A stretch of 46,357 nt of DNA from assembly GCA_029226975.1 (NCBI GenBank), contig JAQXZB010000112.1, forward strand, positions 1-46,357, given 5' to 3'. The notes beneath the pieces were generated by a model. It ran no database searches and had not been told where the DNA came from. It worked only from the letters and a program-made list of their open reading frames with translations. This DNA comes from Clostridiales bacterium. Lineage in GTDB: Bacteria > Bacillota > Clostridia > UBA1381. Position numbers and translations under genes: made by a program. The first letter of the stretch is position 1, and every line of letters starts with the position of its first letter. Shown here piece by piece: positions 1 through 46,357 of this stretch.

Positions 1-30
1 GGACCATATAGAGATTTTTTAAAAACATAA

Positions 31-53
31 TGAGAGAGCCGAAGGCTCTCTCA
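31..53. terminator. Perfect 10-bp hairpin, probable terminator
   Basis: A 10-bp perfect inverted repeat (31-40 against 44-53) has a three-base loop. Read on the minus strand the loop region is a C(UUCG)G-type tetraloop, followed within a few bases by a short T run (TTATGTTTTT), so minus-strand termination is the better reading. On the plus strand it is followed by TATATAT and then the tRNA. The sequence left of it is too short to show which gene it serves. Confidence 0.5.
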
Positions 54-60
54 TATATAT

Positions 61-136
61 GCTGGTATAGCTCAGTTGGTAGAGCAGCGCATTCGTAATG
101 CGCAGGCCGCGGGTTCGAGTCCCATTACCAGCTCCA
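61..136 (+). tRNA. tRNA-Thr (anticodon CGT), CCA encoded
   Basis: The full cloverleaf is present: acceptor stem GCTGGTA (61-67) pairs with TACCAGC (126-132), followed by discriminator T133 and encoded CCA (134-136). The D arm is 70-85, the anticodon stem GCGCA/TGCGC (87-91, 99-103) encloses loop TTCGTAA with anticodon CGT at 94-96, and the T loop is TTCGAGT (114-120). The T stem 109-113/121-125 has one C-A mismatch (110/124) and a G-T wobble at its base. No promoter is visible in the 60 bases upstream, so it may be co-transcribed with a gene left of the window. Confidence 0.97.
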
Positions 137-163
137 AAGGAATCGCGGTGCGGTTCCTTTTTT
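136..163 (+). terminator. Intrinsic terminator of tRNA-Thr
   Basis: Immediately after the tRNA, AAAGGAA (136-142) pairs with TTCCTTT, with an inner CGC/GCG pairing, and the hairpin runs into a T tract ending at 163. This is a standard Rho-independent terminator for the tRNA transcript. Confidence 0.85.
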
Positions 164-181
164 CGTGACCCAAAAGGCATA

Positions 182-216
182 TAAAAATCCCCCCGAAGCA
201 ATGCTTTAGGGGGATT
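182..216 (-). terminator. Intrinsic terminator, minus strand
   Basis: On the minus strand, AATCCCCC (216-209) pairs with GGGGGATT (194-187), with an additional AAGC/GCTT inner stem, followed by TTTTTAT. It lies just downstream of the stop of the minus-strand gene 222-878 and ends that transcript, which probably also carries 891-3611. Confidence 0.88.
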
Positions 217-221
217 GAATT

Positions 222-878
222 TTATCTCTTTTCCTTAAGGCTTGTGCGGAATTCGCGGCTGCTTACCTTTAGCTGTGCGTCGGGGTTAGCGCGCTGAATG
301 TATTGCAGTACGCGGGTTACCTCTCTTGGCGCGAATTTTGTTATCGGCATGAAATAGCACTCGCCGTCAACTGCGGATATATAGAAATATTCCATGGAAT
401 TGACGCTTCTGCGGTGCGTGATGTCCTTTGAGGTTTCATAGGGACGTATTGCCGCTGTGAAATTCTCGTTATCCTCGCCGGTGCGCTTTATAAAGTTCTT
501 GTTTCCGATAATTACCGAAGAAATGTCCTCTATTGGAATTTCTATCAGCCGAGTGGACGCGGGAATAAATTCCGAAAGAATTTTTATTCGGCTGTCCGCC
601 TTAAAGGGCAGAAAACCGTTTGACCAGGTTTTCATGTATACGTTTTTTTTGTCCGCCGCAAGATACGTTGAAAATACCGCGTTTACCCGTATCACCACAT
701 AAGTAATACAGAGTATTGCCGCAATAATCCATGCGACCGCAAACAGTACCTTGCCGACTATAAGACTGTATATAAGCATTATGATGGATAAAAGCCCCAA
801 TGCCGAGAACAGAAACGCCGTAATCTTGGCGCTTCGCCTGACGCTGCCCTTTGTATACGCCTTTGCCGCATATGCCAT
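222..878 (-). CDS. Small membrane protein with soluble PH-like domain, function unknown
   Basis: 218-residue protein. A basic N-terminus is followed by two hydrophobic helices (about residues 20-42 and 45-68), so it should be anchored as a membrane hairpin with the remaining 150 residues in the cytoplasm. The soluble part has a run of alternating beta-type segments that looks like the bacterial PH-like domains of small membrane proteins; this is a fold-level impression only. It starts with ATG behind a GGAGG-type site and follows the NlpC/P60 gene by 12 bases, so the two are probably co-transcribed, which hints at a cell-envelope role. I do not recognise a specific function. Confidence 0.8.
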   Translation of the reverse strand: MAYAAKAYTKGSVRRSAKITAFLFSALGLLSIIMLIYSLIVGKVLFAVAWIIAAILCITYVVIRVNAVFSTYLAADKKNVYMKTWSNGFLPFKADSRIKILSEFIPASTRLIEIPIEDISSVIIGNKNFIKRTGEDNENFTAAIRPYETSKDITHRRSVNSMEYFYISAVDGECYFMPITKFAPREVTRVLQYIQRANPDAQLKVSSREFRTSLKEKR

Positions 879-890
879 ATCAAATCCTCC

Positions 891-3611
891 TTAGTAAACC
901 CTTCTCGCTCCGCAGAACTCGCCTGCATAGTATGACTCGTTAAGGGAGCTTATTTTTACAACATCTCCCGTATGCGGTGCGTGAATAAACTGATTATCGC
1001 CTATGTAAATGCCGACATGATGAACATATCCGCTGCTGTCTTTAAAGAATACCAAATCGCCGGGCATAAGGTTTTCTTTTGAAACCTCAACGCCGTTTGT
1101 AATCTGCTCGTGGGTTACGCGGTCAACCTTAATTCCGTTTTTGGCGCATACATACTGTACAAGACCGCTGCAGTCAAATCCGGAGGGGGTTGTGCCGCCC
1201 CATACATAGGGAACTCCGAGATAGCGCATTGCCTCGTTTACGATTGCTATTCCCGTTGAGGAAACCACACCTCTTACGTTCGGGTCGCCGGTTACATATT
1301 CAATCTCGTCCCTGTATTTTGCCAGCTCGCGGTAAGCCTTTGTGGACTTAACCTGCTTTTGGATAATCTTCTTCTTTTTAACCTTTTCGCCGTTTTCCTC
1401 TACCTCGACTATTTCCTCGTCATAGAAGTAAAGCACTCCGAGAGCCTCGTCCTCATAAACGAAATAATATTTATCGTCCTTGTCGAGAATTATCTCGTTT
1501 ACAACCGGCTTTGGCATGGTAACGGTAACTCTTATCATATCCTGCGCCTTTTCAAGCAGCGTTCCGCGGCTTAGGGCAGTGACATATATATAGTATGTTC
1601 CCGGGTCGATACCCTGAATAAGCGCTGTATTGTCGTTTTCTATAACGGTGTTTACCACAAGCTCGCCGTCAGAGTTGTATACGTCAACCGAGAAATCGTG
1701 ATACACACTGCTTTGCCACTGCAAGGGTATGTAATCCGTATCAATGTACACGCAGTCCTCGTCCTTGACCTCGTAGCCCTCCTTTAAAAACTCGGGTGCG
1801 TCCTCGGGTACGGGGGTGGGATCGGGAGTCGGCTGCGGTGACTCTTGGGGAGTATCCGAGCTTTGCGGCTCCTCGGTGATATTGGCAGGGTCTATAATAA
1901 TGCCAACGGTTTCGGGCTTTTCCACATTGCTTACCGGTCCGATAATATCAACCGCGTCCTCGCCGGCGTCACCGTAGGTTATGAGGGTTTCGCTGTCCTC
2001 TCCTACGCTTGCGCCGTTTTCGTCAATGGCGCTTAAAGAGATTTTGTAATCCGCGCCCTTTGTGAGTGCGTCTGCGGGGATTACAAGCTGTGTATCATCG
2101 GTGGTTATGTAGCTGTTTATGAGGTAGTCCTCGTTCTCAACATCAAAAACCTTAAGATAATATCTGTTTGAAACCGATTGGGCAAGCTTAAGCACAATAT
2201 CGCCGCCCTCATCATAGAAGCTTTCAAGGTTTTCAATCTCCGGAGCGGTTACCTCCGCAGGCTCCTTTGAAGCTTCGGGTGCTTCCTCGGCAAAGGCTTC
2301 CTCTGCAAAAGGCGAGTATGTGTCGGAGCTGTCATAAACGGGACTGTCCTCAAAGCCCGAAGCATATGTAATCTCGCGCTTAACCTTTTCGCCCTTATCA
2401 ACGAGAAGTGCGGCGTAGGTGTTCTTATCCGTATTGCTTACGGGGGTGCTTATACCGATGGCTGTGTCGCGCTTGGGGCTTTCGCTCAAAAGCTCACTGC
2501 CGCTTTCTATAAGCTGGCGGTAAACCGAAAAAATATCGTAGCCCTTAACCGTAACAGAACCGTCTGCTTCAACTCCGCCCATAAAGCCTATGGCGTCCAT
2601 CCAGGCGGTATTTGAAGCGTCCTCGCTTAAAACATACGCGCCATAGCCCTGCTTTGCGCGGTATGCATTTATCATGTCCAGAAGCTCCAGGTTTTTATTC
2701 TGTGAAATTTCGGCATCATCGCTTTGGGAAATTGAGCTGGGCGCATACATTATGCTGTCAACCTTGCCCTCGGCGTCTTTGTACATACGAAAATCATTGT
2801 TGTCCTTGTATTTTTCAAGGGCAGAAGAATCGCCGCCGCTTGTTATGCCGTCAAATTCAAAATCGTCCGCGTTGGTGTATACGGCGCAAATTCTTCCGCC
2901 CTGAACGCCGACCATGCAGAATTTTGTGTAATCGGTATTATACACATACCAGTCCCAGCCGTATTCGCTTTTATCTATTCGGTTGGGCGCGCCCCATACG
3001 TCCGTAACCGTATTGATATTGGCTCCGACCGAAACATCGGTGCTGTTTACATTTACATTAACGTTTTGTATAAACGAATTGTATATCAAATCAATCAGAA
3101 TTTTACAGCTGTCCCAGTTAAGAGGCTTGTTGGGCTCGGTTTCCATATTGCCCTCGATAATGTTTTGCTTAACAAAGAATGCAAAGCCTATTCTGTTTTC
3201 TTCATCCAATAATGCGTTGTCATAACAGGTATTTAATATACTGTCAGCTTCTTCTTCGGAAATGGCATAGCTGCTGTCATAGTTAAGTATTGCCTTATAG
3301 AGTATGGTCATTACATCCTGCTTCCTTACCTCGCTTTGAGAGGCAAGATCCTCGGAATTGTCAAGATTAACATATCCTAAGGCAACAGATTTGAGCAGGG
3401 TTTCGCTAAGACCTGTTTCGGAAAGCTCGCTCGGAACAACCACCTCGGTATTTTGCATTTTTTCATACAAAGACACCGCCTGGTCAAGAACGTCGCGTCC
3501 CGAAAGGCAGACCGAATCCGCATATACATCATTAACCTTTGCGGCTCCGGAAGCCAGAAGTGCAATTACAATCAGAGCCCGCAGCTTAGGCATAACCTTT
3601 CTTACTACCAA
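891..3611 (-). CDS. Secreted multidomain NlpC/P60 cell-wall endopeptidase
   Basis: 906 residues. A signal peptide (residues 1-31, cleavage after VYA) is followed by a region resembling degenerate SLH modules (about 60-185), a CAP-associated N-terminal domain (about 200-250, WGAPNRIDKSEYGWDWYVYN), a degenerate CAP/SCP-like domain (about 305-410), Fn3-like beta domains, a Pro/Thr linker near residue 620, and a C-terminal NlpC/P60 peptidase. The peptidase shows the catalytic Cys in FDCSGLVQY, the His in HHVGIYIG and the third polar residue in FIHAPH. NlpC/P60 enzymes cut D-Glu-diaminopimelate-type bonds in peptidoglycan stem peptides. The start is TTG at 3611, chosen because AAAGGA lies 9 bases upstream; the next ATG (codon 7) has its Shine-Dalgarno too close. 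The protein should act outside the membrane in wall remodelling. Confidence 0.9.
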   Translation of the reverse strand: MVVRKVMPKLRALIVIALLASGAAKVNDVYADSVCLSGRDVLDQAVSLYEKMQNTEVVVPSELSETGLSETLLKSVALGYVNLDNSEDLASQSEVRKQDVMTILYKAILNYDSSYAISEEEADSILNTCYDNALLDEENRIGFAFFVKQNIIEGNMETEPNKPLNWDSCKILIDLIYNSFIQNVNVNVNSTDVSVGANINTVTDVWGAPNRIDKSEYGWDWYVYNTDYTKFCMVGVQGGRICAVYTNADDFEFDGITSGGDSSALEKYKDNNDFRMYKDAEGKVDSIMYAPSSISQSDDAEISQNKNLELLDMINAYRAKQGYGAYVLSEDASNTAWMDAIGFMGGVEADGSVTVKGYDIFSVYRQLIESGSELLSESPKRDTAIGISTPVSNTDKNTYAALLVDKGEKVKREITYASGFEDSPVYDSSDTYSPFAEEAFAEEAPEASKEPAEVTAPEIENLESFYDEGGDIVLKLAQSVSNRYYLKVFDVENEDYLINSYITTDDTQLVIPADALTKGADYKISLSAIDENGASVGEDSETLITYGDAGEDAVDIIGPVSNVEKPETVGIIIDPANITEEPQSSDTPQESPQPTPDPTPVPEDAPEFLKEGYEVKDEDCVYIDTDYIPLQWQSSVYHDFSVDVYNSDGELVVNTVIENDNTALIQGIDPGTYYIYVTALSRGTLLEKAQDMIRVTVTMPKPVVNEIILDKDDKYYFVYEDEALGVLYFYDEEIVEVEENGEKVKKKKIIQKQVKSTKAYRELAKYRDEIEYVTGDPNVRGVVSSTGIAIVNEAMRYLGVPYVWGGTTPSGFDCSGLVQYVCAKNGIKVDRVTHEQITNGVEVSKENLMPGDLVFFKDSSGYVHHVGIYIGDNQFIHAPHTGDVVKISSLNESYYAGEFCGARRVY

Positions 3612-3779
3612 ATTTATCCGTCCTTTCTGAAAAAAGATAATAAATCCTATTTCGATATACGATAATATTCTATCATATAAATTCTAAATTGTCTATAGCT
3701 TATTTGTGAATTTTTTGTAACATTTAAGAAGTAATTTTGTGCGGAAGAGGAAAAAGCGGCGGAATTTGCGGGTTTTGTA

Positions 3780-3808
3780 TTGACAGCGGGTGAAAAATAA
3801 TATATTAT
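3780..3808 (+). promoter_or_regulatory. Sigma-A promoter of prfA
   Basis: TTGACA (3780-3785), 17-base spacer, TATTAT (3803-3808), lying 36 bases before the prfA start codon. It occupies the 232-base divergent spacer between the NlpC/P60 gene and prfA; no clear minus-strand promoter was found in the same spacer. Confidence 0.75.
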
Positions 3809-3843
3809 AAGTACATAATGTTATGTATACCGGAGGAATTAAG

Positions 3844-4911
3844 ATGTTTGACAAGCTTGAGTCACTTGAGGAAAGATATGCGTTTGTTTCGGAAAAGATA
3901 AGCGACCCGGAGGTTATAGCCGACCATGTGGAATGGAGCAAATACTGCAAGGAACATTCCGATCTTACGCCCATAGTGAATAAATACAAGGAATACAAAA
4001 CCGCAAAGCAGACCATAGCGGACGATAAGGAAATGCTTGAAGCAGGTCAGGACAAGGAATTTGAGGAAATGATAAGGGAGGAGCTGTCTTTGGCACAGCA
4101 GACCATGGAGCAGTGCGCCAAGGAGCTTAAGGTTCTGCTTCTGCCCAAGGACCCCAACGATGACAAGAACGTAATAGTTGAGATAAGAGGCGGCACAGGC
4201 GGCGATGAAGCGGCGCTTTTTGCGGCGGATTTGATGCGTATGTATTCCATGTACGCCGAAAGCAAGCGGTGGAAGATTGATATTTTAAGCTCAAACCCCA
4301 CAGACATCGGCGGCTATAAGGAGGTGTGCTTCTCGATAGAGGGACAGGGCGCATATTCAAGGCTCAAGTTCGAGAGCGGAGTTCACCGGGTACAGCGCGT
4401 TCCCGAAACCGAATCCGGCGGAAGAATACATACCTCCGCGGTAACTGTGGCGGTATTGCCGGAGGTCGAGGACGTGGAGGTGGAAATCAATCCCAATGAT
4501 TTGCGTATCGATGTTTTCCGCGCCGGCGGCCCCGGCGGTCAGTGCGTAAACACCACCGATTCGGCTGTAAGAATAACCCATATACCTACGGGTATCGTGG
4601 TTTCATGCCAGGACGAGAAATCACAGCACAAGAACAAGGACAAGGCAATGAAGATTTTAAGGTCGAGAATATATGATGTCATGGAGGAGCAGAGAAACAA
4701 GGAAATTGCGGATGAGAGAAAATCCCAGGTAGGCTCCGGTGACCGCAGCGAGAGAATAAGGACGTATAATTTCCCCCAGGGCAGAGTGACGGATCACAGA
4801 ATAAATCTTACATTATATAAATTGGAGCAGATATTGGACGGAGCGATGGACGAAGTAATAGACGCTCTGATAACCGCGGATCAGGCGGCAAAGCTTGCGG
4901 GAGAGGAATAA
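3844..4911 (+). CDS. prfA: Peptide chain release factor 1
   Basis: 355 residues, the usual RF1 length. RF1 recognises UAA and UAG in the ribosomal A site and triggers peptide release. The stop-codon recognition tripeptide is of the RF1 P-x-T type (PET in [12 protein letters not shown]2 would have SPF), and the catalytic GGQ is in [16 protein letters not shown]. The start at 3844 is chosen over an in-frame ATG at 3823 because GGAGG (3832-3836) sits 7 bases upstream of 3844. The gene has its own promoter and appears monocistronic; prmC, its common partner, is not next to it. Confidence 0.97.
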
Positions 4912-4959
4912 AGCGCTTTTGAAAAAAATTAAAAAAAATAAATATTTTAAGGTTAATTT

Positions 4960-5044
4960 AAGGAAGCTGGGGTAATATATAGCCATAGCAACGATGAGGT
5001 TGCTCTTTAAAAGCCCCCAAGTCTTTCGCGGTCTGCCGCGAAAG
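4960..5044 (+). other. Structured non-coding stretch after prfA
   Basis: The 160 bases between the prfA stop and the terminator contain no gene. They hold GGGG (4969-4972) that can pair with CCCC (5014-5018) around a hairpin AGCAAC/GTTGCT (4987-4992, 4999-5004), and then a perfect 9-bp hairpin CTTTCGCGG/CCGCGAAAG (5023-5031, 5036-5044). No riboswitch or known small-RNA consensus was recognised. It could be a structured 3' UTR of prfA or a separate small RNA ending at the 5072-5099 terminator. Confidence 0.35.
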
Positions 5045-5071
5045 CGTTCAAAAACCCTATTTCATACAAAC

Positions 5072-5099
5072 AAAAAACAGACAGCGATGTCTGTTTTTT
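5072..5099. terminator. Bidirectional terminator between prfA and the carbohydrate locus
   Basis: AAAAAACAGACA, loop GCGA, TGTCTGTTTTTT: an 8-bp stem with A run before and T run after, so it can end transcription from either side. It lies between prfA (plus) and the stop codon of the minus-strand dehydrogenase gene. Confidence 0.88.
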
Positions 5100-5107
5100 G
5101 TGTACCA

Positions 5108-6079
5108 TCAGATTTTTGTAAGCTTTTTTAGGGTGCGCTCCACCAGCTTAATGCTTTCGCGGGAGCTTTGGGGCGTTACTATGCCCGGCGCAGTGCCGTT
5201 TTTAACACAGTCCGCAAAATACGCAATTTCTCTGCCGTAACCGTCTGCATCGGAGATGTTTATATCCGTTTTGCCGATGGTGTCGGCGCTTGTAAAATCA
5301 ACTCTTTCGCCGCAGTCTGAAAGCACATTGTCGGAAAAATCAAGACTTCCGTTTTCAAAAACCGCCCTAAAGCCTGCCGAGAAAGGAATATCCGCCTTGT
5401 ACCATGCGCCCTGCACAGATACGCACAAGTTATCGTATATGTAATTTACAACGGCGTAATTGGTCAGATCCTTAAAATCATAATACACTCCCGAAATATC
5501 CGCAGGACTTCCCAGCACCGACTGAACAAAGTCAATGTCATGTATCATCAAATCCATTAAAACATGACCGCTCTTTTCCTTGTCAAGCATCCAGTTTTCA
5601 AAGCTCCACAGGGGTATTGAGCTAAGACGCTTCATGTCAAGGTGCAGCAGTCTGCCGTATTTTTTGCTCTCGATTGTGTTCTTTAAATAAATATACGCAT
5701 TCATAAAGCGCACAACATGGGCAACCATGAAAAGCCTGTCGGATTTTTTCGCCGCATTTTCTATTTCCTCCGCGTCCGCGTCATTTAGCGCCATGGGCTT
5801 TTCGCAAAGCACGTTGACACCGGCATTAAGTGCCTTTATAACCTGCTCCTTGTGCAGGTATGACGGGGTGCAGATGTCGATTATATCCGGCTTTTCCTTT
5901 GCCAGAAGCTCGTCAAAATCCGTGTATCTGTGCAAATCACAGCCCTCGGTCTTTTGTGAAAGCACATCGGCTCTTACATCGCAGACCGCTGTTAAATCAA
6001 TATTTTCCATGTCTTTGTATATGCCGAAATGGCAGCTTCCCATTCCGCCGATACCTATTAAAGCTGTTTTAAGCTTCAT
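5108..6079 (-). CDS. Gfo/Idh/MocA-family oxidoreductase (first of two)
   Basis: 323 residues. The N-terminal Rossmann domain starts with ALIGIGGMGSCHFGIY, matching the GxGxxG dinucleotide-binding loop, and the family EKP motif is present in NVLCEKPMALNDAD (about residues 91-104). The C-terminal half is the family's alpha/beta substrate domain. Members oxidise or reduce sugars, inositols and glycosides using NAD(P); the substrate cannot be read from sequence. ATG start with AGGGAG upstream. It follows the isomerase gene by 15 bases on the same strand, so they form an operon. A second family member lies across the AraC gene. Confidence 0.9.
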   Translation of the reverse strand: MKLKTALIGIGGMGSCHFGIYKDMENIDLTAVCDVRADVLSQKTEGCDLHRYTDFDELLAKEKPDIIDICTPSYLHKEQVIKALNAGVNVLCEKPMALNDADAEEIENAAKKSDRLFMVAHVVRFMNAYIYLKNTIESKKYGRLLHLDMKRLSSIPLWSFENWMLDKEKSGHVLMDLMIHDIDFVQSVLGSPADISGVYYDFKDLTNYAVVNYIYDNLCVSVQGAWYKADIPFSAGFRAVFENGSLDFSDNVLSDCGERVDFTSADTIGKTDINISDADGYGREIAYFADCVKNGTAPGIVTPQSSRESIKLVERTLKKLTKI

Positions 6080-6094
6080 AAAATCATCTCCCTT

Positions 6095-6907
6095 TTAAAT
6101 AAGTGCTTCAAGATAAGCTTTTGCTTCCTTTATGTCCTTAATCTGTTCCTCGCCGGATATTTCCCGCTCTATGGTTATTGCGCCGTTGTATCCGACGGAT
6201 TTTAGCTTTTCGATAAATGCGGGGTAGTTTACCTTTCCCTCTCCGAGCCTTGTTTCATTGCCGAGATTATGCCCGTCGGTGGGGTATACGCCGTCCTTAC
6301 CATGAACACCTCTTACATATTCGCCGAATACCTCCAAGGCGTCTATGGGGTTTGCCTTGCCGTACATGATAAGGTTTGCCGGGTCAAGGTTAATTCCCAA
6401 ATTGCCGGTGTCGGCGTCCTCGATTATTCTTTTTAAGGTTACGGGCGTTTCCTGACCTGTTTCAAAAAGAAAATACTGTCCGTTTTGCTTCATATGTTCG
6501 GCTATGTCCTTTACGGCGCACAAAACCTCGAAATACTCCGAGGATGAGGGCACCTCCGGCAAAAAGCCCGCGTGGGTAACAATATCCTCCACACCCAGAA
6601 GCTTTGCAAAATCCGAGCCGCGCTTTAATTCCCTCACCCGTATTTCGCGGTATGCGGGCGGCACAATTCCCAAGGTGACGGGACCTGAATAAAAATCGTA
6701 AACCGCCGGTCCGCTCCAGCCGCACCAAAAGGCGGTGATTGTAATGCCGAAGCGTTCGGTAAGGGCGTTTACCTTTTTTGCCGTTTCATCGCTCATAATA
6801 TCCGGCTGCCAGCAGCTTAACTGACAGGTCTTAAAGCCAAGCGACGCAATTTGTTCAAAATCCGACTCAACCTTGTCGGTAAGGGGTATAATTACTCCCA
6901 GTTCCAT
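6095..6907 (-). CDS. Sugar phosphate isomerase/epimerase family TIM-barrel protein
   Basis: 270 residues, AP-endonuclease-2 / xylose-isomerase-like TIM barrel (IolE/IolI-like superfamily). Visible landmarks are the Glu in FLFETGQET (strand 5), NLDPANLIM with the metal-binding Asp, the His in VRGVHGKDGV, and the C-terminal Glu in GAITIEREI; together these make the usual metal site. Such proteins isomerise, epimerise or dehydrate keto-sugars and inositol derivatives. Start ATG with AAGGAGG upstream. It is the first gene of the minus-strand operon and is divergent from the AraC regulator, which is the natural candidate to control it. The true substrate is unknown. Confidence 0.87.
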   Translation of the reverse strand: MELGVIIPLTDKVESDFEQIASLGFKTCQLSCWQPDIMSDETAKKVNALTERFGITITAFWCGWSGPAVYDFYSGPVTLGIVPPAYREIRVRELKRGSDFAKLLGVEDIVTHAGFLPEVPSSSEYFEVLCAVKDIAEHMKQNGQYFLFETGQETPVTLKRIIEDADTGNLGINLDPANLIMYGKANPIDALEVFGEYVRGVHGKDGVYPTDGHNLGNETRLGEGKVNYPAFIEKLKSVGYNGAITIEREISGEEQIKDIKEAKAYLEALI

Positions 6908-6925
6908 AAAAATTCCTCCTTGTTA

Positions 6926-7008
6926 TTGACTTTGTGTTGACTTTAGTATAAAATAAAATCAAGAAAATATCTATAATACTTTTGCGATGATATAGCACAA
7001 ATTTGAGG
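6926..7008. promoter_or_regulatory. Divergent control region with AraC-linked repeat
   Basis: On the minus strand TATACT (6950-6945) is a good -10 for the isomerase operon, but the matching -35 position is poor, as expected for an activator-dependent promoter. The repeat ATAGCACAAATTTGAG (6992-7007) lies upstream of it and is found again, identical, at 7803-7818 beyond the regulator gene. A plus-strand TATAAT (6972-6977) may serve the regulator. Two copies of TTGACTTT (6926-6933 and 6937-6944) lie 11 bases apart next to the isomerase start. The operator role is inferred. Confidence 0.55.
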
Positions 7009-7015
7009 TAATGAT

Positions 7016-7807
7016 ATGAACGATATGGAATTATACGAAAAAATTCCCGAGGAGGAATTTCCCATAAGGCTCTTAAGAAACCCAAGCAGTGATTTTCGCT
7101 TTGCTCCCCATTGGCATGAGCATACGGAGATACATTTTATTTTTGAGGGTACTGCGCGGATAAAATGCGCGGATAAGCTTGCGGTGCTTAACAGACGCGA
7201 TTGCTTTATTGTAAACGGAAACGAGCTTCATGAGGGCGTGGAGGGAAATTGCAATTACGGGTGCATAATCCTGCCGCCGTCCTTTTTTGAGAAAAATCAT
7301 GTGATTTTTAAAAATATCATAAGGGACGAAACGGTGTCGGAGCTTATGGTGAGCATATTTTCCGAATTTGAAAACGCGGACGAAGCGGGGCTTTTGGCAA
7401 TAAAGGGCTATACCTATCTGCTTGTGTCCCATCTGATCAGATGCCACAGCGAAAAGCGGTTTAACGAAAGCAATTACCGGCGGTATTTTGAAAAGCTTGA
7501 CCGAATAAACAGCGCGGTAAAATACATAAGCGAAAACTATGCCGATAATATTACCACCGCCGAGCTGGCAGGTATGGTACACATGAGCGAGGGGCATTTC
7601 TGCCATGTATTTAAAGAGGTTATGGGAAGTACGGCAAAGGAATACTTAAATTCCATACGCATAAAGAAAGCAAAGGGACTGCTTGAAGAAACCGCCATGA
7701 CCGTTACGGAGGCGGCGTACTGCTGCGGATTTTCGGACGCGAATTATTTTGCCAGGATATTTAAAAAGTATGAGGGTACAACGCCCAAGGCCGTAAGAGG
7801 AAAATAG
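7016..7807 (+). CDS. AraC-family transcriptional regulator
   Basis: 263 residues. The N-terminal half is a cupin-type sensor (APHWHEHTEIHFIFEGTARI, about residues 31-50). The C-terminal 100 residues carry two helix-turn-helix motifs of AraC/XylS type: the first in ITTAELAGMVHMSEGHFCHVFK, which leads into the linker helix, and the second in VTEAAYCCGFSDANYFARIFKK, ending with the family signature GTTPKAVR. Start ATG with GAGG 7 bases upstream. It is divergent from the isomerase/dehydrogenase operon and followed by a second dehydrogenase; identical 16-bp sequences precede both its own start and that gene, so it probably controls all three metabolic genes in response to a sugar-like ligand. Confidence 0.92.
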   Translation: MNDMELYEKIPEEEFPIRLLRNPSSDFRFAPHWHEHTEIHFIFEGTARIKCADKLAVLNRRDCFIVNGNELHEGVEGNCNYGCIILPPSFFEKNHVIFKNIIRDETVSELMVSIFSEFENADEAGLLAIKGYTYLLVSHLIRCHSEKRFNESNYRRYFEKLDRINSAVKYISENYADNITTAELAGMVHMSEGHFCHVFKEVMGSTAKEYLNSIRIKKAKGLLEETAMTVTEAAYCCGFSDANYFARIFKKYEGTTPKAVRGK

Positions 7808-7886
7808 CACAAATTTGAGAGGATAAAGCACATTATTGATGAATATGCGCCGCCGCCTTGACAAGACCATGGAGCTGTGATAGATT
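7803..7886 (+). promoter_or_regulatory. Putative AraC operator and promoter of the second dehydrogenase
   Basis: ATAGCACAAATTTGAG (7803-7818) is an exact copy of 6992-7007. A related half-site GCACATTATTG starts 21 bases after GCACAAATTTG, i.e. two helical turns on the same face, the usual geometry of AraC-family direct repeats. Downstream lies TTGACA (7858-7863), 17 bases, TAGATT (7881-7886), a plausible promoter for the gene at 7928. Binding by the adjacent AraC protein is inferred. Confidence 0.55.
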
Positions 7887-7927
7887 CAAACCAAACGGTA
7901 TTGGTGAAAGGAGCTTATAATTATAAA

Positions 7928-8935
7928 ATGAAGACTTATAAAACAGCGCTCATAGGCTGCGGACAAATGGGCGCGGTGCATATGGAGCATATATATTATA
8001 AGGAAAATATTGAGATAAGCTGTGTGTGCGACACAAACCCAAAACGGGCGGCGGAATTTATGCGCAGATACGGAGCGCGGCGCATTGAAACAGACCCGAA
8101 AAAATGCATAGAGGACGCGGATATTGTAATAATCGCCACTTATCCCTCATCGCATCTTTCGTTGCTTCGGCTGTGCCTTAATGAGGGTAAGCATGTTATA
8201 TGCGAAAAGCCGATTGCCCAAAACCGAGAGGACGGGGAGGAGTTTGTGGAGCTTGTAAAGGCACACCCGGAATGTAAGGTGCTTGTGGGATATATTTTAA
8301 GACATAATCATACATATAAAAAGGCGGCGCAGATGATACGGTCGGGGGCTATAGGCAAGCCGGTAATTATGCGCATGGCTCAAAATCATCATACCATGGA
8401 CTGGGCAAGGTATCTTAGGCTTATAAAGGAAAGCTCGCCGGTCATAGACTGCGGTGTGCATTATATGGATGTAATGCAGTGGTTTACCGGCGAAAGGATT
8501 GAGGAAGTATCCGCAATAGGTGCGCGCACCGAGGCAGATGTGCCGCCGGGGAGATATAATTACGGTCTTGTAACGGTAAAAATGAGCGGCGGCTCAATCG
8601 GATACTACGAGGCGGGCTGGTCGAACACGATGTCCTCTGAAAATTTAAAGGAATTTATAGGTCCCAAGGGACGTATAAGGATTACTTATCAAAAGGACAG
8701 AGTCCAAAACAGCGAGGAGGGGGATTTGATAGAATATTACAAATACCCCGAAAAGGAATACATAAGCATAAACGTAAACTGTGACCGCAAGCCGGCGGGG
8801 GAACAGCTTGATTATCTGATTGAAATGATAGAGCATGATATTCCCGCCGTACCCCAAATGGACGAGGTGGCGCAAAGCTTCAAAGCTGTGCTTGACGCGG
8901 ACGAGTGCATAAGAAGAATACCCGTGTGCAAATGA
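7928..8935 (+). CDS. Gfo/Idh/MocA-family oxidoreductase (second of two)
   Basis: 335 residues from the ATG at 7928. The Rossmann motif is ALIGCGQMGAVHMEHIY, the EKP motif is in HVICEKPIAQNRED, and a conserved Asp/His pair of the active-site region is in SSPVIDCGVHYMDVMQWF. NAD(P)-dependent oxidation or reduction of a cyclic polyol or sugar is the family role. The start is not certain: AAGGAG (7908-7913) is 14 bases upstream, which is long, and an in-frame GTG at 7877 would add 17 residues that do not resemble the family N-terminus. The protein is clearly different from the first dehydrogenase, so the two probably act on different substrates or in opposite directions, as in keto-sugar pathways. 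Confidence 0.88.
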   Translation: MKTYKTALIGCGQMGAVHMEHIYYKENIEISCVCDTNPKRAAEFMRRYGARRIETDPKKCIEDADIVIIATYPSSHLSLLRLCLNEGKHVICEKPIAQNREDGEEFVELVKAHPECKVLVGYILRHNHTYKKAAQMIRSGAIGKPVIMRMAQNHHTMDWARYLRLIKESSPVIDCGVHYMDVMQWFTGERIEEVSAIGARTEADVPPGRYNYGLVTVKMSGGSIGYYEAGWSNTMSSENLKEFIGPKGRIRITYQKDRVQNSEEGDLIEYYKYPEKEYISINVNCDRKPAGEQLDYLIEMIEHDIPAVPQMDEVAQSFKAVLDADECIRRIPVCK

Positions 8936-8964
8936 TTGACATTGCACATAAAATATGCTATAAT
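8936..8964 (+). promoter_or_regulatory. Consensus sigma-A promoter of the toxin-antitoxin pair
   Basis: TTGACA (8936-8941), 17 bases, TATAAT (8959-8964), with TGC before the -10 (extended -10). It is a perfect match to the sigma-A consensus and starts on the base after the stop codon of the upstream gene. Confidence 0.85.
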
Positions 8965-8994
8965 GAATATACTGATACAGAAGGGGGTTGTTTT

Positions 8995-9261
8995 ATGGCT
9001 ACAACAAATATTACAATTCGTATGGATAAGGAGTTGAAAGACCGGGCAGATGATTTGTTTGCCGCTTTGGGGCTTAATATGTCTACTGCAATAGGTGTTT
9101 TTTGCAGGCAGGCTGTAAGGCTCGGCAAAATTCCTTTTGAGCTTGCGGTGGATGTGCCCAATGCTGAAACTCTTGCCGCAATTGATGATGTGAACAACAA
9201 CCGAAACATGAGCAAGGCTTATGATGACATGGATGAACTAATGAGGGACTTGAATGCTTAA
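8995..9261 (+). CDS. dinJ: RelB/DinJ-family antitoxin
   Basis: 88 residues. The N-terminal ribbon-helix-helix region (TNITIRMDKELKDRADDLF, then LGLNMSTAIGVFCRQAV) matches DinJ/RelB antitoxins, which dimerise, bind their own promoter and neutralise the partner toxin with the C-terminal part. The start at 8995 is chosen because AGGGGG lies about 8 bases upstream; the frame is open further upstream into the previous gene but without a site. The last 8 bases overlap the toxin gene. Autorepression of the strong promoter at 8936 is expected from the family but no operator palindrome was resolved. Confidence 0.93.
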   Translation: MATTNITIRMDKELKDRADDLFAALGLNMSTAIGVFCRQAVRLGKIPFELAVDVPNAETLAAIDDVNNNRNMSKAYDDMDELMRDLNA

Positions 9262-9526
9262 GGTCAGATATTCTTCAAGATTTAAAAAGGATTTTAAAGC
9301 AATCATAAAGCGCGGATATAACATTTCGTTATTTGAGGAGGTTATTATTCTTTTAAGGGAAGAAAAAGAACTGCCTGAAAAATATAATGACCATGCGCTG
9401 AAAGGGGATTATATCGGGCACCGCGAATGTCATATTACTCCGGACTGGCTCTTGATATATAAAAAAGAGAATGATATGATTACTTTATCCTTAACCCGAA
9501 CGTGCAGCCACAGTGATTTGTTTTAA
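9254..9526 (+). CDS. yafQ: YafQ-family mRNA interferase toxin
   Basis: 90 residues, the family length. The RelE-fold active site is intact: HALKGDYIGHRECHITPDWLLIY contains the His-x-Leu, RECHI His and PDW residues, and the C-terminal CSHSDLF carries the catalytic His and terminal Phe corresponding to H87 and F91 of E. coli YafQ. These toxins cut ribosome-bound mRNA, typically at AAA codons. It begins inside the antitoxin gene (8-bp overlap), ensuring coupled translation. The stop lies 5 bases from the convergent rlmH stop with no terminator between them. Confidence 0.93.
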   Translation: MLKVRYSSRFKKDFKAIIKRGYNISLFEEVIILLREEKELPEKYNDHALKGDYIGHRECHITPDWLLIYKKENDMITLSLTRTCSHSDLF

Positions 9527-9531
9527 GCGTT

Positions 9532-10008
9532 TCACTTGTGATAGCTTTCGTTGGCGTTTATTTTAAATGCGCGGTAAATTTGCTCGCAAAGCACCACCCG
9601 CATAAGCTGGTGGGGGAGCGTCATTTTTCCGAAGCTGAGCCTAAGGTCGGCGCGGGACTTGACTTTGTCCGACAGACCCAGGGAGCCGCCTATTATAAAT
9701 ACAAGGCTGCTTGCGCGCATTTGTATATCCAAAAGCCTGGCGGCAAGCTCCTCGGAGGAAAGCTCGCTGCCCTCTATGCAAAGAGCGGTGACGTATGCGC
9801 CGCTTTTGATTTTTGAGAGGATTTTTTCGCCCTCCCGCTCCTTTATCTGCTCGCACTCCTTTTTGGAGGCATTGTCGGGGATTTTTTCGTCCGGCACCTC
9901 GATTATCTCAAAGGAGGTAAAGCGCGAAAGACGCTTTGCGTATTCCGCAATTGCCGCGGTGAAATATTTTTCCTTGATTTTTCCTACGCCTATTATTGTT
10001 ATTTTCAT
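9532..10008 (-). CDS. rlmH: 23S rRNA pseudouridine-1915 N3-methyltransferase
   Basis: 158 residues, a SPOUT-fold methyltransferase that modifies pseudouridine 1915 in helix 69 of 23S rRNA. Recognised by the N-terminus MKITIIGVGKIKEKYF, the SAM-binding trefoil-knot segment LVFIIGGSLGLSDKV and the C-terminal MTLPHQLMRVVLCEQIYRAF, all diagnostic of the family. Start ATG with AGCTGATATT upstream, so the ribosome site is weak. It follows the MBL-fold gene by 15 bases, the yycJ-rlmH association that is usual in Bacillota. Confidence 0.97.
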   Translation of the reverse strand: MKITIIGVGKIKEKYFTAAIAEYAKRLSRFTSFEIIEVPDEKIPDNASKKECEQIKEREGEKILSKIKSGAYVTALCIEGSELSSEELAARLLDIQMRASSLVFIIGGSLGLSDKVKSRADLRLSFGKMTLPHQLMRVVLCEQIYRAFKINANESYHK

Positions 10009-10023
10009 AATATCAGCTCTTTT

Positions 10024-10809
10024 CTATATACCGCCGAAGCGCGTTATTTTAAACCTGTCCGCAACGGTTAAGGTTACGTCCTCGCCGATTTTTGCGCCCG
10101 CGTCATTTAGGGCGTTAAAGGTTTCTAAGAGGGCTATTTCGGGACGGTTGTTTTCGCGGCTTAAGTGCCCCAGCATTATGTGCTTTGTCCCGCTTTTGGC
10201 AAGGGCCACCGCGGTTTTTGCCGCCGCTTCGTTGGAAAGATGCCCAAGCTCGCTTAAAATCCTGCGCTTTAGGGGATAGGGATAGGGACCGAATTTGAGC
10301 ATTTCCACATCGTGATTGGACTCTAAAATAAGCCCGTCACTGCCGGTTATGCAGTCCATGACCTCATCGCTTAAAAAGCCCATATCCGTTGCTACGGAAT
10401 ATTTCTCGTTACCCGTATAAAAGCTGTAGCCTACGGGGTCTGCCGCGTCATGGGGCAGGGAAAAGGCGCGTATTCCTATTGTATTTATAAAAAAATCCTT
10501 AAATGGCTCTATCGGCATTTTAAGACTGTCGTCAATTTCTCCCACCGACATATTCATATGTGTAAGAGCTGTTGCGTATACCGGGATTTTGTATTTCCTG
10601 GCAATTACGCCTATGCCCTTTACATGGTCGCTGTGCTCATGAGTGACAAGCACAGCGTCAATGTCCCCAACGGGTATGTGCAGCGATGCAAGAGCCTCGC
10701 AAAGCCGCTTTCCGCTTAAACCGCAGTCTATTAAAAGCCGCGTTTTTCCGTCCGAGATATATGTACAGTTCCCGGAGGAGCCGCTTATAATCGAAAAAAA
10801 TTCTGTCAT
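10024..10809 (-). CDS. yycJ: MBL-fold metallohydrolase, YycJ/WalJ type
   Basis: 261 residues. The metallo-beta-lactamase motif HEHSDH (in AVLVTHEHSDHVKGIG) and the downstream His/Asp ligands (LPHDAADPVGYS, ATDMGFLSDEV, LGHLSRENN) make the two-metal site. The N-terminal SIISGSSGNCTYI is typical of YycJ/WalJ, a predicted 5'-3' exonuclease-like protein linked in Bacillota to the WalRK wall-stress operon; walR and walK are not in this window. It lies between murA and rlmH on the same strand. The exact substrate is unknown. Confidence 0.92.
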   Translation of the reverse strand: MTEFFSIISGSSGNCTYISDGKTRLLIDCGLSGKRLCEALASLHIPVGDIDAVLVTHEHSDHVKGIGVIARKYKIPVYATALTHMNMSVGEIDDSLKMPIEPFKDFFINTIGIRAFSLPHDAADPVGYSFYTGNEKYSVATDMGFLSDEVMDCITGSDGLILESNHDVEMLKFGPYPYPLKRRILSELGHLSNEAAAKTAVALAKSGTKHIMLGHLSRENNRPEIALLETFNALNDAGAKIGEDVTLTVADRFKITRFGGI

Positions 10810-10821
10810 ATTAAATCCTTG

Positions 10822-10856
10822 AAAAAGAGCCGCCGCGCGGGATAAATTCCCGGCGC
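10822..10856 (-). terminator. Hairpin with T run between murA and yycJ
   Basis: On the minus strand a GC-rich stem-loop (CGCCGGGA opposite TCCCGCGCG with one bulge) is followed by GGCTCTTTTTC. It lies in the 63-base gap between the murA stop and the yycJ start and probably terminates or attenuates the murA transcript. Confidence 0.5.
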
Positions 10857-10872
10857 AAACAGCTCCGTATTA

Positions 10873-12150
10873 TCAATATATGTCCTCTACAACCTGTATA
10901 CGCTCTATCTGACCGCCTAAGCTTACAAATTTTTCCTCAAAATTTTCATAGCCTCGGTCTATATGGTAAATATCCGTAATCTCGGTTGTGCCCTCAGCCA
11001 TAAGCCCGGCTATTATCATTGCCGCGCCGGCTCTTAAATCCGTTGCGCGAACGTGCGAGCCTACAAGCTTTTCCACGCCGTCAATTATCGCAATCTTGCC
11101 CTCGACGCGGATATTTGCGCCCATGCGCTTTAACTCGTTCGTATAGCGGAAGCGGTTGTCCCAAACACCCTCGCGGGCGGTTGAAGTACCCTCAATGGTG
11201 GTTAAGAAGGTCACCAGCTGGGGCTGCATATCGGTGGGGAAGCCGGGATAGGGCAGAGCGACAAAGTTTATGCGTCTGAATTTCTTGCCCTCCTCAACCC
11301 ATACTCTTATGCTGTCCTCGCCGTTTTCCACACTGGCGCCCGCTTCTGTGAGCTTTGCCGAAATTATGTCCAAATGGCGGGGGATAACGTTTCTTAAGGT
11401 AACGTCCCCTCTCGTGGCGGCGGCGGCAATCATAAAGGTTCCCGCTTCAATCTGGTCGGGAATAATCGCATAGCTTCCGCCGTGAAGCTCTCTTACGCCC
11501 CTTATTCTTATGGTATCCGTACCCGCGCCGCGTATGTTTGCGCCCAAAGCGTTTAAGAAGTTTGCCAAATCCACTATATGTGGCTCTCTTGCGGCGTTTT
11601 CTATAATCGTCTGACCCTCGGCAAGAGTTGCCGCAAGTATTGCGTTTATGGTAGCTCCCACTGTTACGACATCAAAAAATATGCTGCCGCCCTTAAGCTC
11701 CTTTGCTTCGCCGTTAATCATGCCCCGCTTAAAGTCAATCTCAGCGCCCAAAGCCTCAAAGCTTTTAATGTGCTGGTCAATGGGTCTTGTGCCGAAATCG
11801 CAGCCGCCCGGCGGGTCTACGCTGAATTTATGAAATCTGCCCAAAAGCGCACCCATAAGATAGCTTGAGCCGCGCATACGCCTTGTCAGGTCGCCTGTGG
11901 GCTCATGGGAGCTTACATCGGAGCAGTCTATAATAACGGTATTTGAATTTATCTGTTCAATTTTGGCTCCCAGATTGTCAAGAATTTTAAGAAAAAGCCT
12001 GACGTCCTTTATATCCGGGAGATTTTCTATACGGCAGCTGCCCTTAACCAGCAGGCAGGCAGGCAGTATAGCAACCGCGGCATTTTTTGCACCGCTTATA
12101 ACAACCTCACCCTTGAGCTTGTTGCCTCCTCTTATCAAGAGTTTCTCCAA
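10873..12150 (-). CDS. murA: UDP-N-acetylglucosamine 1-carboxyvinyltransferase
   Basis: 425 residues. MurA transfers enolpyruvate from PEP to UDP-GlcNAc, the first committed step of peptidoglycan synthesis, in the cytoplasm. The N-terminus LLIRGGNKLKGEVVISGAKN and the catalytic loop PPGGCDFGTRPIDQH with the active-site Cys (the fosfomycin target) are visible, as is the C-terminal TDLRAGAAMIIAGLMAEG. The start is TTG at 12150, chosen because AGAGGG lies 9 bases upstream and the resulting N-terminus matches MurA; an in-frame ATG at 12183 would add 11 unrelated residues. The murB gene for the next step is 2.6 kb away on the other strand. Confidence 0.96.
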   Translation of the reverse strand: MEKLLIRGGNKLKGEVVISGAKNAAVAILPACLLVKGSCRIENLPDIKDVRLFLKILDNLGAKIEQINSNTVIIDCSDVSSHEPTGDLTRRMRGSSYLMGALLGRFHKFSVDPPGGCDFGTRPIDQHIKSFEALGAEIDFKRGMINGEAKELKGGSIFFDVVTVGATINAILAATLAEGQTIIENAAREPHIVDLANFLNALGANIRGAGTDTIRIRGVRELHGGSYAIIPDQIEAGTFMIAAAATRGDVTLRNVIPRHLDIISAKLTEAGASVENGEDSIRVWVEEGKKFRRINFVALPYPGFPTDMQPQLVTFLTTIEGTSTAREGVWDNRFRYTNELKRMGANIRVEGKIAIIDGVEKLVGSHVRATDLRAGAAMIIAGLMAEGTTEITDIYHIDRGYENFEEKFVSLGGQIERIQVVEDIY

Positions 12151-12195
12151 AATGATACACCCTCTCTGTTTTTTCTCGTACATCCGTTTTCCTCT

Positions 12196-12224
12196 ATTAT
12201 ATCAGAAAGCCGCTAAAAAAGCAA
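12196..12224 (-). promoter_or_regulatory. Promoter of murA
   Basis: On the minus strand TTGCTT (12224-12219), 17 bases, TATAAT (12201-12196), 46 bases before the TTG start codon. Confidence 0.65.
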
Positions 12225-12297
12225 AGTAAAAACATAAATATAGATAAAATTTAATATAATTGTAATGTTACGGATGCGTTAAACCCTGTTGCCACAG

Positions 12298-12326
12298 AAA
12301 AAAACAGCCTGCCATGCCGCAAGCTG
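12298..12326 (-). terminator. Terminator of rpmB
   Basis: On the minus strand CAGCTTGC (12326-12319), loop GGCATG, GCAGGCTG (12312-12305) is followed by seven T residues (12304-12298). It ends the rpmB transcript before the murA promoter. Confidence 0.85.
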
Positions 12327-12349
12327 CTTATATTCTATTTGCCTTAAAA

Positions 12350-12538
12350 TCAAACAGCACGCTGAACCTTTCCTGAACGAAGGCAACGAGTACATACGTT
12401 AACCGATTTCACCGAACCGTTAACTATGGCTCTTACCTTTTTTACATTCGGCTTCCAGGCTCTGTTGGATCTTCTGTGTGAGTGGGAAACCTTTATACCG
12501 AAGGTTACGCCCTTGCCGCAGATATCGCATTTTGCCAT
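12350..12538 (-). CDS. rpmB: 50S ribosomal protein L28
   Basis: 62 residues, normal for L28. MAKCDICGKGVTFGIKVSHS and the C-terminal TRCLRSGKV are diagnostic. The four cysteines (CDIC near the start and CTRC near the end) mark the zinc-binding C+ form of L28. The start at 12538 has AAGGAGG 8 bases upstream; a longer in-frame reading from 12574 would lose this site. Monocistronic, with its own promoter and terminator. Confidence 0.97.
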   Translation of the reverse strand: MAKCDICGKGVTFGIKVSHSHRRSNRAWKPNVKKVRAIVNGSVKSVNVCTRCLRSGKVQRAV

Positions 12539-12582
12539 TGTGAATACACCTCCTTGAATTGTCTTGTAAAACATCGCTATCT

Positions 12583-12611
12583 ATTGTACCACAACCAAAA
12601 CGATTTTGCAA
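12583..12611 (-). promoter_or_regulatory. Promoter of rpmB
   Basis: On the minus strand TTGCAA (12611-12606), 17 bases, TACAAT (12588-12583), preceded by a TG-rich spacer end; located 45 bases upstream of the L28 start. Confidence 0.7.
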
Positions 12612-12736
12612 GACTTTTATTGCTTTTTTGGTGATTTTTCTGAAAATTTTAAAAAAATCATATATTTTAACGTAATACCGTTGTATTTTATGGTTAAAAA
12701 TATCAACAGAAGTTTTTAAATATGAATATTTAGTCC

Positions 12737-12765
12737 TTGAAAAAATCCGCCGAATAAGGTATAAT
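12737..12765 (+). promoter_or_regulatory. Promoter of the hprK operon
   Basis: TTGAAA (12737-12742), 17 bases, TATAAT (12760-12765), 54 bases before the hprK ATG. It is probably the head promoter of the run hprK to dnaE, since no other good promoter or terminator is seen inside that run. Confidence 0.7.
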
Positions 12766-12818
12766 ATATATAATAGTGTTTTTTGTAAAAAACCCGAAAG
12801 GAGATAATTGTTACCAAG

Positions 12819-13766
12819 ATGCCAGAGAATACAACATTTACCATACCTCTTACGAAGGTTATTGAAGAATTTGAGCTTGAAAAGCTCTATGAGCCGGAGG
12901 ATATAGATACAATTGCAATCGTAAGCTCCGACATTAACCGTCCCGGTCTGCAGATGGTCGGCTTTTTTGAAAACTTTGACAAAAGCAGAATACAAATCAT
13001 GGGCAGATCGGAGTTCCGCTATCTTGACCAGTTCAGAGTTGACGAGCGGGAAAAGATAATAGACCGCTTTTTCCAGGAGAAATTCCCCGCGCTCATCATA
13101 ACCCGCGGTCAGCAGATTTTCCCGGAAATGGTGGAGCTTGCGGAAAAATATAATATTACGCTGTTAAGAACCGAGGAGGATTCCTCGTCATTTATGAGCG
13201 CGTTTTTCGAGTACGTCAACATTCAGGTTGCGCCCCGCCGCACACGCCATGGCGTTTTGGTGGAGGTTTACGGCGAGGGAATACTGATTTTGGGCGAAAG
13301 CGGCGTCGGAAAAAGCGAGGCTGCCATTGAGCTTGTAAAGAGAGGACACAGAATTATTGCCGATGACGCGGTGGAAATCAAAAAGCTTTCAAGCACCAGG
13401 CTTGTAGGCTCATCACCTGCAATTATACGGCATTTTGTGGAGCTTCGCGGTATAGGAATTATTGACGTTAAGGAAATATTCGGTATAGGCGCCATAAAGG
13501 ATTCGGGCAATATCGATATGATTATACATCTTGAGCCTTGGGAGGAGGGCAGGCAGTACGACCGCCTGGGCATGATTGACGAGTTTACAAATATTATGGG
13601 CGTTAATGTGCCGTCCTTGACCATTCCCGTAAAGTTAGGAAGAAATCTTGCGGTTATCATCGAGGTTGCGGCGATGAACAACAGACAAAAGCAAATGGGC
13701 TACAATGCCGCGGTGGAGCTTAACAAGCGGCTTATGCGGCAAATGGAAGAGCAGTTAAATCTTTAA
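12819..13766 (+). CDS. hprK: HPr kinase/phosphorylase
   Basis: 315 residues. HprK phosphorylates and dephosphorylates Ser46 of HPr and so controls carbon catabolite repression in Bacillota. The N-terminal domain (1-130) precedes a P-loop kinase domain with Walker A GESGVGKS (about residues 156-163) and the family signature VELRGIGIIDVKEIFG. The predicted start ATG at 12819 has AAAGGAG 15 bases upstream, an unusually long spacing; in-frame ATT or ATA codons closer to the site are possible but rare starts. First gene of a plus-strand run; the HPr gene (ptsH) is not in the window. Confidence 0.96.
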   Translation: MPENTTFTIPLTKVIEEFELEKLYEPEDIDTIAIVSSDINRPGLQMVGFFENFDKSRIQIMGRSEFRYLDQFRVDEREKIIDRFFQEKFPALIITRGQQIFPEMVELAEKYNITLLRTEEDSSSFMSAFFEYVNIQVAPRRTRHGVLVEVYGEGILILGESGVGKSEAAIELVKRGHRIIADDAVEIKKLSSTRLVGSSPAIIRHFVELRGIGIIDVKEIFGIGAIKDSGNIDMIIHLEPWEEGRQYDRLGMIDEFTNIMGVNVPSLTIPVKLGRNLAVIIEVAAMNNRQKQMGYNAAVELNKRLMRQMEEQLNL

Positions 13767-13784
13767 TATGGAAGTGAAATTGTT

Positions 13785-14522
13785 TTGAAAATATTATTAG
13801 ACACACATACACATACCATTGCAAGCACCCATGCCTACAGTACGGTGCAGGAAATGGCGGCGCAGGCGCGCGCGGCAGGACTTGAAGCGATTGCAATAAC
13901 GGATCACGCGCCCTGTCTTCCGGACGCTCCCCACGAGTGGCATTTTCATAATCTTCAGAATATACCCAGAATTATTGACGGAGTGAAGATACTCTACGGC
14001 ATAGAAGCCAATATTCTGGATTTGGAGGGGAATATCGACCCCATATGCGAGGAAATTTATAAAAAGCTCGATATTATAAATGCAAGCATACACGCACCAT
14101 GCTACAGTGGTGCGGACGCAAAGGACCATACGAGTGCGTATTTGGGAGTTGTGAACAATCCGCTTGTGGACATTATCTGCCACAGCGGAAGCGAGCGTTT
14201 TACATACGATTATGAAAAAATTATACTTCTTGCAAAGAAAAATCACAAGCTTATGGAAATAAACAACCATTCCTTTTTCGTGCGGCGGGGCAGTATTTCA
14301 AACTGCAAAAAAATTGCAGAGCTTTGCAAAAAGCATGAAGTGGGAATAGTGGTGTCCTCGGACGCACATATAAGCTTTGATTTGGGACATTATGAAAGAG
14401 CCTTTGAAATGCTTCGGGAAATTTCTTTCCCCGAAAAGCTTATAATGAACCGTTCTTTAAAAAGCTTTGAGGAGTATATGAGTGAGAAGAAGCGGCTGTT
14501 TTCATGGAGAATTGGAGAGTAA
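13785..14522 (+). CDS. PHP-domain phosphoesterase, YcdX-like
   Basis: 245 residues. The PHP metal motifs are in order: DTHTHT at the N-terminus, ITDHAP, the Glu of YGIEANIL, HAPCYSG, ICHSGS and the C-terminal SSDAHISFDLG, sufficient for a trinuclear metal phosphatase site. YcdX-type proteins hydrolyse small phosphate esters; the natural substrate is unknown. Start is TTG at 13785, 18 bases after hprK, with a weak GGAAGTGA site. The stop codon overlaps the left inverted repeat of the element at 14520, and the last residues (WRIGE) are encoded by GGAGAATTGGAGAG, a sequence echoed after the element, so the C-terminus may have been shaped by its insertion. Confidence 0.88.
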   Translation: MKILLDTHTHTIASTHAYSTVQEMAAQARAAGLEAIAITDHAPCLPDAPHEWHFHNLQNIPRIIDGVKILYGIEANILDLEGNIDPICEEIYKKLDIINASIHAPCYSGADAKDHTSAYLGVVNNPLVDIICHSGSERFTYDYEKIILLAKKNHKLMEINNHSFFVRRGSISNCKKIAELCKKHEVGIVVSSDAHISFDLGHYERAFEMLREISFPEKLIMNRSLKSFEEYMSEKKRLFSWRIGE

Positions 14523-14685
14523 TGCGAAAAATAAGCTGCGCATCTCACCTTCTTTCGGGACTCGGAGTATACACATACGCCGTCGTCCCTCAAGAAGGCA
14601 ATTTGCATTCACCGCCAAGAAGGGCGGACGCACGCAGTGCGGCTTTTGCGAAGCAAAAGTGATGACAGGCTTCTTTTCCGCATTA
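14520..14685. repeat. 166-bp inverted-repeat element rich in hairpins (MITE-like)
   Basis: The ends are imperfect inverted repeats: TAATGCGAAAAATAAGC at 14520-14536 against TAATGCGGAAAAGAAGC read on the minus strand from 14685. Inside are four consecutive hairpins: CCTTCTT..GGGAC/GTCCC..AAGAAGG (14548-14598), CCGCC/GGCGG (14612-14627), CGCAC/GTGCG (14629-14641) and CTTTTGC/GCAAAAG (14643-14659). The flanks carry related words, TTGGAGAGTAATG on the left and ATGGAGAGTTAATG on the right, like a target duplication. No coding capacity. It fits a non-autonomous repeat element between the PHP gene and murB; a structured RNA is the alternative. Confidence 0.6.
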
Positions 14686-14727
14686 TGATTTGTGCCGCCG
14701 CAGGGCGGAGGAATGGAGAGTTAATGT

Positions 14728-15627
14728 ATGATAAATAAACAGGAGCTGTTAAAAATATCCGAAAATGTGTTATTCGATGAGCCTATGAGTGCGCATACGT
14801 CGTTTCGCATAGGCGGTCCGGCGCAGGCGTTTTTAAGCGCGTCCTCAAAGGAGGAAATAATAGGGGCTATCGAGTATTGCCGGGAAAATTCCGTTGGGTA
14901 TATGATAATGGGCAACGGCTCAAATATGCTGGTTTCCGACAAGGGCATAAGGGGTCTTGTGATACAGGTCGGAAAAAATATGTCAAAATGCGAAATACGG
15001 GGCGAGAGAGTGTATGCCGAGGCGGGCGTTTTGATGTCTGCCCTTGCTTCTGCCGCCCTAAAGGCAGAGCTTAGCGGCTTTGAAGCCCTTTCGGGTATTC
15101 CGGGAACGGTGGGCGGCGGTATTTACATGAATGCCGGAGCCTACGGCAGTGAGATGAAGCAGGTTATAGAAACGGTAACATATTTAAACGAAGCGGGGGA
15201 TATAATAACCTCGCCCGCCGACAAGCTGGATTTCGGATACCGGCACAGTATTTTTGAAGAGGGCGGATATGTTATACTTTCCTGCGTCATAGCCCTTAAA
15301 AAGGGAAAAGGCAGGGAGATAGCCGCGCAGATGAAGGAATACAACCGCCGCCGCAGCGAAAAACAGCCTCTTTCCATGCCATCGGCAGGCAGCACCTTTA
15401 AGCGTCCCGAGGGGTATTTTGCCGGGAAGCTTATACAGGATTGCGGGCTTATGGGCTTTTCTGTAGGCGGTGCGCAGGTAAGCGAAAAACACGCGGGCTT
15501 TGTGGTAAACCGCGGCGGTGCAACCGCCCTGGATGTGCTGACGCTCATAGAGCATATACAAAAGACGGTTTACGAAAAATTCGGAGTAAGGCTGGAACCG
15601 GAGGTTCGCCTTATAGGAGAAAAATAA
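14728..15627 (+). CDS. murB: UDP-N-acetylenolpyruvoylglucosamine reductase
   Basis: 299 residues. MurB reduces the MurA product to UDP-N-acetylmuramate with NADPH and FAD. FAD-binding segments are MIMGNGSNMLVSDKGIRG and SGIPGTVGGGIYMNAGAYG; the substrate and catalytic region is PSAGSTFKRPEGYFAGKLI (catalytic Ser in GST), and the closing Glu lies in RLEPEVRLIG. It belongs to the type II MurB group without the extra insertion of E. coli MurB. ATG start with GGAG 10 bases upstream, that site lying in the right flank of the inverted-repeat element. Confidence 0.96.
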   Translation: MINKQELLKISENVLFDEPMSAHTSFRIGGPAQAFLSASSKEEIIGAIEYCRENSVGYMIMGNGSNMLVSDKGIRGLVIQVGKNMSKCEIRGERVYAEAGVLMSALASAALKAELSGFEALSGIPGTVGGGIYMNAGAYGSEMKQVIETVTYLNEAGDIITSPADKLDFGYRHSIFEEGGYVILSCVIALKKGKGREIAAQMKEYNRRRSEKQPLSMPSAGSTFKRPEGYFAGKLIQDCGLMGFSVGGAQVSEKHAGFVVNRGGATALDVLTLIEHIQKTVYEKFGVRLEPEVRLIGEK

Positions 15628-15647
15628 AAGTAATTGGAGGGGTCACA

Positions 15648-16499
15648 ATGCAGTTTACGATAGTGACGGGAATGTCCGGCTCGGGCAAGACAAGAGTTAT
15701 AAGAAATTTAGAGGATATGGGATATTTCTGTGTGGATAATATGCCTCCCGTACTTATACCCAAGCTTTCGGAAATGCTCTCGTCCATGAACGGCAAGTTC
15801 AATAATGTGGCGATAGTCGTGGATATACGCGTAGGGGACATGATAAACGAGCTTATAGAGCAGGTTAATATTTTAAGGCATAATTACGCGGTAAAAATGA
15901 TATTTCTCGACGCGGACAACGAAACTATTGTAAGACGCTACAAGGAAACAAGACGTTCGCACCCGATAGACAATCCCAACGGGCTTCTTGCCGCCATAGA
16001 GCAGGAGAGAATTACCCTTTCGGGACTGATGACCGAGGCGGATTATGTTATAGACACCTCGAATTTTACAAATGCGGAGCTTTTGGGCGAGCTTAAGGAG
16101 ATATGCCAGGAGGACAAGTCCGCAAGCATTGAAATAAATGTTATGGCGTTCGGGTTTAAATACGGCATACCCTTAGACGCGGATTTGGTATTCGATGTGA
16201 GATGCTTCCCAAATCCCTTTTATATAGACGAATTAAAGCACAAAACCGGAAACGACCGGGAGGTGCAGGACTATGTAATGAGCTTTTCCCAGGCTGTGGA
16301 GTTTATGGACAAGCTCAACGACATGATGGATTTTATGATACCTTTATATATTGAGGAGGGCAAAATATCACTGACCGTAGCAATAGGCTGCACAGGCGGC
16401 AAGCACAGAAGCGTTACCATGGCAAACAAGCTTGCCGAGCATCTTAAGGAAGAGGGCTATGAGGTGAACACAAGCTGCAGAGATATGGGGCGTGAATGA
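15648..16499 (+). CDS. rapZ: RapZ/YvcJ nucleotide-binding protein
   Basis: 283 residues. Walker A is TGMSGSGKT at the N-terminus; the C-terminal RapZ domain shows FGFKYGIPLDADLVFDVRC, FPNPFYIDELKHKTG and the GCTGGKHRSV motif. In Enterobacteria RapZ is an RNase adapter for GlmS control by sRNA; in Bacillota the homologue YvcJ is a GTP/ATP-binding protein linked to competence and envelope metabolism. The start at 15648 is supported by GGAGGGG 8 bases upstream. The stop overlaps yvcK by 4 bases. Confidence 0.95.
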   Translation: MQFTIVTGMSGSGKTRVIRNLEDMGYFCVDNMPPVLIPKLSEMLSSMNGKFNNVAIVVDIRVGDMINELIEQVNILRHNYAVKMIFLDADNETIVRRYKETRRSHPIDNPNGLLAAIEQERITLSGLMTEADYVIDTSNFTNAELLGELKEICQEDKSASIEINVMAFGFKYGIPLDADLVFDVRCFPNPFYIDELKHKTGNDREVQDYVMSFSQAVEFMDKLNDMMDFMIPLYIEEGKISLTVAIGCTGGKHRSVTMANKLAEHLKEEGYEVNTSCRDMGRE

Positions 16500-17461
16500 T
16501 GGATGTAGGAAATATAGTAACAATCGGCGGCGGTACGGGGCTTTCTACTATGCTTCGGGGACTGAAGCTGCATACAAGCAAGGTTACGGCAGTGGTAACG
16601 GTTGCCGATGACGGCGGCTCTTCGGGAATTTTGAGAAAGTCTTATAATATGCCGCCGCCGGGTGATGTGAGAAACTGCGTGAGTGCGCTTACCGATATGA
16701 CAAAGGAATTTCGGGAGCTTTTGAATTACCGCTTTAAGGACGGTTCCTTTAAGGGACACAGCGTCGGGAACATAATGCTTGCCGCCATAAACGAAACCTC
16801 GTCAAGCTTTGAGGAGGCGGTGCGCCGCTATTGCAGGATAGTCGGAGTTTCGGGAGCGGTGCTTCCGGTAACGAGCGAAAGTCTGACACTTCATGCAAGA
16901 TTAAAAAGCGGCAAAACCGTAGACGGCGAGAGCAATATAAGCATATACCGTCCCAATGACGGTATCGATGAGGTCTTTGCAACACCGAAGGCTTCGGCAT
17001 CGGGAGCGGTTGTGGACAGTATTTTGGGCGCGGACGTTATAATAATGGGTCCGGGCAGCCTGTATACAAGTATTATACCGAATTTTCTGGTTGACGGAGT
17101 GGTTGACGCCATAAAGGAAAGCAAGGCGCTTAAAATTTATGTATGCAATATCATGACGCAGCCCGGCGAAACTGATGGTTATGACGCGCATGACCATCTT
17201 GCCGCACTGGAGAAATATACATATAAGGGAGTGGCGGACGCAGTTATTGCCAATGACGCCGAAATCCCCAAAAGCCTTCTTGACAAGTATTTTGAGGAGG
17301 AGGCGCACCCGGTACTTATAGACGAGGGGAAAATGGACGGAAGCACCCGTTGGATAATGGGAAGCTTCTATATAATGCAGGACGGTCAGATACGTCATAA
17401 TTTCAGCCGTCTTGCCACAACGATAATAAGAACTGCGAGAAATATGCGGAAAGGAACATGA
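16496..17461 (+). CDS. yvcK: YvcK/CofD-like gluconeogenesis factor
   Basis: 321 residues. The N-terminal nucleotide-sugar-binding loop NIVTIGGGTGLSTMLRGLK and VADDGGSSGILR, MPPPGDVRNC and the GPGSLYTSIIPN segment are diagnostic of YvcK. Known B. subtilis YvcK binds UDP-GlcNAc-type nucleotides and is needed for growth on gluconeogenic carbon sources and for cell shape. The gene starts within the rapZ stop (ATGA); a second ATG follows directly, so the start may be one codon later. Part of the conserved rapZ-yvcK-whiA set. Confidence 0.95.
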   Translation: MMDVGNIVTIGGGTGLSTMLRGLKLHTSKVTAVVTVADDGGSSGILRKSYNMPPPGDVRNCVSALTDMTKEFRELLNYRFKDGSFKGHSVGNIMLAAINETSSSFEEAVRRYCRIVGVSGAVLPVTSESLTLHARLKSGKTVDGESNISIYRPNDGIDEVFATPKASASGAVVDSILGADVIIMGPGSLYTSIIPNFLVDGVVDAIKESKALKIYVCNIMTQPGETDGYDAHDHLAALEKYTYKGVADAVIANDAEIPKSLLDKYFEEEAHPVLIDEGKMDGSTRWIMGSFYIMQDGQIRHNFSRLATTIIRTARNMRKGT

Positions 17462-17465
17462 AAAA

Positions 17466-18293
17466 GTGTCTTTCTCATCTGAAATAAAGGCAAGGCTGTG
17501 CGGCGCGGAATTTGTATGCTCTGACTGCGCCGCATCGGAGTTTTGCGCGCTTATCGGCTTTGCGGGGCATGAGGAAAGCGGAGCCATGGGCTTTAATACG
17601 GAAAATGAAGCGGTTGCGCGCCGCGCCGGAGATAATGCAAAAAGTCTGACGGGACAGGAAGTTAAAATTAAAAAGAATACGAAGAATTATCATATCGAGC
17701 TTTTTAAATTGCCCCAAAAACAAAAGCCGAAGCACAAATGCTGCCGCAAGGCATATGTCAGGGGCGCGTTTTTGGGCGGCGGGTCTGTCAATTCTCCGGA
17801 AAAGGACTGTCATTTGGAATTTGCCACAAAGCATGAGGACAGTGCAAGGGAGCTTGCCGCGATTTTGGAGCATGACGGCTTTTTGCCCAAGCTTACAAGC
17901 CGCAAGGGCTATACCATAGTATATTTTAAAGACCGCGATTCCATCGCCGACCTTTTAGGTTATATGGGTGAGGGCGCGGGCGGACTTATGATGTTTGAAA
18001 AGCAGATTGAAAAGCAGGTGCGAAACGATATAAACCGGCTTGTAAACTGCGAAAATGCCAATACAAACAAGCTTGCCAAAGCCGCGTCAAGACAGATATA
18101 CGCGGTGGAGAAAATACAAAAGGCAAATAGATGGAGCGAATTGCCGGAGGTTTTGCAGGAAATTGGCAATCTTAGGTGCAAATATCCCGAGGACAGCTTA
18201 AAGGAATTGGGGGAGAAGCTTTCCCCGCCCATAGGCAAGTCGGGGGTAAACCACAGACTAAACAGAATTATTGAATTTGCAAAGGATTTATAA
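17466..18293 (+). CDS. whiA: WhiA, DNA-binding division regulator
   Basis: 275 residues, slightly short for WhiA (about 300). It has an N-terminal LAGLIDADG-like homing-endonuclease fold without catalytic activity (VRGAFLGGGSVNSPEKDCHLEF is the clearest part) and a C-terminal helix-turn-helix (SLKELGEKLSPPIGKSGVNHR). WhiA binds DNA and supports cell division and chromosome segregation in Bacillota. GTG start at 17466 with AAAGGA 10 bases upstream. It sits 4 bases after yvcK and 12 bases before dnaE. Confidence 0.95.
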   Translation: MSFSSEIKARLCGAEFVCSDCAASEFCALIGFAGHEESGAMGFNTENEAVARRAGDNAKSLTGQEVKIKKNTKNYHIELFKLPQKQKPKHKCCRKAYVRGAFLGGGSVNSPEKDCHLEFATKHEDSARELAAILEHDGFLPKLTSRKGYTIVYFKDRDSIADLLGYMGEGAGGLMMFEKQIEKQVRNDINRLVNCENANTNKLAKAASRQIYAVEKIQKANRWSELPEVLQEIGNLRCKYPEDSLKELGEKLSPPIGKSGVNHRLNRIIEFAKDL

Positions 18294-18305
18294 GGAGGGA
18301 CATAT

Positions 18306-21300
18306 ATGGCTTTCTGCCACCTGCACACACATACCGAATACAGTCTGCTGGACGGGGAATCGTCCGTAAAAAAGCTTGTGGCGAGAATTAAGGAGCTGGG
18401 AATGACCTCCTGCGCCATAACGGATCACGGCGTAATGTACGGCGTGGCGGATTTCGACAGGGAATGCCGCGCAAACGGTATTCACCCGGTCATAGGCTGC
18501 GAAGTGTATATGGCGCCGAGAACGCGCTTTGACAAGGTGCATGACATAGACAACAAAACAAGCCATCTCATTTTGCTTGCCAAAAACAACACAGGCTATA
18601 AAAATTTGATAGCCCTGGTAAGTGCAGGGCATATCGAGGGCTTTTACTACAAGCCCAGAATTGATTTTGATTTGCTCAAAGAGCACAGCGAGGGAATAAT
18701 CGCGCTTTCGGCTTGTATTGCCGGCGAGGTCCCCAAAAGATTGCTTGCCGATGATTACGAGGGCGCAAAAAAAGCCGCAAAAAGGTATATTGACATACTG
18801 GGCAAGGAAAACTACTATATAGAAATACAGGATCATGGCCTAAGCGAGCAAAAGCGGATTATTCCGGGACTGATAAAGCTTGCCGAGGAATTGGGCGTGG
18901 GACTGGCTGCCACAAACGATGCACATTATATAAGGAAAGAGGATGCGAAATATCAAGACGTTCTGATGTGTATTCAAATGGAAAAAACCGTTGACGACCC
19001 AAACAGAATGAAATTTGAAACCGAGGAATTTTATATAAAATCCGAGGAGGAAATGCGTGAGCTGTTTAAGTATGTGCCCGAGGCGGTGGAAAATACGCAA
19101 AAAATTGCGGATATGTGCGATGTAACTCTTGACTGGGGTTCAAGACACCTGCCCTCCTTTGACGTGCCGGGCGGCAAAAATCCCGCCGAGTATCTGCGTT
19201 CTCTTTGCGAGAGCGGACTTAAGAAGCGTTACGGCGACAAGGGAGGGGAGCTTAAAGAAAGGCTTGATTATGAGTTAGGCGTAATAGGAAGCATGGGCTT
19301 TGTGGATTATTTCCTTATTGTATGGGATTTTATCCGCTTTGCCAGAAGCCAAAACGTCATGGTAGGTCCGGGACGAGGCTCGGCTGCGGGCAGCCTTGTG
19401 GCGTACTGTCTTGAAATAACGAGTATTGACCCGATAAAGTATAATCTGATTTTTGAAAGATTTTTAAATCCCGACCGTGTTTCCATGCCGGATATCGATA
19501 TTGACTTTGCGCCGGAGGGGCGGCAGAAGATAATCGATTATGTGGTGGAAAAATACGGCGAGGGGCAGGTTGCCCAGATTGTAACCTTCGGTACAATGAA
19601 AGCAAAGCTTGCCATACGTGACGTGGGCAGGGTCTTAAACATTCCCTATGCCGAGGTTGACACTGTGGCAAAGCTTGTGCCAAATGACCTTAAAATGACC
19701 ATAGAGAGGGCTTTGGAGCTTTCTTCAGAGCTTAAAACCATGTATGACACCGACCCGAAAATAAAGGAGCTTTTGGATACCTCCATGGCTTTGGAGGGAC
19801 TGCCGCGCCATGCTTCCACTCATGCCGCCGGTGTGGTTATTACCCAAAGACCCATTGTGGAATATCTTCCGCTTACACTAAATAAGGAAAACTTTGTGAC
19901 AACCCAGTTTACAAAGGATACGGTTGAAAGCTTAGGTCTGCTTAAAATGGACTTTTTGGGGTTAAGGAACCTGACGGTTATTGCAAACGCCATAAAGATT
20001 ATCGAGAAAACAAGAGGAATAAAAATAGATTTAGATAATATAGATTACAATAAGCGCGAGGTGTTCGAGCTTATCTCGTCGGGAAACACCGATGGTGTTT
20101 TCCAGATGGAAAGCGCGGGTATGCAAAGCTTTATAAGCGAGCTTAAGCCCGATAATTTAGAGGATATAATCGCGGGAATTGCCCTTTACCGTCCGGGACC
20201 CATGGAGCAGATACCGAGATATATCCATAATAAAAATCACCCGGAGGACGTAACCTATAAGCACCCGATTTTGGAGCAGACCTTAAACGTAAGCTACGGC
20301 TGCATGGTTTACCAGGAGCAGGTAATAGAAATTGTGCAGAAGCTTGCGGGGTATTCTTTAAGCCGCGCCGACTCCATGCGCCGCACCATAAGCAAGAAAA
20401 AAGCGGACGCAATGAAGATTGAACGCCATAATTTCATTTACGGCTCCGAGGACGGGGAAATTCCCGGCTGCATAAAAAACGGAATTGACGAGAAAACCGC
20501 CATTGCGATATTTGACGATATAAACGATTTTGCAAACTACGGCTTTAACAAGTCCCATGCGGCGGCGTATGCGTTTTTGGTATATCAGACGGCGTATTTA
20601 AAGACCTTTTATCCGGTCGAGTACATGGCGGCAATGATTTCTACGGTGGACGATGCCGCAAAAATCAACCACTACATTCAAAACTGCCGCGACATGGGAA
20701 TAAAACTGCTTCCGCCGGACGTAAACAAAAGCGAGGACAGCTTTACCGTTGAGGACAAAGCGATACGCTTCGGTTTGGGCGCGGTAAAGAACGTGGGCAA
20801 AAGTGCGGTCTGCGCCCTTGTGGAGGAAAGAGAGCGGGGCGGAGAGTTTAAAAGCTTTTCGGAGTTTATTGACCGCATGGCAAATATTATAAACAAGCGG
20901 GCTTTGGAGGGGCTGATTTTCTGCGGCGCATTCGATTCCATGGGAATAAAGCGTTCCCAGCTTCTGGCGGTTTACGAACGCGCCTTAGAGGGCAGTGCGA
21001 GAAGCTCGCGGGATAATGTGGCAGGGCAGATGTCTTTATTTGACAGCTTTGAGGAGGAAAACTCCGAGATGGATTTTCCCGATATACCGGAGCTTGACAA
21101 GGCAACCTTATTAAGATATGAAAAGCAGTCGATAGGAATGTATATTTCGGGACATCCTATGGAGGAGTATATTCAAAGTGCAAAACAGCTGACGAAACAT
21201 ACAATAGGCGATATTTTATCAAGCGTTCATAAAAACGAGGACGGAATTTATGTTGAAACCGAGGGCGGATTTAAGGACGATGACCCCGTAACAATATGCG

Positions 21301-21773
21301 CTTCGATTGCCGCGAGAAAGAATAAAACAACAAGAAGCAATCTGCAAATGGCGTTTTTGGATTTGGAGGACACCTACGGGACGGTGGAATGTATAGTATT
21401 TCCCAAAATTCTCGGCAAATTTTCCGCCATGCTTTCGGAAAACAGCATAATATGCGTAAGGGGCAGAGTGAGCATCAGAGAGGACGAGGCTCCCAAGCTT
21501 ATTATGGAGAGTGCGGAGCCTATAGAAACGGCGCTTTTGAATAATAAGCCCAAGCAGATATTATATATAAGGCTCGATACCAAAAGCAGCGAAAACCTAA
21601 AGCGGGTGGAGGAAAATCTCGCCCCCTACAGAGGAAATACGGAGGTAAGGCTGTTTTTTGAGGACACAAAGGGGATAGGCTCAGTACCCAGACGCCTGTG
21701 GTTTAACAACACTCCCGGAGCAGTCGAGGACTTAAAAAGAATTTTCGGAGAGGAAAATGTAAAGGTAAAATAG
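18306..21773 (+). CDS. dnaE: DNA polymerase III alpha subunit, DnaE type
   Basis: 1155 residues, full length. Domains in order: N-terminal PHP (FCHLHTHTEYSLLDGESS), the polymerase beta-NT palm with GPGRGSAAGSLVAYCL and the catalytic aspartates in MPDIDIDFAPEGRQ, fingers with ASTHAAGVVIT and the YRPGPMEQIP motif, HhH region (GLGAVKNVG), and a C-terminal OB-fold beginning about residue 990 (VTICASIAARKNKT). In Bacillota DnaE extends RNA primers before the PolC replicase takes over, unless PolC is absent. ATG with AGGAGGG 6 bases upstream. Confidence 0.97.
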   Translation: MAFCHLHTHTEYSLLDGESSVKKLVARIKELGMTSCAITDHGVMYGVADFDRECRANGIHPVIGCEVYMAPRTRFDKVHDIDNKTSHLILLAKNNTGYKNLIALVSAGHIEGFYYKPRIDFDLLKEHSEGIIALSACIAGEVPKRLLADDYEGAKKAAKRYIDILGKENYYIEIQDHGLSEQKRIIPGLIKLAEELGVGLAATNDAHYIRKEDAKYQDVLMCIQMEKTVDDPNRMKFETEEFYIKSEEEMRELFKYVPEAVENTQKIADMCDVTLDWGSRHLPSFDVPGGKNPAEYLRSLCESGLKKRYGDKGGELKERLDYELGVIGSMGFVDYFLIVWDFIRFARSQNVMVGPGRGSAAGSLVAYCLEITSIDPIKYNLIFERFLNPDRVSMPDIDIDFAPEGRQKIIDYVVEKYGEGQVAQIVTFGTMKAKLAIRDVGRVLNIPYAEVDTVAKLVPNDLKMTIERALELSSELKTMYDTDPKIKELLDTSMALEGLPRHASTHAAGVVITQRPIVEYLPLTLNKENFVTTQFTKDTVESLGLLKMDFLGLRNLTVIANAIKIIEKTRGIKIDLDNIDYNKREVFELISSGNTDGVFQMESAGMQSFISELKPDNLEDIIAGIALYRPGPMEQIPRYIHNKNHPEDVTYKHPILEQTLNVSYGCMVYQEQVIEIVQKLAGYSLSRADSMRRTISKKKADAMKIERHNFIYGSEDGEIPGCIKNGIDEKTAIAIFDDINDFANYGFNKSHAAAYAFLVYQTAYLKTFYPVEYMAAMISTVDDAAKINHYIQNCRDMGIKLLPPDVNKSEDSFTVEDKAIRFGLGAVKNVGKSAVCALVEERERGGEFKSFSEFIDRMANIINKRALEGLIFCGAFDSMGIKRSQLLAVYERALEGSARSSRDNVAGQMSLFDSFEEENSEMDFPDIPELDKATLLRYEKQSIGMYISGHPMEEYIQSAKQLTKHTIGDILSSVHKNEDGIYVETEGGFKDDDPVTICASIAARKNKTTRSNLQMAFLDLEDTYGTVECIVFPKILGKFSAMLSENSIICVRGRVSIREDEAPKLIMESAEPIETALLNNKPKQILYIRLDTKSSENLKRVEENLAPYRGNTEVRLFFEDTKGIGSVPRRLWFNNTPGAVEDLKRIFGEENVKVK

Positions 21774-21940
21774 GAGAAAATGTATGTAAAATTTGCGTAA
21801 ATCGGACTTTTTGATTTATCTGATAGGAAATTTCCCGATTTCCCATCAGCAAAAAAGCTTACCTTGTAACTTTGTTAATTTATAGTCAAAATAAACAAAA
21901 TACGATGAATTAGCACAAATAAAATACGCATAAATTTCTA

Positions 21941-21969
21941 TTGAAATTTTTTACAAAATAAGCTATTAT
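21941..21969 (+). promoter_or_regulatory. Promoter of the mtrB-pfkA-pyk group
   Basis: TTGAAA (21941-21946), 17 bases, TATTAT (21964-21969), with an alternative TATAAT at 21967. The 237-base spacer from dnaE also holds an imperfect hairpin (CTGATaGGAAAT...ATTTCCcATCAG near 21819-21848) without a T run; no coding sequence was found there. Confidence 0.6.
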
Positions 21970-22010
21970 AATAATAGCGGACAAATGACCGCGGAAGGAA
22001 GGCTGTTTGT

Positions 22011-22235
22011 ATGGATAATGCATATGAGAATGATTATATAGTAATCAAGGCTCTTGAGGACGGCGTGAGCATAATAGGTCTGACACGGGGCAGGGATACT
22101 AAATTTCATCATACGGAAAAGCTTGATAAAGGCGAGGTATATATAGCGCAGTTTACCGAGGTTACCTCGGCGGTGAAGATTAAGGGCTGTGCAGAGATTT
22201 ACACAAAGCACGGGAAGCTTAATTCGGACGGCTGA
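22011..22235 (+). CDS. mtrB: Trp RNA-binding attenuation protein (TRAP)
   Basis: 74 residues, aligning without gaps with B. subtilis MtrB. The blocks [31 protein letters not shown] and IAQFTE are conserved, as are tryptophan-pocket positions Thr25, Thr30, Thr49, Thr52 and Ser53. TRAP forms an 11-subunit ring that, with bound tryptophan, wraps RNA carrying GAG/UAG repeats and attenuates trp genes. Of the RNA-contact residues Lys37, Lys56 and Arg58, the first two are kept and the third is Lys58. ATG with GGAAGG upstream. It precedes a 59-residue gene and pfkA rather than folE, its partner in B. subtilis. No trp genes and no clear GAG/UAG repeat array were seen in the window. Confidence 0.93.
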
Positions 22236-22244
22236 GGTAGTGTT

Positions 22245-22424
22245 ATGTGGATTGTTGTATATGTGACGCAGTCGGAGGAAGAGGCTCACGCTCTTGCGTC
22301 AAGATTTACCAAAAACGGTATTATATCAAGAATAAGGAAAACGGGCGGCGGAGGCTGTTTTGAGGTATTGGTACCCCAATCGGAGCTTTCCGAAGCTCAG
22401 GACTTAATTTTTGAATTAGAATAA
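22245..22424 (+). CDS. 59-residue DUF2007-like small protein
   Basis: Starts ATG at 22245 with GAGG 7 bases upstream and ends TAA at 22422-22424. The protein begins MWIVVYVTQSEEEAHALASR and ends with a segment CFEVLVPQSELSEAQDLI, a beta-alpha-beta-beta-alpha layout like the small DUF2007/ferredoxin-fold proteins that are often found just before pfkA in Clostridia. It lies 9 bases after mtrB and 23 bases before pfkA, so all are in one operon. Function unknown. Confidence 0.75.
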   Translation: MWIVVYVTQSEEEAHALASRFTKNGIISRIRKTGGGGCFEVLVPQSELSEAQDLIFELE

Positions 22425-22447
22425 AAATATTGCGGGAGGCAAACATT

Positions 22448-23422
22448 ATGGAAAGAAACATCAGAACAATCGGAGTCCTGACAAGCGGAGGCGACGCACC
22501 CGGCATGAACGCCGCAATCCGCGCCGTCGTAAGAGCGGGCGCTTATTACGGAATTAAGGTTATAGGCGTAAGAAGGGGCTATAACGGTCTTATAAACGGC
22601 GAGCTGGAGGAGCTTACGGCAAGAAGCGTTTCGGGGATTATACAAAGAGGCGGAACAATTCTTCAAACGGCAAGATGTTTGGAATTTAAGACTCAGGAGG
22701 GCGTAAACAGAGCCGTAAATATCGCAAAGGTATTCGGTCTTGACGGACTTGTTGTAATAGGCGGTGACGGTTCCTTCAGAGGTGCAAAGGATCTTTGCGC
22801 GGCGGGGCTTCCCACCATTGCAATGCCCGGTACTATAGACAACGATATAAACTGCAGTGAGTACACCGTAGGCTATGATACCTGTCTTAACACCGTTATG
22901 GAGGCGGTTGACAAGATAAGAGATACCGCGGCTTCTCACGAGCGTGTTTCGGTTATCGAGGTTATGGGACGTGCAGCGGGATATATTGCTTTGGAGAGCG
23001 GTATTGCCTGCGGTGCGGACGTTGTACTTGTTCCGGAGTATGAATGGAGCTTTGACGATGACGTTCTGCGTCCGATTTTGGAAAGCCGTCAAAGAGGCAA
23101 GCACCATGCCATTGTAGTTGTTGCCGAGGGTATCGGCGGCGCTATGGAAATGGCAAAGGAGATTGAGGAAAAGACCGGCATCGAATCGAGAGCGACAATT
23201 CTTGGTCATGTACAAAGAGGCGGAAGCCCGACGGTACGCGACAGAGTTACCGCGAGCCAGATGGGTGCTATGGCTGTTGAACTGCTTTTGCAGGGCAAGC
23301 AGAACAGAATAGTATGTATGTGCGACAACAAGATTGTTGATGTGGACATTGAAGAGGGTCTTGCAATGACAAAGCATATCTCCAAGGATGATATTGATCT
23401 TGCAAAAAGACTTGCAGTATAA
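22448..23422 (+). CDS. pfkA: 6-phosphofructokinase
   Basis: 324 residues. It phosphorylates fructose 6-phosphate at C1. Visible motifs are TSGGDAPGMNAAIR, the nucleotide loop GGDGSFRGA (GGDGS fits ATP rather than the GGDD of pyrophosphate enzymes), MPGTIDNDI with the catalytic Asp and the substrate-binding MGRAAGYIAL, plus HVQRGG. The start at 22448 is supported by GGGAGG 9 bases upstream; an in-frame TTG at 22430 would extend it by six residues before that site. Forms an operon with pyk, as usual in Bacillota. Confidence 0.97.
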   Translation: MERNIRTIGVLTSGGDAPGMNAAIRAVVRAGAYYGIKVIGVRRGYNGLINGELEELTARSVSGIIQRGGTILQTARCLEFKTQEGVNRAVNIAKVFGLDGLVVIGGDGSFRGAKDLCAAGLPTIAMPGTIDNDINCSEYTVGYDTCLNTVMEAVDKIRDTAASHERVSVIEVMGRAAGYIALESGIACGADVVLVPEYEWSFDDDVLRPILESRQRGKHHAIVVVAEGIGGAMEMAKEIEEKTGIESRATILGHVQRGGSPTVRDRVTASQMGAMAVELLLQGKQNRIVCMCDNKIVDVDIEEGLAMTKHISKDDIDLAKRLAV

Positions 23423-23512
23423 AATGTATTTGGGGGCTTTTGTGCCGGAGCCGCGGTCTGTGGCTGTGCGGCGCATAAGCCTCTTTTGGTAAAAAGAAAG
23501 GGAGGATTAAGG

Positions 23513-25270
23513 ATGAGAAGAACAAAAATTGTATGCACAATGGGACCGGCAACCGACAATGAGAGCGTTTTAAAGGAGCTTATGCTGGCGGGTATGGACG
23601 TTGCAAGGCTTAACTTTTCCCACGGTACTCATGAAGAAGCCCTTGAGCGGATAAACAAGATTAAAAAGGTGCGCGAGGAGGTTAAAAAGCCCGTAGCAAT
23701 TCTTCTTGACACAAAGGGTCCCGAAATAAGAACAAAAACCTTTAAGGGCGGCAAGGCAGAGCTTAAGGAGGGACAGAAGTTCAATCTCTATACAGATGAT
23801 GTGGAGGGCGATGAAAACGGCGTGTCGATAACCTATCCCGACCTGCCCAAGGACGTAAAGACCGGCTCGAAAATCCTTATTGACGACGGACTTATCGAGC
23901 TTGAGGTGGTAAGCATAAAATCCGCGGAAATCAACTGCGTTGTCAAAAACGGCGGAACAGTTTCGGACAGAAAGGGCATAAACGTTCCCAACGTGTCCCT
24001 TTCCATGCCCTATATGAGCGATAAGGACAGGGAGGATATACTGTTCGGCATAGAGCAGGACGTTGATTTTATAGCCGCGTCCTTTGTGCGCACCGGCGCG
24101 GACGTTCTTGAAATACAAAATCTGCTTGAAAAAAACGGCGGCAAGGATATAAACATTATAGCAAAAATTGAAAATGCCGAGGGCGTTGAGAATATAGACG
24201 AGATAATAAAGCTTTCAAAGGGCATTATGGTTGCCCGCGGCGATATGGGCGTTGAGATTGATATGCAGGATCTGCCGGTTATACAAAAGCAGCTTATCAA
24301 AAAAACCTACCGGGCGGGAAAATGCGTAATTACCGCAACGCAGATGCTTGATTCCATGATAAGAAATCCCCGTCCCACAAGAGCGGAAACAACGGATGTT
24401 GCAAACGCCATATATGACGGCACAAGCGCGATAATGCTTTCGGGAGAAACCGCCATAGGCAAATACCCCATTGAAACCGTAAAAACAATGGCGCTTATTG
24501 CCGAGAGAACAGAGAGGGATATAGATTATGTAAAGCGTCTGGAAAAAGCGGATTTTGCTTCCAAAATGGACGTTACAAACGCCATAGGCCACGCAACCTG
24601 CACAACCGCCCATGATTTGGGCGCATCCGCGATAATTGCGCTGACGGTTTCGGGAGGAACGGCAAGACAGCTTTCAAAATTCAGACCCGCCTGCCCGATA
24701 ATCGCGCCGACAATAAGCGCCAAGGCAAGACGGCAGCTAAGCCTTTCCTGGGGCGTGGTACCGGTGGACAGTGATGAGAGAAGCAATTCCGACGAGCTGT
24801 TCGAGCACGCGGTAACCAAGGCGCAGGAAACGGGAATTGTTAAAAACAGCGATTTGGTTGTCATAACCGGCGGTGTGCCGGTGGGCGTTGCGGGAACGAC
24901 AAATATAATGAAGGTTCAGCTTGTGGGACATATTCTTGTAAGCGGAACGGGACTGACAAACCTGCATAAAACCGCCAACGTATGCATTGCAAACTCTGCC
25001 GAGGAGCTTGAAGAAGGCTTTGAAGAAGGCGATATTGTAATAACAAACGAGGTCAAGGCGAATATGATACCGCTTTTGAGGAAAGCGTCGGGAATAGTTT
25101 CCGAGGAAAAGAGCGAAAGCGGCAACGCGGCAATTTTGGCAATGGCTCTGGACATTCCGGTAATCATAAACGCCATAGGCGCGACAAAGACACTAAAGAA
25201 CGGCACAACCATAACGGTTGATGCCGGAAACGGATATGTATATTCGGGTACGGAGGATATAACGGACTGA
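23513..25270 (+). CDS. pyk: Pyruvate kinase with C-terminal extension
   Basis: 585 residues. The catalytic core (1-470) shows TKIVCTMGPATDN, the Mg/K-binding DTKGPEIRT, the catalytic Lys in IIAKIENAEGV, and TATQMLDSMIRNPRPTRAE. It makes pyruvate and ATP from PEP. The last 110 residues are the extra C-terminal domain of Bacillus-type enzymes, related to the PEP-synthase phosphohistidine domain; the usual T-S-H-A-A turn is S-G-N-A-A here, so the histidine is absent. The start at 23513 has GGAGG 8 bases upstream; an earlier in-frame start at 23486 would precede this site. Confidence 0.97.
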   Translation: MRRTKIVCTMGPATDNESVLKELMLAGMDVARLNFSHGTHEEALERINKIKKVREEVKKPVAILLDTKGPEIRTKTFKGGKAELKEGQKFNLYTDDVEGDENGVSITYPDLPKDVKTGSKILIDDGLIELEVVSIKSAEINCVVKNGGTVSDRKGINVPNVSLSMPYMSDKDREDILFGIEQDVDFIAASFVRTGADVLEIQNLLEKNGGKDINIIAKIENAEGVENIDEIIKLSKGIMVARGDMGVEIDMQDLPVIQKQLIKKTYRAGKCVITATQMLDSMIRNPRPTRAETTDVANAIYDGTSAIMLSGETAIGKYPIETVKTMALIAERTERDIDYVKRLEKADFASKMDVTNAIGHATCTTAHDLGASAIIALTVSGGTARQLSKFRPACPIIAPTISAKARRQLSLSWGVVPVDSDERSNSDELFEHAVTKAQETGIVKNSDLVVITGGVPVGVAGTTNIMKVQLVGHILVSGTGLTNLHKTANVCIANSAEELEEGFEEGDIVITNEVKANMIPLLRKASGIVSEEKSESGNAAILAMALDIPVIINAIGATKTLKNGTTITVDAGNGYVYSGTEDITD

Positions 25271-25277
25271 AAAAAAA

Positions 25278-25309
25278 CGGCGGTTTTCCCTTTTTTGGGA
25301 GAGCCGCCG
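25278..25309 (+). terminator. Hairpin terminator after pyk
   Basis: A 13-bp stem (CGGCGGTTTTCCC at 25278-25290 against 25297-25309, with two G-T pairs) and a T6 loop. On the plus strand it is followed by an A/T-rich stretch rather than a clean T run, while the minus strand has T8 after it. It most likely ends the pyk transcript but could work in both directions. Confidence 0.7.
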
Positions 25310-25339
25310 AAAAATATTTAAAAAAATTTGAAATAATGC

Positions 25340-25368
25340 TTGACAAACAGTAAAAAGCGTGGTAAAAT
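25340..25368 (+). promoter_or_regulatory. Promoter of tRNA-Pro
   Basis: TTGACA (25340-25345), 17 bases, TAAAAT (25363-25368), 16 bases before the mature tRNA. The spacer and flanks (AGTAAAAAGCGTGGTAA) closely resemble the two promoters at 46153 and 46258, so stable-RNA genes here share a promoter type. Confidence 0.82.
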
Positions 25369-25384
25369 AGATACGTTCTTTAAA

Positions 25385-25461
25385 CGGGGTGTGGCTCAGT
25401 TTGGTAGAGTACTTGAATGGGGTTCAAGGGGCCGCTGGTTCGAATCCAGTCACTCCGACCA
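25385..25461 (+). tRNA. tRNA-Pro (anticodon GGG), CCA encoded
   Basis: Acceptor stem CGGGGTG (25385-25391) with CACTCCG (25451-25457), one G-T pair; discriminator A25458 and encoded CCA. The anticodon stem CTTGA/TCAAG encloses loop ATGGGGT with anticodon GGG at 25419-25421. The T arm is GCTGG-TTCGAAT-CCAGT. The 77-base length is standard. Confidence 0.97.
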
Positions 25462-25463
25462 TA

Positions 25464-25504
25464 AAGAGCAGCTATGCTGATAAGGTGTGGCTGCTTCTTT
25501 TTTT
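25464..25504 (+). terminator. Terminator of tRNA-Pro
   Basis: AAGAGCAGC (25464-25472) pairs with GCTGCTTCTT (25490-25499, one bulge) and runs into a T tract ending at 25504. Confidence 0.75.
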
Positions 25505-25545
25505 GCAAAAACAACAAAGGCATCCCATAGCCGGAATGCCTTTGT
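25505..25545 (-). terminator. Terminator of spoVT
   Basis: On the minus strand ACAAAGGCAT (25545-25536) pairs with ATGCCTTTGT (25523-25514), with extra CC/GG inside, followed by TGTTTTTGC. It stands back to back with the tRNA-Pro terminator. Confidence 0.85.
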
Positions 25546-25559
25546 CAAGAAACGGTTTT

Positions 25560-26096
25560 TCAGCCCTCCATGTGCTTGCCCAAAAAGCCCGCCGCAGATT
25601 CGGCAAGCTTTGCCTCAACCTCGGAGGGTGCTTCGCCGTCGTTCATAATAAACAGCACAGAGCCTATGGTGTCACCCTCGGAAACGATGGGTACAACAAC
25701 TCCCGCGCTGTATTTGTCATTGCCGTCGGCTACGTTTATAATTTTTCCGCTGTCATAGGTGACAATCATCTTTTCATTCATAACATCCTCAAGCTCCGGG
25801 GAAACGTGCTTCTCTATAAGCTCCTTTTTCGGAACGCCCGAAACCGCGATAACATTGTCCCGGTCGGTTATGCACGCGCCGTGTCCGCTTGCTTTGGCAA
25901 GCGTTTCGGCATAATTTGCCGCAAAATCTCCCAGCTCGCCGATGGGTGAGTATTTCTTGAAGATGACCTCGCCGTCCTTTTCGGTATAAATTTCAAGAGG
26001 GTCACCCTCGCGAATACGCATTGTTCTGCGTATTTCCTTGGGTATTACCACCCTGCCCAGATCATCTATTCTTCTTACAATTCCGGTTGCTTTCAT
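25560..26096 (-). CDS. spoVT: Stage V sporulation protein T
   Basis: 178 residues, equal to B. subtilis SpoVT. The N-terminal AbrB-type swapped-hairpin DNA-binding domain reads MKATGIVRRIDDLGRVVIPK; the C-terminal part is a GAF-like domain (ACITDRDNVIAVSGVPKKEL, VVVPIVSEGDTIGSVLF). SpoVT modulates sigma-G-dependent genes in the forespore. The start at 26096 is preceded by GGGAGG at 8 bases; the frame is open to an ATG at 26111 that overlaps this site. Faces away from the SLH-protein gene. Confidence 0.95.
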   Translation of the reverse strand: MKATGIVRRIDDLGRVVIPKEIRRTMRIREGDPLEIYTEKDGEVIFKKYSPIGELGDFAANYAETLAKASGHGACITDRDNVIAVSGVPKKELIEKHVSPELEDVMNEKMIVTYDSGKIINVADGNDKYSAGVVVPIVSEGDTIGSVLFIMNDGEAPSEVEAKLAESAAGFLGKHMEG

Positions 26097-26265
26097 TTTA
26101 TTTCCTCCCAAAATTTTATATATAGCAAATTGTTTTATATAACAGTTATAGTATGTTTTGGTCTGATAAATTTTATGCGTTATCCCTTATTGGCAAAATT
26201 CAGTAAATTTTTGTTTCCCATATATTAAAATTCGTTAAAATTTTGTTAACAAAGCATTAACATAC

Positions 26266-26294
26266 TTGCATATTGTATGTTTTTATGATAAGAT
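26266..26294 (+). promoter_or_regulatory. Probable promoter of the SLH protein
   Basis: TTGCAT (26266-26271), 17 bases, TAAGAT (26289-26294), 55 bases before the ATG. The 253-base spacer between spoVT and this gene holds no other feature that I can support. Confidence 0.5.
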
Positions 26295-26349
26295 ATATAC
26301 AAGGATATTGTAAGGTAAAGAAGCTTTATATACAGATCGGAGGATTGTT

Positions 26350-28173
26350 ATGAATAAATTAACGAAAATGCTGACAGCATCGCTGACGGCGGTATCAATG
26401 CTCGGTGCAACGGCATTTGCGGCGGCGTTTACCGATATTGGCGGCTCGCAGTATGCATGGGCAAAAAGTTATATTGAGGATATGGCTGCAAAAGGATATA
26501 TAAACGGCTATGAGGACGGCTCCTTTAAGCCCGATAAGGAGGTTACAAACCTTGAGGCTATAGCGCTGTTCTCGCGTGCAATGGGTGCGCTTGAGGAGGA
26601 AAACAAGGAAATCCTTGCGGCGGCTCACGCACAGTATGACGATACAATTAAAAAATACCTATTAACCTGGGGACAGGACGAGGTTGCATTTATGATGTAC
26701 AAGGGCGCTTTAAAGACAAGCGACCTTAATACATACCTTTCAAGCTCACGCCGCGATGAGCCAATGAAGCGTTATGAGGCTGCAATCATTATAACAAAGG
26801 CAATGGGCGGTGAAACGGAGGCAACTTCACAGACAGGAGTTTCCCTAAATTACACAGACAAGAGCGAAATTCCCTCAAACGCTATACAATACGTTTACTA
26901 TGCCACAAAGCAGGGAATAATGGAAGGTATGGATGACGGCGGATTTTCGCCCCTTACCTCGGTTTTGAGAAGCCAGATGGCGGTAATGCTTTCAAGAGTG
27001 GTAGCAAAAACCGAATACAGCTTTGAAAATGTACACATAAACTCGATAGATGCGGATGCCGGAAAGATTACGGTAACAAATTCCGACAATGCTCAGGAGA
27101 TTTATGACATTGAGGACAATACGACCTTTAAGATTAAAGGTAGCTCCGTTCAGGCGGCGGATATGATAAGCGATGTGGACGCGGTATTAACGCTGTCGGG
27201 CAATAAGCTTGTGTGTGTTGACGCCACCTCGGACGCTCCCAACGAAACGATAACCGGAAAATATGCCGGCAAAACCCTTTCGGGAGGAGTTACAACAATA
27301 AAAATTACTCCGTCCGGCTCAACAAGCACAAAGTCCTATCCCTGCTCGGATAAGCTGACGGTAACATACCAAGGCTCACCGGCAACACTGGCAAGCATTT
27401 CCAACAACGATACCATAACCATTTCCCTTGTTGACGGAAAGGTTGTTTCGATAGTGGGCGAGCAAAAAACCATAACCGTTTCGGGTGCGGTTGTTGAAAG
27501 TCTGAATATAACCGATGATTTTACAATAACCATATCCCATGCCGACAGCGCATATGACGGAAAGTCATATCCTGTGGCGGATAATGTAAATGTCATGAAG
27601 GACGGCATTTATGTGGAGCTTGCAAAGATTTACAAGGGCGATAGAGTAAATCTTACCCTTGACTACGGCGTTATCACAAAGATTACCGCAACTTCCACCT
27701 CAAAAACCGTTGACGGAACAATAAAGGAAATAAGAATTGCCGCTCAGCCGACAATTATTGTAACGGTAAACGATGTTGACAAGGAATACACCGTTCCCTC
27801 AGACGCAACAATGACCCGCGACGGCAACGAGGCAACGCTCTATGACTTTAGAGTGGGCGACAGAGTAAGCATTATGCTTGAATCCGATGCGGTTAAGAGA
27901 ATTTCCACCACAAGCGTTGTTTCAAGCGCGGGAGAAATTACGGGAACTGTTGAGGCGGTGAACAATTCCTTCGGATTTTTAAGCGTTATCCCGACAGGCT
28001 CAACCACACCTCAGACCGTGTTCTTCTATGTGAACAAGGTAACGGTGCTTGACAAGGCGGGCGCACCGAAGAATATTTCGAGCATAAAGAAGGGCGATAC
28101 CGTATATATAACGGGTACTAATTCAAACGGCGCATTTACGGCTTCCGTAATTATCGTAACTTCAGAATCATAA
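26350..28173 (+). CDS. Secreted S-layer-homology (SLH) protein
   Basis: 607 residues. Signal peptide 1-25. Three SLH modules follow: a clear one at about 26-80 (WAKSYIEDMAAKGYINGYED), a degenerate one at about 100-155, and a third at about 168-222 (IQYVYYATKQGIMEGMDDGG). SLH modules bind pyruvylated wall polymers, so it should sit on the cell surface. The remaining 380 residues are beta-rich and made of repeated units of about 75-80 residues with recurring patterns such as GKITVTNSD, GKYAGKTL and GEITGTVEAVN, each with a short metal/sugar-barrel-like strand pattern. ATG with CGGAGG upstream. May be the S-layer protein or a minor surface protein. Confidence 0.9.
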   Translation: MNKLTKMLTASLTAVSMLGATAFAAAFTDIGGSQYAWAKSYIEDMAAKGYINGYEDGSFKPDKEVTNLEAIALFSRAMGALEEENKEILAAAHAQYDDTIKKYLLTWGQDEVAFMMYKGALKTSDLNTYLSSSRRDEPMKRYEAAIIITKAMGGETEATSQTGVSLNYTDKSEIPSNAIQYVYYATKQGIMEGMDDGGFSPLTSVLRSQMAVMLSRVVAKTEYSFENVHINSIDADAGKITVTNSDNAQEIYDIEDNTTFKIKGSSVQAADMISDVDAVLTLSGNKLVCVDATSDAPNETITGKYAGKTLSGGVTTIKITPSGSTSTKSYPCSDKLTVTYQGSPATLASISNNDTITISLVDGKVVSIVGEQKTITVSGAVVESLNITDDFTITISHADSAYDGKSYPVADNVNVMKDGIYVELAKIYKGDRVNLTLDYGVITKITATSTSKTVDGTIKEIRIAAQPTIIVTVNDVDKEYTVPSDATMTRDGNEATLYDFRVGDRVSIMLESDAVKRISTTSVVSSAGEITGTVEAVNNSFGFLSVIPTGSTTPQTVFFYVNKVTVLDKAGAPKNISSIKKGDTVYITGTNSNGAFTASVIIVTSES

Positions 28174-28183
28174 AAATAATTAT

Positions 28184-28220
28184 GGGGATGCCGTAAAAGC
28201 ATGGCGTCCCCGTTGTTTTT
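28184..28220 (+). terminator. Terminator of the SLH protein gene
   Basis: GGGGATGCC (28184-28192) pairs with GGCGTCCCC (28203-28211), then GTTGTTTTTCT. Confidence 0.85.
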
Positions 28221-28250
28221 CTATTATATAAGGAAACGGGTTTATAAAGA

Positions 28251-29405
28251 ATGAAGCATCTTAGACAATATACAAACTGGGTAGTGGCATTTGTTTTTGC
28301 AGTGGCGGTTATCACAGTTTACAAAACCTTTGATAATCTGAAGAATATAACGGATTTCTTTGGGACAATTATTTCCGCCATGGGTCCGTTTATTGCCGCC
28401 TTTGCAATGGCTTATGTGCTGAATTTGCCGGCAATGAAAATAAGGGGCTTTTTAGAAAAGCGCATAAAAATCAAATGGGTGAAAAAACATTCCCATGGAA
28501 TAAGCGTTGCTTTGGTATATATAATAGCTGTGCTGTTGCTGGTAATTACGCTTTCAAGGCTTATCCCGGCATTTTACAACAATATCATGGACTTGTACAC
28601 CAATTTCCCGACCTACTGGAAAAATATGATAAATTATCTAAGCCGGTTCGAGATTTTTCAGAGAATGGGGCTGTCCGGTGAGGAGGGCTTTGATATATAC
28701 AACGCCATTTACGGGCTGTTTGATAAGTTCGATTTCACGCAGTTTTCAAAATATGCCTCCGGGGTGATGAACTTTACCTCCGGCATTTTGGACGCGGTGA
28801 TTGCACTTATTGCGTCAATTTATATGCTGCTTGACAAGGAAAGACTGCAAAGGGGTATTATGCGCGTGGCTGCCGTAATAATCCCTGCGGAAAAGGTTAA
28901 TTCAATCGCAAAATGGATGGGCGAGGTAAACAGCATTTTTACCAATTATATATATTCCCGTCTTGTCTGCGGTCTTATAACCGGCGCTGCCTGTGCGATT
29001 ATACTGATGATTTTCAATGTGAAGTATGCGCTGATGCTGGGAATATTTATCGGCTTGATGGATTTGATACCCTATTTCGGCTCGATTATTTCATGTGTGA
29101 TTTCGATTATGATAACACTTATTACGGGCGGAATTTTCAAGGCGATTTACGCGGGCGTGGCTTTGCTTATCATGCAGCAGATTGACGGAAACCTGCTTGC
29201 ACCCAAGATTATGGGCGATTCTCTGGAAATAAGACCCATAACCATTATTTTCGGCGTAACGGTCGGTGGAACACTGTTCGGATTTTTGGGAATGCTGCTG
29301 TCGGTGCCGGTGCTTGCGGTAATAAAATCCGTGCTGTCGGCGCAGATACAGACTATCGAAAGAAAAAAATCCATGGCAAGGGAAGCGGAGGACGCTGATG
29401 AATAA
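28251..29405 (+). CDS. AI-2E-family (UPF0118) membrane transporter
   Basis: 384 residues with about eight hydrophobic segments in the family layout: two N-terminal helices (13-35, 37-60), one near 85-105, a soluble loop, one near 185-200, and a C-terminal group from about 235 to 370 with GAACAIILMIFNVKYALMLG and LMDLIPYFGSIISC, the family signature. Members are proposed to export autoinducer-2 or act as Na+/H+ antiporters (PerM/YtvI); the substrate is unknown here. The ribosome site is weak. It overlaps the next gene by 8 bases. Confidence 0.9.
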   Translation: MKHLRQYTNWVVAFVFAVAVITVYKTFDNLKNITDFFGTIISAMGPFIAAFAMAYVLNLPAMKIRGFLEKRIKIKWVKKHSHGISVALVYIIAVLLLVITLSRLIPAFYNNIMDLYTNFPTYWKNMINYLSRFEIFQRMGLSGEEGFDIYNAIYGLFDKFDFTQFSKYASGVMNFTSGILDAVIALIASIYMLLDKERLQRGIMRVAAVIIPAEKVNSIAKWMGEVNSIFTNYIYSRLVCGLITGAACAIILMIFNVKYALMLGIFIGLMDLIPYFGSIISCVISIMITLITGGIFKAIYAGVALLIMQQIDGNLLAPKIMGDSLEIRPITIIFGVTVGGTLFGFLGMLLSVPVLAVIKSVLSAQIQTIERKKSMAREAEDADE

Positions 29406-30606
29406 GGTTGCTGTAATAGGCGGCGGTGCGGCGGGATGCATGGCGGCGATTGCCGCGGCGCGGACGGGAAGCGAAGTTACCGTATATGAAAGCGGTGAAA
29501 GAATAGGCAAAAAAATTCTCGTTACCGGCAACGGCCGCTGTAATCTTACCAATATATATGCCGATGTCAAAAACTATCATGGCGCGGACACCGAATTTGT
29601 ACGCGCGGCGGCAGAGGAGTTCTGGGTTGATGAAACACTGGCATTGTTCAATGAGATGGGTGTTTTGACAAAAACCGAGGACGAGGGAAAGGTATATCCC
29701 TATTCCAAGCAGGCGGGCGCAGTGGTGGACGCACTTCGCTTTGAGCTGGAACGGTTGGGAGTACGTGTTGTGACCGGGTTTGAGGTTTGCGATATTATAA
29801 AGAAAAACAAGGGCTTTATGCTTGTAAGCTATGACGGCAGACGCGAACGAGTCGAAACGGCGGTGGTGACCACCGGCGGCAGAGCGGCGCCCTCAACAGG
29901 CTCAAAGGGCGGCGGTTACGGGCTTTTGGAAAAATTCGGACATACCGTAACGGAGCTTTCTCCGTCACTGGTACAGATAAAAACAAAGGAAAACGTAAAA
30001 AGCTTAAAGGGCATAAAAACCGATGCGAAGCTGTCTTTGGGCAGTGCTTCAAAATCGGGAGAGCTGCTCTTTACCGAATACGGGCTTTCCGGCCCGCCGG
30101 TGTTTTGGCTGTCGGCTTATCTTGACACTCAAAAAACCATCGCGGCGGACATAATGCCGGAATATAGTGAGAGCGAAATCGAAAAAATGCTCATAATGCG
30201 AAAAGAACACGCGCCGCAGCTTCCCATAGAAAGCTTTTTTGTGGGAATGTTAAACAAGCGTATCGGTCAGCTTATCATGAAGCAGCTTTCCATATTACCG
30301 CTTTCAAAAAGCGCGGGGGAGCTTAAGGACAGGGAAATATCGGCTTTGGCAAAAAAGATAAAGCATTGGGAATTTACCGTTGACGGAACAATGTCATGGA
30401 ACAATGCCCAGGTTACTCGCGGAGGAATAAGAACCTGTGAATTTGACCCCAAAACCATGGGCTCAAGGCTGATTGACGGTATATTTGCCGCCGGAGAAAT
30501 CCTCGATATAGACGGGGACTGCGGAGGCTTTAATCTGCAATGGGCGTGGACGTCCGGGTATATCGCCGGAAAAAATGCGGCGGAATTTGAATGGAAGAAG
30601 AGGTAA
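29398..30606 (+). CDS. HI0933/BaiN-type FAD-dependent oxidoreductase
   Basis: 402 residues. N-terminal FAD-binding motif VAVIGGGAAGCMAAIAAA, the family signature KKILVTGNGRCNLTN, TTGGRAAPSTGSKGGGY and the C-terminal GIFAAGEILDIDGDCGGFN are all present. The family contains poorly characterised flavoproteins such as YhiN and BaiN; in gut bacteria BaiN reduces bile-acid intermediates, but sequence does not allow that assignment here. Translationally coupled to the AI-2E-family gene through an 8-bp overlap. Confidence 0.93.
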   Translation: MNKVAVIGGGAAGCMAAIAAARTGSEVTVYESGERIGKKILVTGNGRCNLTNIYADVKNYHGADTEFVRAAAEEFWVDETLALFNEMGVLTKTEDEGKVYPYSKQAGAVVDALRFELERLGVRVVTGFEVCDIIKKNKGFMLVSYDGRRERVETAVVTTGGRAAPSTGSKGGGYGLLEKFGHTVTELSPSLVQIKTKENVKSLKGIKTDAKLSLGSASKSGELLFTEYGLSGPPVFWLSAYLDTQKTIAADIMPEYSESEIEKMLIMRKEHAPQLPIESFFVGMLNKRIGQLIMKQLSILPLSKSAGELKDREISALAKKIKHWEFTVDGTMSWNNAQVTRGGIRTCEFDPKTMGSRLIDGIFAAGEILDIDGDCGGFNLQWAWTSGYIAGKNAAEFEWKKR

Positions 30607-30611
30607 TCAAT

Positions 30612-31184
30612 ATGAGAGAAACAACAAAAATGACGGTGCCGTATCAGTTTATGAATATATTTTTTGCGCATCTTGCGGCAGTGGGCATAATAATGATACT
30701 TACGCTGATGGCGTTTTTGTGGGTACTGGAAAAAAGCGTAATCAAGGAGATTATGTCGGTAATTTTAATTATATGCTACGGTTTGGCACTGTACAGCAGA
30801 GCCGCGGAGCTTTCAAGGCGCGACAACAAGCCCTATTCGCGCTTAAAGCCCGATATGAAAAAGGGCGTTATGTTCGGAGTGGTTATTGCGGCGACTAATT
30901 TTGTTATGATACTGCTTATGAAATTAGGCTGGGTAATTTGGGGAACTCCCGAAGGCATGGGCAGCGTATGGGGCGTGGTGATGAACGCAGTGTTTTGGTT
31001 CTGGACCTCACCCTACAGCGGAATTATGGGCTTGTCCCGGGGAATGATGACATGGTATTCATATGTGTTGTTGGCGGCGGTGCCCACAGCGGCGACAACA
31101 CTGGGATATTGGGCAGGCTGCAAGGGCTTTGAGCTTACATCGGTTTTATTGAAATTTCAGTACGAAAAGAAGAAATCGAAATAG
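30612..31184 (+). CDS. Integral membrane protein of unknown function
   Basis: 190 residues from the ATG at 30612, which has GAGG 8 bases upstream; an ATG at 30591 within the previous gene lacks a good site. Hydrophobic helices are at about 15-38, 44-62, 83-104, 115-135 and 140-165; the C-terminus is basic (YEKKKSK). I do not recognise a family. It follows the flavoprotein by five bases and is likely the last gene of that operon. Confidence 0.78.
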   Translation: MRETTKMTVPYQFMNIFFAHLAAVGIIMILTLMAFLWVLEKSVIKEIMSVILIICYGLALYSRAAELSRRDNKPYSRLKPDMKKGVMFGVVIAATNFVMILLMKLGWVIWGTPEGMGSVWGVVMNAVFWFWTSPYSGIMGLSRGMMTWYSYVLLAAVPTAATTLGYWAGCKGFELTSVLLKFQYEKKKSK

Positions 31185-31216
31185 GACAATGTATTATGTT
31201 TGTAATGAAACAGTTC

Positions 31217-31245
31217 TTGACTTGAAACAAATAAAATTATATAAT
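31217..31245 (+). promoter_or_regulatory. Promoter of the zinc-ribbon/YARHG gene
   Basis: TTGACT (31217-31222), 17 bases, TATAAT (31240-31245), 59 bases before the start codon. Confidence 0.75.
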
Positions 31246-31304
31246 ATGATATATAGGTGAATTTTACGCACCGGAATATGTTGTTACGGCGTGGAGGAAG
31301 AATT

Positions 31305-32528
31305 ATGATTTGTAAAAAATGCGGGGCGCAACTGCCCGATGAAGCACAAAAATGCGAATTTTGCGGGGAGGTTTTTGTTGAAGAGCCTACTCAGAAGATA
31401 GATATAAACAAACCGGAGGAACAGTCTGCCGACGGGGCTGAGGAAAAGCAGCGCTCAACCCATGAAATATTTGAAGAAAATGCAAGAAAGCGCAAAATGC
31501 AGGTCGATAAGGCAAAGGACGAAAGACAACAGCAGCTTGAGGAAATAACCGAAAGGCGCAACGCAAAAAAACAGCGCCAAAAGAGAAATAAGATAATATT
31601 GATTGTCTGCCTGTGCGTGGCTGTTGTCGCGGCGGCAGGCGTGGGAACATATTTTGTCAGAAACGGAGGACTTAACATAGGCGGCGATACGGTTATATCA
31701 ACGCCCAATCCCTCGGTTTCGCCCATTCCGACCATTGCACCGGTGGCAACACCGACTGCGGTACCGGGAGAAACTCCGGCGCCTGAAAACAGTCAGAGTG
31801 CCGAGCAAAACGGAGAAAGCACAAACTGGACGGCAACCGGCGGCGGTAATTCATCATCGGGAAGCACCTCGTCGGGAACAAGCACATCGGGTACTTCATC
31901 GGGAAGTGCTTCGTCCTCAAACGGCTCGTCCTCGAACAGCTCATCGGGCGGCACCTCGTCCGGAGCAGGTACGTCGGGTCAAGCTTCGTCGTCGGGAACA
32001 AGCGCTAAAAACTCCGGCGCGGTGACAAATAATATAACCGCAAAGCTTGCAGTGGGCGGTCAGGTTATAAACGATGCCGCTTCGGGAAAAAGTCTTATGA
32101 CCTTTATTATAAATGATACAACCTATTATGCAAATGTTTCCGCGGGCAGCACCACCGAGCAGATAAAGGGCAAGCCCATGACCGTTACAGCAACGCCCAC
32201 AAGCGCGCGCTATAACGGAAATACGGTTTATGAGATAACAACGCTCACTTACTATGAGGGTGATTACATTCTGCCAAATTCGGGAACAAAGCTGATTACA
32301 AAAGCGGAAATTCAAAATCTGTCAAAGGAACAGCTCGGTTTGGCGAGAAATGAGATATATGCTCGTCACGGCAGAAAATTCCAGATGCAGGAATACCAAA
32401 AGTATTTCGAGTCAAAGTCATGGTACAAGGTAAATCCCAACTATGATTACAGTGACGATAATAAAAATCTCAACGAAACAGAGCTAAAGAATGTGGAAAC
32501 AATTTTGGCGGTGGAAAACGCTAAATAA
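31305..32528 (+). CDS. Membrane-anchored zinc-ribbon protein with YARHG domain
   Basis: 407 residues. An N-terminal zinc ribbon (MICKKCGAQLPDEAQKCEFC; Cys 3, 6, 17, 20) is followed by a charged coiled-coil-like region, a transmembrane helix (about 95-117), a Pro/Thr segment, a Ser/Gly/Thr linker of about 60 residues, a small beta domain, and a C-terminal YARHG domain (ARNEIYARHGRKFQMQEYQK). The ribbon should be cytoplasmic and the YARHG part outside the membrane. YARHG domains are extracellular modules thought to act in cell-wall contact. Start at 31305 has GGAGG 9 bases upstream; an earlier in-frame start at 31257 is less likely. Function unknown. Confidence 0.88.
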   Translation: MICKKCGAQLPDEAQKCEFCGEVFVEEPTQKIDINKPEEQSADGAEEKQRSTHEIFEENARKRKMQVDKAKDERQQQLEEITERRNAKKQRQKRNKIILIVCLCVAVVAAAGVGTYFVRNGGLNIGGDTVISTPNPSVSPIPTIAPVATPTAVPGETPAPENSQSAEQNGESTNWTATGGGNSSSGSTSSGTSTSGTSSGSASSSNGSSSNSSSGGTSSGAGTSGQASSSGTSAKNSGAVTNNITAKLAVGGQVINDAASGKSLMTFIINDTTYYANVSAGSTTEQIKGKPMTVTATPTSARYNGNTVYEITTLTYYEGDYILPNSGTKLITKAEIQNLSKEQLGLARNEIYARHGRKFQMQEYQKYFESKSWYKVNPNYDYSDDNKNLNETELKNVETILAVENAK

Positions 32529-32539
32529 GGGGTTTATGC

Positions 32540-32563
32540 AAAAAGCGCCATAGGCGCTTTTTT
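32540..32563 (+). terminator. Terminator before the agr region
   Basis: AAAAAGCGCC (32540-32549), loop ATA, GGCGCTTTTT (32553-32562). It separates the YARHG gene from the first response regulator; no promoter was found between it and that gene, so some readthrough is likely. Confidence 0.85.
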
Positions 32564-32591
32564 GCGGTTTTGCTTGTGGGGAGGAAAAAAT

Positions 32592-33320
32592 ATGAAGCTC
32601 AATGTCGCGGTTTGCGATGATAATGAGGATTATCTAAAAAGGCTCATGGAAAGAGTGGGGGAGGTGCTTTCGGCATCTGGCTGTGAGTACAGCGTCTGCG
32701 GTTTTTCAAATGCCGATGAAATGCTCCTTGCGGTTGGGGAAAATCCTTTTAATATAGTTTTATCCGATGTGGAAATGCCGGATATGAACGGCTTTGAAAT
32801 GAAGGACAGGCTCTATGATATATGCCCGGACGCATATGTGATTTTTGTGACCGCCCATCAGGAATTGGCGTATCAGTCATATATGCACCGTCCGTATTGG
32901 TTTTTGAGTAAAAAGGATATTGATAAGCTTGACGATGTGCTCAGTGAGCTTGCAAGAAAAATACTGTATCTTGGTGAAACGGATGTGGCAATTAAAACCT
33001 CCTCCGGGCGCAGGCGTATAATCAATGTAAAAACAACCGTATATGTCACAACTCATAAAAACTACATAATCGTCCATGACAGCTGTGGGGAAACCTCATC
33101 TTTTCGGGGTACCATAAAGGATACATATCAGATATTAAAGCAGTGGGGCTTTATCTATATCAAAAACGGATATATAGTCAACTGCCGTTTCATTGCCGGC
33201 TTTAACTGCCGCTGGGTTACATTGTCTGACGGAACAAAAATATCCGTAACCAAGGACGAGGAAAAATTTGATGAGGCTGTGAAGCTGTATTCCAAATTTA
33301 AAAGGGAGATGAGTATGTGA
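32592..33320 (+). CDS. LytTR-family response regulator, agr system 1 (AgrA-like)
   Basis: 242 residues. Receiver domain 1-120 with acidic pair D9-D10, phospho-acceptor D59 (LSDVEMPDMNGFEM) and the conserved Lys near FLSKKD. The C-terminal LytTR DNA-binding domain (about 135-235; VYVTTHKNYIIVHDS, GFIYIKNGYIVNCRFI) is that of AgrA-type regulators, which bind 9-bp direct repeats one or two turns apart. The start at 32592 has GGGGAGG upstream. It is translationally coupled with the kinase gene (GTGA overlap). The paralogue at 35645 has the same arrangement. Confidence 0.93.
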   Translation: MKLNVAVCDDNEDYLKRLMERVGEVLSASGCEYSVCGFSNADEMLLAVGENPFNIVLSDVEMPDMNGFEMKDRLYDICPDAYVIFVTAHQELAYQSYMHRPYWFLSKKDIDKLDDVLSELARKILYLGETDVAIKTSSGRRRIINVKTTVYVTTHKNYIIVHDSCGETSSFRGTIKDTYQILKQWGFIYIKNGYIVNCRFIAGFNCRWVTLSDGTKISVTKDEEKFDEAVKLYSKFKREMSM

Positions 33321-34591
33321 GATTGTTTGAGTTTTCACTAAATCTTATAGATGCAGTGATGATAATGTCCTTTATAACACTGTATTTCGGCTCAAAGTAT
33401 AAGGGAGTAAAGAAGCTTTTAGGCTATGCGGCGGGAGTTGCCGCGGATTTGGGACTGACTGTTTTTTTCGACCATGTATTTGTATATGAATCCCTGTTCG
33501 CGCTTAGCTTTATGCTTTTGTATTTTATTTATGCGCTGATATTTTTAAAGGGCGATATATACAGTAAAATATTTATAGCCGGAATTACCGACTGCGTTAT
33601 ATATGCCGTAGGAACTGTGCTGCTGCTTGCCACAAGCGCAATTTCGGGACTGACCTATGAAGAAATAACGGAGTTTTCAACAGTGCGGGTGATATTTTGC
33701 GCCGCCGATAAGGTGGTTTTGCTTGCGGTCTACGCAATACTGCTTAAATTTAAAATAAAGAATATTTCTCCCGGTAAAAGCGCGGTGGTGTTCGTTATGC
33801 TGCCGCTGGCTTCCGAAATGTGCCTTAATGAAATTACAAACGTGTTTGTGGCACATACTGATTTGAGAAACGATTTGCTCGTAACCTTAGGCAGTGTGGT
33901 TATGATAATGATACTTACCTATTATATGATTATCAATATGAGCCGAAGCGAACAGCTTAAATCGGAAAACGCGGCTCTGCGCCAAAAGCTGTATTCGGAC
34001 AGCGAACACGCCCGCGAAATTACGGTTATGTATACAAAGCTGTGCGCTCTGCGCCATGATTTGGAAAGCTATTTCAGAAACGCCGTAACCTATATGCGGG
34101 AGGACCCCGTCAAAGCCGAGGAATATATGCAGTCACTGGTGGAAAATGAGCTGGCTGTAAAGGATATATTCATCAACACCGGCAATAAATGCTTGGATTC
34201 GCTGATAAACAGTAAGGTGTCGGCGTGTGTAGAACGCGGAATACATGTTGAACTCAAGATTATGCGTAATGCTCTGTATAAGTTTACCGATGATGAATTG
34301 GGTGTGATTTTCGGTAATTTGTTCGATAATGCCATAAGAGCCTCAAAGGACTCAAAGAAAAAAATAATAAAGGTCTTGGCCGACAGACAGGATGATATTG
34401 TTTCGATACTTATGCTAAATTCTATAGATGAGCCGGTGCTTAAAAGCAATTGTGAGCTTGAAACCACAAAGCCCGATAAGGACCATCACGGCTACGGAAT
34501 AAAAAATATACGCAGTATAGTTAAAAAACATAACGGCGTGATAAACCTCTTTGAAGAGGACGGTTATTTCGGGTTTCATATCTGGATATGA
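33317..34591 (+). CDS. AgrC-like sensor histidine kinase, agr system 1
   Basis: 424 residues, GTG start. The N-terminal 205 residues contain about six transmembrane helices, the peptide-sensing part in AgrC. A coiled coil (210-235) leads to the phospho-acceptor His247 in CALRHDLESYF, then the GHKL ATPase with N-box GNLFDNAIRAS and G-box GYGIKNIRSIV. It should sense the peptide made by agrB1/agrD1 at the membrane and phosphorylate D59 of the adjacent regulator. Confidence 0.92.
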   Translation: MRLFEFSLNLIDAVMIMSFITLYFGSKYKGVKKLLGYAAGVAADLGLTVFFDHVFVYESLFALSFMLLYFIYALIFLKGDIYSKIFIAGITDCVIYAVGTVLLLATSAISGLTYEEITEFSTVRVIFCAADKVVLLAVYAILLKFKIKNISPGKSAVVFVMLPLASEMCLNEITNVFVAHTDLRNDLLVTLGSVVMIMILTYYMIINMSRSEQLKSENAALRQKLYSDSEHAREITVMYTKLCALRHDLESYFRNAVTYMREDPVKAEEYMQSLVENELAVKDIFINTGNKCLDSLINSKVSACVERGIHVELKIMRNALYKFTDDELGVIFGNLFDNAIRASKDSKKKIIKVLADRQDDIVSILMLNSIDEPVLKSNCELETTKPDKDHHGYGIKNIRSIVKKHNGVINLFEEDGYFGFHIWI

Positions 34592-34614
34592 CCGTATCTG
34601 TCAAAAAAAACGTC

Positions 34615-34679
34615 AAACCGTCACAAAAAATGCAAAACCGTCACAACAGTGTTGATTTTGCATTTTTTTATGCTATAAT
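34615..34679 (+). promoter_or_regulatory. agrB1-agrD1 promoter with LytTR-type direct repeats
   Basis: AAACCGTCACAA occurs at 34615-34626 and again at 34635-34646, a 20-base period. Directly downstream is TTGATT (34652-34657), 16 bases, TGC-TATAAT (34674-34679). Read on the minus strand the repeat is TTGTGACGGTTT, similar to the TTGTGTAAGTTTT repeat before agrB2 at 37680. Regulator binding is inferred. The second copy also forms part of a hairpin with T run at 34625-34669. Confidence 0.7.
34625..34669 (+). terminator. Terminator overlapping the agrB1 operator and -35
   Basis: AAAAAATGCAAAA (34625-34637) pairs with TTTTGCATTTTTT (34656-34668), with an inner CAC/GTG pairing. It can end the kinase-1 transcript. 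Its left arm covers the second direct repeat and its right arm the -35 hexamer of the agrB1 promoter. Confidence 0.6.
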
Positions 34680-34708
34680 AAAATTATAGGAAGGATATGG
34701 TAATTGCT

Positions 34709-35299
34709 ATGGAACATTTGTCGGTATTTTTTGTGGATTTGCTCATTAAAAAGGGAGTGGCTGACGAATCCAAAAGGGAAAGATATATAGGCGGTATGCA
34801 GTTGGTTCTGGCGGATATAATAAATATTTCACTGGTACTGCTTATAGGAATTTTTACAAAATCCCTGCTGTATTCGGCGGTCTATCTTGCTATGATGATG
34901 CTTGTGCGCAAATTCAGCGGCGGGTTTCATGCAAAGACATATTGGCTGTGCCGTTTGGTGACTGTCGGTACATATGTGCTGATATTTTTGATGAGTATCA
35001 TAATACATAAGCACAAATTACTGCTGACAGTTATATTTAACGCGGCTGCGTTTGCAACAATGCTTTTGTTTGCGCCGGTGCAAAATCCAAACAGAAGGCT
35101 GACAACGGCGGAAATAAAGGTAAATAAAGTCCTTGCCTTGCTGTCGACCCTGATATTTTCCTTGGCGTCCGTATTGCTCAGTGCTAAGGGATATAATTTG
35201 GGGTTCGTCATATCAATAATTTTGCTTGCCATAACCGTAATGATGTATGCGGGAATGGCAGTAAACGGGAAAAGAGGTGAAAATGATGGGATTGTTTAG
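34709..35299 (+). CDS. agrB: AgrB-like peptide-processing membrane protease, agr system 1
   Basis: 196 residues. The catalytic pair of AgrB cysteine proteases is in FSGGFHAKTYWLC: His74 and Cys81, spaced exactly as H77 and C84 of S. aureus AgrB. About five membrane helices follow the AgrB layout. AgrB cuts the C-terminal tail of AgrD and forms the (thio)lactone ring. The start at 34709 matches agrB2; an ATG at 34697 is only two bases from the Shine-Dalgarno AGGAAGG, while 34709 is 14 bases from it, so the start is uncertain. Overlaps agrD1. Confidence 0.92.
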   Translation: MEHLSVFFVDLLIKKGVADESKRERYIGGMQLVLADIINISLVLLIGIFTKSLLYSAVYLAMMMLVRKFSGGFHAKTYWLCRLVTVGTYVLIFLMSIIIHKHKLLLTVIFNAAAFATMLLFAPVQNPNRRLTTAEIKVNKVLALLSTLIFSLASVLLSAKGYNLGFVISIILLAITVMMYAGMAVNGKRGENDGIV

Positions 35300-35468
35300 T
35301 TCATTCTTTGCAGGCTTTGCCAGCTATCTTGAAGACATTTATCTGGATTCATACGGATTTGCTTCAAAGAGCGCCGCATATGAGCCGGAAATGACCGAGG
35401 ACAAGGCAGAGTACAGAAATACTCATACCTCAAAGCTGGAAAAGCTTTACACAAAGCTTGCCCGCTAA
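35286..35468 (+). CDS. agrD: AgrD-like autoinducer precursor 1, cysteine-free
   Basis: 60 residues, starting inside agrB1 with GAGG 8 bases upstream. The N-terminal 25 residues are hydrophobic/amphipathic (MGLFSSFFAGFASYLE), followed by the segment GFASKSAAYEPEMTED and a charged C-terminal tail of 25 residues. It aligns with agrD2 around (F/L)AS-x-S-x-x-(Y/H)-(E/Q)PE. By analogy with C. perfringens AgrD, where the ring is a Cys plus four residues before HQPEEP, the ring here would be Ser27-Lys-Ser-Ala-Ala. There is no Cys anywhere in the peptide, so a lactone would replace the usual thiolactone. An upstream ATG at 35283 is an equal start choice. Confidence 0.72.
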   Translation: MGLFSSFFAGFASYLEDIYLDSYGFASKSAAYEPEMTEDKAEYRNTHTSKLEKLYTKLAR

Positions 35469-35473
35469 GACAC

Positions 35474-35615
35474 ATAAGGGCAAAACTCCCGATGCCGTAG
35501 GTTTAAATAAAAGGTCGTGATATTCTATTTATTTAATTTTGCCCTTATAATTGAAACAGAACGCCGCTTCAAATCCTTTTTAGCTTTTTGTGGATTTGGG
35601 GCGGCGCGCTTTTTA
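35474..35615 (+). other. Paired hairpins between agrD1 and the second regulator
   Basis: The spacer of 176 bases contains a perfect 12-bp inverted repeat ATAAGGGCAAAA (35474-35485) and TTTTGCCCTTAT (35537-35548) 51 bases apart, and then a long stem CGCCGC..CAAATCC against GGATTTG..GCGGCG (35562-35606) followed by CGCTTTTT. The second may be a terminator or attenuator for the regulator-2 genes. No promoter is evident. Confidence 0.5.
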
Positions 35616-35644
35616 CGCAAATATAAACGGATAGGAGATAACCG

Positions 35645-36364
35645 ATGCTTAAAATTGCAATATGTGACGATAATGAGGAAATGCTCAAGGAAATTGAAAA
35701 TATAATCATGGACAGTGTCAGTCAAAAACTCGAGGAATGTGAAATAATAAGGCTCGGCAGCGGAGCGGAGCTTGCCGATTACTGCAAACGCATTAAAACC
35801 GACTGCATTGTTGCAGATATAGATATGCCCGGAATGAACGGCTTTGAAGCAGTGCGTGAGGTGCAGAAGATTTATCCCGATATACCGGTGATATTTGTGA
35901 CCGCGCACACAGAGTATGCCATTCAGGCGTATGATTATCAGCCGTTTTGGTTTGTGAGGAAAACGCATTTGAATGACCTGTATAGGGTTATGGAAAGATT
36001 TTTTATAAAAAAAGCAATAGAGCGTGAGAAAATTTCCGGGCTTATGCAACTGAAAATTAAAAACGAAGTGACCGAAATAAATGTAAATACAGTCCGCTTT
36101 GTTTCTTCATATAAACATTATATAATTATTCATGATACGGATATGGGAGATGTGCGGCTGCGCTGTTCGATTGCCGAGATAGAAAAGCAGCTTGATGCAC
36201 TGCATTTTGTCAGAGTGCAGAGGGGCATTATCGTAAACTGCCGCTTTATTAAAAAGATAACAAGCCGGGACGTTATTTTATCAGATGACAGTGTTGTGCA
36301 TATAAGCCGCGACAGGCTCGATAATGTGAGAAATGCTTTTCAGGATTTTTGGAGGTACAGATGA
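35645..36364 (+). CDS. LytTR-family response regulator, agr system 2 (AgrA-like)
   Basis: 239 residues, paralogue of 32592-33320. Receiver domain with D8-D9 and phospho-acceptor D58 in VADIDMPGMNGFEA; conserved TAHTEYAIQAYDYQPFWFVRK; LytTR domain at about 130-235 (FVRVQRGIIVNCRFIKK). ATG with AGGAG 8 bases upstream. Its stop overlaps the kinase start by 4 bases (ATGA). Expected to bind the direct repeats before agrB2. Confidence 0.93.
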   Translation: MLKIAICDDNEEMLKEIENIIMDSVSQKLEECEIIRLGSGAELADYCKRIKTDCIVADIDMPGMNGFEAVREVQKIYPDIPVIFVTAHTEYAIQAYDYQPFWFVRKTHLNDLYRVMERFFIKKAIEREKISGLMQLKIKNEVTEINVNTVRFVSSYKHYIIIHDTDMGDVRLRCSIAEIEKQLDALHFVRVQRGIIVNCRFIKKITSRDVILSDDSVVHISRDRLDNVRNAFQDFWRYR

Positions 36365-37656
36365 AAGGACATATATTTGAAATTATAGTCAATCTGATAG
36401 AAACCTTTATCATGATTGATTTTATAACACGCTATTTCGGCTGTAAATACAGCGACAGCCGAAGAATATGGGGCTTTATGGGCGTGTGGATGCTTTCCTT
36501 TGCTGAGCTTTGTACCGTAAATTACATAATCCCCTTTGAGGGTGCGGCGGCGTGTATACCGATAGCATTTTATTTTGTGTACGCATTGCTGTTTTTGGAG
36601 GGCGGTGTGCTGATGAAGCTGTGGATTTCGGCAATGACCGAAGCCATAACCGTTGTAATTGCCATAGGTACAAATCTGGCAATATGTACGCTGATAGATT
36701 ATGATCCCAATGCAATGATTACGGTTTTTAATCCCGTAAGAATTACCGGCGTGGCGATAACAAAGATACTGCTCTTTTATGTAACCCGGATTATACTGAA
36801 ATATAAGCGCAGTCCCCGTATGGATAAAAATACCTGGTGTATGCTGATACTTATGCCGATAATAACGGTCATTTCGCTAAGCTCCCTTATGATAGCTGCA
36901 ATCAATCATGATGAGATTATGGGTTTTATCCTTATAGGAATGGCGGGAATAATTGCAGCGGACGCAGTGACCTATTATTTCTTTGTCATGCAGGACAGAA
37001 ATTATCGCAATATGCTTAAAATGCGGCTGTTGGAAATGGAAAAGGACAATGCCCAAAAGAGTGTGGAAAATATTGAAACCTTTGTGTCGCAGATAAAATC
37101 GGTAAGACATGATATAAACAATCAGCTTGTTGTTATAAGAGGGTATATATACGATAACAACAATCAGCAGGCAATAGACTATTTGAATAAGCTGATAGAC
37201 GAGTATTTGCCGAAGAGGCAGGAGTTTATACAAAGTGAAAACAATACCTTTAACGCCATAGTAAACTCCAAAATAGCCGAATGTAATCAGAAAAATATTT
37301 ATATAGATGTGGCATTTCAGAAAAATGCACTGGCGGGCATGGACGATATTGATATGGTAATTCTGCTTGGAAATCTGCTTGACAACGCCATAGAAGCGGC
37401 ACAAAACAGCCGGGAACGCAAAATAAGTATGGACATACAGCGAAAAGGAGAATACACCTCTGTAACGATTACAAACAGCATAAATAAATCAGTCCTCAAA
37501 AATAACGAAAGTCTTAGCACAACAAAGGCGGACAACGCAAATCATGGAATAGGAACAAAAAACATTAAAAAGGTAGTAAAAAAGTACAACGGAATGATAA
37601 GATTTTTCGAAGAAAACGAAAAGGATTTTTGCTGTGACGTGCTGATTGTGGCATGA
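36361..37656 (+). CDS. AgrC-like sensor histidine kinase, agr system 2
   Basis: 431 residues from the ATG at 36361, which has GGAGG 5 bases upstream. Six or seven N-terminal membrane helices (to about residue 210), a coiled coil (215-240), phospho-acceptor His250 in KSVRHDINNQLVVIRGY, N-box LGNLLDNAIEAAQNS and G-box HGIGTKNIKKVVKKYNG. Same organisation as kinase 1; the sensor regions are diverged, as expected if each binds a different peptide. Confidence 0.92.
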   Translation: MKGHIFEIIVNLIETFIMIDFITRYFGCKYSDSRRIWGFMGVWMLSFAELCTVNYIIPFEGAAACIPIAFYFVYALLFLEGGVLMKLWISAMTEAITVVIAIGTNLAICTLIDYDPNAMITVFNPVRITGVAITKILLFYVTRIILKYKRSPRMDKNTWCMLILMPIITVISLSSLMIAAINHDEIMGFILIGMAGIIAADAVTYYFFVMQDRNYRNMLKMRLLEMEKDNAQKSVENIETFVSQIKSVRHDINNQLVVIRGYIYDNNNQQAIDYLNKLIDEYLPKRQEFIQSENNTFNAIVNSKIAECNQKNIYIDVAFQKNALAGMDDIDMVILLGNLLDNAIEAAQNSRERKISMDIQRKGEYTSVTITNSINKSVLKNNESLSTTKADNANHGIGTKNIKKVVKKYNGMIRFFEENEKDFCCDVLIVA

Positions 37657-37658
37657 GC

Positions 37659-37729
37659 TGTGTAAGTTATGTCGCAAATTGTGTAAGTTTTGCCACCCCT
37701 CTTGAAATTGAAAAAAAGTGTGATACAAT
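37659..37729 (+). promoter_or_regulatory. agrB2-agrD2 promoter with LytTR-type direct repeats
   Basis: TGTGTAAGTT occurs at 37659-37668 and 37680-37689, a 21-base period typical of LytTR-regulator sites. A promoter follows: TTGAAA (37702-37707), 16 bases, TACAAT (37724-37729) with TGA before the -10. The repeat resembles the minus-strand form of the agrB1 repeat. Binding is inferred. Confidence 0.7.
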
Positions 37730-37756
37730 GTAAGTAACAGAGAGGTGGTGGGATAT

Positions 37757-38335
37757 ATGGATAAGATAGCGGAAGGGATAACTGCTTATTATGTAAAAAA
37801 ACATTATATCCCGGAGGACAAAAAGGATATATACTGTTATGGATTTAAGCTTATATTAGCAGATATAATAAACTTTTCGATTGTTATACTGCTTGGTATA
37901 TTGCTCGGAAAAGTAACGGCAAGTATCTTGTTTTTGCTTACACTTTGTACTGTGCGCATATTCAGCGGAGGGTTTCACTCAAAAAGCTTTTGGCTTTGCA
38001 GATTATCCATGCTGATAACTTTTGCAGGGGTACTGCTTGTGTCGGAAGTGATAAATACAACTGCGTATGATAATGTGATAATATGCGCACTAAATATTGT
38101 GTGTATAATCATTATCGGGATTCTGGCACCCGTACCGCATCCGAATAAGCGGTTAAGTGATGAGCAGAAAGTAAAAAACAAGAAAAAGGCAATAATAATA
38201 TCCTTTGTTCTATCAGTCATAGCATTTATATCTGCTGTTATGGGATATGACTGGGGAAGTGTTATATCCGCGGCCTTAGCGGCAGTTGTAATTCTTATGA
38301 TTGCAGGTCTCGTAATAATGAAAGGGGGTAAATGA
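37757..38335 (+). CDS. agrB: AgrB-like peptide-processing membrane protease, agr system 2
   Basis: 192 residues. Catalytic His74 and Cys81 in FSGGFHSKSFWLC at the same positions as AgrB1. Several membrane helices; C-terminal tail is basic. The start at 37757 has GAGGTGG 8 bases upstream; a GTG 12 bases earlier overlaps that site. Ends two bases before agrD2. Confidence 0.94.
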   Translation: MDKIAEGITAYYVKKHYIPEDKKDIYCYGFKLILADIINFSIVILLGILLGKVTASILFLLTLCTVRIFSGGFHSKSFWLCRLSMLITFAGVLLVSEVINTTAYDNVIICALNIVCIIIIGILAPVPHPNKRLSDEQKVKNKKKAIIISFVLSVIAFISAVMGYDWGSVISAALAAVVILMIAGLVIMKGGK

Positions 38336-38336
38336 T

Positions 38337-38492
38337 ATGTTCAACTGGATTTGCGGCTTGTTTATGAGCACAACTGCGGATGCGGCTCTTGAAGTGGCGA
38401 TATATTCGGCAGGGTTAGCGTCAACAAGCGGTATGCATCAGCCGGAAGAACCCGAAAATCTACAGGCAGTAGCCCGTAAATACAGAAAGTAG
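38337..38492 (+). CDS. agrD: AgrD-like autoinducer precursor 2, serine at ring position
   Basis: 51 residues, with AAGGGGG upstream. Sequence features: N-terminal amphipathic part with a single Cys6, then SAGLASTSGMHQPEEPENLQ, matching the AgrD C-terminal recognition motif HQPEEP of clostridial AgrD, and a basic end (ARKYRK). By alignment with C. perfringens AgrD the ring would be Ser29-Thr-Ser-Gly-Met, a five-residue lactone. Cys6 lies in the leader and is not in ring position. Too short for common ORF cut-offs. Confidence 0.8.
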   Translation: MFNWICGLFMSTTADAALEVAIYSAGLASTSGMHQPEEPENLQAVARKYRK

Positions 38493-38508
38493 GGTTAAAA
38501 TCTCAATT

Positions 38509-38553
38509 TTGCCGTGGTATATACCACGGCAAGGAATACATACTGTATTCCTT
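38509..38553. repeat. Two adjoining perfect hairpins after agrD2
   Basis: TTGCCGTGGTAT/ATACCACGGCAA (38509-38532) is a perfect 24-base palindrome; AAGGAATACA/TGTATTCCTT (38531-38553) follows at once with a three-base loop. There is no T run, so they are not simple terminators; they may stabilise the agr mRNA 3' end or be an RNA processing or protein-binding site. Confidence 0.55.
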
Positions 38554-38640
38554 GCAAACAAACATATAAAAGCAAAATCAAAATTAAAATCCATAGGTTA
38601 AGGCAAAATAAATTTTGCTCTTATATACCAAAGAAAAAAA

Positions 38641-38717
38641 CAAAAAAAGAGAGCCCCTCCGAATCTGCTTAAGAAACTCACAACCTCTTGACTGATTTGG
38701 AGCGGGACACCCTTACA
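38641..38717 (-). ncRNA. Probable small RNA on the minus strand
   Basis: Minus-strand unit: promoter 38751-38723, expected start near 38717, a stem GCTCCAAATC (38702-38693) against GATTCGGAG (38664-38656) with one G-T pair, then GGGCTCTC and a T-rich tail with T7 at 38642-38648. Length about 75 bases. No coding sequence. It resembles, in layout, antisense RNAs of type I toxin systems, but no toxin reading frame was found nearby. The 331-base gene-free interval 38493-38823 otherwise holds only the hairpins above. Confidence 0.55.
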
Positions 38718-38722
38718 GAAAC

Positions 38723-38751
38723 ATTATATCACAAAATAATACGCGTGTAAA
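38723..38751 (-). promoter_or_regulatory. Promoter of the minus-strand small RNA
   Basis: On the minus strand TTTACA (38751-38746), 17 bases, TATAAT (38728-38723). The spacer ends in TGTGA. A good sigma-A promoter with no gene downstream except the putative small RNA. Confidence 0.65.
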
Positions 38752-38823
38752 GTACTGTAAGAGAGATTTTTTGTTTTTGATTGTAAAAATGTGAAATTTA
38801 TTATTGAAAAGGAGAGAAAATTT

Positions 38824-40485
38824 ATGAAAACGAACAAAATAATTTCTGCCGTACTGGCAGGCGCAATGCTTTTTTCAAGCGCGTATTCACTGGCATTTGC
38901 AGAGGGTGACGAGGTTGTATACACATACACAAACGAGGACGGCGAAACTGTAAATATTACGCAGTCGCAGCTTGACGCGGAACATTGGAATAAGGATGCT
39001 TTGGGAGATGAAATTCCGGCGATTTATGAAGATTTTCCGATGAGCATAGATAGTTATATAAATGATTTTGCTCAATTGTCTTTAGATATTGAGTATATGA
39101 AAGAAATTGAGGATATGGATTCCGTAACTTTCAGAATAACCGATATGCAATCAGGAACAGATGTTTGTAATATGCAACTTACAAATTATAGTATATATTC
39201 GCCGGCATTGGAAACAGGCAAAAATTACGAAATATGCCTTACGGAAGTATTAGATGGAGTTGTTTCGGAATATATGAAAGGGGTGACTGTTTCTAAAGTA
39301 ACATCGGATATAAATAGTGTTGCGAATTTTAATAATATAGCTGATGAACGTAATATTCTTATTGCCGATACTGATGTATTAAGAAATGGCATGACAGTTA
39401 ACGAACAAGGACAATTAGTCGTTGATGCTAGTGTTGCTAAATATGATAAGGTGAGCGTAAATGATTTTTATGACTATATAGATGCTTTGCCGGAAAACAA
39501 AACATACAGACTTTATATGAATGACAGTGGCGAGCAATATTCGGGTTTTATTTCAACGGATGATCAGAGAGAAATATATACTCTTGAAGTGAATTCCTTT
39601 AATATAATTATGCCGTTTGAGGATACGTCACTTATAACACAGTGTGATGCAATTACAAATGTATCTGCATTAAGTAATGTGAATAATTTGGATTTGACAG
39701 ATTCGTTTTTTAGAATAAATAGTCCATCAAGCCTTAATGCTGCATATAAGGCATATAAGTTATCTGTACCGCAGACAGCAATTGAAAATTGGGTTACAAA
39801 TGGCGACGATGCCCAATTTAGAGCAAAAGTGACCGGCAATTCACAAATAAGGGTAAAGTATTGGGTGTCATTTAACGGAACAGTACAAAGTACAACAACA
39901 AGAACATCCACGAGCAATAATATCATTAGTTTTACATATACTTTAAGCAATTATGATTATATAGGGAATAACAGTGATTATGTGGATTTGTATTTTATGG
40001 TGTATTTTCCACAGACAGTATCAGGTACAGGAATGATTAATTTTTCTGGAATGGATGGATATGTTGATGATGTAACCGGGTCGGTGTACGAAGCATATAT
40101 CGGATCATCTCCTATAAGCTTAAGCAATACTGAATATAATTTAACAGATTCATGGGATGTTGATGCTTTTCATATTGAAACAGAAAATACAGGAGTATAT
40201 AAAATTGAATTTAGAAACAGAAGTTTGGCGGCACAGACGCAAATGGAATCTGGAACGTGGGTCAATGGAGAGCCTGAAAAAACAATAACAGGATGGAGTG
40301 TAGTAACTTCAAACGGAGTTGTTACATGGAGTGACTACGCTGTTTACAGTTTACAAAAAAACCAAGATATAATTCTATACAAACAGGGTAATGAGGCTCC
40401 CAATGTATTAACAATTAGAAATAAGTCATTAGGATACTACGATGCTAAGCCCTATCAGATTTCTTATACGTTTATTCCACAATAA
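38824..40485 (+). CDS. Secreted protein of unknown function
   Basis: 553 residues. Signal peptide 1-26 (cleavage after AFA), then an extracellular, mostly beta-type protein with acidic composition and no domain I recognise; two cysteines (CNMQ, CLTE) lie near residues 115-140. The C-terminal part (from about 440) has a jelly-roll-like pattern (SLSNTEYNLTDSWDVDAFHI...). The sequence is visibly more A/T-rich than the housekeeping genes, with codons such as ATA, AAT and GAA favoured, which suggests acquisition. ATG with AAGGAG 10 bases upstream. It follows the agr region and precedes two surface proteins. Confidence 0.8.
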   Translation: MKTNKIISAVLAGAMLFSSAYSLAFAEGDEVVYTYTNEDGETVNITQSQLDAEHWNKDALGDEIPAIYEDFPMSIDSYINDFAQLSLDIEYMKEIEDMDSVTFRITDMQSGTDVCNMQLTNYSIYSPALETGKNYEICLTEVLDGVVSEYMKGVTVSKVTSDINSVANFNNIADERNILIADTDVLRNGMTVNEQGQLVVDASVAKYDKVSVNDFYDYIDALPENKTYRLYMNDSGEQYSGFISTDDQREIYTLEVNSFNIIMPFEDTSLITQCDAITNVSALSNVNNLDLTDSFFRINSPSSLNAAYKAYKLSVPQTAIENWVTNGDDAQFRAKVTGNSQIRVKYWVSFNGTVQSTTTRTSTSNNIISFTYTLSNYDYIGNNSDYVDLYFMVYFPQTVSGTGMINFSGMDGYVDDVTGSVYEAYIGSSPISLSNTEYNLTDSWDVDAFHIETENTGVYKIEFRNRSLAAQTQMESGTWVNGEPEKTITGWSVVTSNGVVTWSDYAVYSLQKNQDIILYKQGNEAPNVLTIRNKSLGYYDAKPYQISYTFIPQ

Positions 40486-40527
40486 ATTTAGGAATAGCTA
40501 TAAAATAATAAAAGGAGGATGTATTCT

Positions 40528-42270
40528 ATGAAAAAAAATATAAGCTTTTTAATGGTAGTAATAAGTGTTGTAATATGCATGCTACCATCTGCAAAAGCTG
40601 CAGAATATGAAGAAAAGGACGGATTTATATATATAAAAGGTACAAATATAATAACAAGATATGTGGGTACGTCCTCCGAGGTGCGTATTCCGGATAATAC
40701 AAAACTTGATTTTAATTTTGATTTAGCAAACAGAAGAAAAACAGAAGATAATGGATGGCAGATTGATGACTTTGTAAGGAAACTTACGATAGGGAACAAT
40801 GTACAATATGATGGAAGAACATTAAGCATGGCGGTTAATCAATATTCTAACATAGAAGAAATTATTTTTGAAGAAGGCATATCATATATACCGGATTACA
40901 CAGGTCAGGGATGGAGTACTATAAAAAATATTTCATTTCCCGATACATTGGAATCAATCGGAGCATATGCATTTTCGGATTATGAAAATGATAACAAAGG
41001 TGCACCGCAGATAGAATCCTTATACATACCGAACTCTGTATTGAAGATAGGGGAACGTGCTTTTAAAGGGTGTGAGGAACTAAAAGAGCTGCACCTATCT
41101 GAAAAACTGCAGACTATGGGTGAAAATGCCTTTATGCGCGTCAATACAAACTCGGTTAATTTGCCTATCAATTTGAATACAGGCGAGGTTACTGCAGTTG
41201 TTCAAGCTAAAGAATATATTTTCGGAGATATGACGGCAAAAATATATAAAGCTTTATGGTTTACAGATTGGATCAAGGAGAAATATCTAAAAGGCTTGAC
41301 AGGAAAGAACATGGGAGAGTATGAGGACTTTATTATACTTGACAATGTTTTGTGTAAATATATAGGTGCTGATCCAAATCCAATTATACCGCAGGAGGTT
41401 AAGGAAATATGTCCGGGTGCTTTTGAACGATGTAATATTAAAACGGTTGTGTTGCCGGAGGACATTAAAGAAATACCGTTGAGATGCTTTTATGAATCAA
41501 AATTAGAAGAAATTAAAATTCCGGAGAGCGTAGAAACAATAGGAGCTGCATCATTTGTTGGAACAAAAATAAAGAAGTTAACTATTCCTAAATCTGTAAA
41601 AAATATAGCTACAACATTTGCTGAAAGATGCATAGAACTTGAAGAGGTTACGTTTGAGGGGGCACCGAAGATGGGGGTGTTTTTTCAGGATTCATACAAG
41701 CTGAAAAAAGAAAATGTGCATTTTTTAGACAGCAGTATTGTTGTGCCGGATGAATTTTGGGGTTTTTTAGAAATAGATAGCATTCTAACAATAATACCGA
41801 CCCAAAAGCCGGACAGCACCGCAAGCCCGACCCAATCCCCAAAGCCAACAGCCGCGCCCACCACAGCGCCTACGGCAACACCCACCGCCGTACCGACGGC
41901 AACACCGACACCGGAGGAGAAGCATATTGATGTTTCGTCCAAAGGGGGTGATGTGGAGCTTGTAATCAATTCCCGGGCGGTGCATTTTCCGGACGCAAAG
42001 CCGTTTATAGATGAATCGGACAGAACTCAAATCCCCATCAGGGTTTTGTCGGAGCTTCTGGGTTTTGAGGTCAAATGGGAGGAAGAAAGCCATACGGCAG
42101 TATTAACTCGCGAAAATACTGTTATAACCGTTAAAATAGGTGATAAGCACATTACCAAAAACGGCAACCCCATAGAAATGGACACCGAAGCCAAAATAAT
42201 CGGTGACAGAACATATATCCCCTTACGTTTTATCGCCGAGGCTCTCGGCTGCACCGTTGAGTGGAAATGA
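40528..42270 (+). CDS. Surface LRR protein with copper-amine-oxidase-like C-terminal domain (1)
   Basis: 580 residues. Signal peptide 1-22. BspA-type leucine-rich repeats (LRR_5) from about 95 to 410, with units like LYIPNSVLKIGERAFKGCEE and IKIPESVETIGAASF, then a Pro/Thr linker (AAPTTAPTATPTAVP) and a C-terminal copper amine oxidase N-terminal-like domain (about 475-580; IPIRVLSELLGFEVKWEEES, YIPLRFIAEALGCTVEW). Such proteins bind host or wall polymers. The start at 40528 has GGAGG 9 bases upstream; an ATG at 40519 touches that site. The 3' end is nearly identical to that of the next gene. Confidence 0.9.
   Translation: MKKNISFLMVVISVVICMLPSAKAAEYEEKDGFIYIKGTNIITRYVGTSSEVRIPDNTKLDFNFDLANRRKTEDNGWQIDDFVRKLTIGNNVQYDGRTLSMAVNQYSNIEEIIFEEGISYIPDYTGQGWSTIKNISFPDTLESIGAYAFSDYENDNKGAPQIESLYIPNSVLKIGERAFKGCEELKELHLSEKLQTMGENAFMRVNTNSVNLPINLNTGEVTAVVQAKEYIFGDMTAKIYKALWFTDWIKEKYLKGLTGKNMGEYEDFIILDNVLCKYIGADPNPIIPQEVKEICPGAFERCNIKTVVLPEDIKEIPLRCFYESKLEEIKIPESVETIGAASFVGTKIKKLTIPKSVKNIATTFAERCIELEEVTFEGAPKMGVFFQDSYKLKKENVHFLDSSIVVPDEFWGFLEIDSILTIIPTQKPDSTASPTQSPKPTAAPTTAPTATPTAVPTATPTPEEKHIDVSSKGGDVELVINSRAVHFPDAKPFIDESDRTQIPIRVLSELLGFEVKWEEESHTAVLTRENTVITVKIGDKHITKNGNPIEMDTEAKIIGDRTYIPLRFIAEALGCTVEWK
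41850..42270 (+). repeat. 421-bp direct repeat, copy 1
   Basis: Covers the Pro/Thr linker and C-terminal domain of the first LRR gene. It is collinear without gaps with 43978-44398, with roughly twenty single-base differences seen by eye, many silent. Points to recent duplication or gene conversion between the two genes. Confidence 0.85.
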
Positions 42271-42289
42271 ATTACAAGGAGAATGAGTT

Positions 42290-44398
42290 ATGAAAAAAAT
42301 TTTATCCTTATTGATAATATGCGCATTGGCGGCATCAAGCGTTGTTTTTGCCCAAGATAACGGCGAAAACGTATATAAAGACCCTAACGGCTACAGTATA
42401 CGCTATGTACCCAACGGTGACGGTATCGAAATTACAAAATGTATTTTTGAGAAAAACAGAGCGTTGGTAATTCCAAAGGAAATAGACGGCAAAAAGGTTA
42501 ATTCGCTTGCCTGCGAATTTGTCGGAGACGGGTTTGAATCGGTGGAAATTCAGGCGGATATAACCGAGATAATGGATATGACTCTGACATTTAACAATAC
42601 CGTTAAAAAAATTGTACTGAATGAGGGCTTAAAAAAGATAGGTTGGAGCTTTGCAAACAATAATACCGCTTTGACAGAGGTTGTTTTGCCGAGTACACTG
42701 GAGGAGATGGCGGTTGGGTGTTTCAGTGAGTGTCCCAAGCTTAACAAAGTAAAAATACCTGATAATCTGAATAAAATAGGCAACGGTGCATTTTCCTTTT
42801 GTTCATCACTTACGGATATTGAATGGGATATGACCGCGGACGAATGCGGTAGGGATTTTGCAAAAAAAACACCGTGGCTTGCCGAATACGGAAAAACGCA
42901 TGAGTGGCTTGCCATTAACAACGGCAGTTATATTGTGAGTTATGTCGGACAAGGCGGAAGTATCGAAGTACCCAAGTCTGAAAAAATCAATTATGGCGTA
43001 TGTATAGATAACACAACCATAACCGAAGTTACCTCTGTATACGGAGTGCCGGACGGTATGTTCATACGCTGTGAAAACCTAAAGTCCGCAAATATTATAA
43101 GTGGAGAGCTGTCGGATCATGCATTTGCCGAATGCAGTGCTTTAAGCGAGATTAATCTGCCACAGGATATTGAGGTTATTCCAAGTGCTGCTTTTTATTG
43201 CTGTAAATCACTTAAAAGCTTTGACTTTCCTCAAAAGCTTAAAATAATAAACAGTGCTGCTTTCCAGGGCAGCGGTCTTGAAAATGTGCGGGTGCCGGAG
43301 GGTGTAGCCGAAATCGGGTCAAGTGCGTTTGAGTATTGCAACAGCCTTACAAGCATACATTTTCCCTCTACTCTTACATATCTGGGCAAAAGTGCGGTAT
43401 ACGGCTGTGAAAAGCTCATAAGCGCAAACATTCCGGACGGTGTAAAGGATTCATTGCAGGCTACGTTTTGGTACTGCAATTCCCTTGAAAATGTGGAATG
43501 TTCGGAAATGACAAAAAGCATTTACAATGCAACTGCAAAAACTCCATGGAATGAAAAATATGCGGCTGAAAACATGGATAAAAATTCCGAATTTTTCATT
43601 GTGGGGGACGAACTGAAAAAATATAACGGAACGGACAGGAATCCGATTATACCTGATGGAGTAAAGATTATATGCGGAAGTGCATTTGATAATGCGAAAA
43701 TAGACAGTGTGGTTTTTCCTGCCGGTCTTGAAGAAATTCAAGGCGGAGCATTTTATATGTCTGAGATTAGGGAAGTAATAATACCCAAAAGTGTAAAAAG
43801 TATAGGAAGTCTTGCCTTTGGCGAATGTCATAAGCTTGAAAGCGTTGAAATTCAATGCGATTGTTCTATACCCTCGCATACATTTGAAAATTGCACCGCG
43901 CTGAAAAATGAAAATGTCAAATTGACGGGAAAAGCCAAGATTGCTTCCGATGCGTTTCCTTTCAAGCGAGAAAATATAGCCGCGCCCACCACAGTGCCTA
44001 CGGCGGCACCCACCGCCGTACCGACGGCAACATCGACACCGGAGGAGAAGCATATCGATGTTTCGTCCAAAGGGGGTGATGTGGAGCTTGTAATCAATTC
44101 CGAAACGGTGCATTTTCCGGACGCAAAGCCGTTTATAGATGAATCGGACAGAACTCAAATCCCCATCAGGGTTTTGTCGGAGCTTTTAGGCTTTGAGGTC
44201 AAATGGGAGGAAGAAAGCCATACGGCAGTATTAACTCGCGAAAATACTGTCATAACCGTTAAAATAGGTGATAAGCACATTACCAAAAACGGAACACCCA
44301 TAGAAATGGACACCGAAGCCAAAATAATCGGTGACAGAACATACATCCCCTTACGTTTTATCGCCGAGGCTCTCGGCTGCACCGTTGAGTGGAAATAG
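42290..44398 (+). CDS. Surface LRR protein with copper-amine-oxidase-like C-terminal domain (2)
   Basis: 702 residues. Signal peptide 1-21 (VVFA). Longer BspA-type LRR region (about 95-560; LPSTLEEMAVGCFSECPKLN, VPEGVAEIGSSAFEYCNS), a short Pro/Thr linker (APTTVPTAAPTAVPTATSTP) and the same C-terminal domain as the preceding protein. ATG with AAGGAG 7 bases upstream. Starts 19 bases after the stop of the first LRR gene; both and probably 38824-40485 form one unit. Confidence 0.9.
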   Translation: MKKILSLLIICALAASSVVFAQDNGENVYKDPNGYSIRYVPNGDGIEITKCIFEKNRALVIPKEIDGKKVNSLACEFVGDGFESVEIQADITEIMDMTLTFNNTVKKIVLNEGLKKIGWSFANNNTALTEVVLPSTLEEMAVGCFSECPKLNKVKIPDNLNKIGNGAFSFCSSLTDIEWDMTADECGRDFAKKTPWLAEYGKTHEWLAINNGSYIVSYVGQGGSIEVPKSEKINYGVCIDNTTITEVTSVYGVPDGMFIRCENLKSANIISGELSDHAFAECSALSEINLPQDIEVIPSAAFYCCKSLKSFDFPQKLKIINSAAFQGSGLENVRVPEGVAEIGSSAFEYCNSLTSIHFPSTLTYLGKSAVYGCEKLISANIPDGVKDSLQATFWYCNSLENVECSEMTKSIYNATAKTPWNEKYAAENMDKNSEFFIVGDELKKYNGTDRNPIIPDGVKIICGSAFDNAKIDSVVFPAGLEEIQGGAFYMSEIREVIIPKSVKSIGSLAFGECHKLESVEIQCDCSIPSHTFENCTALKNENVKLTGKAKIASDAFPFKRENIAAPTTVPTAAPTAVPTATSTPEEKHIDVSSKGGDVELVINSETVHFPDAKPFIDESDRTQIPIRVLSELLGFEVKWEEESHTAVLTRENTVITVKIGDKHITKNGTPIEMDTEAKIIGDRTYIPLRFIAEALGCTVEWK
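43978..44398 (+). repeat. 421-bp direct repeat, copy 2
   Basis: Second copy, at the 3' end of the larger LRR gene. The upstream LRR parts of the two genes are not similar at the DNA level, so only this cassette is shared. Confidence 0.85.
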
Positions 44399-44413
44399 CG
44401 GCTTTGCCGCACT

Positions 44414-44447
44414 GAAAACAGATCGTTGCGGTCTGTTTTCTTTTTTT
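44414..44447 (+). terminator. Terminator after the LRR genes
   Basis: GAAAACAGA (44414-44422) pairs with TCTGTTTTC (44432-44440), followed by seven T residues. It closes the surface-protein unit. Confidence 0.88.
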
Positions 44448-44541
44448 CGCCAAAAGCTCCCTTTTTTCGCTAAAGGAAATATAAATGTATTTGCCGTAAT
44501 TATATACTAGAGGAAAATATTGGTAAAAAGGAGCGATTATT

Positions 44542-44877
44542 ATGGATATTACGGTATCGGGAAAAGAACATTTGATTACTGTTCGCCCATCGGGTGAGCT
44601 TGACCATCATGCGGCGAAGCTTATACGGACAAAAATTGATGATGAAATTCTGCGCACCGGCGCGGTCAATCTGGCATTTGACCTGTCGCGTGTGACATTT
44701 ATGGATTCATCGGGCGTGGGAGTTATTATAGGAAGATACAGAAAAATTACCGCCCTTGGCGGCAGGGTGTTTCTGTACGGAATGAATGAGAATGTGGAAA
44801 AGCTGTGCAGAATGTCCGGGTTGGACAAGCTTACCGTCATGGTGGGAGCAGATGCTTGCGGCAAGGAGGTGTTTTAA
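44542..44877 (+). CDS. spoIIAA: Anti-sigma F factor antagonist
   Basis: 111 residues, a STAS-domain protein. The regulatory phosphorylation site is in the motif FMDSSGVGVIIGRY (first or second Ser after Asp, equivalent to Ser58 of B. subtilis SpoIIAA). Unphosphorylated SpoIIAA binds SpoIIAB and frees sigma F in the forespore. ATG with AAAAGGAG 8 bases upstream. A possible sigma-H-like element AAAGGAAAT at 44472-44480 lies about 60 bases upstream, but its -10 partner is weak. Confidence 0.95.
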   Translation: MDITVSGKEHLITVRPSGELDHHAAKLIRTKIDDEILRTGAVNLAFDLSRVTFMDSSGVGVIIGRYRKITALGGRVFLYGMNENVEKLCRMSGLDKLTVMVGADACGKEVF

Positions 44878-45309
44878 TTGAAGAACGAGATGCGGTTGGA
44901 GTTTGACTCCAAATCCGAAAATGAAAGCTTTGCAAGAACGGTTGCGGCGGCGTTTATACTGCGCCTTGACCCGACCTTAGAGGAGCTTGCGGAAATAAAA
45001 ACCGCCATTTCCGAAGCGGTAACCAACGCCATCGTTCATGGATACGGCGAATGCGGTGGTACGGTGGTTTTGCGCGGAATTATTGACGGCGACGAGGTTA
45101 TATTTGAGATTTCGGACATGGGTGTCGGGATTGCCGATGTGGAAAAGGCGCGGGAACCGCTTTTTACAAGCAGTCCCCAGACCGAGCGTTCCGGCATGGG
45201 CTTTACTATCATGGAAACCTTTATGGATGAAATAAGCGTAAAGAGCCGTATCGGCGAGGGCACAACGGTTACAATGAGAAAAAGGATTGAGGTGCCGCAA
45301 TATGCCTGA
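44878..45309 (+). CDS. spoIIAB: Anti-sigma F factor and serine kinase
   Basis: 143 residues. GHKL-type ATPase fold with N-box EAVTNAIVHGYG, D-x-G-x-G box DMGVGIADVEKA and GMGFTIMETFMD. SpoIIAB binds sigma F and phosphorylates SpoIIAA. TTG start directly after the spoIIAA stop with AAGGAGG 8 bases upstream. It overlaps sigF by 8 bases. Confidence 0.96.
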   Translation: MKNEMRLEFDSKSENESFARTVAAAFILRLDPTLEELAEIKTAISEAVTNAIVHGYGECGGTVVLRGIIDGDEVIFEISDMGVGIADVEKAREPLFTSSPQTERSGMGFTIMETFMDEISVKSRIGEGTTVTMRKRIEVPQYA

Positions 45310-46021
45310 TAATGCCGATTTATTACAGCGTGTACATATGGGTGATAAAGAAGCGCAGGATACAATGGTAAAAAGCAATATGGGCTTGGTGCACAGTGTG
45401 GTAAAGCATTTTGTGGGCAGAGGTTACGAAAAGGAGGATTTGACCCAGATAGGGGCGATAGGTCTTTTAAAGGCGATAAGAAAATTTGACCTATCCTATG
45501 ATGTACGCTTTTCGACATATGCAGTGCCTATGATAATGGGCGAGATAAAGCGGTTTATAAGAGATGACGGAATGATTAAAATCAGCCGAAGCCTAAAGGA
45601 AACCGCTATGCGCGGTTACAGAGCGAAGGAGCGGCTGCAAAAGACCCTAAATCGTGAGCCGACCATAAACGAGATTTCGGAAGAATGCGGTATTGAATGT
45701 GAGGAGCTTTTGGAAGCCTTTGACGCTGCCGCACCGCCCAATTCGATTTACGAAGCCGTATACAATAACGGGGAAAAGGAAATAAGCCTGATTGACACCA
45801 TAGGCGGCAGTGACCCCCAGGAGGAAATAATAAACCGTGTGCTTATCGGAAACATTTTAGATAATTTAGAACTAAGAGAAAAGCAAATTCTCATACTGCG
45901 TTATTTTAAGGGAAAGACCCAATCGGAAATAGCCAAGCTGATGGGTGTATCCCAGGTGCAGATTTCGAGGATTGAAAAAAGGGTGATAAAGCGAATAAGA
46001 GAGCAGTATCAAAGCGGGTAA
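45302..46021 (+). CDS. sigF: RNA polymerase sigma factor F
   Basis: 239 residues. Region 2 (YEKEDLTQIGAIGLLKAIRKFD, VRFSTYAVPMIMGEIKRFIR), region 3 (NREPTINEISEECGI) and region 4 (LREKQILILRYFKGKTQSEIAK, SQVQISRIEKRVIKRIRE) are complete. Its place behind spoIIAA-spoIIAB identifies sigma F rather than the related sigma G. ATG at 45302 has GAGGTG 9 bases upstream; the reading frame continues to 45287 inside that region. Confidence 0.96.
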   Translation: MPDNADLLQRVHMGDKEAQDTMVKSNMGLVHSVVKHFVGRGYEKEDLTQIGAIGLLKAIRKFDLSYDVRFSTYAVPMIMGEIKRFIRDDGMIKISRSLKETAMRGYRAKERLQKTLNREPTINEISEECGIECEELLEAFDAAAPPNSIYEAVYNNGEKEISLIDTIGGSDPQEEIINRVLIGNILDNLELREKQILILRYFKGKTQSEIAKLMGVSQVQISRIEKRVIKRIREQYQSG

Positions 46022-46152
46022 TTTTTCGAAGCGAAGCAGTGCGCGCTTGCGGTAAATGCAGTGTGCAAAGCCAAAAAAGCGAGCCTGTAACGCTGAGAAT
46101 GTCGTATTTGGAGAAAAATACGAAAAAAATATAAAAAAATCGAAAAAAGTGC
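46022..46152 (+). other. Gene-free spacer after sigF
   Basis: No gene and no clear terminator were found. It holds GC-rich words (GCAGTGCGCGCTTGCGG, GAAGCGAAGC) that resemble inner parts of the 14520-14685 element, followed by an A-rich stretch leading to the first stable-RNA promoter. Confidence 0.4.
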
Positions 46153-46181
46153 TTGACAAAGTAAAAAAAGTGTGGTAATAT
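46153..46181 (+). promoter_or_regulatory. Stable-RNA promoter P1
   Basis: TTGACA (46153-46158), 17 bases, TAATAT (46176-46181). Spacer and flanks are almost identical to P2 105 bases downstream, and like the tRNA-Pro promoter at 25340. Confidence 0.82.
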
Positions 46182-46257
46182 AAGTAGGCTGTCGCAAGAG
46201 AGCGCACACTTAAAAAGAGGCTTTTGAAAAAAAATTAAAAAAATTTGAAAAAAACTC

Positions 46258-46286
46258 TTGACAAAGTAAAAAAAGTGTGGTAATAT
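46258..46286 (+). promoter_or_regulatory. Stable-RNA promoter P2
   Basis: TTGACA (46258-46263), 17 bases, TAATAT (46281-46286). After it comes the small hairpin CTGTC-GCAAA-GACAG. Confidence 0.82.
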
Positions 46287-46357
46287 AAATAAGCTGTCGC
46301 AAAGACAGTGCTTGTACATTGAAAAACAAATAGTGCAGAGTTCTTGTCAAAAGAATG
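46287..46357 (+). other. Probable ribosomal RNA operon leader (cut by window end)
   Basis: After P2 the sequence contains TGTACATTGAAAAAC (46313-46327), similar to the TGTTCTTTGAAAAC box in front of B. subtilis 16S genes. No mature rRNA sequence is reached. An rRNA operon, or less likely a tRNA cluster, should begin just right of the window. Confidence 0.6.

Follow-up and report, generated by a model that had tools for sequence, protein, structure and literature searches.

Two identical copies of a 16-bp sequence (ATAGCACAAATTTGAG) flank a gene for an AraC-family regulator in a 46,357-nucleotide stretch of clostridial DNA (the whole stretch that was analysed, referred to as the window). Very probably, as far as comparison of sequences can tell, each copy is the strong member of two tandem half-sites, spaced 21 bp apart, that make up an operator for the AraC protein encoded between the copies, through which this protein would repress its own gene, activate the divergent operon and control a separate Gfo/Idh/MocA oxidoreductase gene (Gfo2). 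Sequence conservation, position, tandem spacing and a near-exclusive tie to araC loci are directly seen and underpin this operator model, in which binding, ligand, direction of regulation and transcription starts are the parts that we infer. The features concerned are listed in Table 1.

Table 1. Putative operator half-sites, predicted promoters and genes around the araC gene of the window
Feature	Position	Strand	Remarks
Copy 1, strong half-site ATAGCACAAATTTGAG, araC leader	6992..7007	+	3′ end runs into likely Shine-Dalgarno GAGG; like site in 10/11 close homologues
Weak half-site paired with copy 1, 21 bp away on the side of the divergent operon	6971..6986	+	Offset –21 best of 97 (10 loci)
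Copy 2, strong half-site, holds araC stop codon	7804..7819	+	Exact match
Partner half-site of copy 2 (AAAGCACATTATTGAT), 21 bp downstream	7825..7840	+	Matrix rank 4 of 92,684
Predicted araC promoter, TTGACT-17-TAAAAT, 16 bp before operator	6926..6954	+	Consensus-box scan
Predicted divergent-operon promoter, weak –35 TAGATA abutting weak half-site, –10 TATACT overlapping araC –10	6945..6973	-	Inferred
Predicted Gfo2 promoter, TTGACA-17-TAGATT, 17 bp past second operator	7858..7886	+	Consensus-box scan
AraC-family regulator, 263 aa	7016..7807	+	N-terminal AraC_binding (cupin), C-terminal HTH_18
Xylose-isomerase-like TIM barrel (AP_endonuc_2), divergent operon gene 1	6095..6907	-	Domain match
Gfo/Idh/MocA oxidoreductase 1 (Gfo1), divergent operon gene 2	5108..6079	-	Domain match
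Gfo/Idh/MocA oxidoreductase 2 (Gfo2)	7928..8935	+	Likely start ATG 7928; ORF list gives GTG 7877

Position and copy number of the repeat

The initial annotation had reported an exact 16-bp repeat on both sides of araC, and both copies were indeed present on the + strand with a spacing of 812 bp, although the second one lies at 7804–7819, the 7803–7818 originally given being one base low. The first copy had been described as close to the regulator start codon. It begins 24 bases ahead of this ATG (7016), from which its end is separated by 8 bases. Copy 2 overlaps the 3′ end of araC: its first base is the final base of the last sense codon, and the TAG stop codon (7805–7807) falls within it. The related half-site claimed 21 bases beyond copy 2 was recovered as AAAGCACATTATTGAT.

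A genome-wide count, in which many unrelated copies were to speak against an operator, returned only these two exact copies of ATAGCACAAATTTGAG in the 2.8-Mb genome. No site with one mismatch was found in the whole genome, the two sites with two mismatches were both inside listed reading frames, and sites with up to three mismatches numbered 26 in all versus 47 for the reversed control pattern. Shuffling the whole window by dinucleotides gave 0.48 exact 16-base direct repeats on average, so that a single one is not rare. An exact 16-base repeat within 1000 bp was obtained in 2 of 100 shuffles, and a 16-mer common to the gene-flanking stretches 6908–7015 and 7801–7927 in none of 20,000. A chance origin of the repeat was rejected on the rarity in these shuffles and, decisively, on the conservation in relatives described below.

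Two other duplications were observed in the window: an exact 32-bp direct repeat (46152–46183 and 46257–46288, 105 bp apart) that resembles a duplicated promoter (CTTGACAAAGTAAAAAAAGTGTGGTAATATAA), and two closely similar, apparently duplicated stretches at 41850–44400, about 2.1 kb apart and identical in blocks of up to 80 bp.

Conservation of the site in relatives

Regulator homologues were found in 9 of 70 genomes of the family, source genome included, and an order-level search with a stricter limit revealed one in 10 of 95 genomes (one more than in the family). The loci compared (L027–L036, ten including the source locus) also comprised a full-length regulator relative from a Clostridia metagenome assembly (L036), the nine other regulators being 36–67% identical to that of the window. 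The ten homologues have similar recognition helices in the first helix-turn-helix (mostly S-E-x-x-F-C-H/R-x-F-K), with which a common half-site fits.

Among 11 close homologues, 10 carried the site WTAGCACWWWWTTG before araC, at –24 to –44 from the start codon used and at exactly –24 in six of them. At a locus from another family of the order (L054, regulator 37% identical), the site was absent from its usual place, the best stretches having three to four mismatches at –98 and –142, and none of nine more remote loci (L037–L045) had a nearby site of fewer than three mismatches. A stricter pattern, WTAGCACAAWWTTGA, yielded eight matches in the 70 family genomes, seven of them at araC loci or copy 2, against one for the reversed control. 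It was present in six of the nine family genomes with a regulator homologue (missing the variants in the other three, G011, G050 and G068) versus 1 of the 61 without, and no AraC-like gene was present in the 1.9-kb locus of the one match away from araC loci (G017). A class-wide search yielded 24 matches in 23 of 391 genomes, against 11 for the control. Four were known loci, and in none of the other 20 did a related regulator start downstream; the AraC-like gene near the site at one locus (L090) has its end there, not its start. Outside the known loci, class-wide matches to WTAGCACAAWWTTGA thus look like background.

The leader position just before the start codon, together with a GAG(G) end that overlaps the likely Shine-Dalgarno sequence in most loci, might suggest that the element acts in the araC leader at the level of translation or RNA instead of being a DNA operator. 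This appears very unlikely, since the motif is retained at three loci (L031, L033 and L034) where the likely ribosome site is separate, so that it is not a ribosome-site effect, and since both the weak partner 21 bp upstream and a copy 2 before another gene fit DNA binding.

All nine other loci lacked a copy just past the end of araC, and copy 2 is seen in the source genome only. With two exact direct repeats flanking one gene, and with genes downstream of araC that differ between loci, a target-site duplication or recombination scar around an inserted araC may come to mind. Such an origin is extremely improbable, as relatives keep the upstream copy without the downstream one, inside a conserved promoter–operator layout, as the flanks of the two copies diverge immediately with only araC between them, and as no relative was seen in which a single copy stands here without araC.

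Tandem arrangement of the half-sites

For each locus, half-sites were scored with a leave-one-out matrix, to which the nine other loci contributed their strong half-sites. Out of 97 offsets, –21 scored best over the ten loci (mean –6.6 bits, versus a mean of –22.9 and sd of 4.5 for all offsets), and its score was reached by none of 2000 mononucleotide shuffles at that offset and by none of 300 anywhere between –60 and –16. Degeneracy of the upstream half-site accounts for the negative value; across loci, it is a weak partner in which mostly a TTTG-like second part is retained. Among 92,684 positions of the window, the partner of copy 2 ranked fourth when the matrix was built without the source genome, and the weak partner of copy 1 only 250th. 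The putative operator consists of two same-strand half-sites 21 bp apart, namely 7804 and 7825 for copy 2, and the weak 6971 and 6992 for copy 1. AraC-family sites built as direct repeats with this 21-bp periodicity have been described from several groups, among them Bacillales and Enterococcus (PMC3870299; also PMC8579813).

Predicted promoters around the putative operator

In nine of the ten loci, a predicted araC promoter of the form TTGAC(T/A)-17-TATAAT-like (10–11 of 12 matches) ends 16–17 bases before the tandem operator, the exception (L030) having a promoter with 12 of 12 matches that lies 27 bases before it. The opposite strand carries a TATAAT-like box (5–6 of 6 matches, with one base of slack) at a fixed distance in all ten loci, accompanied by a poor –35 beside the weak half-site, which in the window is predicted from consensus boxes only. 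This divergent –10 signal is less secure because it overlaps the –10 of araC. Over the whole window, the promoter scan gave 10 promoter-like sites against a shuffle mean of 8.3, which is no excess.

Directly after Gfo2, RelB-like antitoxin and YafQ-like toxin genes (PF04221 and PF15738; 8995–9526) were observed, with a perfect TTGACA-17-TATAAT promoter ahead of them at 8936–8964.

Genes under the putative operator

The divergent neighbours of araC are Gfo/Idh/MocA and/or isomerase genes at eight of the ten loci, and a GH20 glycosidase (G050; L030/L073) or a PIG-L de-N-acetylase with a PfkB kinase (L036) at the remaining ones. In one relative (G068), an orthologue of Gfo2 (56–57%) is located within a divergent Gfo1–isomerase–Gfo2 run beside the araC homologue. 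This lends support to the proposal of the initial annotation that the three metabolic genes form one regulon, and suggests that Gfo2 probably goes together with the divergent operon. Copy 2 could plausibly be a way of keeping the separately placed Gfo2 under the same control.

Gfo2 orthologues occupy 13 places in 11 of the 95 genomes (two each in the source genome and G088), and no site just upstream of them was found besides copy 2. Because copy 2 overlaps a stop codon, is oriented relative to its promoter unlike copy 1 and has no downstream counterpart in the other nine loci, it might be a chance or relict match without Gfo2 regulation, copy 1 alone being a genuine operator. We consider this improbable in view of the 16-base identity, which the shuffles of the flanking stretches never gave, the high-ranking partner at exactly 21 bp, and the single run of Gfo1, isomerase and Gfo2 in G068.

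The genome-wide search that had been proposed for further members, especially a transporter, yielded no additional target in the source genome. With one mismatch allowed, WTAGCACAAWWTTGA occurred at 30 places (7 exact, 23 with one mismatch) in the nine family genomes with a homologue, against 7 for the control. Fifteen of the 23 one-mismatch places were inside reading frames, one was the G068 operator, and by eye only the latter had a convincing 21-bp partner. A genome-wide regulon built on near-matches to WTAGCACAAWWTTGA was therefore rejected. Two observations in relatives concern pathway genes. In G079 (L064:390–404), a two-mismatch site (ATAGCACAATATTTG) lies upstream of a Gfo1–Gfo2 pair, no AraC-like gene being detected in 8 kb, and in G011 (L072:5781–6677) a Mem_trans permease gene (PF03547) overlaps the 3′ end of the araC homologue, making it a candidate pathway transporter in that relative, not here.

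The regulator and a model for its action

The regulator contains an HTH_18 domain (PF12833, E 1.1e-22, residues 184–261) and an AraC_binding domain (PF02311, E 3.3e-10), which is the cupin ligand domain of the sugar-responsive subgroup; no NCBIfam equivalog reached the cut-off for the regulator or its metabolic neighbour genes. That the repeat is the operator of this adjacent AraC protein, as initially proposed, is supported by the like site before homologous araC genes, by its near-confinement to those loci and by the 21-bp tandem half-sites.

In our model, a regulator dimer at the first operator (6971–7007), at approximately +10 to +46 of the predicted araC transcript, would block araC transcription. 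This autorepression is proposed because of the operator position 16–17 bp past the –10 of araC, a conserved arrangement with which the autoregulation suggested in the initial annotation fits. The same dimer would lie at approximately –33 to –69 of the divergent isomerase–Gfo1 promoter and may activate that operon, probably with a sugar-like ligand bound in the cupin domain, as proposed from the habit of the family and from the poor –35 box that abuts the weak half-site. Through the second operator (7804–7840), the regulator would also control the separate Gfo2 gene. In Caldicellulosiruptor bescii, all four single-component AraC-type regulators, with tandem-repeat sites upstream of mapped promoters, were taken as activators in the account of PMC8579813.

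The two operators face opposite ways with respect to the metabolic promoters that they would serve: copy 2 reads towards Gfo2, whereas copy 1 points away from the divergent operon. Half-site orientation is a weak point of the activation model, although dimeric members need not obey the rule known from MarA. A rather doubtful extension is a leader switch, in which the face-to-face promoters share their –10 and a dimer just past the araC start would act as a road-block to araC and leave the –10 to the divergent operon. If true, it would explain both the fixed 16–17 bp promoter–operator spacing and the unusual half-site orientation.

Comparison with known systems

A local regulator beside catabolic genes is likewise described for AraC/XylS-family sugar regulators of Firmicutes and Bacteroides (L-rhamnose regulators, PMC3870299; C. 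bescii, PMC8579813). Unlike the AraC-type rhamnose and C. bescii systems, compared here by description and not by sequence, the present cluster combines Gfo/Idh/MocA and isomerase genes, and its strong half-site lies in the regulator's own leader, past the predicted promoter.

In E. coli, the tandem araI1–araI2 half-sites lie at a distance from the catabolic promoter similar to that here, the araI half-site begins with TAGC as does the half-site here, and by the araBAD class II rule half-sites are oriented towards the activated promoter. The present orientation to the divergent operon is the reverse, as copy 1 reads away from it, and copy 2 reads towards Gfo2 yet lies some 20 bp further from the predicted –10 of that gene. 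Unlike in E. coli, the second operator is found past the regulator gene, on its 3′ side. The tandem half-sites here also differ from the single sites that MarA-type proteins occupy as monomers. The E. coli regulator, as described in PMC4760080, is an AraC-type cupin–HTH protein like the present one.

The marbox of MarA, SoxS and Rob resembles the present site in being asymmetric, in containing GCA and in its position- and orientation-dependent action (PMC12052159). According to the same account, class II sites of MarA are forward and overlap the –35, and class I sites are reverse and lie upstream; here, in contrast, the weak half of copy 1 is reverse at the –35, and copy 2 is forward yet further upstream.

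Literature searches, with limited coverage of subscription journals, revealed no paper on the motif or the gene cluster, and a search with the motif letters (TAGCACAA) gave nothing apparently relevant among the matches listed. The proposal of a new operator serving an ordinary kind of bacterial regulator switch appears well supported by the comparisons above. An uncharacterised AraC regulator would thereby gain a putative operator and a minimal regulon, in a pathway that combines Gfo/Idh/MocA and isomerase enzymes. The pathway gene Gfo2 would carry its own operator copy when outside the main operon, and the proposal may help to place all three enzymes in a single pathway.

Follow-up and report, generated by a model that had tools for sequence, protein, structure and literature searches.

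The 46,357-nucleotide window that we analyzed, contig JAQXZB010000112.1 of the Clostridiales bacterium assembly GCA_029226975.1, carries two tandem, self-contained agr-type quorum-sensing cassettes that probably make five-residue lactones closed by serine, a reading to which we assign a probability of roughly 0.78. Both cassettes are complete, lie on the forward strand, and share one gene order: response regulator, histidine kinase, agrB, and agrD. Ring position 1 is occupied in both AgrD precursors by serine and not by the cysteine of a thiolactone.

The first cassette opens with an AgrA1-like response regulator (32592..33320) made up of a receiver and a LytTR domain (PF00072, 2.5e-12; PF04397, 7.1e-06), followed by an AgrC1-like histidine kinase (33317..34591; PF14501, 2.5e-18) with membrane segments (five hydrophobic segments), an HD box (H-box LRHDLE), a GHKL ATPase, and a weak match to the AgrC model NF046015. 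It is completed by the peptidase/cyclase AgrB1 (34709..35299; PF04647, 9.4e-33) and the precursor AgrD1 (35286..35468), which was recognized by homologue conservation. The second comprises an AgrA2-like regulator (35645..36364; receiver PF00072, 2.3e-17; LytTR PF04397, 8.3e-13), an AgrC2-like kinase (36361..37656; PF14501, 1.9e-20) with six hydrophobic segments and the H-box VRHDIN, AgrB2 (37757..38335; PF04647, 4e-40), and AgrD2 (38337..38492). A polytopic GHKL kinase and a LytTR regulator are thus linked to agrBD twice over. AgrB1 and AgrB2, the only AgrB proteins in the whole assembly, score 113.6 and 137.6 bits against PF04647 (gathering cut-off, 23), have five hydrophobic segments each, and carry the GG-x-H-x6-C catalytic His/Cys pair, which is His74 and Cys81 within GGFHAKTYWLC in AgrB1 and lies within GGFHSKSFWLC in AgrB2. 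Among the AgrB1-like matches are Candidatus Ornithomonoglobus and genomes of further uncultured Clostridia; a sequence search for a solved AgrB relative returned none. The G+C content dips from about 0.46 to 0.33-0.42 across roughly 32-43 kb, and neither cassette was seen in the two congeners examined, both of them incomplete genomes, one having no AgrB match and the other a Cys-type AgrD (CSIPF). It is possible that the cassettes were acquired by horizontal transfer. Plasmid relatives number four, all below 30% identity, and a phage origin of this AgrB type was rejected, there being just three distant viral-contig matches.

AgrD1 (60 aa; MGLFSSFFAGFASYLEDIYLDSYGFASKSAAYEPEMTEDKAEYRNTHTSKLEKLYTKLAR) contains no cysteine, and beginning translation in frame at 35277 or 35283 instead introduces none; its start overlaps the 3' end of agrB1 by 14 nt and is preceded by the ribosome site AGAGGTG. 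AgrD2 (51 aa; MFNWICGLFMSTTADAALEVAIYSAGLASTSGMHQPEEPENLQAVARKYRK) starts one base past the end of agrB2, and its sole cysteine is Cys6 in the leader. In both precursors a serine stands at position -5 relative to a (Y/H)(E/Q)PE motif, YEPE in AgrD1 and HQPE in AgrD2. Counted in register from the YEP motif, the predicted AIP-1 ring is Ser-Lys-Ser-Ala-Ala (residues 27-31; 35364..35378); counted from HQPEEP, the predicted AIP-2 ring is Ser-Thr-Ser-Gly-Met (residues 29-33; 38421..38435). AgrD2 scores above the cut-off of the TIGR04223 quorum_AgrD family (21.6 bits versus 19). AgrD1 by itself matches no family model, and five of nine AgrD1-type members match TIGR04223 at E values up to 1 (best, 1.7e-7). 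A structure model of AgrD1 shows one helix spanning residues 3-29 and two more at 38-47 and 50-59, with a break between them that takes in YEPE and most of the ring; with a mean pLDDT of 64.5, it is usable for this helix-break-helix outline and too low in confidence for anything finer.

Conservation singles out the same serine in both precursor families. Ser27 is invariant in nine AgrD1-type sequences and Ser29 in five AgrD2-type sequences, which places serine at -5 beyond chance, and further members also retain it. The AgrD1-type invariant residues are G24, A26, S27, Y32, E33, P34, S49, and E52, which AgrD1 shares with homologues at 28-40% identity; those of the five AgrD2-type rows are G26, A28, and S29, and one extra AgrD2-type member has Asp in place of Gly with the serine retained. 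The second serine of the core was rejected as the nucleophile since it is not conserved in homologues, and Cys6 of AgrD2 was rejected as a ring residue on the same grounds (relatives L005, L053, and L084). The AgrD1-type follower is likewise conserved and runs for 29-30 residues after the ring, compared with 9-22 residues (median, 14) in other pairs and about twice the length found in the TIGR04223 family. The second proline of the tail is absent from AgrD1 and from most AgrD1-type members. This absence, the unusually long follower, and the low-confidence model were among the points counted against the lactone reading. A profile built from AgrD1 relatives picked up strong homologues in 8 further genomes of the window's family (9 of 70 once the window is counted, from five genera) and none in other families of the order; AgrD2-type members are spread over several families of the class. 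The original prediction that both precursors lack a ring cysteine and carry serine at -5 is borne out by the reading frames, the genuine AgrB neighbors, and this conservation, and register and invariant serine likewise support the cores SKSAA and STSGM, with a lactone as the expected product.

To what extent -5 is a nucleophile site can be read from 74 AgrB-linked AgrD sequences placed in a fixed register from the tail motif, with residue identity ignored. Cysteine occupies the site in 53%, serine in 35%, and threonine in 3%, a total of 91%, whereas the three residues combined reach at most 49% at any other ring or leader site. The site holds another residue in seven sequences: six can be read as 6-7-residue rings, and the agrB next to the seventh is broken. 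Within one clade that has agrD upstream of agrB, closely related members exchange Cys (CLING, CIVNG), Ser (SLANG, STMNG, SSVNG), and Thr (TVMNG, TPING) at this position. Cys, Ser, and Thr are the three residues that can make a thioester or ester bond, and a site restricted to them is most readily understood as supplying the nucleophile that closes the ring. Because homologues retain only the ring-position serine and the site is limited to Cys, Ser, and Thr, an AgrB-made lactone is the best reading of both precursors, and as a prediction from sequence it is well supported.

Serine rings prove to be common in the sampled relatives. Among 115 curated AgrB-AgrD pairs, in which the starts of 6-7-residue rings were placed by eye, position 1 is Cys in 71, Ser in 40, and Thr in 4; in the 77 pairs of a class-wide sample from outside the window's family, the counts are 54, 21, and 2, with serine found in 11 families. 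These figures contradict the earlier expectation that nearly all AgrD rings are closed by cysteine. The serine-ring share is 27-35% of the AgrB-linked AgrDs sampled, a sample in which many loci yielded no readable AgrD and the loci were partly the best-scoring ones; the His-x6-Cys pair is invariant in the survey AgrBs by construction, as they were found by a pattern demanding it. On a tree of 110 AgrBs, the Cys label changes about 12 times, at least 9 of them on starred branches. AgrB1 and AgrB2 fall in one clade of 14 members whose partners all have serine (SH-aLRT, 95), AgrB1 in a long-follower subclade of 8 (99) and AgrB2 in a subclade of 4 (98). Their position in separate supported subclades indicates that the cassettes are old sister types and not the outcome of a recent local duplication. 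The rings of this branch are small and polar (SKSAA, SRGGM, SRGGI, SRSGS, STSGM, STGGA, and SSNGM): in a broader group of 21 that share G-x-A-S, bulky hydrophobic residues average 0.36 per ring position after the first, versus 0.71 in Cys rings and 0.70 in other Ser rings. An aromatic residue four positions after the catalytic His of AgrB is enriched with serine partners, yet it was rejected as a signature for serine substrates and attributed to shared ancestry, as independent tree pairs divide about 1.2 with and 1.4 against and carry no signal. That two such peptides in one locus are unusual, as had been suggested, holds for the pairing itself, since both AgrD types side by side were not found in 94 other genomes of the order; it does not hold for the number of loci, as genomes often carry several agr loci, with up to nine AgrB matches in one genome.

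Several characterized systems use a serine ring. The closest in kind is Clostridium thermocellum AgrD (Clo1313_2818), which gives a Ser25-Phe29 lactone pentapeptide with a predicted cut at A24|S25, confirmed by LC-MS/MS (PMC5322536). It resembles the precursors described here in its serine nucleophile, its five-residue ring followed by Tyr, its Ala|Ser boundary, its lack of an exocyclic tail, and its origin in the class Clostridia (PMC5322536); it differs in that the gene lies apart from agrB, agrC, and agrA, the ring ends in Phe, and one such peptide is reported, and the product here is a predicted one. The AIP of Staphylococcus pseudintermedius/intermedius, RIPT[STGFF] (PMC3673130, PMC12312760), is likewise an AgrB-made serine lactone of five residues sensed through agrC and agrA, but it has its own agrBDCA order, a four-residue exocyclic tail, and a hydrophobic ring end. 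Clostridioides difficile agr2 (agrB2D2C2A2), with an AIP listed as NSA[SSWVA] (PMC12312760), is a clostridial locus with its own agrC and agrA and serine at ring position 1; compared by description only, it differs in gene order, in the NSA exocyclic tail, and in hydrophobic ring residues. The Enterococcus faecalis fsr product GBAP, QN[SPNIFGQWM] (PMC12312760), is a serine lactone made by an AgrB homologue, with the differences that its ring has nine residues and fsrD lies in a different frame of fsrB.

We propose that the catalytic Cys of each AgrB would cut AgrD behind the core and that the conserved serine at ring position 1 would accept the acyl group, and we infer a lactone bond that gives Ser27-Lys-Ser-Ala-Ala as AIP-1 and Ser29-Thr-Ser-Gly-Met as AIP-2. 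The conserved Gly-x-Ala before the serine, together with the C. thermocellum precedent, suggests a signal-peptidase-like cut at A|S that would leave the ring without an exocyclic tail. Such a boundary would also allow a different lasting signal, in which the lactone would be only an intermediate and its free N-terminal serine would undergo an O-to-N acyl shift to a homodetic, head-to-tail cyclic pentapeptide. In Listeria, thiolactones without a tail rearrange by an S-to-N shift; of a synthetic lactone analogue, 48% had undergone the O-to-N rearrangement and 36% hydrolysis after 22 h at 37°C and pH 7.0 (PMC11297923). However, C. thermocellum culture was reported to contain the lactone itself (PMC5322536), and the N-terminal cut in AgrD1 and AgrD2 is a prediction from the motif and that one precedent; we consider the homodetic product a real possibility, if a somewhat unlikely one. 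The two peptides might also be processed by AgrB and released in linear form, acting as linear pheromones with the serine needed for recognition only. In favor of such a role, both cores are short as well as small and polar, unlike the hydrophobic rings of most other sampled AgrDs. However, even unrelated AgrD types accept only Cys, Ser, or Thr at this site, as expected of a nucleophile rather than of a residue needed for recognition alone, and the C. thermocellum peptide had no activity in its linear form (PMC5322536), which makes linear pheromones improbable. Returning to the lactones, their small polar rings depart from the bulky hydrophobic ends of most studied AIPs, and receptor binding may differ as well.

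Each AIP is predicted to act on its own upstream kinase, and that kinase's LytTR regulator would bind cassette-specific direct repeats before agrB and drive agrBD. Two copies of AACCGTCACAA, 20 bp apart (34615..34646; 11 of 11 positions identical, 0 of 200 shuffles), form the predicted AgrA1 site, ahead of a promoter-like TTGATT -35 box and extended TATAAT -10 box for agrB1D1 (34652..34679; called by consensus match alone, 10/12 with TG before the -10). Two copies of TGTGTAAGTTWTG, 21 bp apart (37659..37692; 0 of 200 shuffles), form the predicted AgrA2 site, ahead of a TTGAAA -35 box and extended TACAAT -10 box for agrB2D2 (37702..37729; likewise called by consensus match alone). All four elements are on the forward strand, and each repeat pair sits in register immediately upstream of the -35 box of its agrB. 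The exact AACCGTCACAA pair occurs once in the genome, as does the TGTGTAAGTTWTG pair at up to three mismatches. A wider regulon of such repeats was rejected, as exact pairs are confined to the agr promoters and the remaining genome matches carry three mismatches. In most relatives, too, agrB is preceded by direct repeats spaced 20-22 bp apart, and the repeat sequence is locus specific, a shared layout with private sequences that is expected of LytTR sites changing together with their regulators. The arrangement supports two separately wired autoinduction loops, each predicted to answer to its own signal.

These retained repeats bear on whether one or both cassettes are decayed, nonsignaling leftovers. 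Tandem duplicates can decay, and AgrD1 lacks a family-model match; against this, all eight genes are intact with their catalytic motifs, AgrD1 keeps the invariant residues of distant homologues, and each cassette has its own promoter repeats, so that decay is a distinctly remote prospect. Small open reading frames are easy to overlook, but a Cys-bearing AgrD missed next to agrB1 or agrB2, which the original prediction named as a refutation, can be set aside almost entirely: a scan of all six frames over 32300-40700 turned up no AgrD frame with both a Cys and the tail next to either agrB on the coding strand, its few pattern matches being antisense or within other genes, and agrD1 and agrD2 are themselves small frames adjoining agrB on the same strand, the place that their homologues occupy in relatives.

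Ring closure by serine has been described before in agr systems, and among Clostridia it is no rarity. What is new is the placement of AgrB1 and AgrB2 in an all-serine clade of 14, the small polar rings, the long AgrD1 follower, and the response regulator, histidine kinase, and LytTR-like repeats that belong to each cassette. As a tentative extension, which we regard as rather doubtful, this could be an agr branch of Clostridia given over entirely to serine and making tail-less, small polar lactone pentapeptides, in which an O-to-N shift to head-to-tail cyclic peptides would supply timed or second signals, the long follower helix of AgrD1 would confer AgrB specificity, and related clades would make threonine lactones. 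In this Clostridia sample, thiolactone-trapping methods and annotation keyed to a central cysteine would miss roughly one-quarter to one-third of AgrB-linked signals. A single genome that holds sister cassettes whose serine rings are predicted to differ is a ready-made system for testing how AgrB accepts serine, how AgrC recognizes polar rings, and whether ester-closed signals have a different lifetime. Since Cys, Ser, and Thr have replaced one another repeatedly at a single position on the tree, what selects thiolactone over lactone becomes a testable question.

The residue at the ring-closing site, five before the AgrD tail motif, is Thr in the AgrDs that adjoin agrB at four loci from other genomes, L021, L026, L135 and L156, with cores TVMNG, TPING, TNTIS and TNGIG, respectively. 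From the presence of Thr at this position, we predict that these AgrDs give rise to Thr-lactone AIPs. Two of the four fall in a clade whose near relatives carry Cys or Ser. At L055 and L174, where agrD lies upstream of agrB, Ser at position -5 is followed by Cys at -4 (cores SCMII and SCIIS), and this arrangement could permit either a four-residue thiolactone or a five-residue lactone.

AgrD1 of the window contains the string GFAS twice, at residues 10 to 13 (35313-35324) and 24 to 27 (35355-35366), and the tail motif follows only the second copy. An orphan AgrD1-like ORF occurs at L197 (G196:C2:2733-2891, reverse strand; SMGFVSQGFEYQPKMS...STLEKVYS), with no agrB in the 3.1 kb of sequence examined. 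Lachnospiraceae bacterium MD329 encodes an AgrB of the window AgrB1 type (L050, 3495-4088) with no readable AgrD behind it; this locus is possibly decayed.

Upstream of agrB1, the second LytTR-like repeat of the predicted AgrA1 site overlaps an inverted repeat that is followed by a T run (34625-34668), an arrangement also found upstream of agrB in L016, L018, L022, L025 and L038. From this overlap and the T run, the kinase-gene terminator and the agrBD promoter seem to have bases in common.

The G+C content is 0.33-0.42 at positions 32000-43000, compared with 0.43-0.49 in the remainder of the window, and this low-G+C stretch covers both cassettes as well as the downstream genes for secreted proteins. 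Downstream of agrD2, three large predicted secreted proteins are encoded (38833-44398), two of which combine a Cu_amine_oxidN1 domain with BspA-type leucine-rich repeats; these proteins are possible targets of the two agr cassettes.
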